NCBI RefSeq assembly: GCF_030547685.1
Contig: NZ_JAUOQM010000038.1
Span: 1 to 64,000 of the forward strand
Direction of reading: 5' to 3'
Origin: Gilvimarinus sp. 2_MG-2023
Lineage (GTDB): Bacteria > Pseudomonadota > Gammaproteobacteria > Pseudomonadales > Cellvibrionaceae
DNA: 64,000 bases
Part shown: positions 1 to 64,000 of the stretch, in pieces
Layout of the letters: each line of letters opens with the position of its first letter
Numbering within the stretch: position 1 is the stretch's first letter
Made by a program: the position numbers and the translations under genes
Notes under the pieces: generated by a model
The model's database searches: none
What the model saw: the letters and a program-made list of their open reading frames with translations, nothing else
What the model was told of the DNA's origin: nothing

Positions 1-2
1 TG

Positions 3-677
3 GTTGGTTTGGCGCTTACAAATAAACAGCCTGAATCTTCCTACGTTTGGCGAAAAATACGCTATAACCACTACCACAATGCCAACGATCATCAGCTATA
101 TTTTCCCGGAAGTATCGCCTTTTATGGCGGTAAGTTTTACATCTCTAGGCATATCAACTTTCTATTTAAAACTGATTGGCTAAACAAGGAAATTCTTTGG
201 TTCGAATTTACGCACCCTGGACAGGTGCATAATCTGCCTGAAACACCTCCCGCGAATATCGACGATACGCTAGCAGGCGCTGACAGCAACAATAATCTTA
301 TTAGAGACGACTTTGAATACAAAGTCTTGTTTTCCAACTATCAGCCTGAAGTAACAAATGCCGCCATGGCGGCAGGAAAAGTTTATCAACTATTAGTGAC
401 CACAAGCGAAGAATCTCAACCTCCTCCCACACAAAAAGCAAGAGACCTAGTTGCCGGGTTTGTTCTAGCTGAAATGTGTAAGCGTACAATGCACAGAAGA
501 TATTCAGGCAATGCTTGGTCAGAGGCTAGCCACTTCAACACGATCGATCGAATTAAAGTGAAATACAGTTATATTAATTACTTAACCTCAATGGTCGGAT
601 ATGAATCAATCGATATTCCTACGGGGGACGCCTGTGTAAACCTTGAATCCTATAGATTAAGGAGGTCTATATTATGA
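3..677 (+). CDS. Hypothetical protein, probably 5'-truncated by the window edge
   Basis: The frame is open to the window edge, so the true start probably lies outside; a TTG at 9 is the first possible start inside. About 222 residues are visible. I do not recognise a function. Around residue 90 there is a D-x-N-x-N-x-x-R-D-D stretch (DSNNNLIRDD), followed by a helical segment; similar DxNxNGxRDD motifs occur in uncharacterised exported proteins of marine gammaproteobacteria. The stop codon overlaps the start of the next gene (ATGA), and a strong AAGGAGGT ribosome-binding site for that gene lies inside this one, so the two are translationally coupled. Base composition is AT-rich compared with most of the window, which hints at acquired DNA. 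Confidence 0.55.
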   Translation, partial: VGLALTNKQPESSYVWRKIRYNHYHNANDHQLYFPGSIAFYGGKFYISRHINFLFKTDWLNKEILWFEFTHPGQVHNLPETPPANIDDTLAGADSNNNLIRDDFEYKVLFSNYQPEVTNAAMAAGKVYQLLVTTSEESQPPPTQKARDLVAGFVLAEMCKRTMHRRYSGNAWSEASHFNTIDRIKVKYSYINYLTSMVGYESIDIPTGDACVNLESYRLRRSIL

Positions 678-1759
678 AACTTTCCATGCTAACTACAATA
701 ATAATTATTATAACATTTTCTTCATCACATTCTTTCGCAATATGCGAAAACAATATAGACAACACCAAAACATACTATATTAACGGCATGTTTACTACTG
801 TTGATGATTACTTTGCAAATAAGAGTATAATTTCTGAACTACTGGATAATTATTTTCCAGATCAAGGATTCAGCAAACATGTCTACGGATCTCATAACAA
901 TAAAAATGAAAAACTTCTCTACCAAGCTGCCGAGGTAGCCAGACAAAAAATAGAAGATAATGTACAACACGCTAAGGAAGTTCTAATTTCATTTCTTAAC
1001 AATGAAACTTCTAATATAAACTCAGACGCTGAGCTAGATGTACTTAAATCCTATCTGCAGGATATATCAAGAATATATAAAATAACCTTATCCGAAAGTG
1101 ACACATTATCTGCCGAGAATGAAATTATAGATCTATTAAACACCTGTTCAAGAGTAATTCTAATTACCCACTCACAAGGGAATTTTTACGGAAATGCAAT
1201 ATATACCAATTTATATGCTAACTATAAAAATGTTCGCGGTTATTCGATAGCAAAATTCCCAATGCTTGGAATGATGCAAATCGCCTCACCTGTACAAGTT
1301 CCAGGCGGCTCTATTGCACAACTTCATCCTGATATGATTGGTCACTTAACTAACGATAACGATCTAATAATGAAAGCTGTTCGAGAAACTTTAGGAGCCG
1401 TGGAATCTAATTTTTCTTCTTCAATTACAATTAAAGACCTGTCTGGCCATTCACTCAATACATCCTATCTAACTCCTCCGGAACAATCTTCTGAAATTGC
1501 AGGCCAAATCGATAGAATTAGACTAAGAATGATACCATATCCTATGCAGCATCAGAACAGCATATCTAGCAGCGCCTTTGCCTCTCTTGGACATTCTACA
1601 ATTAATAAACTTTTAGACCTAAAATTCACTGATGGAAGCGTTTACAGATATAGTGACGTAAGTGATATTGAATTTTTAAGCTTTATATCCTCTGCATCTC
1701 TAGGGTTATACTTTAATGAAAACATTAAAAACATTTATCAATATTCTAAAATTCATTGA
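674..1759 (+). CDS. Secreted alpha/beta-hydrolase-like protein
   Basis: This 361-residue protein has an N-terminal signal peptide (hydrophobic run around residues 5-20, cleavage near SFA). Around residues 157-168 it has a beta-strand followed by THSQGN, a nucleophile elbow of the G-x-S-x-G type with His at the first position (Ser nucleophile inferred). A later GHSLNTSYL segment could supply the catalytic His. The N-terminal YINGMFTT segment is typical of a family of uncharacterised bacterial hydrolase-like proteins with the same HSQGN elbow. The substrate is unknown. It is coupled to the upstream gene by a 4-base overlap, so the two products probably work together. The gene is very AT-rich and likely acquired. 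Confidence 0.65.
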   Translation: MKLSMLTTIIIIITFSSSHSFAICENNIDNTKTYYINGMFTTVDDYFANKSIISELLDNYFPDQGFSKHVYGSHNNKNEKLLYQAAEVARQKIEDNVQHAKEVLISFLNNETSNINSDAELDVLKSYLQDISRIYKITLSESDTLSAENEIIDLLNTCSRVILITHSQGNFYGNAIYTNLYANYKNVRGYSIAKFPMLGMMQIASPVQVPGGSIAQLHPDMIGHLTNDNDLIMKAVRETLGAVESNFSSSITIKDLSGHSLNTSYLTPPEQSSEIAGQIDRIRLRMIPYPMQHQNSISSSAFASLGHSTINKLLDLKFTDGSVYRYSDVSDIEFLSFISSASLGLYFNENIKNIYQYSKIH

Positions 1760-1850
1760 CCGTAAAGACTGATAAAGCTTGCGGAATTCACAGACCGAAA
1801 TTCTTTAACAGCGGATGGACTAATTCAAACATCTAATAGAATAACGAGTT

Positions 1851-1895
1851 CCGGGGACAGTTTACTTAATTAAATTTATCGGTTTTCACTTAATC
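1851..1895 (+). repeat. Diverged dispersed repeat, copy 1 (GGGGACAGTTTAC type)
   Basis: The block beginning CGGGGACAGTTTACTTAAT matches, with scattered substitutions, a block at 9169-9213 that begins CGGGGAAAGTTTACCTAAT. Similarity continues through TTTAT and ACTTAAT. Both copies are intergenic. They could be the ends of a lost mobile element. Confidence 0.5.
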
Positions 1896-2203
1896 CATGA
1901 ATAAATGGGGTCAGATGAAACTTATGGCGCAATAAACACCTTTCCTGAAACCACTAGTCTTCCGGTTGATACTCATAATAGATGATTAAGCCGGTCGGAG
2001 GGGCGGGGGATTACCGGACCGGCTGTGTCTGAGATAACAGCACTGCATTAAAGCACTAACCTACCGGTTATTTTAATAAACCTGTCGCCAGGGTGCGGAA
2101 GGCTACTATGGCTTTTGGCAGTACGTCTTTCGGGGAGTCGCTGGCGGCGCTGCATTTAGCGCGGCGCCGTTTAGTAGCCTTGCAGCCGCATCAATGTCTA
2201 CTC

Positions 2204-2241
2204 TGCATTTTGTGGGTTTCCCGGATTTTGCGGATTTTTTT
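2204..2241 (+). repeat. Direct repeat, copy 1, flanking the 2627 gene
   Basis: TGCATTTTGTGGGTTTCCC followed by GGATTTTGCGGATTTTTT. A close copy lies at 3511-3547, on the other side of the single gene at 2627-3361, in the same orientation. Confidence 0.6.
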
Positions 2242-2626
2242 TTAATTTTGAATCAACCCGCCCTGAGGACTTGAGCAAAACCACTGGGGTCAGATACCTT
2301 CTTGAAAATTAAGACCGGAAAGCGAAATTTCGGATTAATATGGGTTTCTGACATCACGACACCGTAGAACATGTGAACCAGCTTCCGCATGCTGACGCCT
2401 ATAAACGCCGCTGACGATTTGGCACTCTTAAAGAGTCTGTCATCACCAATTTATGTCAAAAACTGGGATTAGCCCAGCACCCTGCCTTAAAAATTCACTC
2501 TAATTAGGTGGCTAAATTTACTATAACACCCTAAGTGATTGTTCAGTGCTTGCATTCAAAACTGAATGACAGTATTTTCACGATGGGTACAGTATCAAAA
2601 ATAATACGAGTATATAGGGGAATTAG

Positions 2627-3361
2627 TTGATGAAATTCTTACACGTTATCTTTTTAATGGTAGTTGCTTTATATGTGGGTGGGGTAAATGCTCAAACCGC
2701 CATCCCTGCTGTTCAGGGGTTGATCCCGCCAGGGGTGGAACCTGGTGATAAGTTCTATATTATTTTCGCTGGTAGTGATACCGTGGACGGAGCGCAATCA
2801 TCGGCCACTTATCAGGCATATGCAGCTTCTGTAAAAACGAACGACCCTATCACCGACCAAATAAGTGGCTGGATAACTTTATTTGGTCACGATGACTCAT
2901 CCTTGGTCACGACGTCCGCTTTAGATTATACAAATATCCCTATTTACAATCGTAATGGTGATAAAGTGGCCGATAATAGGGCAGAGCTTTTTAGTAGTGC
3001 TCAGGATAGCGCCATTGGTTATGATGAACAGGGTAACCCCAATGCAAATAACATTTGGACTGGATTTAACTTTACCGGAGGCAATACTGGGATAGGTGAT
3101 GATTCGTTGGGGGGGAATGATTCATTGGCTGATGGTTGCCTAGCTGGTAATGCTGCGGAAGCTGATAGTGAGTGGGCTGCATCGGTTTTAGCTGGTGGAA
3201 ATGGTTGTACAGGCGTGAATTTGGGTATGTATGTGATTTCGCCAGCTTTCTTCATTCCTGAGCCTTCTCCGTTACCTATACTCAATATTCCAGGTTTTGT
3301 AATTTTACTAGTGCTAATGGGGCTTATTGCTAGACGTTACTTTGCTCGCTTACGTACCTGA
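2627..3361 (+). CDS. Secreted protein with C-terminal CTERM-like sorting tail
   Basis: This 244-residue protein has a signal peptide (residues 1-22, cleavage after VNA) and a mature region rich in Gly, Asn, Asp and Ser. It ends in a tripartite C-terminus: PEPSPLP around 211-217, a hydrophobic segment of about 20 residues, then an Arg-rich tail (RRYFARLRT). That layout is the signature of PEP-CTERM/IPTL-CTERM proteins handled by exosortases. The middle carries WTGFNFTGG and similar motifs but no catalytic signature; function unknown. A start with GGGGAATTAGTTG upstream is plausible. Direct repeats flank the gene on both sides, so it may have arrived as a unit. Confidence 0.7.
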   Translation: MMKFLHVIFLMVVALYVGGVNAQTAIPAVQGLIPPGVEPGDKFYIIFAGSDTVDGAQSSATYQAYAASVKTNDPITDQISGWITLFGHDDSSLVTTSALDYTNIPIYNRNGDKVADNRAELFSSAQDSAIGYDEQGNPNANNIWTGFNFTGGNTGIGDDSLGGNDSLADGCLAGNAAEADSEWAASVLAGGNGCTGVNLGMYVISPAFFIPEPSPLPILNIPGFVILLVLMGLIARRYFARLRT

Positions 3362-3510
3362 GGAGTTGCAAACTCAGGCACAGAGTCAGGTTGAAGTTCC
3401 CCGAGAAAAACGGACACTATAATCAGGCGGTATTTTCAAACCATCGGAGTCGGGTCTTTAATCAACCACTCCCAACTCGTACCGTGGAGGGCTAGCTTTT
3501 AAATTCACAA

Positions 3511-3547
3511 TGCATTTTGTGGGTGTCCCTGGTTTTTTCGGATTTTT
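3511..3547 (+). repeat. Direct repeat, copy 2, flanking the 2627 gene
   Basis: TGCATTTTGTGGGTGTCCC followed by TGGTTTTTTCGGATTTTTT; partner of the copy at 2204-2241. Confidence 0.6.
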
Positions 3548-3611
3548 TCAACTTGCTTGCAAGGCGCAGGATAGTCGCTGACTTTGTTTTTTGAGAGGTT
3601 TGATTGCGACA

Positions 3612-3648
3612 CAAAAAAGGCCAAACAACAAAGCTGCTTGGCCTTTTA
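3612..3648 (-). terminator. Rho-independent terminator
   Basis: A 10-bp stem (AAAAGGCCAA at 3615-3624 with TTGGCCTTTT at 3638-3647), read on the minus strand, is followed by a T run. It lies about 30 bases after the stop of the minus-strand gene at 3677-4546. Confidence 0.85.
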
Positions 3649-3676
3649 ATCACACTTATTCAGCTAGTACTAGAAT

Positions 3677-4546
3677 TTAACGTTTTCGACGAACGGCATA
3701 CCCGCCCATAGCCGCTAGCATCAAGAACAGTACTAACTGACCCAACGCGCTTGTAGTGGGTAAGGGGGTAGGACTGCCGGAAGGCCCAGACGCAGCATCA
3801 ACGTTTACCGCGATGCCGTCTATATCGTTGATATTAATGCCACTATACGATCCGTCGGCTGAGACAGCAGGAGCCGTGACGACAGTAAATGCTTGGTCGG
3901 CATCGACAACCATGTCGGCGACAGCTGCGACATCAAACGTGGCGGAGAAGCCGTTGCCTGCCGTCAGGACAACCGTGGCCACTGATACAGTGGCTTCACC
4001 GCCGGCAATACTCACATCAACAGAGATATCATTGGCCGGGGCGCCGGAAACTGACATGGTGACAGTTTGTGAGCTGCCCTCGTTGAGAATGAAGGCGCCA
4101 CCACTGGATGGGTTCATAAAAATGTTGGCTATCTCATCATCAAAATTTGTGACATTAACGTTTGGGGTGGGTGCAGCATCGAACGAAGCTGTACCGCCTA
4201 CAGCCGATGTAGTATTGGTAATAGTGTAGGCTACATTTCCATCAGCTACGCCATCATCAACTGGGGTAACGGTAATGAATTGCGGTGTATCCCAATCAGC
4301 GTCTGTAAATGTAAGATCAGCACTAACAGACCCCTCCGATGCATCAACTCCGCTGGTTGCTACTGTTACGACTTCTCCGGCCGATGGCGCCTCGTCTAAA
4401 ACAACTTGGTAAGTAACCGCTGAGCCACCTTCATTGGTAAACAGAGTAGTGGTTGGGTTGATGTTAACTTGAATGGCGGCTGAGCTTAAACAGGAAAAGG
4501 ATAATATAGCTGAGGCAAATAGTGTGCGTTTTAACCAATGATACAT
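3677..4546 (-). CDS. Secreted Calx-beta-like protein with CTERM-like tail
   Basis: 289 residues with a signal peptide (1-24, cleavage after LSSAA). The mature part reads as beta-rich repeats with acidic turns (TFTDADWDTPQFITVTPVDD, FDDE), like the Calx-beta/cadherin-like units found in surface proteins. The C-terminus is LPTTSALG, a hydrophobic segment and the basic end RRKR, which fits an IPTL-CTERM/XrtH-type sorting signal. It is probably exported, processed and held at or released from the cell surface. No enzymatic motif is visible. A clear terminator follows and the gene appears monocistronic. Confidence 0.7.
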   Translation of the reverse strand: MYHWLKRTLFASAILSFSCLSSAAIQVNINPTTTLFTNEGGSAVTYQVVLDEAPSAGEVVTVATSGVDASEGSVSADLTFTDADWDTPQFITVTPVDDGVADGNVAYTITNTTSAVGGTASFDAAPTPNVNVTNFDDEIANIFMNPSSGGAFILNEGSSQTVTMSVSGAPANDISVDVSIAGGEATVSVATVVLTAGNGFSATFDVAAVADMVVDADQAFTVVTAPAVSADGSYSGININDIDGIAVNVDAASGPSGSPTPLPTTSALGQLVLFLMLAAMGGYAVRRKR

Positions 4547-4604
4547 GGGATTTCCTTAAAGATTGTTTTTAACAATGGGGGACAGACCCGAAATACTTCG
4601 TTTT

Positions 4605-4757
4605 TTATCTAACCTTCCTGACTGGCTAAATTTTGGGTTGTGGTGCCTGCCTTCTGGCAGGTTGGCTGATCCACCATTACCCCTACGCGCTATGTGGCTA
4701 ATCGTGCCATGAATGTGCACAGCTTGCAATTCCCTTTAATGCCGCCGTATTCAAGCA
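4605..4757 (+). repeat. Diverged dispersed repeat, copy A
   Basis: Shares with 9508-9606 the blocks AACCTTCCTGACTGG, ATGTGGCTAATCGTGCCATG, TTCCCTTTAATGCCGCCGTA and TTCAAGCA, in the same order. Copy A carries about 55 extra bases between the first two blocks. A GGGGGACAGACC sequence lies just before it (4577-4588). No open frame is conserved; likely an old mobile-element relic or intergenic repeat. Confidence 0.5.
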
Positions 4758-4831
4758 ATCATCTCGGCAGTTATATATGCCAGAAGTCGGCGATTATATC
4801 TCCCCACGGATGCGACTAAAATTGAAAAATT

Positions 4832-5427
4832 TTAGATAAACCGTGTCAAAATATTTTCGATTTTCTTGACTAGAAGAGTTCCATCGGGGGTAAAAGTCCA
4901 AATCAATACACCAATATTACACAGAATAGATAACCACAATAGTGTTTTGAAGGGTTGTTTTATCGTTTTATGGCGCAGGCGTGATTGTGCATAGAGTGCC
5001 CCTGGCCAACCACCCAGTAGAGCAAGCATATGCAGGGTATTCTCTGGCACCCGACGGCCCCCACGTTGTGCCGCTCGCTAATCCAATGCGTAACACCAAA
5101 CGTCAGTACCGACAAAACGAGATAAACAGGGAGCAACCAGAGCGGGCCGTTGAAAATAATCAGCGATCCGGCAGTGAGAATCAAAAAAGATAAAGCAAAA
5201 ATCACTGTGGCGGGGGTTTCGCGGGGGTTTAGTACTCGAACACTCGTGGCATTTAGCCTGCCTTTGATGTCTTTTGTGAGCTCAAAATCTACGTTGTCAC
5301 CCACGCCGGGCCGACGCTTTATACGGCGCAACTGTGAAACATGAAAGAAGACCCGTAATTTTACTTCTGACGCTGAAATAAACCCATATCCTTTAGCGTC
5401 GTGCCACTCAATAATTTTTCCTTTCAT
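4832..5427 (-). pseudogene. Broken cold-shock domain + DUF1294 membrane protein
   Basis: The 5' part encodes a cold-shock-like RNA-binding domain (MKGKIIEWHDAKGYGFI, FFHVSQL; residues 1-70) followed by the first membrane segment. The 3' part encodes the classic DUF1294 end (PENTLHMLALLGGWPGAL) in another frame. Reading the second frame upstream gives YALD-stop-RAAQRGGRR, where family members have a Lys-Arg run, so there are two lesions: a one-base frameshift near 5091-5097 and an in-frame TAG (complement of 5078-5080). Two independent defects make a true pseudogene more likely than a sequencing error. The truncated 155-residue product would keep the cold-shock domain only. Confidence 0.8.
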
Positions 5428-5500
5428 ACTTTATGCTCTATGATTTTTTACTGTATGTTCTACCACAATGTAGCGTTTAGTTATGGCTATAGAGCATTCA

Positions 5501-5752
5501 TCAGGCAGCATTCCACTCATGTACGATTACATCTGAAGCACCACTGGTATAAACAGGGTCGTTAAACGCTATTGTTTGTGCCGACTCTAGGTCTTCAGCC
5601 ACAATCACATAGGCGCCACCAGTCTGATCGGTAAAGCCGCCGGCAAGCTCAAGTACTCCATTCGCCATTAGCTGAGCCAAATATTCTTTATGTCCTTCTA
5701 TGACGGAAACATCAAAATTAGGTGTTCGTAGTGTCAAGATAAGATATCGCAT
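5501..5752 (-). CDS. YciI-like (YCII-related) protein
   Basis: An 83-residue protein of the small ferredoxin-like alpha/beta fold seen in YciI relatives: MRYLILTLRTP strand, a HKEYLAQLMANG helix with the conserved His, GGFTDQTGGAYVIV strand pair, and an E-x-A-x-x-x-A-x-x-DPVYTSG helix and turn. Family length is usually 90-100 residues. The family has a conserved His/Asp pair and a suspected enzymatic role, but no firmly established function. It stands alone between a pseudogene and a gene-poor stretch. Confidence 0.7.
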   Translation of the reverse strand: MRYLILTLRTPNFDVSVIEGHKEYLAQLMANGVLELAGGFTDQTGGAYVIVAEDLESAQTIAFNDPVYTSGASDVIVHEWNAA

Positions 5753-6008
5753 GATCCACTCTTTTATGAGGATAGGGGAGTAAAGATGATGGATTATAGC
5801 GTGTTAGTACTTATAAGCTCCATTTCCACTATGATTTAAATGATATGCTCTCGGAAAATAGACAACTGGCTTATGCCGTCGTTATCATTTATATAACGAT
5901 ATAAGAAGCTCATCAAAGTTCCACGGTTGGAACATCACAAAATCCTATCATTTTGTGCGATTCCAGACAGTTATTAATATACAGTTAAATAATTTAAGAC
6001 TGGAAACA

Positions 6009-6215
6009 TTATTGCCAAAATATCACCCAAGATATAGCCGTATATTCATATACCGTTTCCTGATCAGGCGATCTATCGGCATCAAGGTCGATTTGATGTA
6101 GAATGACTGATTGATTTTCATCATACTCATACGTTTGCACACTATCCATCACCGTATCAAAATCGGAATCTTGCTCTAGCATAGAAAGATACTCGTGCGC
6201 GTTATAAGTATACAA
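6009..6215 (-). pseudogene. Short fragment with YEYD-type repeats
   Basis: A 68-residue frame from a TTG start. The text YEYDENQSVILHQIDLDADR and VYEYTAISW resembles the repeated Y-x-Y-D-x-N-G / D-x-D-x-D units of larger secreted or RHS-like proteins. It has no signal peptide and no convincing ribosome-binding site, so it is more likely a remnant of a bigger gene than an intact small one. Confidence 0.35.
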
Positions 6216-6904
6216 AGAACATAAATCAAATGACCACTACACATTCCTTTCTACCATAAATTTAACATACGAAGACATGGCCACCTTTAAGAATTCAATA
6301 GCTTAATAACGGTAAATGTATTATTGGTAGATTCTTACATTGACCATAAGCTGTGTTAATTCAACTAGAATTTTTTACTAGCCCTATACCGATCCTGAAC
6401 CCATCAAGGCAAACGTAAAAAAAAGTTTTTTATAGGTATTTAAAAAATATAGCAATCAGCCTCACCGGGATTAATTTGTCACTGATTTCCACTAATTAGT
6501 TTTTTTGTCGCTTCAATTAACCTTTAACAATGATAATTTTAAGATACATTTATCTTTCAGAACTTAGAATAAATGCATATTGTGGGGATAAGTCATACTG
6601 TATAGCCATATGACGAACGTCCGTGCCTGAATTACCTTGCTATAAAACTCTATTAAAACAATAACTAACCATCATTGTGGCGCATCTATTCAAGAACCAT
6701 CTACCGTCTTAAGTACGGCTGGCTTCTTCCATCCAGAATTCGATAGTAGCGGGTAGTAGAAATTACTGAGAAAAGTGAACCTGTTAACAATCTATTTAAC
6801 TTCAGTATTTGAATATTGATAGAAGGCTGTATTCATCGACGGTAGATTAATCGGTTTTCCAGAATAGACTTTGCTAGCATTTCTATCTGACTTAATTCAA
6901 TTAA
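6216..6904. other. AT-rich intergenic region, nothing recognised
   Basis: No credible frame on either strand, no RNA gene and no clear repeat seen. Confidence 0.5.
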
Positions 6905-6945
6905 AAAATACCCGGCAAGGTGGGCAAACTAACCACTTTGCCGGG
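6905..6945 (-). terminator. Rho-independent terminator of the metallophosphoesterase gene
   Basis: A stem of about 13 bp (CCCGGCAAGGTGG at 6911-6923 with CCACTTTGCCGGG at 6933-6945, one G-T type mismatch) is followed on the minus strand by TATTTTTTAATT. It lies about 25 bases downstream of the stop at 6971. Confidence 0.85.
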
Positions 6946-6970
6946 AGAAGATTCAGGGGTAAACGATTCG

Positions 6971-8962
6971 TTATTGAGTAATTAATGCAAGCTCAATATC
7001 TTGATTCAGCAAGACCCACCAAAGCTGTCTGTCGGTATCAAAACCTGCCACTGGCTCTGTACGACATGATTCTAATCGTGTAGGGGCTTCGTTAAGGAAG
7101 GCCTCATCGAACGCGCCCTCAACACGACAATCATGACTGACGACTTCAGTCCAATGACCATCGATTTTCCACGCTAGCGTATGTTCGCTATCACTGTGAT
7201 CATCACTTAACTGCAGAGACACTGCATAGGTGTCGGAGACGGCAGTAGCCAAATCCCATTCTTTCGATGCTGTGGGTGGCAGCACAACGGCTGGCTTCTC
7301 AGTGCCTGTCGCGCTAGAAAGTGGTAATCCAGTCGCAGCTTCAATATCCAGTGGAACACCGTAGTCATCCTGATACACGCCAGTTTGATTTTGGGTGCCA
7401 CTGATCAGAAGAATTTCAGAGGCCGTATTAGCTGCCGGTAACCAACTTAATGTAACGTGCTCTTTGAGGTCGAATGTTGTTTCGGGTATTACCAATTCTT
7501 CTGTTTCAAAATTAGGAATAATTCGCGCGGCGCTGTTTAAATTTGGTGTCCAGCTTTCATGCACCTGGAATAACCATTGGTAGGCTAAACGGGTAAGGTC
7601 CATCAGCGACTCTGCACGTGATATTCCGGGGGTGTAACTCATATCGCGAGTACGAGTATCTGTGCGATTAAATGTCGCGTTTTCACCACCTATTAATTTT
7701 GCAGTTAGACCACTGTCAGAAATACAAATGTCGCTGCGATATTCCGGCTGCAATACCATGACCGAGCGTGTACCCTCAGGAATTGAGGTAGGGTATATCA
7801 GCATTTCACAACGGTTAGTCGATCGTGAAAATTTATCTAGCAGCGACCAATCGGCGATAAAGTCTTGATCTGCGTCGTTACTTTGTGCTGTGTGTGGAGC
7901 GAACCAGCTTTCGTAATCAACTCGAGTTCCGGTAAAGCTCAGCACCGAGGAGTTAACGTCAAAGTTCTGTGAGCCACCACTCATGGTTGCATTTTTTTGA
8001 GCAACGATGGCTTGCACTAAGTCGCGCTCGCCGTAACGAAATTCATAGCCTTTATACGAAGCGTTGCCTGACATAATCTGCGTGTAAACGTCCATCCGAT
8101 AATTACCACCTGTGGGCGTCGAGCCCGAAGGTAATGTCGTTAAGATGGTTTTGGCACTAACCACTGATCGCTGATATTGATGTTCATGGCCCTGCACATA
8201 GATAACATCGTGCTCAGCAAAAAAATCACGAATGCGAGGCTGTACATCGTACACCCAATTGTCATCTTTTGTGCCATCGACAATCTGTTCACGCGTTTGA
8301 CCGTATTTCGCACCAATTAGACCATCGTGGCTGGCCACAACGATATGATCTACATCATCGCGGTGCTCAAGTATCACTCCGGTAATCCAGTCAAAAGCAA
8401 TTGGCAAGTTATAGTAGGCCAAACCAATAATAAGCACATTGTCCCGAATCACATAGTAATTCACCCACTCATAACCATGCATGTGGACAGCATCTTCGGG
8501 AATAAAATCGCGCATATTCTCGATCCACTCCACGGTATAGGCATAGCTAGTTTCATGGTTGCCCATGACGGGTAGAAAGGTCATACCTGAATCTCGGTAT
8601 GGCTCTGCAACACTCCGCCATTCATTAAATTCAAGCGTAGAGCCGTGATCGGTAAGATCGCCAACCGCAATTACCAAGTCGACACCTGCTTTCTGCTGAT
8701 GCGCTAACACTTCGTCCATCGGGTGCATAGCCACATGCGCCTGATTGTCTGAGTCAGTGCCTCCTTGTGTATCGGGTAGCAAACCTATTTTGAACGTCGA
8801 TTCTGGCGTTGGCGCTTCTACTTGGTCTTTATCTGTTTCAGTTTCTGTTTCGGTGTCCGGTATAGCATTTTCGCTATCTTTATTAGAGCTTCCACCGCAA
8901 GCACTAAGTAGTCCTGTCAGTGCAAAGCAGGCAAATATTGTCCAAATTTGTTTAGTCAACAT
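6971..8962 (-). CDS. Calcineurin-like metallophosphoesterase lipoprotein
   Basis: This 663-residue lipoprotein has a lipobox LSAC (Cys22), an acidic linker (TETETETD), then a calcineurin-type phosphoesterase domain (about residues 57-300). All blocks are present: LLPDTQ (first metal Asp), GDLTDHGS, GNHE, ASHDG and GHEHQYQ, which supply the two-metal site. About 350 further residues form an extended beta-rich C-terminal region without a recognised signature. It should sit on the outer or inner membrane facing the periplasm or the outside, acting on phosphomono- or diesters; the natural substrate is not readable. It is a single gene with its own terminator. Confidence 0.85.
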   Translation of the reverse strand: MLTKQIWTIFACFALTGLLSACGGSSNKDSENAIPDTETETETDKDQVEAPTPESTFKIGLLPDTQGGTDSDNQAHVAMHPMDEVLAHQQKAGVDLVIAVGDLTDHGSTLEFNEWRSVAEPYRDSGMTFLPVMGNHETSYAYTVEWIENMRDFIPEDAVHMHGYEWVNYYVIRDNVLIIGLAYYNLPIAFDWITGVILEHRDDVDHIVVASHDGLIGAKYGQTREQIVDGTKDDNWVYDVQPRIRDFFAEHDVIYVQGHEHQYQRSVVSAKTILTTLPSGSTPTGGNYRMDVYTQIMSGNASYKGYEFRYGERDLVQAIVAQKNATMSGGSQNFDVNSSVLSFTGTRVDYESWFAPHTAQSNDADQDFIADWSLLDKFSRSTNRCEMLIYPTSIPEGTRSVMVLQPEYRSDICISDSGLTAKLIGGENATFNRTDTRTRDMSYTPGISRAESLMDLTRLAYQWLFQVHESWTPNLNSAARIIPNFETEELVIPETTFDLKEHVTLSWLPAANTASEILLISGTQNQTGVYQDDYGVPLDIEAATGLPLSSATGTEKPAVVLPPTASKEWDLATAVSDTYAVSLQLSDDHSDSEHTLAWKIDGHWTEVVSHDCRVEGAFDEAFLNEAPTRLESCRTEPVAGFDTDRQLWWVLLNQDIELALITQ

Positions 8963-9168
8963 AAGTCATTCCACTTGATAATAGTGAGTTACACTCCTAA
9001 ACAGAGCGTGGCGCGCACATTAAAAGCTATATAAATGACGGTTGATATTATATTTGGTTACAATTGGATGAAGAAACAGTAAGGGCTAAACCAATGGCCT
9101 AGTATTGGCTTACCTGGCTGTAAAAGCTCCACAGTAGTCGCTCCTCAACGCTTTAAGCGCTTGGATTT

Positions 9169-9213
9169 TCGGGGAAAGTTTACCTAATTAGGTTTATAGG
9201 CCTTATTGTACTT
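9169..9213 (+). repeat. Diverged dispersed repeat, copy 2 (GGGGACAGTTTAC type)
   Basis: CGGGGAAAGTTTACCTAATTAGGTTTAT-type block, partner of 1851-1895. Confidence 0.5.
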
Positions 9214-9507
9214 AATGCTTAGAATTTGACAGGAGCTACTTAAGACAAAGATGCCTTGATGGCGAATTTCTCATTACCCGCATCAGATTATTCAGCGCGG
9301 TGCGCGCCGGATGAAAATATTTTTCACAGAAGTTAATTCTCAATAATACTTAGAGCTTGTGAAGTCATCCGGGCCAGACCTTTCATTTCACACAACTCAT
9401 AAACCCTAAACACAATAGTTCGTTCATTTAAATTTTTGCTTTAAGTGGGCCAATTGAAAAAGCAGGGGGGAAGAACTACTGCGTAACATCTGGGCTTTGC
9501 CCTTTAT

Positions 9508-9606
9508 TATTTAACCTTCCTAACTGGTTAAATGTGGATTCATGTGGTTAATTGCGCCATGAATTTGCGAGCCCTCTATTCCCTTTAAAACCACCGTATT
9601 CAAGCA
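9508..9606 (+). repeat. Diverged dispersed repeat, copy B
   Basis: Blocks TTAACCTTCCTAACTGGTTA, ATGTGGTTAATTGCGCCATG, TTCCCTTTAAAACCACCGTA and TTCAAGCA match 4605-4757 in order; shorter than copy A. Confidence 0.5.
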
Positions 9607-10207
9607 GTAGCGGAGATCGAAGATCCAAGTCTTTTTGGGCGAAACTCCCAAGCCTAAATCTCACCTCTTTAGCTTTAATAGCAATCAAAGTACTTTTTGG
9701 GGAAATGTGCACCCTGTTTACGGTGGGATGGGTAATTATGGTGCGGCGTTGTCTAAACCGCTTAATCATTCGAGTATAAATATTATTTTGTAGTCATATT
9801 GGTCAACCAAAACACTTATTTGGGGATAAATATCAGCATTAACCTCCAAAAATGCGCCATTTTGTTTCACGCCTGTCACAAAATGTTAATTTTTGCACAG
9901 CATGGTAGCCTATTTGGTTTACAGAACGGTATTAGAGCAACTACTATTCAATCACCGCTAGTGGTTAACCGTTAGGAAGACAAGGTTGATTGCCAGTTGT
10001 GAGCCTTGAACCTTTTCCTTGGAACGCAAAGGTCTCGATGCCCGGTATGACTGATGTGAAAAACAATAAATCTAGATTCGCAATGTAAGACAGTTCTGGT
10101 TTTTCGTTTTGCTGTTCCGTTCAGTGATCTTTTGAGTCAGACGCAGGTGAGTCTTAATGATTCCCAGGTCGTGACAATACTAATAACAATCTCGGAGATT
10201 ATTCCCC

Positions 10208-11953
10208 ATGAAAAAAATCATGCAAATTCCCTCTGCACTAAAAGTAATGGCTGGCGCTATCGCGCTGTCAACCGCCGGTGTGAGTTACGCCGCCGACCCA
10301 GTATCCGTTAGCGCTTCTAGCGATGACGGCAACACCCCAGACAATACCCTCGATAACAGCTTGTCTAGCCGTTGGTCAGCTCAGGGTGACGGCCAGTGGA
10401 TCGAGTATGATCTAGGTCAGGTGTATTCTGTGGATACACTTGAAATTGCGCTGTACAAAGGCGATCAGCGCACTTCCACCTTAGACATTCAAACCTCAGC
10501 TGATGGCAACAACTGGCAAACCGTTTTCTCCGGCGAGCAGCCTTCCAGCACTAGCAGCCAACAGACTTTCGATGTAACCGACAGCGATGCCCGTTACGTC
10601 CGTATTGTAGGCTACGGCAACAGTTCAAACGACTGGAACAGCATTACCGAAGTTGATATTGAAACCTCTACCGCGAGCAGTTCTTCTTCATCGTCCTCAA
10701 GTAGCTCAGCGGGTTGTGGTAGTTGCGGCACCAATGTTACCGCTTCGGCCAGTACCGATGATGGCAATGTAGCTGAAAATGTTCTGGATGGTGATTTGAA
10801 TACTCGCTGGTCTGGCAATGGCGACGGTGCAATTCTGGAATTGGATTTGGGTACTAGCCAAACCGTTGGCAGTGTCGATATCGCCTTCTTTAAAGGAGAT
10901 GAGCGCAATTCAATGTTTGAAATTCAAACCAGCGCCAACGGCTCAAACTGGGACACCGTTCTTTACAGTGCCGTAAGCAGTGGCAACACCACCTCACTGG
11001 AAAACTTTGCCGTGGAAGAAAGCGAAGCGCGTTATGTGCGTTATGTCGGTAACGGCAACACCGCTAACAGCTGGAACTCGGTTACCGAAATGAGCGTCAG
11101 TTCAGAAGGTGGCACCGACGGCGGTGGCGACAATGGCGGCGGTGATAACGGTGGTGGTGATAATGGCGGCGGCGACAACGGTGGTGGCGATAATGGCGGT
11201 GGAAACAACGGTTCTGCCAGCATTCCGTCAGACTTGATGAGCAACTGTAACCAGTGGAAAATCACTTATCCCGACGGTGTAGAAGATAAAACCCTGTGCG
11301 GTGAAGATAACAACGAATACTTCTACGTAAACACCGAAGGCAATGGTCTGGTCTTCTTCGCACCAGTTCGCAGCGGCAATGGCACCACACCCAACTCTAG
11401 TTATATTCGCTCAGAGTTGCGTGAGCGCGAAGCAGATGGCAGTAAAGATATTTACTGGACCACCTCAGGTCAGCACACTGTGTACGTTAAGCAAGCGATC
11501 ACCCATCTGCCAATTGTTAAAAGCCACTTAGTTGCCACCCAGATTCACGGCAACAAAGACGACGGTATTGACGATGCTTTGGTTCTTCGCCTTGAAGACA
11601 ACCACTTATTCCTTAGCTTTAACGGCGGCAAGCTGCGCAGTGATGTAACCGTGTCTAACGACTACAGCTTGGGTACCGAGCACGAAGTAATCTTTGATGT
11701 GGTTGACGGTAAGCATTACGTTTTCTACAGCGAAGATGGCAACCTAGACAGTGCTTATGCCTCAGGCAATGCGAGCCAGTACCTGGTACGCGACGGTTCT
11801 AACGACTACGTTATGGACCGTAGTTACGGCGAAGCTTACTTCAAAATTGGCAACTACACACAAAGTAACGCCGATAAAGAAGGCAGCGAAACCGGTGACC
11901 CAGATAACTATGGCGAAGTGGTTGTCTACGACTACTGGGTTGATCACCAGTAA
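10208..11953 (+). CDS. Secreted PL7 alginate lyase with two CBM32-like modules
   Basis: 581 residues: signal peptide (1-28, cleavage after SYA), a first F5/8-type (CBM32-like) module (about 30-152, SVSASSDDGN...VRIVGYGNS), a polyserine linker, a second CBM32-like module (about 170-297), a Gly-Asp-Asn repeat linker (about 299-335), and a C-terminal PL7 domain (about 340-581). The three PL7 signature blocks are present: RSELRE (Arg401-), QIH (445-447) and YFKIGNYTQ (544-552), which hold the catalytic Gln, His and Tyr. It should cleave alginate endolytically by beta-elimination outside the cell. The start has CGGAG upstream and a strong terminator follows, so it is monocistronic. Confidence 0.92.
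   Translation: MKKIMQIPSALKVMAGAIALSTAGVSYAADPVSVSASSDDGNTPDNTLDNSLSSRWSAQGDGQWIEYDLGQVYSVDTLEIALYKGDQRTSTLDIQTSADGNNWQTVFSGEQPSSTSSQQTFDVTDSDARYVRIVGYGNSSNDWNSITEVDIETSTASSSSSSSSSSSAGCGSCGTNVTASASTDDGNVAENVLDGDLNTRWSGNGDGAILELDLGTSQTVGSVDIAFFKGDERNSMFEIQTSANGSNWDTVLYSAVSSGNTTSLENFAVEESEARYVRYVGNGNTANSWNSVTEMSVSSEGGTDGGGDNGGGDNGGGDNGGGDNGGGDNGGGNNGSASIPSDLMSNCNQWKITYPDGVEDKTLCGEDNNEYFYVNTEGNGLVFFAPVRSGNGTTPNSSYIRSELREREADGSKDIYWTTSGQHTVYVKQAITHLPIVKSHLVATQIHGNKDDGIDDALVLRLEDNHLFLSFNGGKLRSDVTVSNDYSLGTEHEVIFDVVDGKHYVFYSEDGNLDSAYASGNASQYLVRDGSNDYVMDRSYGEAYFKIGNYTQSNADKEGSETGDPDNYGEVVVYDYWVDHQ
11119..11205 (+). repeat. In-gene 15-bp tandem repeat coding a GGDNG linker
   Basis: About six units coding Gly-Gly-Gly-Asp-Asn form a flexible linker between the second CBM32-like module and the PL7 domain. 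Such in-frame tandem repeats can change copy number. Confidence 0.75.
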
Positions 11954-11992
11954 GAGTTGTCGTTTCCGCACTTAGCGGAAACTGATTCGAAT

Positions 11993-12030
11993 GCCTCCCC
12001 GCCGCTTATTGCGGTTGTGGGAGGTTTTTT
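11993..12030 (+). terminator. Rho-independent terminator of the PL7 gene
   Basis: CCTCCCCGCCGC...GCGG-TTGTGGGAGG hairpin followed by TTTTTT, 40 bases after the stop. A smaller hairpin TTTCCG/CGGAAA lies just before it (11964-11981). Confidence 0.9.
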
Positions 12031-12484
12031 ATTGTTTGCGTTTTCTATACTGCCTAAGTATTTCCCGAATAAACCGAATAAACCAACACACAGCCATTGG
12101 TTACACTGTCGCGCCTATTGCGGTTGCTTAATGTAGAGTTAACCGGGAATCTTCGTTTGTTCTGTTCCATTTTTGGCTATCGCCGCTTTAATTTTTTCAA
12201 CACAGCATCCACATTCGGCTCTTTTTATTCAACAGCCTATACACCCTCATTGGCTGGCCCAAAAGTGAATTCACCTTCGGCTAAAAACCGCCCATAATTT
12301 ACGGGGACCACTCGGTAAACGTTGAAAGGCTTTAAACTATAAGAACTTACTGTTAGCCACGAAATTTAGCCTGACAGAAGGCCAATAATTTAACGTGATA
12401 AATTGAGCTATGAAGAAGGGAAGGTGTTTTAGAAATTATGCAATATCGGCGGTCAAACGTTTAATATTTAGAAGCCGAAATTCA
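12031..12484. other. Intergenic region between convergent genes
   Basis: No credible gene or repeat recognised. Confidence 0.4.
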
Positions 12485-12518
12485 CACTGACCCTTGGCAA
12501 TAAGGCCTCGGGTCAGTG
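12485..12518 (-). terminator. Hairpin downstream of the GH19 gene
   Basis: Perfect 9-bp stem (CACTGACCC at 12485-12493 with GGGTCAGTG at 12510-12518), 17 bases after the minus-strand stop at 12535. A T run is weak, so this may be a Rho-dependent or processing hairpin. Confidence 0.5.
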
Positions 12519-12534
12519 CTTACTGCTTTGCAAT

Positions 12535-15522
12535 TTATTGCGGATTCAAACCCAATTTTTCCAGTACCAGGAAGAAGTTTTCACGACGGTCTTCAATACC
12601 GTCAACTTCGCCACTGATTGGGCAAGATGAATCCGGGCAACCGCGGTTAACAATACCGGAGATGTCATCGATAAACTCGGTGCCCTGCATGCCACCATCA
12701 ACATAAGCTTTTAGCTCTGTCAGGTAGTCCCAATCACCGTAAGGACCGCCATCTACGTTGTAGCCTTGTACATCGTTCACCCAGTAGAACAGACCTGCAA
12801 TCCACTTGAGTTCTTTGTGCTCTTGCGAGGTACAGATCAACTGCGGATTTGAACAGAAATCTAAGTTTGCGTATAGCGGGTCTGCTGGTGCTGGTGCAAC
12901 ATTGATACCTTCCTGAACCGTACCCACAGTGGCAGGGTCAACATGGCTGCGCCCCAAAAAGTGGTTAAGCGTACCAAAGTTCTGGCGACCTGTGGTTTGA
13001 ATTACACCACGGCCCCACCAACCACAACCTTCAACAGACTTTCCTGCTGCACCATTGTGAACAAACTCACCCGCTTTTTGGCCCACATAGACTTTACACT
13101 CATCACGCTCCCAAGCTTGCTTGGATGTGTCGATGCGCTCAGGTGTTTCAGCACACCAGCCACCACCGAAATTCCAGTAGCCGACAGCGCCATTAACCAA
13201 CAAGCCGGCTTCTTCCAGCACCGCATCCGGCGCAGCAAACAGCGGCGCAGGAGCACCGTACCAACCAGCATGTGTTGTCGCCGTCACTTCCATCTTGGGT
13301 GCGAGTGGGCACGAATAAGGATGGTCTTCACCGGTGCTAGGGTTAACACCATAGCTGGCATAGTCTTGCTGCAGCTGGCCGCAGGAAGAGCTCAGCGGGT
13401 AGTCCACCGGATCACCGGTACCAATCGACCAGTTGTTTTCATCACAGGCATTGTAACGAATGGTTTCTTTCATGCTTTGCGAGAGGAAAGCGGCGATGGC
13501 GACTTTTGCATATTTGGTATTGGTGGCATCGTCTGCTTTCTCATCGAGCAACCAAAGTTTTTTGCCGGCAATACCGACGTTATGCATGGAGCTTAACGCC
13601 TTCAGGTAGTCGTTCCACTTGTAAACGGTCGACGGTGCGTAAGAGCCCTGAGATACCTCATACAAGAATGCCTCTGTATTCATTGTTTGCTCAACGGATA
13701 GAAGCGTTGAGTTCAATGAAGCGTTTGAGGTTAGCTCAAGATTATCGTCCACAGCACTGCCTTGACCCTCGTAATACAAAGGAACAGTTGCCGTCGCATA
13801 GTCCGCTATCTTGTCGCTCAAGCTTGTGCTGTCAGCATCAAACAGAACCGCAAATACATTGTGGTGTGCCGCGTGACGCAATTTACGCTCCGCAGAGGTT
13901 GTACCCAGAAAGTAGCTACCGGCTTGGGCTGTTGGTACAGACAACAAGGCAGGTGACTCAATAAAGTCGGAGACTTGTTTAACAAATCGCAATCCATTGT
14001 CCCACTGATCCGACGTTAAAGCTGCCGTCTCTGTCGTCTTGACGAAGGCGACGATGTCAGCGGCGTTGTCGCCACGGTACAGCTCGAAAGAATACAAGGC
14101 GTCTGCAGCTGCTTTAGAGGCGGCATCCCAAACACTGCGGTAACCTGAGTGGTAATCGTTGGCAAAGCTGCCAATGGTCAACTCCCAGCCGAAGACAGCG
14201 TTAGGTGCCATCTCGTTGAGAATTAGATTGTAGGCTTGTACCACGCCTTTAGCATCGTTGCTAAGATCGCTTGCATCGATAGACGCTGTGGTAGCAGATA
14301 GTGCCGCTTGAACATTTACAGTACCTAAAGAGGCGCCTTTGTCCGCCACAATTGAGCCGAGCAGGTCACCACCAATAACCACAGTTTTGGAACCGGCGTT
14401 TTGTGCAATGGTAATAGCGGCTTCAAAAGCATTGGTCAATATTGCAGTACTGGTAACACTTGCAATAGAAGCTGTGATGTCAACAATTTCAGGTGTCGTT
14501 GAGGGTGTGGCGGCGACAACTTGATTTGGCCAACCGGCGACTTTTAGGCTAACCGGATCGGTCGGGTTCGGCATAGAAAGCAAAGCCGGACCACCTTCAG
14601 CAGTACCATCACAATTAACCACGTGCTCCCATGTATCGTCGCTACCTGGAATCGTATCGGTGTAGTACTTTGCGCTGTAAGCTATATTGCCGTAAACCAC
14701 CACTTGGTCTTTTTGTGCGTAATTCGCTTGCGGCCAGTTCGGATAAACAGGGTAGTCCTCACACAGCTCACCGACATCAACGCTACCCGAGCTTGAAGAA
14801 GAGCTGGAAATTGCGCTCGATGAGCTGCTGCTGGAAACACTGCTCACACTGGATGACGAGCTAGAGATTACGCTTGATGAACTGCTGCTGGAAACACTAC
14901 TCACACTGGATGACGAGCTAGAGATTACGCTTGATGAACTGCTGCTGGAAACACTACTCACACTGGAGGACGAGCTGCTCGACGACGGATCACCGCCACA
15001 GCTGGCGCTGCCCATTAGCTCCCAAGGCCCGTAGTCTCCCGCGTTTTGGGGGTTGTCACCGCGTGTCCACCACTTGGCTTCAAAGCGAAAGCCACCGGCG
15101 GTGACCTGAGCACCACCCGTATAGGCGACACTGGCATCCCAAGCGTTTGCACAGGAACTGCCCGTTGAAGATGAGGCGGAACTAGCAATAGATGAACTCG
15201 TAGAGGATACAGATGACATCGACGAAGCCGAACTAGAAGACAGGCTCGATTGACTACTGCCATCGCATTGGCCCAAACCGGTCCAGGCATTTGCATAAGC
15301 CCAGCCCACTCCAGGCTCGTAAGCGCCGCCGGTGGAGCACCAGCCGCCCACCTCGCAGCGAAAGGCCTCACCATTGTGGCGAACCAGATCACCCGCGGCA
15401 TAAGTAGTGTTGGCGTAATCGCTGAGACTCGCGCAATCATAGGCCTGAGCCTGCATAGCAGCGCCTGTCCCCACGGTAAGAGACAAAGCTGTCAGTAGCT
15501 TACCTCGTATGGATATAGTCAT
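12535..15522 (-). CDS. Secreted multimodular GH19 chitinase
   Basis: I choose the ATG at 15522 (995 residues), not the longer frame to 15675, because GGGAGAA precedes it and a signal peptide follows (MTISIRGKLLTALSL, cleavage after AQA). Modules: CBM5/12-like (CASLSDYANTTY...GLGQC), Ser linker, a second CBM5-like (WDASVAYTGGAQV...WWTRGDNPQ), a long polyserine linker, a third CBM5-like (VYPNWPQANYAQKDQVVVYG), a region of about 300 residues of unknown type, and a C-terminal GH19 domain with SMKETIRYNACDEN (Glu686, proposed acid) and WWGRGVIQTTGRQNFG. It should hydrolyse chitin outside the cell. A LacI-type palindrome lies about 130 bases upstream. Confidence 0.9.
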   Translation of the reverse strand: MTISIRGKLLTALSLTVGTGAAMQAQAYDCASLSDYANTTYAAGDLVRHNGEAFRCEVGGWCSTGGAYEPGVGWAYANAWTGLGQCDGSSQSSLSSSSASSMSSVSSTSSSIASSASSSTGSSCANAWDASVAYTGGAQVTAGGFRFEAKWWTRGDNPQNAGDYGPWELMGSASCGGDPSSSSSSSSVSSVSSSSSSSVISSSSSSVSSVSSSSSSSVISSSSSSVSSVSSSSSSSAISSSSSSSGSVDVGELCEDYPVYPNWPQANYAQKDQVVVYGNIAYSAKYYTDTIPGSDDTWEHVVNCDGTAEGGPALLSMPNPTDPVSLKVAGWPNQVVAATPSTTPEIVDITASIASVTSTAILTNAFEAAITIAQNAGSKTVVIGGDLLGSIVADKGASLGTVNVQAALSATTASIDASDLSNDAKGVVQAYNLILNEMAPNAVFGWELTIGSFANDYHSGYRSVWDAASKAAADALYSFELYRGDNAADIVAFVKTTETAALTSDQWDNGLRFVKQVSDFIESPALLSVPTAQAGSYFLGTTSAERKLRHAAHHNVFAVLFDADSTSLSDKIADYATATVPLYYEGQGSAVDDNLELTSNASLNSTLLSVEQTMNTEAFLYEVSQGSYAPSTVYKWNDYLKALSSMHNVGIAGKKLWLLDEKADDATNTKYAKVAIAAFLSQSMKETIRYNACDENNWSIGTGDPVDYPLSSSCGQLQQDYASYGVNPSTGEDHPYSCPLAPKMEVTATTHAGWYGAPAPLFAAPDAVLEEAGLLVNGAVGYWNFGGGWCAETPERIDTSKQAWERDECKVYVGQKAGEFVHNGAAGKSVEGCGWWGRGVIQTTGRQNFGTLNHFLGRSHVDPATVGTVQEGINVAPAPADPLYANLDFCSNPQLICTSQEHKELKWIAGLFYWVNDVQGYNVDGGPYGDWDYLTELKAYVDGGMQGTEFIDDISGIVNRGCPDSSCPISGEVDGIEDRRENFFLVLEKLGLNPQ
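14819..14989 (-). repeat. Three 57-bp tandem repeats coding the polyserine linker
   Basis: GATGA(A/G)CTGCTGCTGGAAAC starts copies at 14819, 14876 and 14933; the units are nearly identical and code 19-residue SSVSSVSSSSSS-type blocks of the GH19 linker. Confidence 0.85.
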
Positions 15523-15650
15523 ATTATTGTTCTCCCAAGTCATTAAAGCATTGGTCATTGACGAAGTATCAATGCCCACCTCCATCAGCGCTTTACCGGC
15601 AGCGCTTGTTCGCCCATCTGGTCGTGCATACCCATTGATCTGAACCAACG

Positions 15651-15666
15651 GGACAACGTTGTCATT
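15651..15666. promoter_or_regulatory. LacI-type operator candidate upstream of the GH19 chitinase
   Basis: GGACAACGTTGTCATT has the CG-centred palindrome GACAACGTTGTC. It sits about 130 bases before the GH19 start. Related sequences lie before the cellulase (22732) and the GH18 chitinase (33568). Confidence 0.6.
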
Positions 15667-15798
15667 TACAACCAAAAAAAAGCCGGCGGCTTTTAATTAC
15701 ATTTTCACATCTAGAATAAGCATGATCAGTATGCAAACACATAGATCTAAAAACAAGTCTTTTTGGCTAAAATACCAACAAAATATCTCTGTTGTGCC

Positions 15799-16155
15799 TT
15801 AAATCACACTGAATGGCTCTTTATTCAGAGTGCTTATTTCTGACTCCGACACAATGACAGCGTTGTCATTTCTTTGAACTTGTGAGGATTTATTGAGATC
15901 ACCTAAAGCGCATTTTTTAGACAACTCAATGATTCGATAAGCCTGCTTATCCAATTTATAAAATTGATCTTTACTTGCCAACTTAGGGATCTTTAAATCA
16001 AACAAATACTTATTTAGAGTCTGACCATTTAAAGATTCCAGAGAAACATTATTAGCACCTGAAGGTTCTCTCGATTGAGGAAGCCCTTGAAATTTTTGCA
16101 GTACATAATCCGAAGGTGCCGATGAAAAAACTTGCTAAAAAATAACGTAGCTCAT
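15799..16155 (-). pseudogene. Small gene interrupted by an in-frame TAG
   Basis: From an ATG at 16155, with GAGGT about 9 bases upstream, a 118-codon frame runs to the TAA at 15799 but is broken by TAG at codon 7 (MSYVIF-stop-QVFSSAPSD). The remainder (QKFQGLPQSREPSGANN, then a Lys-rich segment) has no recognised domain. If the TAG replaced a Trp or Gln codon, the first 14 residues would look like a short signal peptide. It may instead be translated as a 68-residue product from the TTG at 16005. Not recognised. Confidence 0.45.
15853..15870. promoter_or_regulatory. Second LacI-type palindrome near the GH19 gene
   Basis: AATGACAGCGTTGTCATT, with 7-base perfect arms (AATGACA/TGTCATT) around a CG centre. 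It lies 330 bases upstream of the GH19 start and inside the broken small frame at 15799-16155, so it could serve looping with the 15651 site or be fortuitous. Confidence 0.5.
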
Positions 16156-16503
16156 AAATATTAACCTCATTTCCTTGGTTATATAATAAAATTATTGAGC
16201 GATATACCCATTCAATAAATTAGTGTTAGCAGTCCATAAGAACATTCACTAGATAAAACTTTAAACTAATTTTTATTATTTCACCTTCTTGATTGGCTAT
16301 ATTTTTATATCAAATTTATACTTTTGGAAATTGAATATTGGTTTAATAACTCTGCGCACCAAGTGCGTTTAAAGCGCCACCGTGGGACGGCGCTATCTCC
16401 CGATTGATTCAAGTGACAGAAACACCTCAACAAGAGCCTATTTTATGATCGACCAGGGGCGCCACAATAGCCCCCTCTCTAATCACAAAGGCGAAGCTAT
16501 GCG
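16156..16503. other. Intergenic region, nothing recognised
   Basis: AT-rich in its first half; no credible gene. Confidence 0.4.
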
Positions 16504-17049
16504 TCACCCACTAAATGTGCAAATATCTTTGGGCAGAAGGGTAGGAATAATGCCAAACTGCACCGTGTCTTTCGAGCAAGTACTCTCGGTAGGGGCATCC
16601 TTGCACAAAACATCGCCTGGATTTAGGTTGTCATTACCAGTAAAGCACCAAGCATGACCACCCGTAATAGTTCTTTTACAAGTGTGTTTAGTGGTACCAA
16701 TCCAGTGCTTACAAACAGCATAGCTGTAGGTGCTAGCATTGCCTTTTAGTGCTTTTTCCGTCGCTGTTGTCTGGCACTTTTTCAGCGCCTCTTTACTTCT
16801 ATCATTAACGGCATTGAGTATAGTGAAGTTACCCGATAGATAAACTTTTTTCTCATCGACACTGGCTTCTTGAGCCAATACATCACTTATACAATTGCAT
16901 TGTTCTTCGGCCGCTTCGGCACTGAGCCCTAACTCCTGCTGATGATCGCTACAAGACTTCTGATAACTGGTACGAAAGTTTGGCGCCTCGCCGGCCAAAC
17001 AACTCACGGCGAAAAGGCCGGCTACCAACGCGATAATTTTTTCCATCAT
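16504..17049 (-). CDS. Secreted Cys-rich hypothetical protein
   Basis: 181 residues with a signal peptide (MMEKIIALVAGLFAVSCLAG, cleavage after LAG or nearby) and a good AAGGAG site before the start. The mature part has about 12 cysteines (SCSDHQ, QCNCIS, KKCQTT, VCKHW, HTCKRT, AWCF, VLCKD, STCSKD, ICTFSG), which suggests a disulphide-stabilised periplasmic or secreted protein. The first half (CSDHQQ...CNCISDVLAQE) resembles small exported proteins of unknown function. No catalytic motif is visible. It stands alone on the minus strand, divergent from the 17398 gene. Confidence 0.6.
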   Translation of the reverse strand: MMEKIIALVAGLFAVSCLAGEAPNFRTSYQKSCSDHQQELGLSAEAAEEQCNCISDVLAQEASVDEKKVYLSGNFTILNAVNDRSKEALKKCQTTATEKALKGNASTYSYAVCKHWIGTTKHTCKRTITGGHAWCFTGNDNLNPGDVLCKDAPTESTCSKDTVQFGIIPTLLPKDICTFSG

Positions 17050-17397
17050 TTATCTCCTTGAAATCAATATGAGGGGCGAAGCATATCGTACTTCTTCCCA
17101 CGAAACGAACCTCTATTTAGGGGTAATTTATGAATCCAGAAACTCAGCTTGAATAGCCGAACCAGAATCTTTGTTAATTGTTATCTGTTTTATGAATGGA
17201 CTACGCTTAAGTGCTCCAGTTGATTGAAAGTATCTATCCAGCTCGTTTTTTAAAACCTAAATGGTGTTTATATTTATGGATTTATCCGCCAAACATGGCT
17301 GAACTGGAACGATGCGCTGAAGTAGGTTTTGACTTGTTTCTTGCTGCGCGCCTATTATAGGATTTCTATAAGTTTATTTATACAGGGAGTGTTAAAA

Positions 17398-18441
17398 ATG
17401 ACCGGTTCTACTATGTCCATTCGCGATTACCTTAAGCATGTATACCCACTCGCACAGTCTGATTTAGACACTATAAGTGATGCTTCGGTAAATGAATTTT
17501 TCAATTCCCTGGGCTTTTACTTTCAACTTAGCCCGCAACCTATCGATGTTATTCCTCCGGGGAAAATTTCTCCACGTAATCAGGTCGAGTTGCCCCAAAT
17601 TGGCGAGCTTTATTGGCCCTCTGTGATTAACCCGCAAGGCTTTTGGTGCCGTAATCCTTATGACCCTACCAACCCTCTCAACAACAAGTTTGTAAAAGGA
17701 TTTGCATCCGGCAGCCGGGTAGAGGTATGCCACTCGAATGTCTACAACGGTAGCGCGGGTATCTACTACTATTTGGCTCCCGGCTCGGGCATTGCGGTTG
17801 ATCTTGGCAAAACTCTTGTGGCCCGCAACAAATTAGATGTAATGCGCAAACTGGGTTGTAGTAACGATCAGATTGCAACGGCGCTGAATACTCCCGCTAC
17901 AGCATACTGGCCTTACTACACCGGAGGCCAGCTACCACCGCCGGGCAGTCAGAAGCTCTTCAGAGATTTAGTCTCGAAGTATGTGGACCAATATGGTGTA
18001 ACGACTGAAACGGCCCAAAACGCGATTATTGATGCAGCGATTGATGAGACCAATTACTTTTATGGCCGCGTCAACGACACTGGCTGGCAGGTGGATGAGG
18101 ATAATTTTAATCTGGCCAAAAGCGCCGGCTACGATACTGTACAAATGACAACTCAGGCTAATATGAATAACGGCTGGGCGTTTGAGATTATCGATTTGCG
18201 CGTGTCTCCAGACAATAATTTGAAAACAACAATGACATCTTTAACGCAATATCACACGATGGTAAACCCGTTTAAACCTAGCCTTCATCAACGCGTGAGC
18301 AATACATGGCCATATTATAACTTATACGCCGCAAACACTTTGTCTGAAATTGCAAAAGATTATCCGTCTTATCAAGAGCGCTTCCCTTTTGCCGGGCCGG
18401 GTTATATTAACCCAACCCCAATCCCAGGGTATCCACACTAA
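17398..18441 (+). CDS. Hypothetical protein, unrecognised family
   Basis: I place the start at the ATG at 17398 because CAGGGAG precedes it; the longer frame from 17329 lacks a site. The protein (347 residues) has no signal peptide or membrane segment. Recognisable stretches are GELYWPSVINPQGFWCRNPY, VCHSNVYNGSAGIYYYLAPG followed by SGIAVDLGKTL, and a C-terminal Pro-rich end (NPTPIPGYPH). The G-S-G-I-x-x-x-x-G-K-T-L segment superficially resembles a P-loop but lacks the GxxxxGK spacing in a strand-turn-helix setting, so I do not call it one. Function unknown. Confidence 0.6.
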   Translation: MTGSTMSIRDYLKHVYPLAQSDLDTISDASVNEFFNSLGFYFQLSPQPIDVIPPGKISPRNQVELPQIGELYWPSVINPQGFWCRNPYDPTNPLNNKFVKGFASGSRVEVCHSNVYNGSAGIYYYLAPGSGIAVDLGKTLVARNKLDVMRKLGCSNDQIATALNTPATAYWPYYTGGQLPPPGSQKLFRDLVSKYVDQYGVTTETAQNAIIDAAIDETNYFYGRVNDTGWQVDEDNFNLAKSAGYDTVQMTTQANMNNGWAFEIIDLRVSPDNNLKTTMTSLTQYHTMVNPFKPSLHQRVSNTWPYYNLYAANTLSEIAKDYPSYQERFPFAGPGYINPTPIPGYPH

Positions 18442-18479
18442 GTAGCCTTGGTGCCGGCCCGTGAACTCACTCGCAAACG

Positions 18480-18722
18480 CTATGCCGTACTGCTAAGCAC
18501 CGACAGTATTTTGTGCACTTGCTCTGTGATCTCACTGCCCTGAGATGTGAGATACCCACCATCTGGCTGGGTTACGAGGCCCCTCTGGTACAACCGCTCG
18601 GCTGCGGCTACGGTAGCCGGATCGGCCGAGTGTTTATGTACCTTTATGCCCTCTTGAGAGGACGATGAGTGAAACAAGGCAAGCAGGTTAAGTTCGTTGA
18701 GTTGTTCTGGGGAAAATGGCAT
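18480..18722 (-). CDS. TIGR02647 family protein
   Basis: 80 residues matching the short gammaproteobacterial family TIGR02647: MPFSPEQLNELNLLALF, SSSSQEGIKVHKHSADP, AAERLYQRGLVTQPDGGYLT and EITEQVHKIL. The fold looks like a small winged-helix-type unit; a DNA-binding role has been suggested for the family but is not established. It is a single gene. A mutated second copy, including part of the upstream region, lies at 27966-28190. Confidence 0.85.
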   Translation of the reverse strand: MPFSPEQLNELNLLALFHSSSSQEGIKVHKHSADPATVAAAERLYQRGLVTQPDGGYLTSQGSEITEQVHKILSVLSSTA

Positions 18723-19230
18723 GACGTATCTCTTATTGTTGTATTAATAGGTACCTGACTGGCCGATACCCTAGAATCTTTAGACTATACCGACTCTACC
18801 TGATTTTGCTATCAGATTGCATCTAAAATTAAAGTGGTTAAGCAACTAAAGCCGAGGCCCTTAATCTATCGCTGATTCTTACCTTTTACATTCTCAAAAA
18901 CCAACCTAACAGCTCACCGGGCTTAAGGTCACAAAGTGGTACCATTTTAGAGCATTGGTACCCGCCTATGGTTTAACAACTTGGTTATATAACTTCTAAT
19001 ACTACTCGCTCGGTTAGGCTCATCAAAATCTTCTAAAGCCCGTAAGCAAGCCCCAAGTTTAAGCCTGCCCTCAACACAATAGGCAAGGCACTGTACTCGC
19101 CTCCTAGATCGGATTTTGGCAAGGTAATTCTCGACCTTTACCCACCCACTATACAATCAAAGTTGCTCTCTATTAACTATCCTATATACTTTACTGAACA
19201 ACGGTAAAAGCCCCAGACGAGCATGTCTAT
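18723..19230. other. Intergenic region; first 100 bases duplicated near 28200-28310
   Basis: Upstream of the TIGR02647 gene, TCTCTTATTGTTGTAT and ACCGACTCTACCTGATTTTG recur next to the broken copy at 28190. The remainder holds no credible gene. Confidence 0.45.
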
Positions 19231-21756
19231 ATGGATCGCACCCTACTACGCACCCTAGGCGACAATACTCGCGACTTAATCTACGCTAAAGACTTAGAAG
19301 GGCATTTTCTTTACGTCAACGCAAAACTCCTCCAGATGTCAGGCGTTGACTCTGCCGATAAAATGATCGGTAAAACTGACTTTGACTTCTCCCCCAAGGA
19401 TTTAGCACAAGGGTATTTCGAGGATGATCAAGCGGTTATTCTTTCAAACAAGCCCCTGACCGACCGAGAAGAGCTGGTTTTGGATTCCGATACAGGGCAG
19501 GCCCGCTGGCACTCCACCACAAAAGTCCCGCTCACTGATAACGGAAAAGTTATCGGCATCATGGGGATAACTCGCGATATAACAGCCAGAAGACAGGCCG
19601 AGGAAGAAGCTAAAAAGCTGAATATTGAACTTGAAAAACGGGTTGAAGAACGAACCCAAGAGTTAAAAAAGCTCAGCGATGTGTTAGCACATGAACGAAA
19701 TTTAATGCGCACCTTAGTGGATTCACTGCCCGATAATGTTTTTGTTAAAGATACTCAAAGCCGTTTTTTACTGGCCAATCAGGCCATTGCTCGCGCCATG
19801 GGAACCACGATTGAACAATTGTTAGGCAAAACTGATTTTGAATTTTTCCCCGATAAAATGGCTCAAAGTTTTTTTGATTCGGAGCAAAAGGTAGTTCAAA
19901 CCGGCAAGCCAGTACACCTAGAAGAGCCCTATCTCAACCAAGAAAAAAATCAATTAAGCTGGGTAATGACCAGCAAAGTACCTGTGCGAAACAGTGCGGG
20001 TAAGGTTATCGGTATAGTTGGAATTGGCCGAGACATTACCGAGCGGCGAGCCAGTGAGCTGGCATTACAAGAGAGCCAAGAGCGCTTTCGTAACCTGACA
20101 GAGTTATCCTCCGATTGGTATTGGGAGCAAGATAAAAACTTTGCCTTCATTAAACTGGCCGATCCAAATCATAAATCGGGTTACCGCCTCAACGATGTTC
20201 GCGGTAAAACCTTACAACAGCTGTCTCATGCCAAAGCACTTAGTTCCGATTGGAATTCACATCAAAAATGCATCAGCTCGAACTTACCTTTTCGCAATTT
20301 TGAATTTCAAGTCGTCGATGCTGAAGGAAACAACCGCTATTTAAGCTTAAGCGGTCTACCTAATTTTGGCGACAACGGGGAATTTGATGGCTACAGGGGC
20401 ATCGGCTGCGACATTACCGAACGTAAAACCGCCGAAGCACATACACAGTACTTGGCCACTCACGACAGTCTCACCAACTTGCCTAATCGAGCCATGTTTT
20501 TTGAAACACTAGACCTTGCCATTGACTCCGCACTGAGAAACCGACGAAAGTTGGCTGTGCTATTTATTGATTTAGACCGCTTTAAGAATATTAACGACAC
20601 TCTCGGCCACAATGCGGGCGATACCCTACTGGTTGAGATGTCATCTCGTCTCTCGACCAGCCTACGCTCATGTGATGTTGTCGCTCGCTTAGGGGGCGAT
20701 GAGTTCGCCATTTTAATACAAGATATTACCGATCCAGAACAAGTCGCTAAAGTGGCTCGCAAGGTAATTAATGCAACCGCCAGCCCGGCAACTATACTTG
20801 GGCAAGAGTGTCGTGTTACCGCCAGTATTGGCGTATCAATTTACCCCGGCGACGCCAGAGATACTCAATCCATAATGAAAAATGCCGATATCGCCATGTA
20901 TCGCGCGAAAGACGAAGGTAAAAACACCTATCAATTTTATTCGGCGGATATCAGCACACGGGCATTCGATCGACTCACTCTAGAGAACAACTTGCGCCTA
21001 GGAATAGAGCGCGATGAGTTGTTTTTGGAATACCAAGCAAAACGCGATCTTAAGACGGGCGATATTTGCGGCGTTGAAGCCCTTATACGCTGGCAGCATC
21101 CGAAGTACGGCGTGATTCCACCCGACAATTTTATTCCACTGGCTGAAGAAACTGGCCTGATTGTGCTCGTTGGACGCTGGGTACTTAAGACGGCCTGTAC
21201 GCAAGCAAGAAGATGGCAAAAAGACGGCTTTGCTCCTATTGGCATGGCAGTTAACTTATCCGTTCGACAGCTATATGACGGACATCTCGTTGATGATATT
21301 GCACAGGCACTCAAAGAATCGGGATTACAGCCCGAACTACTAGAGATGGAAATAACCGAAGGCATGGTGATGCAAGACACCGAGCGTGCTATCCGTATAT
21401 TGCAGGCCATAAAAGGGCTTGGAGTTCGCCTGGCTATTGACGACTTTGGGGTTGGCTATTCCTCCCTTGCAAAAATTAAACGTTTCCCTATCGATACCCT
21501 TAAAGTTGATCGGTCCTTTATATGTGATCTTCCCCAAAATACCGAAGACCGAGCGATTGCCGAAGCTATTATCGCCATGGGACGAACCTTAAATTTAACC
21601 GTTATTGCTGAGGGGGTAGAGACCGTGGAGCAAGAAACCTTTTTACGACTGAATCATTGCGACCAGTCACAGGGGTTCTATTTTAGCCCACCCAAGTCTC
21701 CAGAAAAATTTTCTGAATTAATGCGTGAGCAAATCAACCGGCCACGCCAATTTTAG
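19231..21756 (+). CDS. PAS-PAS-PAS-GGDEF-EAL cyclic-di-GMP turnover protein
   Basis: 841 residues without membrane segments. Three PAS domains (about 5-118, 155-275 and 285-395), the first two followed by PAC-type ends (GKVIGIMGITRDIT, GKVIGIVGIGRDIT), are linked by a coiled coil (118-150). A GGDEF domain follows (about 410-565, GGDEF at 488-492, with an RSCD inhibitory site at 479-482, five residues upstream), then an EAL domain (about 580-835, EAL at 616-618, DDFG and KVDRSF blocks intact). Both active-site motifs are intact, so it may both make and degrade c-di-GMP in response to a cytosolic signal. Single gene with a TAG stop. Confidence 0.92.
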   Translation: MDRTLLRTLGDNTRDLIYAKDLEGHFLYVNAKLLQMSGVDSADKMIGKTDFDFSPKDLAQGYFEDDQAVILSNKPLTDREELVLDSDTGQARWHSTTKVPLTDNGKVIGIMGITRDITARRQAEEEAKKLNIELEKRVEERTQELKKLSDVLAHERNLMRTLVDSLPDNVFVKDTQSRFLLANQAIARAMGTTIEQLLGKTDFEFFPDKMAQSFFDSEQKVVQTGKPVHLEEPYLNQEKNQLSWVMTSKVPVRNSAGKVIGIVGIGRDITERRASELALQESQERFRNLTELSSDWYWEQDKNFAFIKLADPNHKSGYRLNDVRGKTLQQLSHAKALSSDWNSHQKCISSNLPFRNFEFQVVDAEGNNRYLSLSGLPNFGDNGEFDGYRGIGCDITERKTAEAHTQYLATHDSLTNLPNRAMFFETLDLAIDSALRNRRKLAVLFIDLDRFKNINDTLGHNAGDTLLVEMSSRLSTSLRSCDVVARLGGDEFAILIQDITDPEQVAKVARKVINATASPATILGQECRVTASIGVSIYPGDARDTQSIMKNADIAMYRAKDEGKNTYQFYSADISTRAFDRLTLENNLRLGIERDELFLEYQAKRDLKTGDICGVEALIRWQHPKYGVIPPDNFIPLAEETGLIVLVGRWVLKTACTQARRWQKDGFAPIGMAVNLSVRQLYDGHLVDDIAQALKESGLQPELLEMEITEGMVMQDTERAIRILQAIKGLGVRLAIDDFGVGYSSLAKIKRFPIDTLKVDRSFICDLPQNTEDRAIAEAIIAMGRTLNLTVIAEGVETVEQETFLRLNHCDQSQGFYFSPPKSPEKFSELMREQINRPRQF

Positions 21757-22731
21757 AAAGTCGCGCCTTGCCCCCTCCGTGACTCTTGATGAGTTTATTT
21801 CCAATACAACGGGGGCACAGAGCCCCGATACCAAAGTAACCTATTAAAACACCCTAAGATTCATTAGATATCATTGTTCACAACTTTCAAAACGTGTGCA
21901 ATGTCACATACAAGGCAGGCAAACTTTTACCCAAGTGGCATAGAAGATAGAACCACGTTATAGCTTAAGTCGCTTTGTACCTCTCATTTGAAATCTGATA
22001 AAAACAATGATAGTGATTTTTTATTTGTCAAAACCTTTTACATAATTCCAAAATTATATTGGCATCACTAAAACACGCTATATTTATGGTCTTTTTACGA
22101 CCAGAAACATTACCGCGATAATATACATAACCAACCGTCTACAGAATTATTGCCAACTTAATGATTCTATTTTTGGATTTTAAATATAATTAAAGCATCT
22201 ACGTCTCATCTATAAAGCCGTACAGTTCTCACATTAATTGTGAAGCAAAACGAATGGTAACGTTAAAGTTATCGAAAGAATCATTTTATTTAGAAGCCTA
22301 AAATAATTTAAAATGAATTCAATTCTTTATTTATAAAATTTTATCTATTTATTGAAATTAAACTAACCTTTTCTTATTGCTTTTAGTTAACTCTAATAAT
22401 TCCAATCATTAGTAATTCCAATAAACGCCCTCAAGGAAAATAGAAAATATTTTTTACAACTTTGTTTTATGCGCCGCGAGTTAATTATTTTTGTGACTCC
22501 TGTCGCTAAGGAGGGCACGTAATGCCGTTTTGTTATTTTTTTTCATCACTATACTTCTCAGCAATTGCATCGCTGATGCAATTTATAGCACCAGCTATTT
22601 AATCGGTGCCTTTCAGAAATCCGAAAAATAGATTTTTGTTTTTTTTGACAAGGATGCACTATCTGATCATCGATATGCGCCTGACAAAATCATCAAAAAT
22701 AATAATTTATGCGGGTTTTATTTTTAGCCAC
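21757..22731. other. Long AT-rich region upstream of the cellulase
   Basis: No credible gene on either strand. A short GGGGCACAGAGCCCC hairpin (about 21812-21826) follows the GGDEF-EAL gene, without a T run. The rest is likely promoter and leader DNA. Confidence 0.45.
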
Positions 22732-22749
22732 AATGACAGCGCTGCCATT
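22732..22749. promoter_or_regulatory. LacI-type operator candidate upstream of the cellulase
   Basis: AATGACAGCGCTGCCATT is a CG-centred palindrome with one mismatch (TGACAGCGCTGCCA), 120 bases before the cellulase start. A half site ACGCTGCCAATGA follows at about 22759-22771. Confidence 0.6.
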
Positions 22750-22868
22750 TTCGTAAAAAACGCTGCCAATGATGATTAAGAGTAACGCGTCTGATTGCGT
22801 GCATGTGTTAGTTGGTCAGCAATACACAGTGTAAATAAAAAGTTTCTACCGTAATGGAGAGCAATATA

Positions 22869-24737
22869 ATGATCACTACAAGAAAACGCCGCGGACCTGC
22901 GGTTTTACTTGGCTTGGCAATTGCCGCGGCGTCTCATGGCGCAGCTGCCCAAAATGCCAGCTGCAGTTATACAGTCAGCAACGACTGGGGGACTGGCTTT
23001 ACCGGCACCATTGATATTACCAATAATGGCAGTACCCCCATTGATGGCTGGAACGTCAACTGGCAATACACCAACAATGTTTTAACCAATAGTTGGAATG
23101 CCAACATGAACGGAAGCAACCCTTATTCCGCTTCCAACTTAAGCTGGAACAGCACGATTTCGCCGGGCCAAACGGTTAGCTTTGGATTTCAAGGCAACAC
23201 TAATGGCAGCTCAGCTGAAACACCAATAGTCACCGGCGATGTATGCGGCGACTCCAGCTCATCCAGCTCCAGCAGTTCATCGAGTAGCTCTATAAGCAGC
23301 TCCTCCAGCAGCTCTTCGTCTACATCCTCTAGCTCTAGCTCTTCGTCTAGCACTCCATCAGGTGATGGCAATTTCCGAGTGGACGAAACTGGTAATATCA
23401 CCAAAAATGGCGATCTTTTTCCAGTTAAATGTTCGTCTTGGTTTGGCTTAGAGGGCCAACACGAACCGCCTTCAGCTGCAGACAACCCCGATGGCGCGCC
23501 CATGGAGTTGTATGTGGGTAACATGTGGTGGGTAGACTCCGGCCGCGATATTCAACAAACCATGGATGAGATTACCGCCCAAGGCATTAATACCATACGC
23601 TTGCCCATTGCGCCGCAAACACTCGATCCAACGGACCCACAAGGTATTGGAGATATTCGCGAAGGGGGTGTACTGAAAAATGCCGCATCAATTCAGCAAG
23701 ATAACGCGCGTCAGGCACTGGAAGACTTTATCGTTCAAGCCGATCAAAATAATATTGAGGTTATTGTCGATATTCACTCCTGCTCAAACTATGTGGGCTG
23801 GCGTGCGGGTCGATTAGATGCCACCCCGCCTTACGTCGATCGCGACCGTGAACACTACGACTATACTCGCGAAGGTTATTCGTGCGGCCAGGTTGATGAC
23901 GATGGCGTGATCGTACATGAGTATAACGAGCAAATGTGGTTAGACGACTTACGTGAAATTGCTGGTTTATCTGCACAGCTTGGTGTGGATAATATTATGG
24001 CTATTGATATTTTCAACGAACCATGGGATTACACCTGGGACGAATGGAGCACTCTAGCTGAGAACGCCTACGCCGCCATTAGTGAAGTCAATGATGATGT
24101 TTTGATCATGGTAGAAGGCATCTCTAACCAAACGAGTGATGGAACGGAAGTGCCTCACGGCGCGGAAGAAACCAACCCTAACTGGGGTGAAAACCTATAC
24201 CCCTTCCAGGATGATCCACTCAATATCCCCAAAGAGCGTTTGATTTTATCACCGCATACTTACGGTCCATCTGTGTTTGTACAGAACCATTTCTTAGATC
24301 AAGCACAGCCTGAATGTGCGGACCTGGACGGCGATGCGGCAGGCGATGCTGAGTGTAATATTGTGATTGACTCAACACGTCTTGAGCCGGGTTGGCAAGA
24401 ACACTTTGGCTATCTGCGCGATCAGGGTTACGCCATGATTGTGGGTGAATTTGGTGGCTATCTGGATTGGCCAATGGGTGCACCGCTGCGCGATCAAGAG
24501 CGCTGGGATCACATTGAGCCTGGTGTCGATGCGCAGTGGCAGGGCGCCCTCGTTGACTACATGGCAGAAAAGAATATCCATGGCTGCTACTGGTCGACCA
24601 ACCCCGAATCGGGCGACACCGGTGGTTTATACGAACACGCCTATGACCCCGTATCTAACCCAGCAGGCTGGGGCACATGGGACGGTTTCGAGCAACGCAA
24701 ATGGAACCTTCTGTTTGAGTTGTGGGGCGAAAATTAA
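22869..24737 (+). CDS. Secreted CBM2-GH5 cellulase (endoglucanase-like)
   Basis: I place the start at 22869 (622 residues) because GGAGAG precedes it at proper spacing. Order: signal peptide (to about AAAQ, residue 28), CBM2 (about 30-125, CSYTVSNDWGTGFTGTI...VCGD, with the usual terminal Cys pair and Trp residues), a polyserine linker (about 126-165), and a GH5 domain (about 170-622). The GH5 catalytic residues are in DIFNEPWD (Glu384, acid/base) and VGEFGG (Glu527, nucleophile). It should hydrolyse cellulose or another beta-1,4-glucan outside the cell; the exact GH5 subfamily is not assigned here. A strong terminator follows, so it is monocistronic. Confidence 0.92.
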   Translation: MITTRKRRGPAVLLGLAIAAASHGAAAQNASCSYTVSNDWGTGFTGTIDITNNGSTPIDGWNVNWQYTNNVLTNSWNANMNGSNPYSASNLSWNSTISPGQTVSFGFQGNTNGSSAETPIVTGDVCGDSSSSSSSSSSSSSISSSSSSSSSTSSSSSSSSSTPSGDGNFRVDETGNITKNGDLFPVKCSSWFGLEGQHEPPSAADNPDGAPMELYVGNMWWVDSGRDIQQTMDEITAQGINTIRLPIAPQTLDPTDPQGIGDIREGGVLKNAASIQQDNARQALEDFIVQADQNNIEVIVDIHSCSNYVGWRAGRLDATPPYVDRDREHYDYTREGYSCGQVDDDGVIVHEYNEQMWLDDLREIAGLSAQLGVDNIMAIDIFNEPWDYTWDEWSTLAENAYAAISEVNDDVLIMVEGISNQTSDGTEVPHGAEETNPNWGENLYPFQDDPLNIPKERLILSPHTYGPSVFVQNHFLDQAQPECADLDGDAAGDAECNIVIDSTRLEPGWQEHFGYLRDQGYAMIVGEFGGYLDWPMGAPLRDQERWDHIEPGVDAQWQGALVDYMAEKNIHGCYWSTNPESGDTGGLYEHAYDPVSNPAGWGTWDGFEQRKWNLLFELWGEN

Positions 24738-24757
24738 CCTCTCCCCATCGCAGCTAT

Positions 24758-24783
24758 AACCGGGCCCAGTGCCCGGTTTTTTT
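24758..24783 (+). terminator. Rho-independent terminator of the cellulase gene
   Basis: AACCGGGC (24758-24765) pairs with GCCCGGTT (24771-24778) and is followed by TTTTT. Confidence 0.9.
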
Positions 24784-24920
24784 CAAGCTAAAATCCTACA
24801 CACTTCAAGACTCATCACACCAGATTTTGCGAGAATAGCAACAGGCTGTTCAGGAGAGCGATCAATATAAAATTAAAAGCTCGCCTTTTATTCCGCAAAT
24901 TGCAACTAACCCTTTATTAC

Positions 24921-26642
24921 CTAACGAGCTCTTTGTGTAGAGTACAAATAAGTTAAGCCAGATATCAAAAAAAGCGCGCTTAATAATAAATAAGTTAATC
25001 CGCTTCCGGCCGGAAGTGAGTGTGTTGATCCCAGTGATAATGGATATACTTCACGGCTCACTGTATTTGAGGCTGCATCATTTACATTACCTACCGTATC
25101 ACTAAAGGTACCGGCTCCAACTAAAAGTGTAACGGTACCGTTGGCTAAAGGTGTTAACACAGCGGTGTAGCTGGCACCCGCCCCGGTTAAATTAACTGCT
25201 GCATTGGTAACCGTCAGGTCACTTACCTCAAAATCTGTACTTAACTCGGACAGAGTAATAACCGCAGTTTGATCACCGTTAATGGGACCGGTAAAAGCCC
25301 CAATGCTTATGCTGGGCGGCGTACCATCATAAGTCATCGATACTTGATTGGAGGTAGTGTTGTCATTACCTGCTGCATCGTTAAATGTATTAGCCGCGAC
25401 CGATAGGGTAACTAACCCATCGCTTAAAGGAGTAAGCACAGCGGTGTAACTCGAGCCCGAACCTGACAGGGTCGCGGTGGCGTTGGTTAGGCTTAAGTCG
25501 GCGAGCGTAAAATCGGTACTGTTTTCCGATAGGGTAATCAGCGCGGTTTGGTTGCCGTTAGCAGGCCCGGTAAAAGCCCCAATGCTTATGCTGGGCGGCG
25601 TACCATCATAAGTCATCGATACTTGATTGGAGGCAGTGTTGTCGTTACCTGCCGCATCGTTAAATGTATTAGCCGCGACCGATAGGGTAACTAACCCATC
25701 GCTTAAAGGAGTAAGCACAGCGGTGTAACTGGCGTCCGAGCCGGTCAAGGTGGCGCTGGCGTTGGTTAGGCTTAAGTCGGCGAGCGTAAAATCGGTACTG
25801 TTTTCCGATAGGGTAATCAGCGCGGTTTGGTTGCCGTTTGCAGGCCCGGTAAAAGGCGCTATGGCTATGGTCGGGGACAAAGTGTCCACGGCAATACTCA
25901 CCGTATTGTTAGCGTCGGCCGCATCCTGGTTTGTTTGCCCTGGGCTCACTTCAAAGGCGCCGTTGCCAACGGATATTTGGGCCGTTGCATTAGAGTTGTT
26001 CGTAGGGGTAAAAGTCGCACTGTAGCTTGTGCCTGAACCCGTCACGCTGCTTAACGTTCCCCCGCTAACGCTGATAGCTGCGGCATTTGCCAGTGTGACC
26101 GGTTGATCAATAGTAAAGGTGATTGTCGCAGTGTCACCTGCAGCCACCGCCGCCGAGCTGGATGTGACCCCCACCGTTGGACGCGTGCCCATCAGCGTTC
26201 TCGTATTCAGAGCACTTGTGGTTACAGCGCCCGTAATAGCAAATTCATACTGATAAACGTCAGCACCACCCAACTCACTAGCGCGCCAAATAATGCCAAT
26301 ATAATCATCCGCGGCATAAGTGGCGCCCGTTGGGCCGACTTGGCTAATAATAACCGGAGCTGTATAGCCACAGCTTTCAATCGAAGCTACTGTCACCGTG
26401 GACCCTGGCATAATGGTATCTGTATTTGCTAACCAAAACTCACCTGCGACTAATTGGCTATTGTTTGCCTGATGCTGGATACGGGTGTTACCCGAGGCAC
26501 CCCAGCGGGCCTCAAAACAAACATTAGCTGACGGACCAAGCTGTTCTGCGCTTCCGATGTTGCTTTGAAAAGCCTGAGCCGGGTTGAACAGACAAAACAC
26601 TAAGGCGCATATTAATGTAAGGGCAATCGATGTAGATTTCAT
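24921..26642 (-). CDS. Secreted protein with bacterial Ig-like repeats and C-terminal sorting tail
   Basis: 573 residues with a signal peptide (1-24, cleavage after AQA). An N-terminal region (about 25-150) with two Cys residues precedes four Ig-like units of about 93 residues (starts near 155, 255, 348 and 441), each with ITLSENSTDFTLADLSLTNA, SYTAVLTPL and AGNDNTASNQV-type blocks. The C-terminus has LPAGSGLTYLLLSALFLISG and the basic end STQRAR, a sorting or anchoring tail like those of four other genes in the window. It is probably a surface or released adhesin-like protein. No terminator was seen; it stands alone. Confidence 0.75.
   Translation of the reverse strand: MKSTSIALTLICALVFCLFNPAQAFQSNIGSAEQLGPSANVCFEARWGASGNTRIQHQANNSQLVAGEFWLANTDTIMPGSTVTVASIESCGYTAPVIISQVGPTGATYAADDYIGIIWRASELGGADVYQYEFAITGAVTTSALNTRTLMGTRPTVGVTSSSAAVAAGDTATITFTIDQPVTLANAAAISVSGGTLSSVTGSGTSYSATFTPTNNSNATAQISVGNGAFEVSPGQTNQDAADANNTVSIAVDTLSPTIAIAPFTGPANGNQTALITLSENSTDFTLADLSLTNASATLTGSDASYTAVLTPLSDGLVTLSVAANTFNDAAGNDNTASNQVSMTYDGTPPSISIGAFTGPANGNQTALITLSENSTDFTLADLSLTNATATLSGSGSSYTAVLTPLSDGLVTLSVAANTFNDAAGNDNTTSNQVSMTYDGTPPSISIGAFTGPINGDQTAVITLSELSTDFEVSDLTVTNAAVNLTGAGASYTAVLTPLANGTVTLLVGAGTFSDTVGNVNDAASNTVSREVYPLSLGSTHSLPAGSGLTYLLLSALFLISGLTYLYSTQRAR
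25290..25855 (-). repeat. Near-identical 279-bp in-gene repeats
   Basis: The sequence around CCAATGCTTATGCTGGGCGG occurs at 25299 and 25578, 279 bases apart (93 codons). The two copies are almost identical over their length, indicating recent internal duplication of an Ig-like unit. Confidence 0.8.
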
Positions 26643-27196
26643 GTAAGAGCATTTTCCTTGTTTGCATCAAAACAACTCAGTGAGCCTAGTTATTCGGAGC
26701 CTAAAATAGACAAACCATTGGTGCTGGTCTTACAATTCACTTGCAAGTACAGTGTCCAAAAGGTTCCGAGTCAAAAATTCCGAGAGTGCTTTGACGATAC
26801 GATAGAAGAGGGTTAACGTTACCTTGTGCACGCTCTTATTATCTTACGCCCTAACTGGCACATTAGAGGCGACAAGATTTTGGCAGATTTAAAGATTAGC
26901 CACAATCCTTAGACTTTACTTTTTGTTCTTTAACTACCTGCCTACACCGCCGGATTAGACCACTTACGATTGACTGTTGTGTTCTACTTACTTTGTTTTG
27001 CGTTAATTACAAAATCCTAGTTTAAAACTTCGATTATTCCCCGCCCTTCTATCTGAAAAAACTTCTGTATCGCCCTCTTACTGGGCCTTGGTAGGTTACG
27101 GCTAGCCTTTACAACACTGGCACCGACGTTGCTTTATTGACATTGTCTGTGTGCATTTTCTATGTACATATTATTTTCAGTCAAAAGGAGACCACT
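26643..27196. other. Intergenic region between divergent genes
   Basis: Holds the promoters of the Ig-repeat gene and sodC. No further gene recognised. Confidence 0.4.
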
Positions 27197-27715
27197 ATGT
27201 TGCCCTTAAAGACATTGTTAACCGCCGCGTGTTGCTCGGCAATCGTCAGCCAAGCCGCGACCGAGACTGCATCGATCACCATGTATAGCCTTGACGCCGA
27301 AGGAACCTCACAAGCTTTGGGTGAAATGTACATCCAGCACAATCAGTACGGTATTGTGTTTAAGCCCGAATTATCGGGGCTGGCACCGGGCGTTCACGGC
27401 TTTCATTTGCACAGCAACGGCAGTTGTGAGCCCAGTGAAGATGGCACACCCGGCGGTGCAGCGGGCGGCCATTACGACCCCATTAATATCGATAAGCACG
27501 GCGCCCCTTGGGGTGAAGGCCATTTAGGTGACTTGCCCGCCTTGTATGTATCCCAAAGCGGCGAAGCCACAAGCGCAGTTCTGGCACCACGACTGCAGCT
27601 GAGCGATTTAGATGAAAAAGCGTTGATTATTCACCGCGGTGGCGATAATTACTCTGATACGCCCCAAAAATTAGGGGGCGGCGGTAAACGTGTCGCCTGT
27701 GGCGTTATCGATTAA
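27197..27715 (+). CDS. sodC: Periplasmic Cu,Zn superoxide dismutase
   Basis: 172 residues from the ATG at 27197, which has AAAGGAG before it; the longer frame from 27137 lacks a site. A signal peptide ends near SQA. All metal-site blocks are present: GFHLHSNGSC (two Cu ligands and the first disulphide Cys), GGHYDP, HGAPWGEGHLGDLP (Zn ligands His and Asp) and ALIIHRGGDNY (Cu ligand), ending with GGGGKRVACGVI (second Cys). It converts superoxide to peroxide and oxygen in the periplasm. Length is normal for bacterial SodC. Monocistronic. Confidence 0.95.
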   Translation: MLPLKTLLTAACCSAIVSQAATETASITMYSLDAEGTSQALGEMYIQHNQYGIVFKPELSGLAPGVHGFHLHSNGSCEPSEDGTPGGAAGGHYDPINIDKHGAPWGEGHLGDLPALYVSQSGEATSAVLAPRLQLSDLDEKALIIHRGGDNYSDTPQKLGGGGKRVACGVID

Positions 27716-27732
27716 CTGTAACAAGCGCAAAC

Positions 27733-27755
27733 AGGCACCGGCAAAGCTGGTGCCT
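27733..27755 (+). terminator. Weak terminator hairpin after sodC
   Basis: AGGCACC (27733-27739) pairs with GGTGCCT (27749-27755); only a short T run follows. Confidence 0.5.
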
Positions 27756-27965
27756 TCCCGAGACGGCTAGATTAATTATGTATATTGCATACTATAATGT
27801 ACAGACTAAAACGCTCCGGCTTAAAACTTTCCAAAAGACTTAACGAGCCTAGCGAGCTTCACTCGGCTCCGCGTCTTTTACCTCACTCCACCGGCAAGGC
27901 CATCGAACCCAACGCCCCTCATACAAGCCGTGGCTCTGCCCGCAGTGTACATCTAAGGTTTACTG

Positions 27966-28190
27966 TTAAAGCACCGACTGTAACTTGTGCACTTGCTCGG
28001 TGATTTCACTACCCAAAGGCGTGAGAAAACCATCCTCGGGCTGGGTTACAAACCCCCGTGTATAGAGTCGTTCGGCTACGGTGGCGGGATCGGCAGAAAG
28101 TTTATGCACTTTAATGCCTTCTTGCGAAGACGATGAGTGAAATAGTGCGAGTAGGTTAAGCTCGTTGAGCTGTTCTTAGGAAAATGGCAT
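27966..28190 (-). pseudogene. Broken second copy of the TIGR02647 gene
   Basis: From the ATG at 28190, codons read MPFS-stop-EQLNELNLLALF, then SSSSQEGIKVHKLSADP, ERLYTRGFVTQPEDGFL and EITEQVHKLQSVL to a TAA at 27966. The fifth codon is TAA where the intact paralogue at 18480-18722 has a Pro codon, and two codons are missing after ATV. The flanking upstream DNA also matches. A restart inside is unlikely. Paralogous duplicate, now inactive. Confidence 0.85.
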
Positions 28191-28666
28191 AAGGCATCTC
28201 TTATTGTTGTATGGGTAGTCGCCCCTCCGCCGGGAAGAGTCCTTCTTAGTAAGGCTAACATAAACCGACTCTACTTGGTTTTGCTAATAAATTGCAGCCT
28301 ATATCGTCACTATTAATGACAAGCTCAGTATCAAGCCTGCCCATTACAAAAAGAGTTTTAAGCATAATCAATATTTTGAACTTACGGCCCTTCTCGGGGT
28401 GACTGCCATAGTGCCTTACCCCCCCCCCTAATTACTGCCAATACAGTATCAATCAGGCGAATAGTGAGATTGGTTATCCCGCCTAAGAATCAGTAGCGGC
28501 CCGGCAATATCAGCATAGATAATTTTAATAGCCTCTTAATTAACGCTAACAGATAGGTGAGTAATCTTTAAGCCATTTTTCTTGTGTATAATAGTTCACT
28601 ATTCGTACTGACAGGGTCAGTAGCCACTCTAATCTTGCAGCCATTGAAACAAAAAGGATTATCAGG
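28191..28666. other. Intergenic region, first part duplicated from 18723-18830
   Basis: Apart from the duplicated segment, a run of nine C bases (about 28423-28431) is the only notable feature. Confidence 0.4.
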
Positions 28667-29412
28667 ATGACTCAACTCAGCCACTCACCTTTATCTCGCT
28701 AGAGCGCTGGCACCGTTACGGCAATGGCACTTATGGCCAGCGGCTGCAATTTAACCGGCCTGTCCTGCCAACAAACAGAAAGTAAGCTTTTAGTAAACGC
28801 AACTCATAACTATTTGTTTATTGATGATACTAGAGATGGCCTCCCAGGCAGCGTTGAAGATGATATTTTAGGGGAGGGGGTTATCTTTGCTGTGAATGGC
28901 CAAAGCGGTTGGAGCCCCGCCTCGGGAAGCTATTCCGGAACAGTCAACGGAGTTAGTATTCCTACCGAGTCTGTTCCCCCTTCATAGGCTTGGCAAATAT
29001 GGAGAGCGCGTTTGCCTCTTACGACTCTGCTAACAATAACTGCCCTTTCAGCGACCTGCTGTCTAACCCGGATCAGGAGTTCTACTATATTAGCCCGGCG
29101 AATTTGGGCTTGATTCCTTCGGATACCGGTGAAATAAGCTTTTCTATCGACGGTGTCACCGCTTCAACAGCCTATCTCACCTTAGTATTGGCCAGCTATA
29201 CCATTTTGAAAGACGAGAGCTCTATCGTAGAAATCGGCTGTGCAGGAAGCGATGATGATGCCCCCTTGCCTGCAGAGTTTACCTTTGTGATGAGTGCCAG
29301 CTGTGGGTTTGTTTCCGCTCTGCCAATTTTCGGCCCGGTGGGTTTGGGTATTATGGCTGTACTGCTGTCTCTTATTGGTGTGGCATCTCAGCGCCGCAAA
29401 GTGCGCTCATAA
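28667..29412 (+). pseudogene. Secreted CTERM-tailed protein gene, broken twice
   Basis: An ATG at 28667 opens a frame with TAG at codon 12 (LSR-stop-SAGTVTAMALMASGCNL, a lipobox-like ASGC). The frame then runs to a TAG at 28985-28987. One base earlier in phase the text continues as FIGLANMESAFASYDSANNN to 29412. Adding one C to the CCCCC run at about 28977 restores the frame. The end, LPIFGPVGLGIMAVLLSLIG plus RRKVRS, is an IPTL-CTERM/XrtH-type tail. So the gene carries a nonsense codon and a homopolymer frameshift. Some start codons inside could still give partial products. Confidence 0.7.
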
Positions 29413-29441
29413 CTGAGACGAGTTAACTCATTAAACTAACA

Positions 29442-30205
29442 GTGCTTTATTTACCTACCGCCATAGGCTTGGGTCACTATGCACTTGGCTACTACTACTC
29501 TCGGCAGCGTATATCTAACCTGGCACGCCGCCCAGGGGCAGTTATGCTAGGTGTAACAACCTTGGGGCTGGGAGTACTATTATTCGAATCTGGCTTTTCG
29601 CTAATTATTCTATTTGGAATCCATCACGCACTTAATGAGGCTTACGGCAAACGTGTTGAAAGCCCAGCAGCAGCCAAAGCACTGGCGCCGGTACGAGCGC
29701 TTTTACACCTTCTCTGTTATTTAATAATTTTGCGCACCAGTCTATCGTTTCACACTTTGTCGATAGAAGTGCTGGGTACCGGTTTGGCACTGACCGTTAT
29801 TTATTATGTGTATAGCCTAAACCGCCAACCCCGGACTGCTAGCCCCTGGAGCCAACACCAGGTGGAAGCCCTCTCTTTACTCGCGGTGGGTTTATCGATT
29901 TTTGTAAATATTAACTTTTTACAGGTGGTACTGTTTCATTTTATTTTGTGGGCGTTTATTCCCATGCCAAGCTTTGGGCCATCAGCAAAGCTGAACTAGG
30001 CCGCTATGTAGTATTTTCCACGTCCATTACCGGATTATTTTTGCTTATGTCGCCTATAGGCCTGGCAGGGCATTTCGGTTTTACCACACTCTATACCAGC
30101 CAGTTTTATTTTTGGTCTTATATTCATATTATTACCGCCTTTGTGCTCTCGAGCAGCCACCCCCGCTGGATCACCGAACCCCTTTGGGGCCCCGACTCTC
30201 GTTAA
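29442..30205 (+). pseudogene. Multi-spanning membrane protein, frameshifted
   Basis: The first part (29442-29999, GTG start, no clear ribosome-binding site) has about six membrane helices with GIHHALNEAYGK and FHFILW. It ends in a TAG after FGPSAKLN. The next phase continues as KLWAISKAELGRYVVF, LLMSPIGLAGHFGF and SYIHIITAFVLSSSHP to 30205. One extra base near 29968-29973 (reading MPKLWAIS) would join them. Conserved-looking His residues in membrane helices suggest a membrane enzyme, but I do not recognise the family. Single-base lesion, so a sequencing error is possible. Confidence 0.55.
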
Positions 30206-30322
30206 CAATCGAGCAAGTCATTGACTGTAGATATTATCGGTGAGGTGCCAAGGCATTTCCCGGACGAGCTGAAGAGTTGCCCAATAACAGGCTTCTGAAA
30301 TTCACAAAATCGGAGGTTTTAT

Positions 30323-30724
30323 CTATGGATTCGTACGGTAGCAGCGAAACCCAACTAGGCTCATAAGCCCGGCGAGTAAAATATAAAATAACGGAGAACC
30401 AACTGGCAATGCGGTAGCGGTAGCCTGCACAATCAAATTCAGGGTTGATTCCTTTTGAATATTATAATCACCCAGTGTTCTGTCATCTTCCAGCTCAACC
30501 CCGGCGAAGATCAATTGCTGTTGCTCGGGCAAATGGCCTTCTCTTTCCTGAATTTTTGACTTCACATTCTCAATAGTATCGTTAGTTTCGACATCTAAAG
30601 TAAATGTTTTGCCGGACTCATCGCGCACAAAAATCTGCATTGCCATGACATTGACTGATAGGAATACACTAAATAATACACATACGACTTTGACGGAAAC
30701 ACAGCCCATCGACTTTGATAGCAT
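30323..30724 (-). CDS. Exported ubiquitin homologue with C-terminal membrane/sorting tail
   Basis: Start is the ATG at 30724 with GAGGTG upstream; 133 residues. A signal peptide (28 residues, ending VNVMA) is followed directly by MQIFV, so predicted cleavage yields a mature protein starting at ubiquitin Met1. Residues 1-72 of the mature part align without gaps to eukaryotic ubiquitin; by my count 49 of 72 are identical. The blocks DTIENVK, LIFAG and [10 protein letters not shown] match. Lysines 11, 27, 29 and 63 are kept; K6 and K33 are Arg and K48 is Val. The terminal LRGG is absent: after residue 72 comes [10 protein letters not shown], a hydrophobic stretch of about 20 residues and a basic end (FRCYRTNP). 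It cannot be conjugated through a C-terminal Gly-Gly as written. Neighbours are a GH18 chitinase and a broken membrane gene. Confidence 0.9.
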
Positions 30725-30935
30725 CAAGCTAACACCTCAAGCGATTCGTTAAGAAATCGGGCTGGTGATCTACGAATACAAGTGTTGTATAAGCCACCCC
30801 TTATGTTGAAAATTGTGCCACGAGTAATTATAAATTACAATTGCCCTTTTTCGGCCTGTCGGGCCATGAGCAGCCCAATGCATCAATCGTGTCGCGTATG
30901 CGGCCATTAATACATAAAGCTGAAGCTAACTCTCA

Positions 30936-30961
30936 TAAAAAAAGCGGCCCCAAAGGGCCGC
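30936..30961 (-). terminator. Rho-independent terminator of the GH18 chitinase gene
   Basis: GCGGCCC (30944-30950) pairs with GGGCCGC (30955-30961); on the minus strand it is followed by seven T bases. It separates the chitinase from the ubiquitin-like gene. Confidence 0.9.
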
Positions 30962-31002
30962 TTATACGTCTGATGTAAACGCTTATATCTTAACGGGTCA
31001 TG

Positions 31003-33399
31003 TTAGTTACCCAGGCCGGTATCGATGGCTTCGATTAGCTCACCGTCAGTGGTGTCACCTGACAGCTCCCAAAAGAAGGCGCCACCCAGACCTTGTTGGT
31101 CAGCGTAATTCATCTTATTAATGATGGTTGACGGGGTATCGTAGCTCCACCAGTTGTTACCACAATGTGCGTAGGCGGTGCCGGCAAAGGTACCCGTTGA
31201 AGCGCAGGTATTTTTCAGGACTTTATAGTCTTCAATACCGTCTTCGTAGGTGCCATTGGCAGGTCCTGTTGCTGTACCACCAGGTGCTGACTGAGTAACA
31301 CCAGTCCAACCGCGACCATAAAAACCAATCCCAAGCAGGATTTTTTCTGATGGCACACCCAAACTCTTCAAGGTTTGTACACCGTTGTTGCTGGTGAAAC
31401 CTTCCAGGGGAATACCATCGTAGGTGTAGAGTGCGGAGTGCGGTGCAGTAGGTCCTTCGGCAGTCCAGGCGCCAAAGAAGTCATAGGTCATCAGCATGTA
31501 GAAGTCTAGATACTGAGCTGCGCCACCGTAGTCTGCAGCGAGCAGCTTGGCCTCACCGGCGCCGATGGCAGAGGTGACCAATTTATCATCACCAAACTCA
31601 GCGCGCAGGGCCGCCAATAGCTCACGGTAGGCATCAAAGCCACTGGTGTCACATTCTAAACCGCAAGAGTTGGGATATTCCCAATCGATATCGATACCGT
31701 CAAAGACACCTTCCCAGCGTGGATCAAAGACTAGGTCGTAGCACGATTTTGCAAACTGCTCAGGGTTTTGCGACGCCTGACCAAACCCACTGGAGTAGGT
31801 CCAACCACCGAACGACCACACCACTTTTAGGTTAGGGTGCATTTGTTTTAAGCGTTTAATCTGACCAAAGTTACCGCGCACATCGTCGGAGTTCCAAGAG
31901 TCTGCAACACCATCTACACTGGTTTGTGCATCGTAGGCTTTATCGATAGCTGCGTAGGAGTCGTCCATTACACACTGACCGTTCTGCACATTACCAAACG
32001 CGTAAACCAGGTGGGTCAGTTTATCTGCGCTGCCACTGGTTTCAATATTTTTAATGTGATAATTACGACCGTAAATACCCCACTCGACAAAGTAACCAAC
32101 GACCTTATCACCGCCAGTGCCGCCGCTGCTTTCGCCTACGTTAGCGCTGGTGACCGCGCTATCGGTGGCGCCTTCATCGTCAGTTACCGTAAGAGAAATG
32201 GTGTAGCTACCGTCGGCACTGTAGCTGTGGCTGGGGTTGGCTAGGGTGCTAGTGTTACCGTCACCAAAATCCCATGCGAAGCTAACGATGCTGCCATCGG
32301 CGTCATAAGAGCCGGTGCTGCTAAAGTCGATACTCACATTGGCGTCGACGTTGAACGGACCGTTTAACTGGGCCACCGGAGCCTGATTTTGATCCGCCGC
32401 AACCACTTCCACTTGTGTGCTGGCGGTAGCGGTTGCACCGTCATCATCGGTTACCGTTAAGCTAACCTGATAGGTACCGGCACTGGTGTAACTGTGCGCC
32501 GCGCTGGCACCGCTGGCTGTGGCACCATCGCCAAAGGTCCAACTGTAGCTGGCAATACTGCCGTCTGCGTCGGTACCCGTTCCAGCAAAGCTAATGGCCG
32601 TGTCTACGGTGCCAGAGTAGGGGCCACCGGCATCGGCACTGGGCGCTTGATTGGCCGGGGTGCCATCACCCGAACACTGACCCTCATCGCTCCAAGCTGA
32701 CTGCCAGTAGCTTCCCACGCCAGGCTCATAGGCCCAAGCGCTGCTGGATGAACACCACCCGGCAACATCACAGGTGTAGGTGTGACCTGCATTAATCACT
32801 GCATCGCCCGCATTGTATGCGGTACCCGCCTGATAGGCCTGACCATTACAGTCGTCACCACCTCCGGTAGAGTCTTCAGTCACGGTAGCCACTGCGTTCG
32901 CACTGGCACTAACGCCATCATTGTCGGTAATGGTCAAGGAGACACTGTAGCTGCCTGCAGCTGCATAGTTGTGTGAGGGGCTAGCCTGAGTGCTGCTATT
33001 GCCATCGCCAAAGTCCCAACTGTAGGTGGCGATATAGCCATCACTATCGCTGGAGGCTGTGCTATCAAATGCTATCGCATTACCCAGCGCGGCACTGTAA
33101 GGGCCGCCCGCATCGGCGCTAGGTGCAAGGTTGCTATCGTCACCACCGCCTGTGTCGCCGCCATCATCACAGGCCCCCACTAGGCTCCAGGTTTGGTATT
33201 GGCCGGAATTCTGCGCCGGGTCATCACCCTGACTCCACCAGTTGGCCTGGTAGGCGCTGCCGCTGTATTGGACTTGATTGCCACCGGTATAGGCGACACT
33301 GCTATCCCACGTACTCAGGCTTGAGCAGTCTGCCGCCTGTGAAGCCTGCACCGCAAAAACGGAGGCTGCACCTAGGCAAATCACGCTAATTGTTCGCAT
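31003..33399 (-). CDS. Secreted multimodular GH18 chitinase
   Basis: 798 residues: signal peptide (1-22, ending SQA), CBM5/12 (about 23-75, WDSSVAYTGGNQV...WWSQGDDP), PKD 1 (about 92-172), a second CBM5/12-like module (about 183-245, CNGQAYQAGTAYNAGD), PKD 2 (about 250-333), PKD 3 (about 337-420) and a GH18 domain (about 430-798). The catalytic motif DGIDIDWE is complete (Glu574 the acid), and the YDFFG and WSYD-type strand ends are present. It should cleave chitin outside the cell. GAGG precedes the ATG, and a strong terminator follows. A LacI-type palindrome lies 170 bases upstream. Confidence 0.93.
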   Translation of the reverse strand: MRTISVICLGAASVFAVQASQAADCSSLSTWDSSVAYTGGNQVQYSGSAYQANWWSQGDDPAQNSGQYQTWSLVGACDDGGDTGGGDDSNLAPSADAGGPYSAALGNAIAFDSTASSDSDGYIATYSWDFGDGNSSTQASPSHNYAAAGSYSVSLTITDNDGVSASANAVATVTEDSTGGGDDCNGQAYQAGTAYNAGDAVINAGHTYTCDVAGWCSSSSAWAYEPGVGSYWQSAWSDEGQCSGDGTPANQAPSADAGGPYSGTVDTAISFAGTGTDADGSIASYSWTFGDGATASGASAAHSYTSAGTYQVSLTVTDDDGATATASTQVEVVAADQNQAPVAQLNGPFNVDANVSIDFSSTGSYDADGSIVSFAWDFGDGNTSTLANPSHSYSADGSYTISLTVTDDEGATDSAVTSANVGESSGGTGGDKVVGYFVEWGIYGRNYHIKNIETSGSADKLTHLVYAFGNVQNGQCVMDDSYAAIDKAYDAQTSVDGVADSWNSDDVRGNFGQIKRLKQMHPNLKVVWSFGGWTYSSGFGQASQNPEQFAKSCYDLVFDPRWEGVFDGIDIDWEYPNSCGLECDTSGFDAYRELLAALRAEFGDDKLVTSAIGAGEAKLLAADYGGAAQYLDFYMLMTYDFFGAWTAEGPTAPHSALYTYDGIPLEGFTSNNGVQTLKSLGVPSEKILLGIGFYGRGWTGVTQSAPGGTATGPANGTYEDGIEDYKVLKNTCASTGTFAGTAYAHCGNNWWSYDTPSTIINKMNYADQQGLGGAFFWELSGDTTDGELIEAIDTGLGN

Positions 33400-34146
33400 G
33401 CTAGTTTCCTCGATATTGTTATTAATTCATTATGACGGGCCGAGCCAGGCTGCCGGAGAGCTTGCCAGACACGACCACACAACCAAAAGCTCACGGGGTA
33501 TCCGGTGTGCGCCTTTGGTTTGTTTATTCGCTGCCGCCCTACCCACTGAAATGAGCCGTGTCCGTTCTGACAACGTTGTCCCATTATGAGATCAATTTGA
33601 ACTAATTGGTCAAGGTTTATCCGGTAAAAATGCGCAGGAAACGCACAAAAAGATCATAAAAACGCGACACACGTCACATTATATCCGTCACATTTGTCAT
33701 TAAAACGCAAAAAATATCAGCTTAAAATGAAAATTTATCTGCCATCTATAAAATTTTATCGAGCTTAAAAGACGCCCCTTACGACTCAATTTTCAATTTT
33801 TAGTCAGATTAAATGACGGCTTTGTGCGCTTAGAATGACCGATAATTTCGACCTTTTCGAGGCAATTAAAAAAATTAATACGCGACCCTCAAAGACCGAG
33901 GGCAGCTGGCAGGCTGTTTCGAAAAACACATGACCACACTGACGATAGTATTAACTTTTTACAAAAAAATGTGGTTCATACTTTAATAGTTATTTGTCGA
34001 CAGCCCCACAAAAACACTTACCTTTTGCAGTACTCGCCTCGACATTAGAGAATGAAGCATTCTTTAATACTTTAAAATCCTAAGCCATAAGCGACGATTG
34101 TGCTTGGGCAATTCGTATTCTTCGGGTAAGCGGCGACGCTCGATAG
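33400..34146. other. Intergenic region upstream of the GH18 chitinase
   Basis: Contains the operator candidate at 33568. The rest is AT-rich without a credible gene. Confidence 0.45.
33568..33583. promoter_or_regulatory. LacI-type operator candidate upstream of the GH18 chitinase
   Basis: TGACAACGTTGTCCCA contains the perfect CG-centred palindrome GACAACGTTGTC, identical to the core of the 15651 site. Confidence 0.6.
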
Positions 34147-34266
34147 CTAACGCTGCTAGAGGCACTAGAAGACACATCGATTGTGAAGAAGGTCAAAGGT
34201 TATGCTGAATCTTACGATGCAGAGCTTGAGGTTATAGTTGACGAGCAGTCGTCCAAGAGTATCTAA
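34147..34266 (+). pseudogene. Possible 3' gene fragment
   Basis: A 39-codon frame (LTLLEALEDTS, VKKVKGYAESYDAELEVIVD) ends in TAA and is preceded by an in-frame stop. It has coding-like composition and no start or ribosome-binding site. Probably the tail of a lost gene; family not recognised. Confidence 0.3.
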
Positions 34267-34299
34267 CCGAGCTTTTATAACTTATTTTTCCGACCCAGC

Positions 34300-34333
34300 G
34301 AAAACGCTCGCGCACATTGCCACGAGCGTTTTC
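34300..34333 (-). terminator. Hairpin downstream of the alginate locus
   Basis: AAAACGCTCG (34301-34310) pairs with CGAGCGTTTT (34323-34332), 43 bases after the minus-strand stop at 34376. A U-rich arm on either strand could make it bidirectional. Confidence 0.6.
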
Positions 34334-34375
34334 TACCACACATAGCATATTCACCCTAAGGAGAAAGCCTCTCGA

Positions 34376-35467
34376 TTAGTGGCTTTGGGGTTCACGTGCC
34401 TTATCTGTCAGCAACTGCATAAATGTCACTTGCGTGTAATCGCCCATGGATTTATCAGTCTGCCAATCACCGCTGCCTGGGCAGGCGGGGTAACGAAAGC
34501 TTAGGGCATCTTTGGTGCTACATTGATTATAGGCACCCGCCTTAAAGTGGAAAGCCTCTCCGGTATAGCCGGCGGGGTGGTCATAAATATCAATTTCTCC
34601 TAGTGCATCCACGTTATTGGCCAAATCAATTTGGTAATTAATAGAGCCAAGACGATCAGAAGTAAATGTTAGATACATGATATTTTCGTGTATATTCACC
34701 TTATAACTAAAGGGCTCATTCAGTGCAATGCCATCTTTACCCGGCTCTTGCTTACTCAACCATGGTTCACCCCACACTGAATAGCTTATGTCTATTCGAT
34801 TAGAATCGTTTTTAACTAAATTACGTTCATAGTTCCAAAAAACCGAACCGTATTCGTGCTCAGGGTGTTTTTTGTAATAGATTTTTAAAGGCTCATTACC
34901 CCAGCCATAGCCTTGCCCCTTTTTTTGCATCGTCTCGTCCTGCACGGCATGGACCTGGCCTATAACCACAGAGTAGGCCGTGGGTTTCTCAGTATATTTG
35001 GCGCGTCTGGGTACATGGTCAACTTTTAAAGTCGCCTCCATATAACCTCCGACCTGAGGGTACTTTTCGGATTCTGGATTAGCGGCTATCGAGAAGTTAT
35101 CTGTGTAAAAGCTCCCCGCCTCAACACCAGAGAGTCTTTGGTGCAGCTCGCTGCGAGTATTAGTCGAATTTACCGATGTTACCGCTTTATTAGGGGCAGC
35201 AAAGACCATATTTTGGTCTTCATCCAAGTAGAAAAATTTCTCATGATGATATTCTTGTAACGCTTTCACACTGACATCATCGACAATACCGTCACCATCC
35301 ACATCGGTGGGGGGGTTAAGGCTCCACTGCTGCAAATCAAATTCTTGCGCAGGATATTTCAACTCTGATTTCTCACTGTTATTAGTAGTCGATAAAACAT
35401 AAGCAGATGACAGTAAAAGGCTTGCGGTTATTGTTAGCTTTACGGCCATAAATTGTTTTACACGCAT
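34376..35467 (-). CDS. PL7-family alginate lyase, single-domain
   Basis: Start at the ATG at 35467 (363 residues) with GAGGAT upstream; the longer frame to 35518 has no site. A hydrophobic N-terminus (MRVKQFMAVKLTITASLLLS) is a signal peptide or anchor. The PL7 blocks are NTRSELHQ, VIGQVHA and FHFKAGAYNQC, carrying the catalytic Arg, Gln/His and Tyr. It should cleave alginate or its oligomers in the periplasm or at the cell surface. It is the last gene of the minus-strand alginate cluster, about 75 bases after the kinase gene. No carbohydrate-binding module is present, unlike the other two PL7 proteins in the window. Confidence 0.9.
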   Translation of the reverse strand: MRVKQFMAVKLTITASLLLSSAYVLSTTNNSEKSELKYPAQEFDLQQWSLNPPTDVDGDGIVDDVSVKALQEYHHEKFFYLDEDQNMVFAAPNKAVTSVNSTNTRSELHQRLSGVEAGSFYTDNFSIAANPESEKYPQVGGYMEATLKVDHVPRRAKYTEKPTAYSVVIGQVHAVQDETMQKKGQGYGWGNEPLKIYYKKHPEHEYGSVFWNYERNLVKNDSNRIDISYSVWGEPWLSKQEPGKDGIALNEPFSYKVNIHENIMYLTFTSDRLGSINYQIDLANNVDALGEIDIYDHPAGYTGEAFHFKAGAYNQCSTKDALSFRYPACPGSGDWQTDKSMGDYTQVTFMQLLTDKAREPQSH

Positions 35468-35541
35468 TTTAATATCCTCAATTAAACGATGTTTTAATTT
35501 GGTATTGGCTTTTCGCACATAAAAATCGTAACGTCGCCAGT

Positions 35542-36024
35542 TTAGGTATAAGTTTCGATAATCGTGTCTACAATTTGATTGGGTGACCGTCTTATATCCA
35601 GCACCAAACCATATTGTGGTAGCTCAAAATCTCGTAGCTGTGAACGTAGAAGGTCCGAGGTAAAATAATGATCTTCACGCGAATCGATTCTCAGCGAGAT
35701 CGTTTCAGCATCACCATGCAGTACAGCCCAGGCTACCGGCTTTTGACAACGACGTGACAAAGTTTCACGGTATCTCTCTTTTAACGCAGAACAGGCTAAT
35801 ACAGCACTCCCTTCTTGCTCCTGGCGCTGCAGTAGTATTGACAACTCTTCTAGCCAGGGCTCACGATCCGCATCGGTTAAAGGTGTGCCACTTTTCATTT
35901 TATTAACGTTGGAGATGGGATGGAAATCATCCGCATCGAAAAACGGAATTTCTTTTTCCTTCGCCAATAAACGGCCGATCGTAGACTTACCGGTACCCGA
36001 CACACCGCATATAATGTAAATCAC
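35542..36024 (-). CDS. Gluconokinase-type sugar acid kinase
   Basis: 160 residues, GTG start with AGGGGCT upstream. The Walker A motif GVSGTGKST and the FFDADDFHPISNVNKM block are hallmarks of the GntK gluconokinase family; length is normal for it. It should phosphorylate gluconate or a related sugar acid in the cytosol. In an alginate locus the expected kinase for 2-keto-3-deoxygluconate is a PfkB-type KdgK, which is not in the window, so the true substrate is uncertain. The gene starts 12 bases after the permease gene, so the two are probably cotranscribed. Confidence 0.8.
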   Translation of the reverse strand: MIYIICGVSGTGKSTIGRLLAKEKEIPFFDADDFHPISNVNKMKSGTPLTDADREPWLEELSILLQRQEQEGSAVLACSALKERYRETLSRRCQKPVAWAVLHGDAETISLRIDSREDHYFTSDLLRSQLRDFELPQYGLVLDIRRSPNQIVDTIIETYT

Positions 36025-36036
36025 AATACTTAGCCC

Positions 36037-37278
36037 CTACAAATCAATTAACGCAAGAACGCCGTTATAAGAAATAATAATGGAGAATAAAAAGGCTAAG
36101 CCAAGAATAATATTCAATAGTACACCGGCAGACTTATCATCCATCAGATTTTTCTTATTACTCATAAGAATGATGCCGAGAATAACCAGCGGTAAGACAA
36201 ACACATTAAAGACCTGTGTTAACAGCTGGCCTTTTATTGGATTAAAACCCAGAACCGGAATGGTTAGTGCTATAACAGCAGCAATACCCGTAATAACGCG
36301 GAACTGCGTCGACTGGGTATCCAACTTACCGGATCGATAATCCTCGATTAGCAGTGGGGCAATCAACATACAAGGAAACACCGATGATAAGCCAGCGGCG
36401 AGGGTGCCAAAGATAAAGACCGTTAAGGCGCCCTTACCGGCGATAGGTTCCAGAGCGGTTACCATATCAAGCACATTGTTAACATCTTGGCCGCCACCGT
36501 GTAATGCCCCAGAGGCAACGGCCATTACCGAACCACTGATAAAAAACACCAGAAATGCGGCAACAATAGAATCTTTCTTTTGCTGAGCCGAGTCTGCAAT
36601 AGTCCAACCCTTACCTTGAATAAATAACGGTCGCGATAAAAACGTTGCAGCAGCCATCGTGGTTCCCACAAATGCAGCAGCCATCATTTTTCCACCTTCG
36701 ACATCGGGAATTACTGGGATCAAACCTCGAGCCACTTCGGACGGCAATGGATGCACCACAAAAAGTGAAAGAATGAAGGAGATACCCATACACGAGACGA
36801 ATATGACAAGGATTTTTTCAAAAATTGAATAACGACCAATCAGTAGCATAGCGTACATAAAACCAATCACGGCAACAGCTATGGCCATAACCACCTCATA
36901 TTTATGAGGCACCACAGAGGGGAAGTACATGGCAATCATTTCAAATATAATATTGGCCGATATACCTAAAATTCCGATTAGAGAATTCCATTGGCCAAAT
37001 ATCACTCCCACGATAATAAGAATTGCCATGGGCTTGCCAAACTTTAAATGTTTTTTAAAACTATAGAGAGCAGTCTCACCTGTTACCAGAGTAAAATTAC
37101 CATAGGCATATATTAACGCCCCGGAAAACAAACAACTCAACATCAACACCCAAAGCAGCTGCATACCAAATGCACTGCCCGAAACAATCATGGATGTTAC
37201 GCTGCCAGTACCAATGGTATAACCAATTGCTAAAAATGCAGGACCAAAGCTAAGGATCGCTTTTATTAATGCAGACAT
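36037..37278 (-). CDS. NRAMP-family permease, probably not a metal transporter
   Basis: 413 residues, start at 37278 with GGAGAG upstream. About eleven membrane helices; the first helix reads GPAFLAIGYTIGTGSVTSM and the sixth VGTTMAAATFLSRPLF. In metal-transporting NRAMP proteins helix 1 carries DPGN and helix 6 MPH; both are replaced here. The overall pattern still marks the LeuT-fold NRAMP superfamily. The neighbours (alginate lyases, kinase, SDR) suggest transport of an uronate or sugar acid across the inner membrane, which is inference. It is 12 bases upstream of the kinase gene. Confidence 0.7.
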   Translation of the reverse strand: MSALIKAILSFGPAFLAIGYTIGTGSVTSMIVSGSAFGMQLLWVLMLSCLFSGALIYAYGNFTLVTGETALYSFKKHLKFGKPMAILIIVGVIFGQWNSLIGILGISANIIFEMIAMYFPSVVPHKYEVVMAIAVAVIGFMYAMLLIGRYSIFEKILVIFVSCMGISFILSLFVVHPLPSEVARGLIPVIPDVEGGKMMAAAFVGTTMAAATFLSRPLFIQGKGWTIADSAQQKKDSIVAAFLVFFISGSVMAVASGALHGGGQDVNNVLDMVTALEPIAGKGALTVFIFGTLAAGLSSVFPCMLIAPLLIEDYRSGKLDTQSTQFRVITGIAAVIALTIPVLGFNPIKGQLLTQVFNVFVLPLVILGIILMSNKKNLMDDKSAGVLLNIILGLAFLFSIIISYNGVLALIDL

Positions 37279-37468
37279 TATTATTCTCTCCAACTATTTA
37301 TTATTTGACCCAACACCACCACTTTGCGTGAAATTATACAAGCAGTGGCTGCTGTTTCATTAGTTTGAATCTCGTGAAGCTCAAGATTCACCTAACCTTT
37401 TAATATATTCTTATCAAGAATTATTATTCATTTTCGATGATATCTAAGTAGAACAACATAACCGAGTT

Positions 37469-38233
37469 TTAAGCCGTGTAGACACCGCCATTTATATCGA
37501 GTGTTGCGCCTGTAATAAACCCATCGTATTCCGATGCCAAGTAAACCACTGCACGTGCGACATCTTCTGCGTTGCCTGCACGACCAATTGGTATGCCTAA
37601 CGTTGTCTCACGGGCCGATTCTTCAGTAGTGTGGGTATTGTGAAAAGACGTACCCAAAATAAGGCCTGGCGCAACAGCATTGACACGAATGCCATCCGGG
37701 CCCAATTCGCTCGACAAGGAGCGGGTTAGGGTAAGAATAGCCCCCTTACTCGCAGCATAGGCGACCGACCCTGCATGGCCACCTTTACGCCCGGCCAACG
37801 AGCTCAAATTTACGATGCTGCTGGCCTTATGGCTTGCCAAATGCGGCGCTGCCGCTCGAGTGACAAGCATTGCCGAGGTTAGATTGACATCCATTACCTT
37901 CTTCCAAAACAGCTCCTCCATCTCAAGCAATGACTTACGACCGATCAGTGAACCGGCGTTATTAATTAGAACCTGCAGGCCACCAAGTGCATTAACCGCC
38001 GACTCAACCATCGCATCCGCTTCGGCCTCCTGAGTAAGATCCGCTTTAAGTGCTACTGCCTTTTGCCCTTTATTAACGGCGTATTGCACCAATTTATCGG
38101 CTGTCTCGCTGCTGGAAAAATAGTGAATGGCAACATTTGCACCACAATCAATAAACTCTTTAACTATAGCCTCGCCGATGCCCTGTGCGCCGGCTGTAAC
38201 AAGAACGTTTTTATTGCTTAATTTTGTATTCAT
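37469..38233 (-). CDS. SDR-family reductase, candidate for unsaturated uronate reduction
   Basis: 254 residues of a classical short-chain dehydrogenase: TAGAQGIG nucleotide-binding motif (residues 13-20), NNAG, catalytic Ser of NLSSLAG and YAASK (Tyr-x-x-x-Lys), and a C-terminal INGG. No signal peptide, so cytosolic. The alginate product 4-deoxy-L-erythro-5-hexoseulose uronate is reduced to 2-keto-3-deoxygluconate by SDR enzymes in known alginate degraders, and the position between permease and PL6 supports that role. The sequence alone does not prove substrate or cofactor choice. Confidence 0.8.
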   Translation of the reverse strand: MNTKLSNKNVLVTAGAQGIGEAIVKEFIDCGANVAIHYFSSSETADKLVQYAVNKGQKAVALKADLTQEAEADAMVESAVNALGGLQVLINNAGSLIGRKSLLEMEELFWKKVMDVNLTSAMLVTRAAAPHLASHKASSIVNLSSLAGRKGGHAGSVAYAASKGAILTLTRSLSSELGPDGIRVNAVAPGLILGTSFHNTHTTEESARETTLGIPIGRAGNAEDVARAVVYLASEYDGFITGATLDINGGVYTA

Positions 38234-38341
38234 ATCAAACCCATTTATCTAGGTGATCAGCCACCAAGCCATAAAGTCTTAATTAACGCCTAGCCGATCA
38301 CATGTGCTTAAAAGCCTAAAAATCTATAAAAACCGATTAAG

Positions 38342-40591
38342 CTAACGCTCGTACTTCACATTGGTTGCTTTATAACTCGAATTATTGGCTTCAATCTCAC
38401 CTGTATTTTTCATGATGACATTGTTAATAACCGTCTCTGGGTCGCCATTGGTTAAGTACAGCTTTAGTGGTGCACTGTCTACCCATTCGGTATTTTCTAT
38501 TGTTAAATTCTGTACGCCATGAAAATACATCGAAGATCCTGAGCGGTGAGTAGAGCCTTTCCCTACGTTGTTTAGGTCATTATTTTCAACCTTCACCACA
38601 GGCCCAAAAGTGCTTTCATCGAATCCACCTCGGTAAACGACGGCAACCTCTGCTTTAATGTCAGTGAAGGTATTGTCCAAAATGCTAAGATTCTCCACAC
38701 TATAAACGCCAAGATCATCCGTTTCTTTATTAAGAACTAAGATGCTCCCCGTAATATTGGACATTTGGCTATTAGTCAAAGAGATCTGTTCGGCAAAAGT
38801 ACCTGGATTCGCTTTAAAGAAATCAAAATAACCATTAACGTTCAGATCCGTCACCTTGACCTTGTCGACCAAGAGTGAATAATTACGATTCATAGAGTTA
38901 TCGCTGGTTCTGATAACACTATTGCCTTTATAGTCTGGTGATTCAGCCCCATCAAACCATAAATTACTCAACTTTAAAGATCCGCCGTTTTCAATCACAA
39001 TAAAACTTGGCTTTTGCGATCGAATAACGGGCTTATTGCCATTTTCGGCAAGTATCGTGACGGGGTGATTTATTTTGACAAACTTAGTCAGCAGATAATC
39101 CTTGCCATTTTCTAGTACTAGGACATCTCCCGGCTCACTGTTATCAACGGCGTCGATTAAAGTATCTAGTCCTGCAGCAACCATAGTACGTTTGCCACTA
39201 CCAAAACTGATATTAGACTCCTGCTTAGGATAAAACCCAGCTCCAACATCAGATTTATTGACCGGCAATTTAACATCGCCAAAATTAATTTTATTGAGCA
39301 AGTCTTTAGAGGGTGCTTTTAATCCATTTGCGGTAACAGCTAGCGCCGACTTCTCTTCTGTAAATCCCGTAGAGATCGTATTGGGTATCACTACCGAATC
39401 ATTGACAATATTTTTATCGTAGGTGATACCAGACACATCATCATAAAGCGTAATAGTGGTGGAATTGTCTTCATTCATAATGAGGTTGTGGCGAAAGAAT
39501 GAATCAATCGGTGTTGCCGTTCTTTCCTGATCACTGCCAGCACCAAAGTTAATGTTGTCACTATCCACAACCACATTGTTTTCCATAACAGCATTGATCG
39601 CCTGGTTATATCGATTAGGCGGGCTATTAGGAACACCATTCATAATAACCAATGCCGCACGGAATCTTTTCCCGGTCAAGCCCGACAAATAATTGTTATT
39701 AACAGTTTGATATTCATTAATAATTCGAATACCACCCGTATTGGGCTTGCGGTTACCAATAATATAGTTACCTGTCACCGTCGTGTGATGACCGTGACGC
39801 ATGGTTAGAGTACCCTGACTTTCAAAAATCACGTTATTTTTGTAGACATTACCACTACTTTTACTGGATATAATTTCGTGCTCGCCATCCACGCGATCAA
39901 AGAAATTTTTCTGAACTAGAGTGTTCGAGTATTTTGTCGAAAAATGACTGGTTCCTACCCTAAGAGTTTCGCCACCATTTGCGCCTAAAATCTGTCGTGG
40001 CCCAAAGTAGTTGTACTCAATTATGTGGTGGTTATCTTCGCTTTTCTCAGTATTAAGTCTAACCGCCATTGTCACACCGCGATTTCTCTTATTTAACAAC
40101 GAATTATGATCGAACCGATTGTGCTTGCCGTACATGGCAACCCACAAATCTGCCAGATTTCTATTAGGGTGACTAAAATCATCGATTACCGTATTAGTCA
40201 CACGGGAGTAATTTGCCAACTCTGTATTGGAGGTACGAAAAGAGATAACCTCGCCCGTTGGAGTAAAACCATCTTTAAAGACTAAGCCCGAAACCACGAG
40301 ATACTCGCCCGAAAGACTTAAGTTAGACTGACCACTAATAATTACCTTACCCGGCGTTTGCGCTTTCAAAGTAATTAATTTTTTCGGCAGACCTTTCGCC
40401 TTGAACACTAATTCAACATTTTCCCAAACGCCGTCAGCCATTACCAATTCATCACCAGGCTTTAACGAGGAAATTGCATTGTTAAACTGCTCTATATTCT
40501 CAACAATTTTTGCCGTGCTAATATTCGAGAAGAATGTTAGCGCAATCATCGCGAGAAGAGAGAAGAGTTTGTTATATGTTCTTATCGGCAT
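38342..40591 (-). CDS. Secreted PL6 alginate lyase
   Basis: 749 residues with a signal peptide (ending STA) and GAGGTAA before the start. The protein is a two-part parallel beta-helix as in large PL6 enzymes: the first half (about 30-440) has the chondroitinase-B-like pattern with EHEIISSKSSGNVYKNN (catalytic Lys region) and TLTMRHGHH (catalytic Arg region) and the ANGGETLRVG turn; the second half (about 450-749) is a further beta-helix with VLENGKDYLL and SNLWFDG-type rungs. It should cleave alginate in the periplasm or outside. It lies between the SDR and TonB receptor genes, all on the minus strand. Confidence 0.92.
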   Translation of the reverse strand: MPIRTYNKLFSLLAMIALTFFSNISTAKIVENIEQFNNAISSLKPGDELVMADGVWENVELVFKAKGLPKKLITLKAQTPGKVIISGQSNLSLSGEYLVVSGLVFKDGFTPTGEVISFRTSNTELANYSRVTNTVIDDFSHPNRNLADLWVAMYGKHNRFDHNSLLNKRNRGVTMAVRLNTEKSEDNHHIIEYNYFGPRQILGANGGETLRVGTSHFSTKYSNTLVQKNFFDRVDGEHEIISSKSSGNVYKNNVIFESQGTLTMRHGHHTTVTGNYIIGNRKPNTGGIRIINEYQTVNNNYLSGLTGKRFRAALVIMNGVPNSPPNRYNQAINAVMENNVVVDSDNINFGAGSDQERTATPIDSFFRHNLIMNEDNSTTITLYDDVSGITYDKNIVNDSVVIPNTISTGFTEEKSALAVTANGLKAPSKDLLNKINFGDVKLPVNKSDVGAGFYPKQESNISFGSGKRTMVAAGLDTLIDAVDNSEPGDVLVLENGKDYLLTKFVKINHPVTILAENGNKPVIRSQKPSFIVIENGGSLKLSNLWFDGAESPDYKGNSVIRTSDNSMNRNYSLLVDKVKVTDLNVNGYFDFFKANPGTFAEQISLTNSQMSNITGSILVLNKETDDLGVYSVENLSILDNTFTDIKAEVAVVYRGGFDESTFGPVVKVENNDLNNVGKGSTHRSGSSMYFHGVQNLTIENTEWVDSAPLKLYLTNGDPETVINNVIMKNTGEIEANNSSYKATNVKYER

Positions 40592-40754
40592 TACATTTAC
40601 CTCGATTTTATCTGGCTAACTTTAACGATCTTATTAAATGAATTTTTATGTTACTGATACCATCTACTATGCCTAGGGCATAGATACACTCACCATCGCC
40701 ATTAACGTTTATATCAGCTGTCATCCTAAAGCTAACTGACTATGCCTTTTTATT

Positions 40755-40794
40755 AAAAGAAAAATATCGCCACCCAACATAAGCGGGCGGCGAT
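40755..40794 (-). terminator. Terminator of the TonB receptor gene
   Basis: ATCGCCACCC (40766-40775) pairs with GGGCGGCGAT (40785-40794) with one mismatch; on the minus strand ATTTTTCTTTT follows. The receptor gene is thus probably a separate unit from the PL6 gene, with partial readthrough possible. Confidence 0.7.
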
Positions 40795-40848
40795 TTATTG
40801 CAATAAACCAATCAAGCTAAGGTGGAGAGAAAAGCACCCATTTTTTCT

Positions 40849-43803
40849 TTAGAAATTTGCTCTAACGCCAAGCGTAATACGGCGATCAGAATCGCTGTAT
40901 AACCAAGGGCTACCAATTTCAGTCAGCTGTAAGATTGGCTCATTAGTTAAATTTACTACGTTGGCCACAACAGTAACATTGTCATTGATATCATAGCTTG
41001 CTGACCAATCGAGCTGGCCGCGGGCATCGCGATAATTATTACCCAACGTAGGATCGAAATAGTCATCATCTGGATTCGTGCGATTGTAGATACCCGTTAC
41101 AAGCTCGCCGACAGGGCGTACACGTTTCTCATCCTGACTGTAGAGATACTCATCGCGCCAGTTATATGCCAATCGCGTTTGGAAACCTTCGTATTCCCAA
41201 TATACCTGTGCATTAAAGGTATTATTAGAGATATTTAACAGAGGGTTACCATTCGGCTGCTCGCTGTCAGCGTATGTATAGTTGACGCCGGCCCCCAAAC
41301 CAGACCAAGGCCCTGGCAGGAAGTCAAACTGTTGCTGATACGCTAGCTCTAAGCCGACAACTTCACCACTGCCGCCATTGACATCGGTATTGATAACAAT
41401 ACCGGTTAGACCTGCGTCTCGCTGAGCTTCAACGTAGGCTAAGTCTTGACTGCCGGTGACATAATTAACATCACTCTGACTTACACCAGCACTATCAAGC
41501 AAACAAACATTGACATATTCGGTAACATTTTGACCTTCCACTGTTTCAGGATCTGCCACGCAAGAGCTATCGGAAACAGTAAATGAATTTACATCTTTAT
41601 AGAAAATCGCCGCTGAGACTAAACCACCATCTGAGAAATAATGTTCGGCTGAGAGATCAAACTGTGTAACCCGATATGGATTCAACTGATAAGAACCCTG
41701 CGTACCTGAAACTAATGAGTTATCGACACTAACCGCGGGGCTAAGTTCTCCAAAGTCTGGACGACGCATTACCTTTGCAGCTGCAAAACGCAACACTGTG
41801 TCATCAGTAACATTGTAAGATACGTTCAAACTTGGCAAAAAGTCGGAGTAGTTATTTTCACCACTTTGATCATAAGTATTGGACTCAAGGTCGGTCGTCA
41901 CATAGCGTGCACCGACTACCGCTGATACCTTGTCAAAGTCAAGGTGGAACTGTGCATATATGGCTTGAGTCTCTTCACTGATTTGGGCGTAAGATCCCGT
42001 ATTACGTACCATGTTATCTTCAATACTACCGGTTAGCTCGTGACTGCTACCCGCTAACATTTGCTTCACTCGATCATAGGTTCCTTCAATATCATAGGCC
42101 AGTAAAGAACCGTCATACACCCAGTAATGAGTAAGCGCATTAGAACCAGAGATTCCGCTTTGTGCAAACGAGTTATCGTGATTGATCTCTTTAAATCCAC
42201 CATATAGATCATTGAAATCGCCGGCCCAAGTAGGTGTTACGACACCATCGTAGGATACGCTAGTTTGCAGATTTTTAAGCTCATCGCCATTATTGCGCAA
42301 ATCGTGCCGATCAAGTTCATAATCGCGATCGGTCGCCCGAACACCAACTTTAATGGATGATAAGAAATCTAACCCAGAGAATGGATTTTCGTATTCCGCG
42401 TCAAAACGGATTGCAGTTTCTTCATTCTCGGTGGCGAATCGCTGATGAGTGAACTGACGAATCGCCAGATTATCCGGATCCAATAAAGCGTCAGGATCTG
42501 AAAATTCAAGACCAGGCACGCTCAAACCATCTTGAGTCATCGTAATTGTGAACAAGTGTTCTGTAATGGTGCCATCCGCTTCATACATCTCGCGTGAGAT
42601 TGGACGCAAATTAAATTCTGAATTACGTCTTTCGGCCTCTGATTTTGATTGCGAGATTTCACCGGAAATTCTCAGCTTATCGGTTAATTGAAATTCACCA
42701 CCCAAGGCATTAGAGGTCGATTCGTTAGTTTCAAAATCCGACCAGGTTTTAGGCTGAACAAACACACTGCCAGAACCAAAGTTTTGCAATTGGCCATACT
42801 GATCACTATAAGCGTTGGTTAGATCTAGATCGCTGTAGTCCTTACTGTCATTGAGTACTGAATAAGCCTCTTGCCCACCATCCAATTCAGTTGAGCTAAG
42901 ATCCAGATAGACAAAGCCATCAACTCCTTTCGGTTCCCACTGCAAAGAGACACCAAGAGCGGTACGCTCACGCTCCTCGGTTTTTTGCTCGACCGTATTT
43001 TGGCTTCGTACCAGATACTTACCACTGGCAGTATTTGCCTGATCGCTAATGCCATCGCCATCCAAATCTAGCTCGGTCGGGGTTACTAGGTTAATAAACT
43101 CATCGCGGCGTAATTCACGATCTTGATACGCTAAACGTACGGATGCTCCAACAACACCGGCATCACCTAGGTCCCAATTGTTGCCTACCGACAGATTAAA
43201 CATTGGCGCCCAATTCTCTGTGTTGTCGGCGTATTCACCGTCGAGCGAAAAGGCAACTAAAGGCTCTGATAGATCCAGGGGGCGCACGGTTTCCATGCTG
43301 ATGGTGCCGCCGAGCGCGCCTTCAATCATTTCTGGCGTGGGCGATTTTACAACTTCAACGGTTTTTAAGAAGCTCGACGGGAAATCGTCTAAGCTGATAC
43401 CACCACGTCCGCTGCCCGATATGGAGCGTCCGTTTAATTCAATACGGTTTTGCGAGATGCCGCGAATCGTCACAGATTCACCCACACCAAAGTCAGTACT
43501 AATCGACACACCGGTGATGCGCTGCAGCGCCTCTGCAATATTGTTGTCTGGCAGCTTGCCGATATCCTCAGCAACAATCGCATCTACAATTCGTGAATCG
43601 GCCTGCTTAATACGCGCCGATTCCGCCAAACTGCCAGCTATACCAGTTACCACAACCTGCTCTAGCAGTTCATATTCCGATGGCCCTTCTTGAGCAAGCG
43701 CGGGTAAGTGCAATGAAATGGTTAAAGCAGCGCCGACCATCATCACATTCTTACGACCGCTTTTAGACTTCAGCAGCCCTGAATAGATTTTGTTCAATTT
43801 CAT
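40849..43803 (-). CDS. TonB-dependent receptor (TIGR01782 type) for alginate oligomers
   Basis: 984 residues: signal peptide (ending ALAQ), plug domain (about 45-190, QVVVTGIAGSLAES, IVAEDIGKLPDNNIAEALQR and RGISQNRIELNGR), and a long 22-strand-type barrel ending in the outer-membrane signature VRANF with terminal Phe. The VVTGI-x-x-S box and the DNNIAEALQRI motif mark the TonB-Xanth-Caul receptor class, which takes up oligosaccharides. Position in the alginate locus suggests alginate-derived oligomers as substrate. It is divergent from the GntR regulator gene, sharing a 720-base control region. Confidence 0.93.
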   Translation of the reverse strand: MKLNKIYSGLLKSKSGRKNVMMVGAALTISLHLPALAQEGPSEYELLEQVVVTGIAGSLAESARIKQADSRIVDAIVAEDIGKLPDNNIAEALQRITGVSISTDFGVGESVTIRGISQNRIELNGRSISGSGRGGISLDDFPSSFLKTVEVVKSPTPEMIEGALGGTISMETVRPLDLSEPLVAFSLDGEYADNTENWAPMFNLSVGNNWDLGDAGVVGASVRLAYQDRELRRDEFINLVTPTELDLDGDGISDQANTASGKYLVRSQNTVEQKTEERERTALGVSLQWEPKGVDGFVYLDLSSTELDGGQEAYSVLNDSKDYSDLDLTNAYSDQYGQLQNFGSGSVFVQPKTWSDFETNESTSNALGGEFQLTDKLRISGEISQSKSEAERRNSEFNLRPISREMYEADGTITEHLFTITMTQDGLSVPGLEFSDPDALLDPDNLAIRQFTHQRFATENEETAIRFDAEYENPFSGLDFLSSIKVGVRATDRDYELDRHDLRNNGDELKNLQTSVSYDGVVTPTWAGDFNDLYGGFKEINHDNSFAQSGISGSNALTHYWVYDGSLLAYDIEGTYDRVKQMLAGSSHELTGSIEDNMVRNTGSYAQISEETQAIYAQFHLDFDKVSAVVGARYVTTDLESNTYDQSGENNYSDFLPSLNVSYNVTDDTVLRFAAAKVMRRPDFGELSPAVSVDNSLVSGTQGSYQLNPYRVTQFDLSAEHYFSDGGLVSAAIFYKDVNSFTVSDSSCVADPETVEGQNVTEYVNVCLLDSAGVSQSDVNYVTGSQDLAYVEAQRDAGLTGIVINTDVNGGSGEVVGLELAYQQQFDFLPGPWSGLGAGVNYTYADSEQPNGNPLLNISNNTFNAQVYWEYEGFQTRLAYNWRDEYLYSQDEKRVRPVGELVTGIYNRTNPDDDYFDPTLGNNYRDARGQLDWSASYDINDNVTVVANVVNLTNEPILQLTEIGSPWLYSDSDRRITLGVRANF

Positions 43804-43891
43804 TATTTTATACCCCTTATATATTTATTGGGTGTTAATACAATCTAACTATCAAGCTCGTCCGATACATCTCATTGCTAGCCTGAACTTA

Positions 43892-43921
43892 TGATATATT
43901 AATATGCAATGTGATATATTA
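43892..43921. promoter_or_regulatory. Direct repeat before the TonB receptor gene
   Basis: TGATATATTA occurs at 43892-43901 and 43912-43921, 20 bases apart (two helical turns), 90-120 bases upstream of the receptor start. Candidate regulator-binding pair. Confidence 0.4.
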
Positions 43922-44438
43922 GAAATAACTTATATCTGATTATATTTATTAGTGCAATAGTTTTCTTAGTATTTTTTGGATGAAATTTGATCTGGTATAC
44001 ATCTTTTTGGACTAACTCGGCTGTTTTAAGTGGGATAAAAGCAACCCAGCCAATTTTGGCCGGGAAAGTTATAGGAATTGATACCGGCCAATTCAGCCTT
44101 ATAATGCTTTTACAGCTACGCCCAAAAACGATAAACAGAGCTGGCAAAGAGCTCAAATACCGTTAACTCAGCTTTGAAACAGGGCGCATTAAAAGTTAAT
44201 GACGCCGGTATTAAGACCCGTAAAGTCCTGAAATTTGGGTATGTGATGGCATAAAGCATGACCTAAATCGTTCTAGTCATTGCAAATGCTGAATTCACTT
44301 AAGCACGCAAACACGACACAGTAAGTGCGAATCTGGCGCAGAACAAACAGCATGCCTTGGTGAGAAAAAGTTTTTTACTTTGAATTAACTAATTAACTGG
44401 ACTTCAATGCAGCGCTCGTGATAATCATTAACAAACCC

Positions 44439-44456
44439 TGTGTACTTAAGTACACA
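44439..44456. promoter_or_regulatory. Perfect 18-bp palindrome upstream of the GntR gene
   Basis: TGTGTACTTAAGTACACA is identical to its own reverse complement. It lies 71 bases before the GntR start, a typical place for an autoregulatory operator of an FCD-type GntR dimer. Confidence 0.6.
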
Positions 44457-44526
44457 CAATGTAGTTTTATGCTTTAAGAAATAGGAATTACTCGTTGCCA
44501 TTGCGATTGAAATTAATAGCTACTAT

Positions 44527-45369
44527 ATGAATAAAATTGAATTTGAAATTAAAAGTATTGAAAAAGTTCTTCGCAATTCCTGGATTAAAAAGGAAGGCAG
44601 CTTAGTCGATCAAATTTATAAAACCTTGCGCGCAAATATTATTAATCTCTCTTTACCACCGGAAATGCCGTTAGTGGAAAAAGAAATTGCCTCCATTGTC
44701 GAGATCAGTAAAACACCTGTTCGCGAAGCATTAATACGCTTAGAAAATGACCGTTTGGTCTCAATTGTACCCAAAAGCGGTAGCTACGTTACGCCGATTA
44801 GCCTTGAGAGGTATATTGAAGCTTGTTTTATACGAGTCAGTCTTGAGGGAGGCTGCGTGAAAAGATTGGCCGAACGAGGTATCGGCTTAGCCGAAAAAAT
44901 ACAAATTCAATCTATTATTAGAAAGCAAGAACAACTGTCCGAACAAGACAGTGACGCATTTGAGTTAAAAGCCGATTCGCCACACTTTGAAGCCAATGAA
45001 GAGTTTCACCGCACATTGTTTGGCTATGCAGACTTCTCTGGTGCTTGGCTTCTTCTAAACAGTGCCAAGGCTGAAATTGACCGCGTTAGACACTTAAAAA
45101 ACATGATGGGGATTAATCGACAGCGCAGTATCATTGATGAGCATACAGATATTGTTCAAGCCATTTTAGATAGAGACCCACAAAAAGCTGAGCATGCAAT
45201 GATACGGCACATCGGAGATATAAACGAAGAAACCGAAATAATCTCTAACAATCCTTTATTTATTAGTACGATGCAAGACTTTAACTCTCTGATTAGCGAG
45301 CAACGGCGTCGCCGTAACGCAAGCACCGCCAACGGCAGGCGCTTCGTCAGTAAACGTGTCATTTTTTGA
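44527..45369 (+). CDS. GntR-family regulator with FCD domain
   Basis: 280 residues: N-terminal winged helix-turn-helix (about 25-95, QIYKTLRANIINLSLPP, LVEKEIASIVEISKTPVREA, RLVSIVPKSGSYV), then an all-helical FCD ligand domain (about 100-250) with metal-site-like residues in NEEFHRTLF, DEHTDIVQAI and HAMIRHI. The FCD class often senses uronates or sugar acids. Its place, divergent from the alginate receptor and lyases, suggests it controls them and perhaps itself. The C-terminal 40 residues are basic and extend beyond the domain. Confidence 0.88.
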   Translation: MNKIEFEIKSIEKVLRNSWIKKEGSLVDQIYKTLRANIINLSLPPEMPLVEKEIASIVEISKTPVREALIRLENDRLVSIVPKSGSYVTPISLERYIEACFIRVSLEGGCVKRLAERGIGLAEKIQIQSIIRKQEQLSEQDSDAFELKADSPHFEANEEFHRTLFGYADFSGAWLLLNSAKAEIDRVRHLKNMMGINRQRSIIDEHTDIVQAILDRDPQKAEHAMIRHIGDINEETEIISNNPLFISTMQDFNSLISEQRRRRNASTANGRRFVSKRVIF

Positions 45370-45517
45370 TAGAGAACATAACTCGAATATTGTCTAAACG
45401 ACCTATTCGACTCATCTTCTTCACGGGGTATATACGGCAGGCAGTCCGCATGGTTCCTTTACTGAAACCGTATGGCAGAAGTCATTTCACGCCTAAACAT
45501 CACCCACAAAACCAGAA

Positions 45518-46390
45518 CTAAATGCCTCTTTCTTCGTCTTCGCCGGTAACACGGCGAATGCGGGCTTGCTCTTCTTCGTTTTCAGCAATAACGGCTTTAA
45601 TTTCTTCCAGTACCGCGTCTACATCTGGGTCTTCTTCTTCAACGTGGTAGATACCGGTAATGGGTGTCTCGGGGGTTAATTCGCCCTCGGCAAACAGCGC
45701 CCACATTTCTCGGGCGTAATCGGTATTACTCAATTGAGGGGCGAACTCGGCGTAGTATTCGGTGATTTTTTCCACATCGCGAGTGAACATGGCCTGAGCG
45801 TTATTATTAGCAGCGGCATCTACCGCTTGAGGCAAGTCGATCACAACCGGGCCGTAGGCATCGAGCAGTACATTAAACTCGGATAAATCACCATGTACCA
45901 GTCCCTCACACAGCATCAGCTTAATGTAATGCATCATCAGCTCGTGGTCTTCCAGAGCCTGCTCTTCGGTGAGCACCACATCATCTAGACGAGGCGCCAC
46001 ATCGCCCTCATCATCGGTAACTAACTCCATCAACAGAACGCCATCCACACAACCGTATGTTTCCGGTACGCGCACCCCTGCCTTGGCCAAACGGGCGAGG
46101 GCAGACACCTCGGCATTCTGCCAAACTTCCTCTTGCTGCTGGCGACCATAGGAAGAGCGCTTAGACATTGCCCGCGCCCGGCGGCCACTGCGTACCGAAC
46201 GGCCCTCTTGGTATTCGGCAGCCTTCTTAAAGCTGCGCTTAGCGGCGTCTTTATAGACCTTGGCACAGCGAATCGTATCGCCGCAGCGCACAATAAAGAT
46301 ATCCGCCTCTTTGCCACTCATTAACCGTGATAAAACTTCACTGATCAAGCCATCATCGACCAGCGGCTGTAAACGCTTGGGAACTTTCAT
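45518..46390 (-). CDS. RIO1-type serine protein kinase
   Basis: 290 residues with RIO kinase features: SGKEADIFIV (P-loop, residues 25-34), a CAKVYKD strand with the ATP-binding Lys, LLMELV hinge, VHGDLSEFNVLL catalytic loop (Asp) and VVIDLPQAV metal-binding loop. The C-terminus is acidic. Bacterial RIO kinases of this length form a group in gammaproteobacteria; substrates are not known. It is cytosolic and monocistronic, facing the regulator gene tail to tail. Confidence 0.88.
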   Translation of the reverse strand: MKVPKRLQPLVDDGLISEVLSRLMSGKEADIFIVRCGDTIRCAKVYKDAAKRSFKKAAEYQEGRSVRSGRRARAMSKRSSYGRQQQEEVWQNAEVSALARLAKAGVRVPETYGCVDGVLLMELVTDDEGDVAPRLDDVVLTEEQALEDHELMMHYIKLMLCEGLVHGDLSEFNVLLDAYGPVVIDLPQAVDAAANNNAQAMFTRDVEKITEYYAEFAPQLSNTDYAREMWALFAEGELTPETPITGIYHVEEEDPDVDAVLEEIKAVIAENEEEQARIRRVTGEDEERGI

Positions 46391-46643
46391 TCTGCCTTTT
46401 CAAAGCCTTATGGGAACAAGTCAGTCACAATAGAGCCAGTTACCCTAAAGTGCAACTGGTAGGAGATATATGTTTGGGTTACAGAGCACGGGGTGCTGGC
46501 GATGGCAGTACCTCGCAAATTCTAGGGCAATGCGGCTGCCTATCGTTAAAGCTGCCCCCAATACAACTCTCTCTTTACCCTACTGCTATTAACGTAGATT
46601 TCTGCTACAAACTCACAAACTATTCTTTATGCAGCAGTGTATG

Positions 46644-46679
46644 TAAAAAAGGGACTCGGTTACCCGAGCCCCTTTTTTA
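46644..46679 (-). terminator. Rho-independent terminator of the PL7 lipoprotein gene
   Basis: AAAAAAGGGACTCGG pairs with CCGAGCCCCTTTTTT around a TTAC loop; it can work in both directions and lies 20 bases from the minus-strand stop at 46699. Confidence 0.9.
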
Positions 46680-46698
46680 CTGCAATCAACTAACGCTT

Positions 46699-48249
46699 TT
46701 AATGTGTGACCTCAAAGTCATAAAACGATACGCGTGCCAATTGACCTGGCTCGCCACCGTTGTTCTGGTTGTAGGAGCCGGCTTTAAAGTAAAACCAATC
46801 AGAGTCGTACTCGCCCGACCAGGTAACGGTTCTGGACACCCAGCTGCCGTCTTCTTTAGTGACGGTAACAGTCATATCACGGCCTTCCACATCGACCTCG
46901 TAAGACCATTTCTCACCAAGCTCGATGCCATTCACAGGTTCGTCGGCCGATACGTCTGAACCGTATATAGTGAAGCTGGAATCGCCAAACATCGGATAGA
47001 AGATTTCTTTGCTGCTATCTTCATAAGCGAAATAGACAAAACCATTAGTATGCCCCGGCAATAAGCGGTAGTAAATTTTAAATGGCTCGTCCTCCGACGC
47101 GTGAATTTGGCCGACGATAACCCGGCCCACCATATACTCACTGCCCGCGTCCGTGCTGGTAGACACCTGATCAACCGACACCGTCGCCTTCATATTGCCA
47201 TCCACACCACCTGCCTCGGCTTGATCTCCCGCTGATGCAGTGGAGATTACCCAGTTGTTACCAAGCTCTTTGGTACCGGCCGAGCTATCGAGCATTTCTC
47301 GCAATTCGGTGCGCGAGTATTTAGTGCTTGAACTGGTGGTTTCACCCTCGTTCGGGCACTGAAATACCATGGCGCCCGTTTCTGGATCGGTAAAAAACTG
47401 ATCGGCGACCGCAACCGGTGGTTGAACCTCAGACGCATCAGGGTAGGTGATTTTCCACAGGCTTAAATCGTAGTTTTCATCCGGTTCGTTACTGGTGCTC
47501 AAACTGCGCCCAGCGTTAAAGGTAGCGCCCGTACCTGAGGTCAGCGGGCTATTACTTAACTCTAGCCTGGCACTGTCGGTGTCAAAATTATCTTCGTTGG
47601 CCGATATATCGGTATCACAGGGGCCGGGCACACCATCGGAGGTGTCTTCATCCCCGGTGAGCGGAATATCCAGTACCGCGATTTCAGTAATCGAGTTCCA
47701 ACTACTGTCCGAATTACCAAAACCCTCATAGCGCACATAGCGCGCCTCAGTCTCTGGTATAGAGAAATATATGGCGCCATAAGACGCTAGGTTTTCACGC
47801 TGCGTTGTCCAACTCTCGCCGTCCACACTGGTGTGCAAGCTAAAGCAAGTATTGCGCTCCGTAGGCTTAGAAAACTCAATCTGCAGGGTGTTAACGGTTT
47901 TCACTTCACCCAAATCTAGATCCAGATAAACCGTACCCTCATCGCTGTCACCCGACCAGCGCGAATCATTGCTGCTGTCGCCATCAAGTACATTCGTCGC
48001 AGGGTTTTCCGCCTGTTCATGGGTGGCAGATACGCTACTAATCGGATGAACCGTTGTCGTCTCACTCGGCGCAGGGTCAGGATCTGGGGTTGGGTCTGGA
48101 GTAGGATCTGGAGTAGGGTCCGGATCTGGATCCGGCGCTGGCGTCGGGATTGGGTCCGAGGTAGTGTCTGAATCACCACCCCCGCCACAGGCAACCAAAG
48201 TCGTCGCGCACATTGCGAGAAGAATTATGCTTAGCTGTTTAATTTTCAT
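46699..48249 (-). CDS. Lipoprotein PL7 alginate lyase with CBM32-like module
   Basis: Start at 48249 (516 residues), with GGAG upstream. Lipobox LVAC (Cys20) is followed by a Pro-Asp repeat spacer, a CBM32-like module (about 65-195, SSVSATHEQAENPATNVLDG, RYVRYEGFGNSDSSWNSITE), and a PL7 domain (about 260-516) with SRTELREM, VIVGQIHA and DWFYFKAGSYNQ. The lipid anchor and long spacer point to a surface-bound enzyme acting on alginate near the cell. It is a third PL7 in the window and the only lipoprotein among them. Confidence 0.9.
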   Translation of the reverse strand: MKIKQLSIILLAMCATTLVACGGGGDSDTTSDPIPTPAPDPDPDPTPDPTPDPTPDPDPAPSETTTVHPISSVSATHEQAENPATNVLDGDSSNDSRWSGDSDEGTVYLDLDLGEVKTVNTLQIEFSKPTERNTCFSLHTSVDGESWTTQRENLASYGAIYFSIPETEARYVRYEGFGNSDSSWNSITEIAVLDIPLTGDEDTSDGVPGPCDTDISANEDNFDTDSARLELSNSPLTSGTGATFNAGRSLSTSNEPDENYDLSLWKITYPDASEVQPPVAVADQFFTDPETGAMVFQCPNEGETTSSSTKYSRTELREMLDSSAGTKELGNNWVISTASAGDQAEAGGVDGNMKATVSVDQVSTSTDAGSEYMVGRVIVGQIHASEDEPFKIYYRLLPGHTNGFVYFAYEDSSKEIFYPMFGDSSFTIYGSDVSADEPVNGIELGEKWSYEVDVEGRDMTVTVTKEDGSWVSRTVTWSGEYDSDWFYFKAGSYNQNNGGEPGQLARVSFYDFEVTH

Positions 48250-49329
48250 GATGGAATACTCCATTTTGATTATATTTATCTTATTATTGTAATTGTTTAC
48301 GATGGGAGTTGGTAGGGTACGACAAGTACAGGGGTAAGAGCAAAGATATATCTCTCAAGCTAAAATATTCGACACAGTCGGCCGGCCAGCACTAACGGGG
48401 ATTAACAATCGCATAATCAGCACCGATTATTTATTCAATATCGACTCAAAATTTTGAAAATCAATCAAGTTAGAAATAACGAATATTCCTTTAGCTGACA
48501 TGTAATTCAAATCTATGAACATCCTGATTGCTCACACTTCAAACCTACCCCTTCACGAACCAATATTAAATACTATGTGTCGCCCCCAAATAAATGCAGC
48601 AATAAACGTAAACACCTTAAACAATGCGTTAATATAAGCTTGATTTTTACCAAGGGTTCTAGTTAGGAGCATTATAGGATTTCATGCGAGGATAATCAGC
48701 GTATTATTTTTTAGCTTATCCCTTCTAAATTATAGTGAGATACCTAAACAGAGAGGGTCTTGATATTTAGACAATAATCTTATCTCTGAAAACTCCCGCA
48801 CCTCACTTTTTAGTGAATATTTTTATATAAATCTATATTGGCAGACTGATTTATTCGAAATTTTTGGCATTCTAGAATAAAGTTACCAACTCGAATAGAA
48901 ATACTTTCAAAATTTTTTCTGTGCGAACCATTGCTTAATACTCATAACACCCTAATCTACTGCTATTTTAAGGGCGCCACACTGAGCAATATTGTAACGT
49001 ATGTCTTTATATTATGGCACTTGAAAAAACTAACCATGACCTTGCTTGATCTTTTATTATTGAGTATTTTTTTAAAATTTCTTTTTTCATAATCATGAGC
49101 TTTATCTGCCGTCGGCATCTTACCTCTTAAGTTTTTTCTTTAATATTGTGTGCAATAATATAAGAGCGAACAATTACTCCCATTCCAACTTTACTTTTCA
49201 ACGTATCTATTAAGATTTATCATCTATCCATATTATTCCTTTTCACTTAACAAGTGTATATCACGCATGGGCGTAATCATTTCTTGAAAAATAATTTCGA
49301 ACGCCCCGCAAGAGATTTAATGAATTAAG
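48250..49329. other. AT-rich intergenic region, nothing recognised
   Basis: No credible gene, RNA or repeat seen on either strand. Confidence 0.45.
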
Positions 49330-49690
49330 GTTTAAGCCGATTTTGGTCTTAGGGGAGGGAAAATAAAGCGAGCACGCTTTCGGGTGAATGCGTGCGCTGT
49401 GTGCAGAGGCGACACAATATACTTATATAAAAATCTTCACCTGCTACGAAGTGCCGCTTTTTGCCCCATTTACCTCTAGGCCGAATGGAAATCGATTTTA
49501 GGGGGTAAGCAAACAGGACGTTTGCGCAAGTATCGCCATCGCATGAACGAGCTTGTCGATACGGCCCGTTAAAATCGATTGGAATGAGGGAACCCAAAGG
49601 GCCAGATGTTGGGGCGCGGCATTTGGGTACTTTTGGCCAAGACCGAAAGTACCTTGCAACGCCCGGCGACCCGGGCAAGTTGAATCAAAG
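49330..49690. repeat. GC-richer intergenic element with an inverted repeat
   Basis: AATCGATTTTA (49490-49500) and TAAAATCGATT (49570-49580) form an 11-bp inverted pair around about 69 bases. The following segment (GGGAACCCAAAGGGCCAGA, CATTTGGGTACTTTTGGCC) is typical of repeated intergenic elements in gammaproteobacteria that create spurious open frames. The base composition differs sharply from the preceding AT-rich DNA. Confidence 0.5.
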
Positions 49691-50638
49691 CTGCGGCAAA
49701 AAATTAAACGTATACTGCTTACTCGTCACCACAACATCCTCCCTCGCCGGGAAGCTAATCAACTTAACCCGCGCCAACACCTTGGCCTCCAACTCGGGAT
49801 CGTTCAGCCCCGAGCTGACAATCACCACATCGGCCAAAGAGCCATCGGGGTTAATCACCAGTTTAAGCACAATTTTCCCCTGCAGCGCCGGATTAGAACG
49901 CAAGGCGCGACGGTAGTAGCGGTCCAGCGCACTGGCGTGCTGGCTCATCACTTGGCGAATTTCTTCATCGCTGCGCTCACCGGCCCGGCGCGCGGGTTCT
50001 GCCGTCTCGGTGCCGACGCCGCTATCGGCGCCAGCCAAGGGGCTTTCCACTTGGGTGGTTTCGCGCCCTGCGAGTGCGGTGTTGGCCGTGTCGGTGGAAA
50101 GCGCTGCGGTGTTAATGCCACCGCTGTCGGACTCGGCGCCACTGGTAATAAGATCGCGCTCGGTGACTTGCGCCTCGGCCGCACCGTGCGTTACTTCATT
50201 GCGGGTTAGCTCGGCGGTGTCGATTTCATTGCGCATATCCGCCAGGGCATCCTGAAACTGCAAAACGCCGGATACCTTAGCCACTTCGCGAGCCTTTTCC
50301 ACTTCTGTTGGCTCGGGCTCTGGCACAGGTTCGGGTTGTTCGACTGGCTCTGGCTCTTCTACGGGCTCGGGTTTTTCCGGTTCGGGCTCTGCTTGCTCGG
50401 GCTCGGGCAGTGGCGGCGGGGGGTCTATCTCTTCTTTTTCTAACAGAACACGGGCCAGTTGTGGCGGCAATTTTTGTTTTTCTTCGCGCTCAATCTCGGG
50501 CAGGGTAATCAACGACAGCACCAGAGCCAGCACCGAGCACAGCACAACCGCCACCAATACCAACTTGCCAAAGCGCGCGTCGTCGGTCGCACTGCGATCA
50601 AAGGGAGATTGCACGGATTGGTAATCGCCACCGGCCAT
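49685..50638 (-). CDS. TonB/AgmX-like energy transducer
   Basis: 317 residues: one membrane helix (about 26-48), a Pro/Glu-rich spanner (about 68-110), then a C-terminal AgmX/PglI-TonB-like domain (about 230-317, DRYYRRALRSNPALQGKIVL, INPDGSLADVVIVSSGLNDP). TonB-type proteins carry inner-membrane energy through the periplasm; AgmX-type versions occur in Agl/Glt gliding machines of myxobacteria and in related clusters of gammaproteobacteria. It is the last gene of the operon, one base after the preceding stop. The partner is probably the ExbB/ExbD set just upstream. Confidence 0.85.
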   Translation of the reverse strand: MAGGDYQSVQSPFDRSATDDARFGKLVLVAVVLCSVLALVLSLITLPEIEREEKQKLPPQLARVLLEKEEIDPPPPLPEPEQAEPEPEKPEPVEEPEPVEQPEPVPEPEPTEVEKAREVAKVSGVLQFQDALADMRNEIDTAELTRNEVTHGAAEAQVTERDLITSGAESDSGGINTAALSTDTANTALAGRETTQVESPLAGADSGVGTETAEPARRAGERSDEEIRQVMSQHASALDRYYRRALRSNPALQGKIVLKLVINPDGSLADVVIVSSGLNDPELEAKVLARVKLISFPAREDVVVTSKQYTFNFLPQL

Positions 50639-50639
50639 A

Positions 50640-51155
50640 TCAGTCAGTCGCCCCCGCTTGCTCGCGTTTGTCAGCCTGTTGATTAACGGCCAGGGAGATA
50701 TCGCGGTAACCGGCCTGGGCGCAGGTGTTCATCACCTGTTTAAGCAGGGTATAGGGAATGTCTTTATCGCCCATTATGGTGATAGGCAGGCCGCTCGCCT
50801 CTTGCTCCGCGGTTAGGGTGCGGCGCTCGGCGCGGTAGCTAAGCTCTTTTAGCAGGGGTTCAATTTCATTGGCCTCGCTAATATCAGCCAGCTCAACCAC
50901 CGGCCGCCCGCTAACCAAAATACGGCTATCGTTGACCATTACTATCAGGGTGGTATCGGGCACGTTGTTGGCAATGGAGGCTGGCAACTCAATGGATTTG
51001 TCGTTGCTCAACACTTCCACATCGGATGAGTTGACCAACAAAAAGAACACCAAAATGGTGAAGATATCCATCAACGAGACCAAATTAAGTTTGGGCACAT
51101 TTTTATTGCGACGATGGTGCTTGGCCATACGCTTGGCGCGCAGTGATTGCTTCAC
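50640..51155 (-). CDS. ExbD/TolR-like protein with the proton-path Asp
   Basis: 171 residues: basic N-terminus, one membrane helix (about 24-43) reading LNLVSLMDIFTILVFFLLV with the conserved Asp at residue 30, and a periplasmic domain with LPITIMGDKDIPYTLLKQVM. The Asp is essential for proton coupling in ExbD, TolR and MotB. It should form a stator complex with the ExbB-like protein. Start overlaps the upstream gene (ATGA). Confidence 0.9.
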   Translation of the reverse strand: MKQSLRAKRMAKHHRRNKNVPKLNLVSLMDIFTILVFFLLVNSSDVEVLSNDKSIELPASIANNVPDTTLIVMVNDSRILVSGRPVVELADISEANEIEPLLKELSYRAERRTLTAEQEASGLPITIMGDKDIPYTLLKQVMNTCAQAGYRDISLAVNQQADKREQAGATD

Positions 51156-51739
51156 GGGGCACCTCCGGCGCTGTTGCTGGCCGCTGTACAGATGCTTTGA
51201 TCGGCATCTTTAAGTGGGTCCGACTTTGGCGCATCTCCGAGGGAGATTTGCGGAAACAGCGCGGCGTCTACCACGCTGGCGGCTACCACCGCTTTAAATG
51301 AGCGCACGGCGTCCATGGTGCTGACGATGGTTTGGTAGTCGGTATCCGGTTCGGCCAGCAACACTATGTCGTTTTTCTCCAGCCCGTAAGAGTCTTCCAA
51401 ACGGATTTTAATTTGCTGGAGGGCATAGGTAAGCTCGGTAAAATTGTGCTCGCCGGCCTGCTCGCCCTCGGCGTGGGGGCATATAGAATAGGCGCGATTG
51501 CCCGCCGGGTGATTAATGCCCAGGTATTCGGGGTAAATCACCACTTCCAGAAAGTCCATATCCTCGGCTTCGCTCTCGCCACCGCCCGCTGCGCTGTCGG
51601 GCAGGTTGAGTTCAAGCACGGTGATGCGCGAGAACACCATGCTCAACAGCAACACCGGAACCAGAACAATCATCAGGTTCATAAAGGAGGTGATGTTGAG
51701 CTCGGCCTCTTCGTTGTGCCGACGTCGTCTAAACCGCAT
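51152..51739 (-). CDS. ExbD/TolR-like paralogue lacking the Asp
   Basis: 195 residues: membrane helix (about 15-37) reading LNITSFMNLMIVLVPVLLLS, with Asn21 where ExbD/TolR proteins have the functional Asp (codon AAC). The periplasmic part is larger and includes CPHAEGEQ and IVLLAEPDTDYQTIVSTMDA. Such a protein could be a structural, non-conducting partner in a heteromeric stator. It follows the ExbB-like gene by 13 bases and overlaps the next ExbD-like gene by 4. Confidence 0.88.
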   Translation of the reverse strand: MRFRRRRHNEEAELNITSFMNLMIVLVPVLLLSMVFSRITVLELNLPDSAAGGGESEAEDMDFLEVVIYPEYLGINHPAGNRAYSICPHAEGEQAGEHNFTELTYALQQIKIRLEDSYGLEKNDIVLLAEPDTDYQTIVSTMDAVRSFKAVVAASVVDAALFPQISLGDAPKSDPLKDADQSICTAASNSAGGAP

Positions 51740-51752
51740 TGAAAGCTCCGGC

Positions 51753-52412
51753 TTACGCGCTGGCTTTAGCGGTAGGTTTGGCGCTGGAGGCGGTCAGCAA
51801 ATTCAGACATTTGACCCCGGTCATTTCCAGCGAGTCTACCAGCTCCGTGGTTTTGGTTTGCAGCATGGCGTGGAACAGAAGCAGTGGAATAGCGGAAATC
51901 AAACCGAAGGCGGTGGTGTTCATAGCCACCGAAATACTGCTGGATAGCAGCGATGCTTTTTCCGCCGGGTCGGCCTCAGCCACGGCGGTAAAGGCGGCGA
52001 TTAGGCCAATAATGGTGCCCAAAAGCCCCAAAAGTGTTGCTATATTAGCCAAAGTGGCTAGATATGGAGTGCGCTTTTCCAACCGCGGCATGGCTTCTAG
52101 TACACCCTCTTCCATGGCCAGTTCAATATCATCGCGACCGCCCGCTTGCCCCATACGCTGCACACCGGCGGCAACAATACGGGCGATGGGCGCCTCACTT
52201 GAGCGGCCCATATTGACTACGCCCTGATAGTCGCGCTTTTTCAGAAGCGGCATCACGCGGTTAAACGCCTGAGCATTGGCGCGCTTAGCGCTAGCCAGTA
52301 CCAAATAGCGCTCGATGGCGATGACCAAACCAATGACCAGTACCAGCGCAATCGGGTACATAAAAGGCCCACCATGTTGGAAAAATCGCACGATCGTCGT
52401 CAAAAAATCCAT
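51753..52412 (-). CDS. ExbB/TolQ/MotA-type proton channel protein
   Basis: 219 residues with three membrane helices: FMYPIALVLVIGLVIAIERY (about 18-37), TPYLATLANIATLLGLLGTI (about 115-134) and SVAMNTTAFGLISAIPLLLF (about 160-180), with the GLLGTIIG and NTTAFGL signatures of the ExbB family. A cytosolic loop (about 40-110) lies between helices 1 and 2. It should use the proton gradient with the two ExbD-like proteins to drive the AgmX-like protein. Confidence 0.92.
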   Translation of the reverse strand: MDFLTTIVRFFQHGGPFMYPIALVLVIGLVIAIERYLVLASAKRANAQAFNRVMPLLKKRDYQGVVNMGRSSEAPIARIVAAGVQRMGQAGGRDDIELAMEEGVLEAMPRLEKRTPYLATLANIATLLGLLGTIIGLIAAFTAVAEADPAEKASLLSSSISVAMNTTAFGLISAIPLLLFHAMLQTKTTELVDSLEMTGVKCLNLLTASSAKPTAKASA

Positions 52413-52494
52413 AATTTGTCTACCTTAACTCTGGCCTTGTGGTAATGGGTGCGGGGCGGAGCCCAGTGTATTCGTCGTATCGACGCATTATGCC

Positions 52495-52803
52495 TCATTC
52501 ATCGGCGTTGGGTTGTGAACCGTCCGAGTTTTCTGGCGCCTCCAGCGGCTTTTGCCAGGCCAGCTCGCGTTTAAGCTCCGAGCGCTCCAGATGTTCGTAC
52601 ACCCGGGCCGATTGACTCTGCACCACATCGTACTTAAGCGTGGGGCTGTCGGGGGTTTGCCAGGGCACAATATACAGCACCTGCGGCTGCTCCTGATTAC
52701 CGGTAATGGTCGTTTCCAGTGCGTCTTCCTGCGCGTGCGCGATCAGCGACAGCCCTGCTAAAGACAGGGTCAAGAGGAGTGCACGGGCGATGCTAGATGT
52801 CAC
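52495..52803 (-). CDS. Small periplasmic protein of the ExbBD-TPR operon
   Basis: 102 residues with a signal peptide (ending AHA) and a charged mature region containing LYIVPWQTPDSP and a C-terminal Pro/Glu/Asn tail. Family not recognised by motif; small proteins at this position occur in related clusters. Start overlaps the TPR lipoprotein stop (ATGA), and it lies 82 bases before the ExbB-like gene. Likely a structural component or helper of the complex. Confidence 0.75.
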   Translation of the reverse strand: MTSSIARALLLTLSLAGLSLIAHAQEDALETTITGNQEQPQVLYIVPWQTPDSPTLKYDVVQSQSARVYEHLERSELKRELAWQKPLEAPENSDGSQPNADE

Positions 52804-53498
52804 AGTGGGCCTCCGGCGGCGATGCGGCGCTGTAAATCAATAATCCAACCCGCCAGTGTTGGGTCGGGCTGGCCTTGGGTCTGCTCGATAATATATTGCG
52901 CCGCCTGATAGTGCAGCAGCGCCCGCGGCCAGCGGCCAGTGTACAAGTCGTACAAAATACCGAGATTTTTATGGCTGGCCACCGAGTGTGGCCATACCGC
53001 CAGGGCGTCTTGGTAGAGCTGCTCGGCAGCGGCAAATTCGCCCTGGCGCCGCTGCAGGGCGGCCAGGTGATTGTAGGCATCGACATTGAGCGGGTTGGCC
53101 GCCAACGCCCGCTCAAAAGCGGCTTGGGCCTGCCCCGGCTCGTCCAGCTGAGTCCAGACAATACCCAAGTTCAGCCAGGGGGCGGTCAACTCCGGCGCCT
53201 GGGCCACAATCGCCTGCAGTATGGGCCTCGCCTGACTCCAGCGCTGTTTATCCATCGCCGTTAACGCGGCCTGAAAATCGCGGCTAATGGTTCGGCTTAC
53301 CGAGGGCGGCGCGCCTTGGCTGTAGGGGTTTTGGGTGACTGGCCCGGCGGGCAGCACCGCGTTAAAAGCCTCTGGCGACTGTTCGGCTGATGTGGATTCC
53401 GGCTCGGGCGCGGTGGCGCAACCGACCAATAAAAGGCTGATGGCAACGGCGGTTAGCCCGCGCCCGAATAACGACGTGCGGGTTTTAACGCAGTTCAC
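52800..53498 (-). CDS. TPR lipoprotein
   Basis: I choose the GTG at 53498 (232 residues) because it is directly followed by a lipoprotein signal (FGRGLTAVAISLLLVGC) and overlaps the upstream stop by 14 bases; the longer frame reads only out-of-frame sequence of the upstream gene. Four or so TPR units (about 90-215) show WLNLGIVWTQLDEPGQAQAA, AYNHLAALQRRQGEF and KNLGILYDLYTGRW. It probably scaffolds the complex at the outer membrane. Confidence 0.85.
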   Translation of the reverse strand: MNCVKTRTSLFGRGLTAVAISLLLVGCATAPEPESTSAEQSPEAFNAVLPAGPVTQNPYSQGAPPSVSRTISRDFQAALTAMDKQRWSQARPILQAIVAQAPELTAPWLNLGIVWTQLDEPGQAQAAFERALAANPLNVDAYNHLAALQRRQGEFAAAEQLYQDALAVWPHSVASHKNLGILYDLYTGRWPRALLHYQAAQYIIEQTQGQPDPTLAGWIIDLQRRIAAGGPL

Positions 53499-56475
53499 GC
53501 TGGGCCTCCACTGTACTTTCGTGTTTGCCGTAGCGGGCGGGCAGAATTTTGCCCAGCGACTCGATGCTGGCGGCCACCCAATCGTCGTAGAGTTGGTCGA
53601 AACTGCGCTGGGCGTTGGCCTCGTGCAACTCAATGGCTTTTTCTTCAAACGGATAGGCCTGTTCTTCCAGCAAAATATCGTATTGCTCAAGCTCCAGAGC
53701 GTTGAGTTCTTTGGGCCGCTCGGAGGCCATTAAATCCCGCGCCAGCAGAGTGTAAATTTCACCGATATAAAAATTGGCCCGGGTGGTGAATTGGGCCACA
53801 TTAAAGTCCAACACCTGGCGCTGAGCCGCGAGGGCGTCGTCCAGCGCGGCGCGTTTGCGCGTCAAGCTGGATTTAATGGGCAGTGTCAGGGCAATAGAGC
53901 GAAAACGCTGGTATGGCCCCTGGGCTAAGGTGGTGGCTGCCTGCGCGCCTAAATAGCGGCTGCGCTCGGTGGGGTTTTGTTGGCCACTGGTAATCAGTCG
54001 GTTGAGCCAGAAATTGCGGCTGAGTTCATCCCCCGCTTGTTCGTACATTTGCGTCAAGCGCTGTTCGACTTCCAGCCGGTCGTTAAAAGGCTCGGGGTAA
54101 GCGTGGGCGTAGTCGCGATAGTGGTTGCGCGCCTGCTCCCAGTTGCCCGCTTTGTCGTAGTATTCGGCGGCGGTAAGCAGTGACTGGCGCGCCCGTTCGG
54201 GGTTATCGGCGCTGGCAAGCGCTTGCTGGCTGAGCAGGGCGGCGGCTTTTTCCCAAGCCTGCAAGGCCTCGTAAATCACAATCAGCTTGGCGGGAATATT
54301 GGTCGCCAGTGTGTGGTTGGGGTAAAGGTTGGCAAAGCGCGATAGCAGCGATTCGGCCAGCGGCCAGTCGCCCGCCATTTGCGCGGCGTGGCCGGCGTCA
54401 AATAGAGCGGTACTGGCAATATCAGTGTTGGGCAGTTCGCGCTCGATGCGCAGCAGCAAGGCAATGCCGGCATCGGTATTATCGGCGGCCAGGGCCTGTT
54501 GCGCCTGCTGGTAAAGACTGGCGGCGATGCGCTCGCGCAACTCGGCGGCCGAAGGCGAGCCCGGCTGGCTGCCCCACTCGGGGTGCAGCCGCAGCGCCTG
54601 CCAGTAAGCGGCTTCGGCCTCGGCGTAGAACGCTTGGTCAAACTCGGCGTGGCCGAGAGTCAGCCAGGCGCTGTAGAGCAGTGGCCCGGCTGGGACCGGC
54701 TGCCAGGTAATCACCTGACGCGCCACCTCGGCGGCGCGGGTTAAATCGCCCTGGAACATCAGCTCCGGTGCGGTGCTGGCCAGCACTTGCACGGCGCGCT
54801 CGTCATGGGGATATAACTCGGCAAATTTTAGCGCGTTGTCTATTTTGCGCTGCTGCCACTGCCACACTTCGCTCGTCACCGGCTCTTGGGCTTGGGGCAC
54901 CGAGGGGTCGGCCTCTGGGCCGGTGCTCGTTTGCGAAGCTTCTACCAGTTGTTGCGCCAACAAAATACTGCTGTAACCGGCATCGCTGCCGTAGGTAGGG
55001 TCGCGCCGGGTAAAGGCCACGGTTTCGTAGGCGGTCAGCGCTGAAAGTGTGCGCCCACTTTCGCTGTAGGCCTCGGCCATAAGGAAGTTCATCTCTCCGG
55101 CTCGGGAGTCGGCCGGGAAGGTGACAATAAATTGCTGATACAGGTCGGCCGCCTCAAGGTAGGCGCGGTTAACATCGGCCCGGCTCGGTGCCAGCTCGCC
55201 GCCCTCAGCCAGTCCGGCCTGCAAGCGCTGAGCTTCGGCGTGGTGGTGGCGCGCCAGTTCGTGCAAGTAAAGCTTCAGCTTAGCCAGCGCGTCGGTGCTC
55301 ATATTGCGCGGCTTTTTACTGCGTATCTCTTGCCTGGCCTGCAGGGCGCTTGTGGTTTGCGGCAGGCCCGCCCGCGCTTGCCAGTAGCTGCTGTAAACCC
55401 CGTACCGATCGACAAACGCGCGCTTGGCGGGCAGCACTAGTGAGGGGAAACCGCCGCGCTGGTAGGTCTCAATTTCCATAATCGAGAAATCCGGTGCCAG
55501 ATCTGCATCCGGGTTGTGATTGACGAAGCGAGCGTAGGTGTCGGCGCTGTCCAGATGGCGCTCTTGGGTCTCGTAGAGCTTACCCAACTCGCGGTAAAGC
55601 AAGTGCTGATAAGCTCGGGTGCCGATCGCCTGTTGCTGTTCGGCAATGCTCTGCGCGCCGTCGAGGTTGGCGTAGGTAAAGCTGAGCACCCGCAAGGTGT
55701 CGTCTATTAAATTGCGCTGATTGGCCCCCATCTTTCGCAAGGCTTTGCCTACCTGCCCCGGCAGTTGTACACCGACAAAGCCCTGATCGAGTAGCTGGGT
55801 AAAGTTGCCCATGGCGGCGTCGTACTGGCTGAGCTTGTAGGCAGACCAACCCTGCATATAGAGCGCGTTATCGGCAAAGCTGCTGGCCGGGCTGGCGGCT
55901 ACCTGACGATAAAGTTGCTGCGCCTGCTGGTAATCGCCCGCGGCGAAGGCGCGCTCGGCGCGGCGAAATTGCGCTTCGTGCAAATAGGCCGACTGCGGAA
56001 AGCGCGCGGCCAGCTCATCCAGCGCGGCGGCCGCCTCGGCATCGCGCCCCTCCAGTGCCAGAGCCTTGGCCAGTTTGTAGTAGAGCGCATCGGGCGCGGT
56101 GGCGACCGATGCCTGGGGGTCAGTGGCGTATGCCTCGACCAACTGCTGGTAGTGAGCGATTGGCTCGGCAAAAAACTGGGTCAAGCTGCGCGCCTCTTGC
56201 TGCGCTTGTTCGCTGCGGGCCATTTCCAGATCGGCCAGACGCACCTGTATTTGGTGGCGCACTTGAGGGTGCGTCGCCACACTCAGTGCCGAGCGGTACT
56301 GAGCCTCGATTTGAGCCAGGTCCTGCGCGCTGACCGCGAGGTCAGAGGGGGGCAGTTGCGCTTCAGGCAGGTCGGCTAGGGTATTTCCCACCTGATGTAA
56401 AGGCTGGTGACTACAGGCGCCCAGTGTAATAGCCGTTACTACGGCCAGCGGCAGGTGGCGGCGAAAGCGAATCAT
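53485..56475 (-). CDS. Large TPR lipoprotein
   Basis: 996 residues with lipobox LGAC (Cys21). TPR-like helical repeats cover nearly the whole length, for example AAALDELAARFPQSAYLHEA, YLEAADLYQQFIVTFP and YDKAGNWEQARNHYRDYAHA, with the YPxxxxA pattern typical of outer-membrane assembly TPR proteins. The C-terminal 150 residues are helical (KRAALDDALAAQRQVLDF). It resembles the large TPR proteins (AgmU/GltD- or GltE-like) of Agl/Glt clusters; which one is uncertain. Its ATG overlaps the stop of the upstream gene. Confidence 0.85.
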   Translation of the reverse strand: MIRFRRHLPLAVVTAITLGACSHQPLHQVGNTLADLPEAQLPPSDLAVSAQDLAQIEAQYRSALSVATHPQVRHQIQVRLADLEMARSEQAQQEARSLTQFFAEPIAHYQQLVEAYATDPQASVATAPDALYYKLAKALALEGRDAEAAAALDELAARFPQSAYLHEAQFRRAERAFAAGDYQQAQQLYRQVAASPASSFADNALYMQGWSAYKLSQYDAAMGNFTQLLDQGFVGVQLPGQVGKALRKMGANQRNLIDDTLRVLSFTYANLDGAQSIAEQQQAIGTRAYQHLLYRELGKLYETQERHLDSADTYARFVNHNPDADLAPDFSIMEIETYQRGGFPSLVLPAKRAFVDRYGVYSSYWQARAGLPQTTSALQARQEIRSKKPRNMSTDALAKLKLYLHELARHHHAEAQRLQAGLAEGGELAPSRADVNRAYLEAADLYQQFIVTFPADSRAGEMNFLMAEAYSESGRTLSALTAYETVAFTRRDPTYGSDAGYSSILLAQQLVEASQTSTGPEADPSVPQAQEPVTSEVWQWQQRKIDNALKFAELYPHDERAVQVLASTAPELMFQGDLTRAAEVARQVITWQPVPAGPLLYSAWLTLGHAEFDQAFYAEAEAAYWQALRLHPEWGSQPGSPSAAELRERIAASLYQQAQQALAADNTDAGIALLLRIERELPNTDIASTALFDAGHAAQMAGDWPLAESLLSRFANLYPNHTLATNIPAKLIVIYEALQAWEKAAALLSQQALASADNPERARQSLLTAAEYYDKAGNWEQARNHYRDYAHAYPEPFNDRLEVEQRLTQMYEQAGDELSRNFWLNRLITSGQQNPTERSRYLGAQAATTLAQGPYQRFRSIALTLPIKSSLTRKRAALDDALAAQRQVLDFNVAQFTTRANFYIGEIYTLLARDLMASERPKELNALELEQYDILLEEQAYPFEEKAIELHEANAQRSFDQLYDDWVAASIESLGKILPARYGKHESTVEAQRELR

Positions 56476-58445
56476 TGCGGCGCTTCCTCGGGTACTCGCT
56501 CGGGTTCAGACATCGACTCAGGTTCAGGCGCTATATCGGACACTGGCGACGCACTCAGTGGCGGCCGGTTGCGGTAAGCATCGTCCATTAAACGTGCGAT
56601 GCTTAAGCGCGTTTGCGCCAAGTAATCATTGAGTCGGGCGCGGTGTTCACCCAGATGGCCGCGCAGAGCTGCACTGAGGGCAGCGGCTTGTTCGTTAATG
56701 GCTTGTGCCTGCGCCGCCAATAACTGTTGGTTGCGTTCACGGGCACGATTAAGGCGCTGTAATTGGGCTTGTAAGTCTTGCTCTTGGGCCAGAAGCTGCT
56801 CGATGCGCTCACTGGCCGCCAGGCTGCTGGCCAATGACGCATTGATTTGATTAAGGCGCTTTTGCACCTCCCAGCGGTTGGCGGGTAGTTGCTGGGCGGC
56901 GCGCCACTGCAACACCCCGGCAAAAAAATTGAGCTTGGCTTGGGCCTGATAGGGCAGCGGCTTTTTGCCCTCCAGCGCTTGAAGCGCGCGCTGGGCACTT
57001 TGCTGGCGTGCGTGTAAGGCGCGGGTTTGTGTATCAGCCAGTGCCATGGCGTTGTGCTGAACCTCTATTTGACGCAACTGTTCGCTCAGCCGGTCGCTTA
57101 CCGTTTGTAATTCATCACTTTGCTGTAGCAGACCGGAGCGGGATAATTGATCGGCCCGCTCGGCGCGGCGCAGACGCTTTTGTTGCACCAGCTCGCGGTA
57201 CACATCGAGCTTTTGCTGCCACTGACGGTGGCGGTGCTGCAAATCCACCAAGTCGCGCAGTAATTGCGCTTGCTGTTGCTGAGCGTCGTCGCGCAGCAGA
57301 GTATCGAGATAGGTGAGCGGGCTGGTGATCACACTGGAATCGGGCAGGCTCAACCAGTTTTGGCCACTTTTCGCCTGGCTCGGGTGCAAGGCTTGCGGCC
57401 GACGCTCTCCGGTCAGGTAATCGAGCAGAGCCTGGGCGTTTAACTGAGCCAGGTGAGTGTCGATATCGGCCAGCATCTCGGTCAGCAGTGTTTCCGATTC
57501 GCCGTAGGCGATTAGCGCGGCCCCGGTGGAGCCCATTTGCTCATAGGCCCAGGGCACAGCGAGCAGTGACTCCTGCACGGCCGGGTCGAGCAGTGAGCGC
57601 TGGCGCAGCGCCTGCCAAGGTTTTAGGGCGAGCACATAGTCGTGATAACTGGCGGCGCTCCAGCCGTAGCCGAGCAGGGCGCGGTTGGCAAAGGCCGTCT
57701 CGAGCCTTACCCGGCGGAACGCCGCCTTGGCCGAGGCAAAGTCTTTTTGTTGCAAGTAACTGTAGCCTAACGCGGTCAGGGCTTTGTCGCGCAGGGCGAG
57801 GTATTCGTCGCCGCGCTCGGGATCCGTGGGCGGGGCGGCCGCCAAAAGCGCCTGATAATAGCTTTGTGCACGGATCGGGTCGTTTTGACGCGCGGCGCTG
57901 TTGCCTAAGTTAAGCAGCGCTAAATGCGAATGCTCGGCCAAAGGCTCGAGTATGGGCTCTGCGTCGTTAAGGCTGGGGGCGCCGCGCCCGGCAATCAGTA
58001 AGCTGATTCGCAAATTGGCGGCTTCTTCGGCCAGGCCGGGGCTGAGTGAACCCTGCAAGGCGTCGAGGTTGAGCTGGGCCTGATCGAGCCGCCCTGCCTG
58101 ATAGTGCAGACGGGCCAAATAGAGATGAGCGGTATCGCGCAGGCGCCCAGGCTCACCTTGGTTTAAGTGAGTATTAAATGCTTGCTGGGCCTGTTCGGTC
58201 ATGCCGTAGGCCAGCAACATACCACCGCGCATAAGCTCTGGGTAGTGTTGGTGCCCCTTAATGCCGCCGCGACTTTGGGCGAGATCGAGAGCGATTAGCG
58301 CCTGGGGCAAATCCCCCTGATAGTAGTGGTACAGGCTTTCACCATAGGATAAATCTTGTGCGGCTGGGTGTAGCTGTGCCTGCGCACTGGCGGTGATAGC
58401 CGCCAGTGCCAGTAATGCGGGACGTAACAGGTTTACAACTCCCAT
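56472..58445 (-). CDS. Periplasmic TPR and coiled-coil protein
   Basis: 657 residues: signal peptide (ending SAQAQ), TPR-like repeats (about 30-300; SLYHYYQGDLPQALIALDLA, LGYSYLQQKDFASAKAAFRR) and long coiled coils (about 370-610; RDLVDLQHRHRQWQQKLDVY), ending in a Pro/Glu-rich tail. The combination of TPRs and coiled coil suits a periplasmic scaffold that links inner and outer membrane parts. Its start overlaps the upstream gene by 13 bases; function beyond the cluster context is unknown. Confidence 0.8.
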   Translation of the reverse strand: MGVVNLLRPALLALAAITASAQAQLHPAAQDLSYGESLYHYYQGDLPQALIALDLAQSRGGIKGHQHYPELMRGGMLLAYGMTEQAQQAFNTHLNQGEPGRLRDTAHLYLARLHYQAGRLDQAQLNLDALQGSLSPGLAEEAANLRISLLIAGRGAPSLNDAEPILEPLAEHSHLALLNLGNSAARQNDPIRAQSYYQALLAAAPPTDPERGDEYLALRDKALTALGYSYLQQKDFASAKAAFRRVRLETAFANRALLGYGWSAASYHDYVLALKPWQALRQRSLLDPAVQESLLAVPWAYEQMGSTGAALIAYGESETLLTEMLADIDTHLAQLNAQALLDYLTGERRPQALHPSQAKSGQNWLSLPDSSVITSPLTYLDTLLRDDAQQQQAQLLRDLVDLQHRHRQWQQKLDVYRELVQQKRLRRAERADQLSRSGLLQQSDELQTVSDRLSEQLRQIEVQHNAMALADTQTRALHARQQSAQRALQALEGKKPLPYQAQAKLNFFAGVLQWRAAQQLPANRWEVQKRLNQINASLASSLAASERIEQLLAQEQDLQAQLQRLNRARERNQQLLAAQAQAINEQAAALSAALRGHLGEHRARLNDYLAQTRLSIARLMDDAYRNRPPLSASPVSDIAPEPESMSEPERVPEEAPQ

Positions 58446-58981
58446 TGCTTGATATCAAACACCGGTTGCAGTTTTTGCCCGGAGTCGACGATTTTCAGCT
58501 CCAACACCAGGGGGGCCGTGGTTTTTTCTACCGTGAGGCTGGCCGCGCGTTTATAGCTTTGCCCTTTGGGGCCGGTGCCGGTAAAAAACGCGCTGATTTC
58601 ATGCTCGCCCTGACGCAAATTGCCCAGATATAACTTCTGAATACCGCCGCGGCGCAAGGTGGTTAGCTGCTTGTCCGTGTAGAGTTCGCTGCTGATAAAG
58701 TCATCGTCCACTTTGACTTTAACCGAATCCAGCGCAAAGTAGTGACCGACATCCAGCGATAGGTAGAGCGCTATTTGGCTGTTGGCCGGAAACAAGAGTT
58801 CTTCTTCCAGGATTAACAAATCGCGATTCAATTGCAGCGACTGCTGTTTTAATGATTCGGCCCTTAGCGCCAAATTCTCAGCCTCAGCCTCGGTGGCTGA
58901 GCCCTGGGCCCACACCATAGCCGCCAGCGCGTACAGGCTAAGAGCCAGCAGTAATCGGGTCGCCGTTAGCAAGCGCGTCAT
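58433..58981 (-). CDS. Secreted protein heading the ExbBD-TPR operon
   Basis: I place the start at 58981 (182 residues), with AGGATG upstream and an immediate signal peptide (MTRLLTATRLLLALSL, ending VWAQ); the frame to 59095 adds an unlikely N-terminus. A short coiled coil (ATEAEAENLALRAESLKQQS) precedes a beta-rich domain (SQIALYLSLDVGHYFALDSV, LRQGEHEISAFFTGTGPKG). Possibly a homologue of the AraC-type/GltC- or Glt-associated periplasmic proteins, but I cannot name it. First gene of the operon. Confidence 0.75.
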   Translation of the reverse strand: MTRLLTATRLLLALSLYALAAMVWAQGSATEAEAENLALRAESLKQQSLQLNRDLLILEEELLFPANSQIALYLSLDVGHYFALDSVKVKVDDDFISSELYTDKQLTTLRRGGIQKLYLGNLRQGEHEISAFFTGTGPKGQSYKRAASLTVEKTTAPLVLELKIVDSGQKLQPVFDIKQWEL

Positions 58982-59156
58982 AGTTGCATCCTGTTGGTTT
59001 ATTGGCAGCATTGGCCACGGTGGCAAAGCCTTTGGCAGTTTAATCAATTGCGGCCCATCGTGCAGCGCTTCGTATCGCGCGAGGGGCTTTTGCATCGCGA
59101 GATGTGAAAGCTATCACCCTTGTGTGGATGATAAATGACCTACCTGCAATTTTCGC

Positions 59157-60161
59157 TCAGCGCGACAGCCCCTGGGCCGGTGGAGACAGTCCTGCGCTGT
59201 AGTAAACCTTACCGGCCCGATCGATGAGCACAGCATCGAACTCAGGCAAAGTTTCGATCAATGCCAAGCCCCGCTCGCGCCCCAGAACAAAAATACTGGT
59301 AGAGAGCGCATCGGTGTCGAAGGCATCGGGGCCGAGCACGGTGACACTGGCCAACTCGTCGGTACTTTTGCCGGTTTGGGGATTGATAATATGGTGAATG
59401 CGCTCGCCGTTATCATCGATATAGTAGCGCTCGTAATCGCCCGAGGTAGAAATAGCCGTGTCGGTTAAGGGCAGGGTGATGGCAATGCCGGCGTCGCCGC
59501 GCGGCTGCTTAATGCCCACCAGCCAGGGACGACCGTCCCGATTGCCGAGTACACGACTGTCGCCCCCGGCGCTGACACTGGCGTGCTCTATTCCAGCGGC
59601 CCGCAGCAAGTTAATAACCCGATCCACCGCGTATCCCTTGGCGATGCCACCCAAATCAACAGTCACCGCCGGGTGTTGATAGTGCACGCTACTCTCGGCG
59701 CGGTTAAGAAGTACATGGCGATAATCAATGGCCGACATTAAAGCCTGGCGTTGGTCTGCACTGGGTTGCTGCTGCGCACGGTAATCGTAGTATCGCGCCA
59801 GTGAGGCGAAGGTAATATCAAAAGCCCCCTGAGTTAAGCGGCCATAATAAAGAGATTTATCGAGCAGCTTTAACATTTCGGAGGACACCGTCACCGCTGC
59901 CGCCCCCTTTTGGCCAGCTTGTTCGTTCATAAGTGACAGTTCACTGCTGGGCTTATAAGGGCTGTAGGTGGCATCAATACGATGCATTTCGTCCAGCGCT
60001 TGCTGTAAAAGCTGTTGGCCGGTTTTCTCATCGGTGTGCTGCAAGGTCACGCTGATACGAGTTCCCATAATATCGGCCTGCTCGCTGAGCCAGAGCGCCT
60101 GAGCAGGTGCTGTTAACAAAGCGCATAATAGGGCGATGAAGAAACGTGAGCGATACCACAT
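59157..60161 (-). CDS. apbE: ApbE-family FAD:protein FMN transferase
   Basis: 334 residues with a signal peptide (ending AQA) but no lipobox. ApbE signatures are present: MGTRISVTL, DLGGIAKGYAVDRVI, AGGDSRVLG, AISTSGDYERYY and the DALSTSIFVLG segment with the metal-binding Asp/Thr-like residues. It should transfer FMN from FAD to a Thr or Ser of exported flavoproteins in the periplasm. No acceptor flavoprotein gene is in the window. It lies about 175 bases before the ExbBD-TPR operon on the same strand, so cotranscription is possible but not required. Confidence 0.92.
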   Translation of the reverse strand: MWYRSRFFIALLCALLTAPAQALWLSEQADIMGTRISVTLQHTDEKTGQQLLQQALDEMHRIDATYSPYKPSSELSLMNEQAGQKGAAAVTVSSEMLKLLDKSLYYGRLTQGAFDITFASLARYYDYRAQQQPSADQRQALMSAIDYRHVLLNRAESSVHYQHPAVTVDLGGIAKGYAVDRVINLLRAAGIEHASVSAGGDSRVLGNRDGRPWLVGIKQPRGDAGIAITLPLTDTAISTSGDYERYYIDDNGERIHHIINPQTGKSTDELASVTVLGPDAFDTDALSTSIFVLGRERGLALIETLPEFDAVLIDRAGKVYYSAGLSPPAQGLSR

Positions 60162-60315
60162 AGCAGTGTTCCGGGCCGGTTAGGGAAAATCGTTTTGTAA
60201 CACATTTAATATTATTCTGTGTTGGGTCATAATGAAAACACAAAGCAGGTCGCCTTTTATTGGTTTTGGGCTAAAATTAGGTGACAACTGGGGTCGTAAA
60301 TAAAGGGATTGGAAC

Positions 60316-60795
60316 ATGCGTTGTTTAACAATTGTGGCTTTGGCACTCATACTGGCCGGGTGCGGCGGCAATGATGACCCGCTGCTGAACGTCATTAACG
60401 ACCCGCTGGATATTGAATTTGAAGACTTCTATGTGGATCGTACCGATATCTATCCCGGCGAGTCGGTATGGATTGAATGGCAGGCCGAAGGCGCGTTGTA
60501 TTTTGATGCCCGCCTCTACGTCAGCCAAGATGAGCGCATCTCGCAGGATGACTTAGTGGTTATCGATGAAGAGTGTGGAGTTGAGAGCGATGACCACTGT
60601 ACCGCCGATGAAGATATCTATTTCTCCTGTCACTACGACTCCAGCAACCGCTTTAGCTGTCGAGAAGGTGGTGACATTTTAAAACGCACGGATTTAACCC
60701 CCTTAATCGAGCAGTATCCGCAGGAAGCGTATCTAATACTGGAATTGTGTAACGACAATTGTGAAGAGCGCTCTTGGCCACTGCTGTTTCGCTAA
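60316..60795 (+). CDS. Small lipoprotein, unknown function
   Basis: 159 residues with lipobox LAGC (Cys16). The mature part is acidic with six Cys residues (EECGVESDDHC, FSCHYDSSNRFSC, LCNDNC), pointing to disulphides and an extracytoplasmic place. It begins with a strand-rich IEFEDFYVDRTDIYPGESVW segment typical of an Ig-like start. Not recognised. Divergent from ApbE. Confidence 0.75.
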   Translation: MRCLTIVALALILAGCGGNDDPLLNVINDPLDIEFEDFYVDRTDIYPGESVWIEWQAEGALYFDARLYVSQDERISQDDLVVIDEECGVESDDHCTADEDIYFSCHYDSSNRFSCREGGDILKRTDLTPLIEQYPQEAYLILELCNDNCEERSWPLLFR

Positions 60796-60927
60796 ACTCC
60801 CCCGACCGGTTTAACGCTTTCGGACGCATTACTCGCCAACGCATAAGCGAGCCCACAACCTACGCCATCAAAAACCACCTCAAGGGTGAGCGTAGGGTTA
60901 ATCTCGCCTTACCACGGTAAACCATCC

Positions 60928-62442
60928 ATGAAGCCACGCCACGCTTATTCTTTATTACTGAGTACGCTTATTGCGCTGGCGGTCACGCTGACCCTCTATG
61001 CCCTAAGCACTCACCTTATGCATAAGGAGATGGTTCATCAGTCACAGTCCGTTATAAAATTACTCGATCATCTGAACCGGGATGTTCAGGTAAGTTGGCA
61101 AAAGCTATCTAACAACACTCATGCAGCCTGTAGCGAACCGCATTTATCTGCAATGCGGGCCGAGCTTTTTTTGACCTGGCACATTAAAGATATTGCTTAC
61201 ATGCAAGGCGACACAGTGCTTTGCAGTGTTATGGCGGGCAAACTGAAGAATCCCTTTTCCCTGCCCGAGTCCACTTATCAAACCAAAGGTGGGGCTACTA
61301 TCTGGATAGATACTGACTGGAGTGTATTAAATAAAAATTATAATGTCGCCATCGCCAACCGCAACAATTTTGCCATGGTAATAGACCCAACCAGTCTGGA
61401 AAATTTTATCGATTTATTTTATTCGTGGGAGTTGATATACCGTATAAACAATCAAGATTATCATGCTGCCGGAGAAAAAGGGGTTGTCGATATTGGCTCA
61501 AAAGATCACCATTACTTTAAGCCGTTTCGTGTTAAAACCTGCAACAATTACAATTACTGCACCTCAATATTAAGTGATAGCTTATCGTATCTATCGCGCA
61601 ATCCTGCGGTTTCGATTCTGATTATAGTGCTCGGGTATTTGAGCGGCTGGTTGTCCTATGTATATATTCGCCGCTACATTAGCCACCTCTACTCGATTGA
61701 ATACCGTGTACAACGGGGCCTGGCCAATAGTAATTTCTATCCGGTGGTGCAACCCATTATCGATTTAACGACACAAAAAATAGTCAGTTGCGAAGTGCTG
61801 GCACGATTTGAAGATAAAGCAGGCCCACTGTACCCAGACGCGTTTATCCCCATAATTGCCAAGCAAGATGTGTCTTGGCCTTTTACGGTTTTAATCATTG
61901 AGGCAACACTCGCCAGCCTAAAAAAACACGGCCTGGAAGATGAGATTTCGATAGCATTTAATGTGATGCCTCGTGACGTCACCAACGGCAACATACTGAC
62001 TTTATTAGACTTAGAGTCAGTAGCACAATGGCGCGGCGAGCTAACCATTGAGCTCACCGAAAGCGAAGAACTTGAAGAAACTCAGGCGCACAAAAATTTA
62101 TCTCAGTTAAAACAATACGGTATTAACATCTCGATAGATGATTTTGGTACAGGCTACTCTAATCTTAAATACATTGATCAATTACACTGTCGTTATTTAA
62201 AAATTGACCGGACTTTTATTATGGATGTAGAAGAGGGCTCTATTCGCTCTTCAATTATCCCCAATATAGTCAGTATTGCCGAGAAATCCAATTTGCGGGT
62301 AATCGCCGAAGGGGTCGAGAATTTGGCTCAATCGACCGAGCTAAAAAGAATGGGCATTCGGTATGTTCAGGGTTATTATTTTGGCAAGCCAATGTCTATA
62401 GCCAACTTGGCGCAAAAATTAAAACAGACAACCGACCAATAG
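60928..62442 (+). CDS. CSS-motif EAL phosphodiesterase
   Basis: I prefer the ATG at 60928 (504 residues) because it puts the first membrane helix right at the N-terminus; a GTG at 60886 adds 14 residues. A periplasmic CSS-type domain (about 35-225, with ACSEPH and the second Cys LCSVM) lies between two membrane helices (about 10-28 and 228-250). The EAL domain (about 270-500) has EVLARFED, ELTESEE, SIDDFGTGYSN and KIDRTFIMD, so all catalytic blocks are intact. It should degrade c-di-GMP, controlled by disulphide state of the periplasmic domain as in E. coli PdeC-type proteins. Confidence 0.9.
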   Translation: MKPRHAYSLLLSTLIALAVTLTLYALSTHLMHKEMVHQSQSVIKLLDHLNRDVQVSWQKLSNNTHAACSEPHLSAMRAELFLTWHIKDIAYMQGDTVLCSVMAGKLKNPFSLPESTYQTKGGATIWIDTDWSVLNKNYNVAIANRNNFAMVIDPTSLENFIDLFYSWELIYRINNQDYHAAGEKGVVDIGSKDHHYFKPFRVKTCNNYNYCTSILSDSLSYLSRNPAVSILIIVLGYLSGWLSYVYIRRYISHLYSIEYRVQRGLANSNFYPVVQPIIDLTTQKIVSCEVLARFEDKAGPLYPDAFIPIIAKQDVSWPFTVLIIEATLASLKKHGLEDEISIAFNVMPRDVTNGNILTLLDLESVAQWRGELTIELTESEELEETQAHKNLSQLKQYGINISIDDFGTGYSNLKYIDQLHCRYLKIDRTFIMDVEEGSIRSSIIPNIVSIAEKSNLRVIAEGVENLAQSTELKRMGIRYVQGYYFGKPMSIANLAQKLKQTTDQ

Positions 62443-62467
62443 CGAGCTCAACGATTCAGATGCAGAC

Positions 62468-64000
62468 TCACTCACCTTTCAACGCCTGCTGAGCAATAAA
62501 ATCGGTAAATTTTTGTGGCTTATGAATACCGTAACCCTGTGCATAATCAACCCCAATTTCTTCCAGAACAACCCGAACCTCTGTGTTCTCTACAAACTCA
62601 GCCACCGTTTCTATCGACAGAGTCTGTCCCACCTCATTAATCGCCTTCACCATTGCCAAATCGGTTTTATCTTTAACGATTTCACGAATAAAACTACCAT
62701 CGATTTTAAGCGTATCAATGGGGAGCCGTTTTAAATAATTAAACGAAGCCAAACCCGTACCAAAATCATCCAAAGCAAAACTGCATCCAGAATCCCCCAA
62801 CGCCTCCATAAAGTGAACCGCATCCAGTAGATTGTTTACCGCCGCGGTTTCAGTCACTTCAAAACAGATTTTTTCCGGGGCTACGGAATATTTTTCAAAA
62901 GCCTGCAATACGAATTGATAAAAATCATGCTTGTCCAGTGACAACCCTGAAATATTGATATGGCATTTATGTAATTGCGTCAGGTGTTTGGGATTCTGAG
63001 CCAGTATTTTTAACGTGTTCTCAACCACCCACCGATCAATTTGTGGGGCACTGCCAAAACGCTCGGCGGCAGGTAAAAAAGCAGAGGGCGAGTACACTTT
63101 GCCACCGTCCTCCAGACGAATAAGAATTTCGTAAACCAAGCCGTTGGTTTGCTGTTGCAAGGGGGCAATTAATTGTGCCTCCAGCAATAGCTTATTTTTA
63201 ATAATGGCATTACTTATTTTGGTTACCCACTGCATCTCACCGGCACGCTCTTGCCGATGAGCATCGTCTTCACGAGCCACATAAACAAAATTCCTACCTT
63301 TTTCTTTTGCTAAATAGCAGGCAATATCCGCCGCACGCATGATAGATTCAGTATCTAAATCATCTTCAGATATAGGCACCACGCCGATACTGGCGGTAAT
63401 GTCATAGCGATGCCCCTCCCAATTAAATTCAAATATTTCCAGAGCTCTGCGTAGCTTTTCAGCAATTGATCCCGCGGCATCGATTGCGCAATTTTCTAGA
63501 ATCATGGCGAATTCGTCGCCACCCAATCGAGCTAACATATCGCCTTCGCGCAAGATGCTCGCAAATAAATTCGTCACTTGTTGCAATAATCGATCTCCGG
63601 CGGGGTGGCCGGAAGTATCATTGACGATTTTAAACTGATCTAAATCAATAAAACATAAAGCGTGTTTTACATGTTCGCTGCGGGCTCTATTTAATGAATC
63701 AAACAATCGGCGCTCAAATGCCCGCCGATTGAATAATCCGGTCAATATATCGTGTGTGGCTTGAAAGTTTAATTCGTTTGAAAGCCTGCGAGATTCAGAA
63801 ATATCTTCAAGAATAAGTGTTAAATGACGAGCAGAGTCATGAGTATTGGATCTGGAATACGTTAATCGTGCCCAAATATAACCTGTATTTTTTGCTAATC
63901 GCTGCTCCACTGAATAGTGATCGATAACCCCATTGAGCAGCTGCTGTTTGGATTGTTCATCCAGCGACCAATCCTCCGAGTGAATAAAATCTTTAAAGCA
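62468..64000 (-). CDS. GGDEF-EAL protein, 5' end beyond the window
   Basis: The frame is open to the window end (codons from CFKDFIHSEDWSLDEQ continue upstream of the first internal start), so the 5' part is missing. Visible: the end of a PAS/PAC domain (YIWARLTYSRS, HLTLILEDISESRRL), a GGDEF domain with REGD inhibitory site and GGDEFAMI, and an EAL-type domain with EILIRLED, EVTETAAVN, LDDFGTGLASF and TLKIDGSF. Active-site motifs look intact. Convergent with the CSS-EAL gene, 25 bases between stops. Confidence 0.9.
   Translation of the reverse strand, partial: CFKDFIHSEDWSLDEQSKQQLLNGVIDHYSVEQRLAKNTGYIWARLTYSRSNTHDSARHLTLILEDISESRRLSNELNFQATHDILTGLFNRRAFERRLFDSLNRARSEHVKHALCFIDLDQFKIVNDTSGHPAGDRLLQQVTNLFASILREGDMLARLGGDEFAMILENCAIDAAGSIAEKLRRALEIFEFNWEGHRYDITASIGVVPISEDDLDTESIMRAADIACYLAKEKGRNFVYVAREDDAHRQERAGEMQWVTKISNAIIKNKLLLEAQLIAPLQQQTNGLVYEILIRLEDGGKVYSPSAFLPAAERFGSAPQIDRWVVENTLKILAQNPKHLTQLHKCHINISGLSLDKHDFYQFVLQAFEKYSVAPEKICFEVTETAAVNNLLDAVHFMEALGDSGCSFALDDFGTGLASFNYLKRLPIDTLKIDGSFIREIVKDKTDLAMVKAINEVGQTLSIETVAEFVENTEVRVVLEEIGVDYAQGYGIHKPQKFTDFIAQQALKGE

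What the first reader, a model, noticed from the sequence alone, without database searches (positions are those of the whole stretch)
30323..30724. Exported bacterial ubiquitin with a membrane/sorting tail in place of Gly-Gly
Residues after the signal peptide match eukaryotic ubiquitin without gaps over 72 positions, 49 identical by my count. The predicted signal-peptidase site falls exactly before ubiquitin Met1. The conjugation tail is replaced by a LP-type segment, a hydrophobic stretch and a basic end, so the protein would be held in a membrane or sorted by an exosortase-type system. Bacteroides fragilis has a known secreted ubiquitin (BfUbb) without terminal Gly, which gives a precedent for export and for horizontal origin; the tail here is a different design. 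K48 is lost and K63, I44 and the core are kept, so it could still bind ubiquitin readers or E2/E1 enzymes of a eukaryotic host or grazer, or act as decoy.
Basis: partly seen in the sequence, partly recalled or inferred. Interest (0 to 1): 0.95.

Follow-up and report, generated by a model that had tools for sequence, protein, structure and literature searches.

The report
Bacterial surface ubiquitin with sorting tail
A bacterium carries a gene for an exported copy of ubiquitin, normally a protein of animal, plant and fungal cells, with a tail that probably fixes it to the cell envelope, and scattered relatives with quite different anchoring tails occur in many bacterial phyla.

Summary
Window 30323-30724 (-) encodes 133 aa: a Sec-type signal sequence, ubiquitin residues 1-72 without gaps (49/72 identical to human), then ALPVGS, a hydrophobic helix and a short Arg-containing end. 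The genome encodes exosortase H, and all five window ORFs that passed a filter for such C-termini carry LP before the helix, so XrtH sorting is plausible, although no curated CTERM model recognises this tail. The protein is not alone: a scan of 84,980 species genomes gave 285 relatives; those fetched show 14 phylum labels. Nearly all are signal peptide + ubiquitin as mature N-terminus + a lineage-typical surface module. Some sit beside phage genes. Gly-Gly is kept in 7 of 89. BfUbb of Bacteroides fragilis has the same design without a tail. Most likely role: a conjugation-dead surface or shed ubiquitin that acts as a binding effector on other bacteria or on eukaryotes; the target is unknown. 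The decoy idea is weaker for this copy, whose I44 patch is altered (L8E, R42Q, H68N).

The parts
30323..30724 (-). exported ubiquitin gene, 133 aa plus stop (TTG at 30727 is an alternative start)
30733..30738 (-). Shine-Dalgarno-like GAGGTG, 8 nt before the ATG
   Evidence: sequence
30641..30724 (-). signal sequence, residues 1-28, ends V-M-A before ubiquitin Met1
   Evidence: (-3,-1) rule and hydrophobicity; helix 11-22 in model
30425..30640 (-). ubiquitin domain, residues 29-100 (ubiquitin 1-72)
30326..30409 (-). C-terminal tail, residues 106-133: LP motif, hydrophobic helix, Arg-containing end; no LRGG
   Evidence: no curated CTERM match
30942..30963 (-). terminator-like hairpin after the chitinase gene, upstream of the ubiquitin gene
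   Evidence: 2 terminator-like sites found, 1.0 expected in shuffles
24921..26642 (-). Big_12 repeat protein with tail SLPAGSGLTYLLLSALFLISGLTYLY, close to the ubiquitin tail
28990..29412 (+). neighbouring protein with IPTL-like tail (ALPIFGPVGLGIMAVLLSLIGVASQRRK), 16.0 bits vs cut-off 20.5
3677..4546 (-). IPTL-CTERM protein of the same contig (22.5 bits in genome search, over the cut-off; 18.9 bits as a protein, under it)
2627..3361 (+). protein with LP-type tail (PLPILNIPGFVILLVLMGLIARRYFARLRT)

Best explanation
A conjugation-dead ubiquitin made for the outside of the cell. Sec exports it and signal peptidase I frees ubiquitin Met1 as the mature N-terminus (inferred from sequence). The tail holds it in the inner membrane until exosortase H cuts near the LP motif and hands it to the envelope or exopolysaccharide, or it simply stays membrane-bound (sorting inferred; the enzyme is encoded in the genome). 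There it acts as a folded binding ligand, most likely as a BfUbb-like effector that binds a protein of competing bacteria or, less likely for this diverged copy, a ubiquitin-binding protein of a eukaryotic grazer or host (inferred; no target known). The gene is a sporadic, probably horizontally acquired member of a multi-phylum set built on one plan: signal peptide, ubiquitin, then whatever surface-anchoring or secretion module the lineage uses.
For: Signal sequence: 91 of 92 rows have a hydrophobic N-extension with a start codon, and 85 of 92 meet the (-3,-1) rule exactly at Met1, against 7 and 0 of 92 one residue to either side (44 of 92 two residues upstream). Among 32 loci found by whole-genome search without fixed peptides (partly the same genomes; four places appear twice), 30 have a hydrophobic segment before ubiquitin. 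Surface modules: autotransporter 23, dockerin 5, T9SS tail 4, IPTL-CTERM 4, SLH 3 of 74 proteins by Pfam; signal+ubiquitin+IPTL-CTERM proteins of 130-138 aa over the curated cut-off are L051, L054, L066 and L092. XrtH in this genome 169.6 bits vs cut-off 86, with an XrtH-associated protein, 138.4 vs 35. XrtH over cut-off in 6 of 10 genomes with CTERM-type ubiquitin tails and 0 of 19 with other tails (Fisher p=4.4e-4). Five of five filtered C-termini in the window have LP before the helix; two resemble the ubiquitin tail beyond block shuffles (51 and 47 of 20000 as high), two less so (1396 and 791). Gly-Gly kept in only 7 of 89. Nonsynonymous change per site lower in ubiquitin than in the following part in 19 of 19 pairs. 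Sporadic: 0 of 7 other genomes of the genus. BfUbb: signal cut exactly at Met1, no terminal Gly, antagonises other B. fragilis strains, synthetic protein active (PMC5705921, passages and Discussion).
Against: No CTERM model lists this tail. A search with the tail alone, E up to 10, found only itself in this genome and nothing under E 0.1 in seven sister genomes. Among the ten CTERM-tail genomes XrtH is not over the cut-off in four (G780 at 82.7 bits just under; G786 at 46; G781 and G784 none); four of the six positives, the window's genome included, belong to the window's order (one of them, G782, by family name), and without that order it is 2 of 6 against 0 of 19, p=0.05. No immunity or target gene was recognised nearby. 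Strong purifying selection and up to 71/72 identity to human ubiquitin in relatives fit eukaryote-directed mimicry or fresh transfers better than an antibacterial toxin.
Confidence: 0.5

Rival explanations
1. Eukaryote-directed mimicry: surface ubiquitin is bound by ubiquitin-recognising proteins of protist grazers or animal/plant hosts and changes uptake or trafficking.
For: Relatives reach up to 71 of 72 identity to human ubiquitin under purifying selection; Q2 and F4 are invariant in 87 of 87 distinct domains and kept in 25 and 26 of 27 in the set found without fixed peptides; several carriers are rumen or aquatic bacteria by their record titles.
Against: The whole L8/I44/H68/V70 patch is intact in only 51 of 87 and 14 of 27 and is altered in the window protein; Gly-Gly is gone in 82 of 89. 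An extracellular ubiquitin would need access to cytosolic readers. Near-identity may also come from repeated recent transfer.
Confidence: 0.25
2. Structural cap: the very stable ubiquitin fold is used as an N-terminal folding, anti-proteolysis or adhesive module of surface proteins, with no ubiquitin-specific recognition.
For: One head on many unrelated tails; buried-core positions are among the best conserved.
Against: Bare exported ubiquitins with nothing to cap exist (L090, L037, L002, L142), and the window protein has only a tail; F4, exposed in ubiquitin (recalled), is kept.
Confidence: 0.2
3. Plain membrane anchor: the tail is an ordinary transmembrane helix and XrtH does not touch it.
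For: No CTERM model match; only two Arg after the helix; the tail search found no look-alike elsewhere in the genome.
Against: LP motif and position shared with four other tails on the contig; relatives of the same architecture have a recognised IPTL-CTERM; XrtH is in the genome.
Confidence: 0.3
4. Eukaryotic contamination, pseudogene or chance resemblance.
For: None found.
Against: Signal sequence, tail and Shine-Dalgarno of bacterial kind; contig of 96,856 bases in a genome given as 99.81% complete and 0.19% contaminated; GC3-flank GC correlation 0.86 over 89 rows.
Confidence: 0.01

Closest known systems
BfUbb (ubb) of Bacteroides fragilis (PMC3352274, PMC5705921)
   Same: Secreted bacterial ubiquitin; signal peptide ends exactly at ubiquitin Met1; no terminal Gly; present in some strains only; comparable identity to human ubiquitin (63% there, 49/72 here).
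   Different: BfUbb has no tail and ends in Cys, with tested intraspecies antagonism; here a hydrophobic LP-type tail follows and no activity is known. BfUbb's own sequence was not retrieved here.
IPTL-CTERM / exosortase H sorting (TIGR04174 / TIGR04177)
   Same: LP-type motif, hydrophobic helix, basic end at the very C-terminus; XrtH and XrtH_assoc in the genome; relatives L051, L054, L066, L092 carry a recognised IPTL-CTERM on the same head.
   Different: This tail is below detection by the curated models. That XrtH serves IPTL-CTERM is recalled knowledge.
Eukaryotic ubiquitin (PF00240)
   Same: Fold, 49/72 residues, Met1, F4, I44, K63.
   Different: Exported; no Gly75-Gly76; L8E, R42Q, K48V, H68N, R72Q.
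Secreted ubiquitin of plant-parasitic nematodes (as described in the Discussion of PMC5705921)
   Same: Signal peptide in front of ubiquitin and a C-terminal extension.
   Different: Eukaryotic effector whose 12-aa extension is cut off in the plant; no sequence compared here.

Membership tests
Ubiquitin (PF00240) | sequence profile and beta-grasp fold | tested here: met
   82.8 bits vs 25.4; model matches PDB ubiquitin at rmsd 0.5 over 73 columns
Ubiquitin (PF00240) | C-terminal Gly-Gly for conjugation | tested here: not met
   residues after ubiquitin 72 are ATATALPVG
Ubiquitin (PF00240) | L8/I44/H68/V70 recognition patch | tested here: not met
   L8E, H68N, V70I; I44 kept
BfUbb-type secreted ubiquitin | signal peptide ending exactly at Met1 | tested here: met
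   (-3,-1) rule V-M-A|M; no signal-peptide program available
BfUbb-type secreted ubiquitin | bare domain ending in Cys | tested here: not met
   33 further residues with a hydrophobic helix
BfUbb-type secreted ubiquitin | antagonism of other bacteria | not testable with these tools
   needs growth-inhibition assays
IPTL-CTERM substrate of exosortase H | match to TIGR04174 or PF18203 | tested here: not met
   no match listed at E up to 10 for NCBIfam or up to 1 for Pfam
IPTL-CTERM substrate of exosortase H | motif, hydrophobic helix and basic end at the C-terminus of an exported protein | tested here: met
   the basic end is weak (two Arg)
IPTL-CTERM substrate of exosortase H | XrtH encoded in the same genome | tested here: met
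   G000:C41:158035-158499, 169.6 bits vs 86
IPTL-CTERM substrate of exosortase H | cleavage by XrtH | not testable with these tools
   needs an xrtH mutant

The most novel reading that the evidence does not exclude
Exported ubiquitin is a general, phage- and plasmid-borne bacterial device: a signal peptide-ubiquitin head spread across phyla, grafted onto each lineage's own display system and kept under selection for a ubiquitin-specific interaction outside the cell, with BfUbb as its one studied member known to me and the window protein as an XrtH-sorted form.
Probability: 0.45. Interest if true: 0.92.

Novelty: new variant of a known kind. Interest (0 to 1): 0.8.

Why it matters
Ubiquitin is usually taught as a eukaryotic protein, and the 2017 paper on BfUbb calls B. 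[quoted passage not shown] A scattered set across phyla that nearly always puts ubiquitin outside the cell, on whatever anchor the lineage owns, asks directly what extracellular ubiquitin does in bacteria. The window member is a small, testable case: 133 residues and one sorting enzyme, and named strains with the same architecture exist (Cocleimonas flava DSM 24830, L066).

Tried and rejected
Contamination: rejected on GC3-flank correlation and bacterial signals. A tree to settle origin: built, unresolved (0 of 87 inner branches at 95%, 63 open); single versus repeated transfer stays open. PF09721 in genome mode listed no exosortase in this genome at E<=0.001, which would have been a false negative: TIGR04177 found XrtH, and PF09721 does match the protein itself (33.5 bits). 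Conserved neighbours (785 ORFs): one unknown gene recurs at seven loci; the other clusters looked by eye like general genes or near-copies of one locus; none was recognised as immunity or ubiquitin-system gene. Only three representatives were scanned with Pfam, all without a hit. Same-site comparison: in four sister genomes with the chitinase orthologue, neither the ubiquitin gene nor its left-hand neighbours are next to the chitinase, so there is no clean empty site. Phage (50,697 records) and plasmid (72,556) collections: no phage and 3 plasmid records, with the window protein and with L090 as query. The invariance of NIQKESTL in the large set is partly an artefact, because searched for that peptide; I therefore give the 27 domains beside it. 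Synonymous sites are saturated in several of the 19 pairs; where both ratios are finite, ubiquitin is lower than the following part in 11 of 12 (exception L022/L044). A first shuffle of the tails was too lenient and was replaced by block shuffles. Rows dropped: L003, L009 (no MQIF-like start found) and L004, L008, L081 (duplicates); near-identical L092-L094, the no-signal viral L095 and L075, which has a stop codon in its signal region, stayed in. L003 (cut by its contig end) was left out. Literature: ten searches (one search returned nothing) in an open-licence library; in the titles and abstract beginnings listed I saw no paper on the set other than those on BfUbb. Seen: PMC5705921 passages and Discussion; passages only of PMC3352274, PMC12853789, PMC4378268, PMC1949818, PMC3482391.

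Full report
OBSERVATION. The minus-strand ORF at 30323-30724 is real: ATG at 30724 behind a GAGGTG (30733-30738), 133 codons, stop. Residues 29-100 match human ubiquitin 1-72 without a gap at 49 positions and Pfam ubiquitin at 82.8 bits. AlphaFold2 with eight sequences gives a confident ubiquitin fold, a signal helix and a C-terminal helix, and Foldseek's best solved match is ubiquitin.

WHERE IT SITS. The window is bases 1-64000 of a 96,856-base contig (C50) of a 3.76 Mb genome, 99.81% complete. Around it lie a GH5-CBM2 cellulase, Cu/Zn superoxide dismutase, GH18 chitinase, alginate lyase and a Big_12 repeat protein: a polysaccharide degrader, probably marine (inference). A terminator-like hairpin after the chitinase (30942-30963; two such sites found, one expected) suggests that the ubiquitin gene has its own transcript. 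None of 7 other genomes of the genus has the gene. The chitinase orthologue is present in four of them, but its neighbourhood differs and no ubiquitin gene is there.

THE TAIL. After ubiquitin residue 72 comes [33 protein letters not shown]. Pfam and NCBIfam list no CTERM for it. Yet a filter for a hydrophobic segment with a basic end in the last 40 residues picked five ORFs in the window, and all five have LP before the helix although the filter did not ask for it. Two of the other four tails resemble the ubiquitin tail more than block shuffles do (51 and 47 of 20000 as high), the other two less clearly (1396 and 791 of 20000). Against this, a search with the tail alone found only itself in this genome at E up to 10. 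The genome has exosortase H (169.6 bits, cut-off 86) with an overlapping exosortase H-associated gene; that XrtH goes with IPTL-CTERM is recalled. Among genomes of relatives, XrtH over the cut-off occurs in 6 of 10 with CTERM-type ubiquitin tails and in 0 of 19 with other tails (Fisher p=4.4e-4). L053, with a cyanobacterial PEP-CTERM-like end, is among the others. One genome appeared twice among the 30 handles (G075 and G785) and is counted once. Relatedness is not controlled: four of the six positives, the window's genome included, lie in the window's order (G782 by its family name), and without that order the count is 2 of 6 against 0 of 19 (p=0.05).

THE SET. A scan of 84,980 species genomes gave 285 relatives, of which the best 80 were kept. 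With those, seven viral contigs and nine loci from whole genomes (the window itself among them), 92 rows were usable after dropping five. 91 of 92 have a hydrophobic N-terminal extension with a start codon; 85 of 92 obey the (-3,-1) cleavage rule exactly at Met1 (7 and 0 one residue to either side; 44 two residues upstream, as expected where small residues alternate). Of the seven that do not, six are one Clostridia type with Gly before Met1 behind a short spacer and one is a viral polyubiquitin without signal (L095). The GC3 of the ubiquitin domain follows the GC of the flanks (r=0.86, n=89), so the genes are resident. Of 74 full proteins scanned, Pfam finds an autotransporter barrel in 23, dockerin in 5, a T9SS tail in 4, IPTL-CTERM in 4 and S-layer domains in 3. 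By eye there are also sortase-like, SYNERG-CTERM-like, VPDSG- and PEP-CTERM-like ends (names recalled). Fourteen phylum labels occur among 75 labelled tree rows, one of them an archaeal MAG. Whole-genome searches without fixed peptides, seeds included, gave 6 of 390 genomes in the order, 2 of 398 in the phylum (the one besides the window's is weak and lacks a signal, L116), 5 of 291 in the class of Ruminococcus albus, 6 of 395 in the phylum of Seonamhaeicola and 10 of 288 in that of an Akkermansiaceae MAG: rare and scattered. Of 32 loci from these searches 30 show the hydrophobic segment (the two without are L009 and L116; some are genomes already in the first set).

MOBILITY. In the viral contig collection 11 contigs were found over two scans. 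Seven have the signal sequence (L090-L094, L096, L167); L095, L165, L166 and L168 do not. Beside signal-bearing ones lie terminase (L091, L092), tape measure (L096) and tail and DarA-type (L090) genes. In Ruminococcus albus 7 the gene is on a 420-kb plasmid. So phage and plasmid carriage occurs, but no match was found in 50,697 deposited phage records.

SELECTION AND SURFACES. In 19 of 19 related pairs the ubiquitin domain has fewer nonsynonymous changes per site than the following part; the signal sequence exceeds that part in 13 of 19. Gly75-Gly76 survives in 7 of 89. F4 (exposed in ubiquitin, recalled) and Q2 are kept in 87 of 87, and in 26 and 25 of 27 of the set found without fixed peptides; the L8/I44/H68/V70 patch is whole in 51 of 87 and 14 of 27. 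In the window protein the F4 side is intact (Q2, F4, T12, T14) and the I44 side is not (L8E, R42Q, K48V, Q49E, H68N, R72Q). This argues that conjugation and classical ubiquitin reading are not what is kept here.

MECHANISM. Shown: gene, predicted fold, tail type, XrtH in the genome, plan of the set. Inferred: Sec export, cleavage at Met1, XrtH processing, display or shedding. Most likely role: a BfUbb-like binding effector. BfUbb, with the same signal-to-Met1 design and no terminal Gly, antagonises other B. fragilis strains, and synthetic protein is active (PMC5705921, Discussion; PMC3352274, passages). A later paper (Nat. Microbiol. 9:70-84) was seen only as a reference; I recall that it names a periplasmic prolyl isomerase as target. 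Mimicry towards eukaryotes remains open, above all for relatives close to human ubiquitin.

NOVELTY. Secreted bacterial ubiquitin is known from BfUbb. Ten full-text searches of an open-licence library listed no paper that I recognised as describing the multi-phylum set or its sorting tails; subscription papers are mostly missing there. Hence: new variant of a known kind, with a broader set around it that deserves its own study.

Noticed in passing
L090:2471-3007 (-) beside the ubiquitin gene at 4811-5137: A cyclophilin-type prolyl isomerase gene lies 1.8 kb from a bare signal-ubiquitin gene on a phage-like contig; I recall that BfUbb's reported target is a prolyl isomerase, so the pairing may or may not be chance.
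   Followed up: partly
   Followed up: no
L019, L033, L050, L057, L074, L088, L089: One gene of unknown family (no Pfam hit for the L019 copy) recurs near the ubiquitin gene at seven loci, labelled Methylophilaceae, Burkholderiales, a Bacteroidota MAG and a cyanobacterial MAG; the labels may be binning errors or transfer.
   Followed up: partly
window 28724-29412: Two short ORFs in different frames (28724-28987 and 28990-29412), the second with an IPTL-like tail, may be one gene with a frameshift.
   Followed up: no
Pseudoalteromonas shioyasakiensis NZ_CP077771.1 864493-864777: A ubiquitin-like head (43-45% identity) on an Ig-like surface protein of a 0.9-Mb replicon.
   Followed up: no
G269 contig C47: ubiquitin at 115094, XrtH at 125861: In this relative the CTERM-tailed ubiquitin gene and the XrtH gene lie about 10.5 kb apart.
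   Followed up: no
L114:7033-8173: XrtH and XrtH-associated genes overlap; no substrate-like gene was noticed beside them in the stretch listed.
   Followed up: partly
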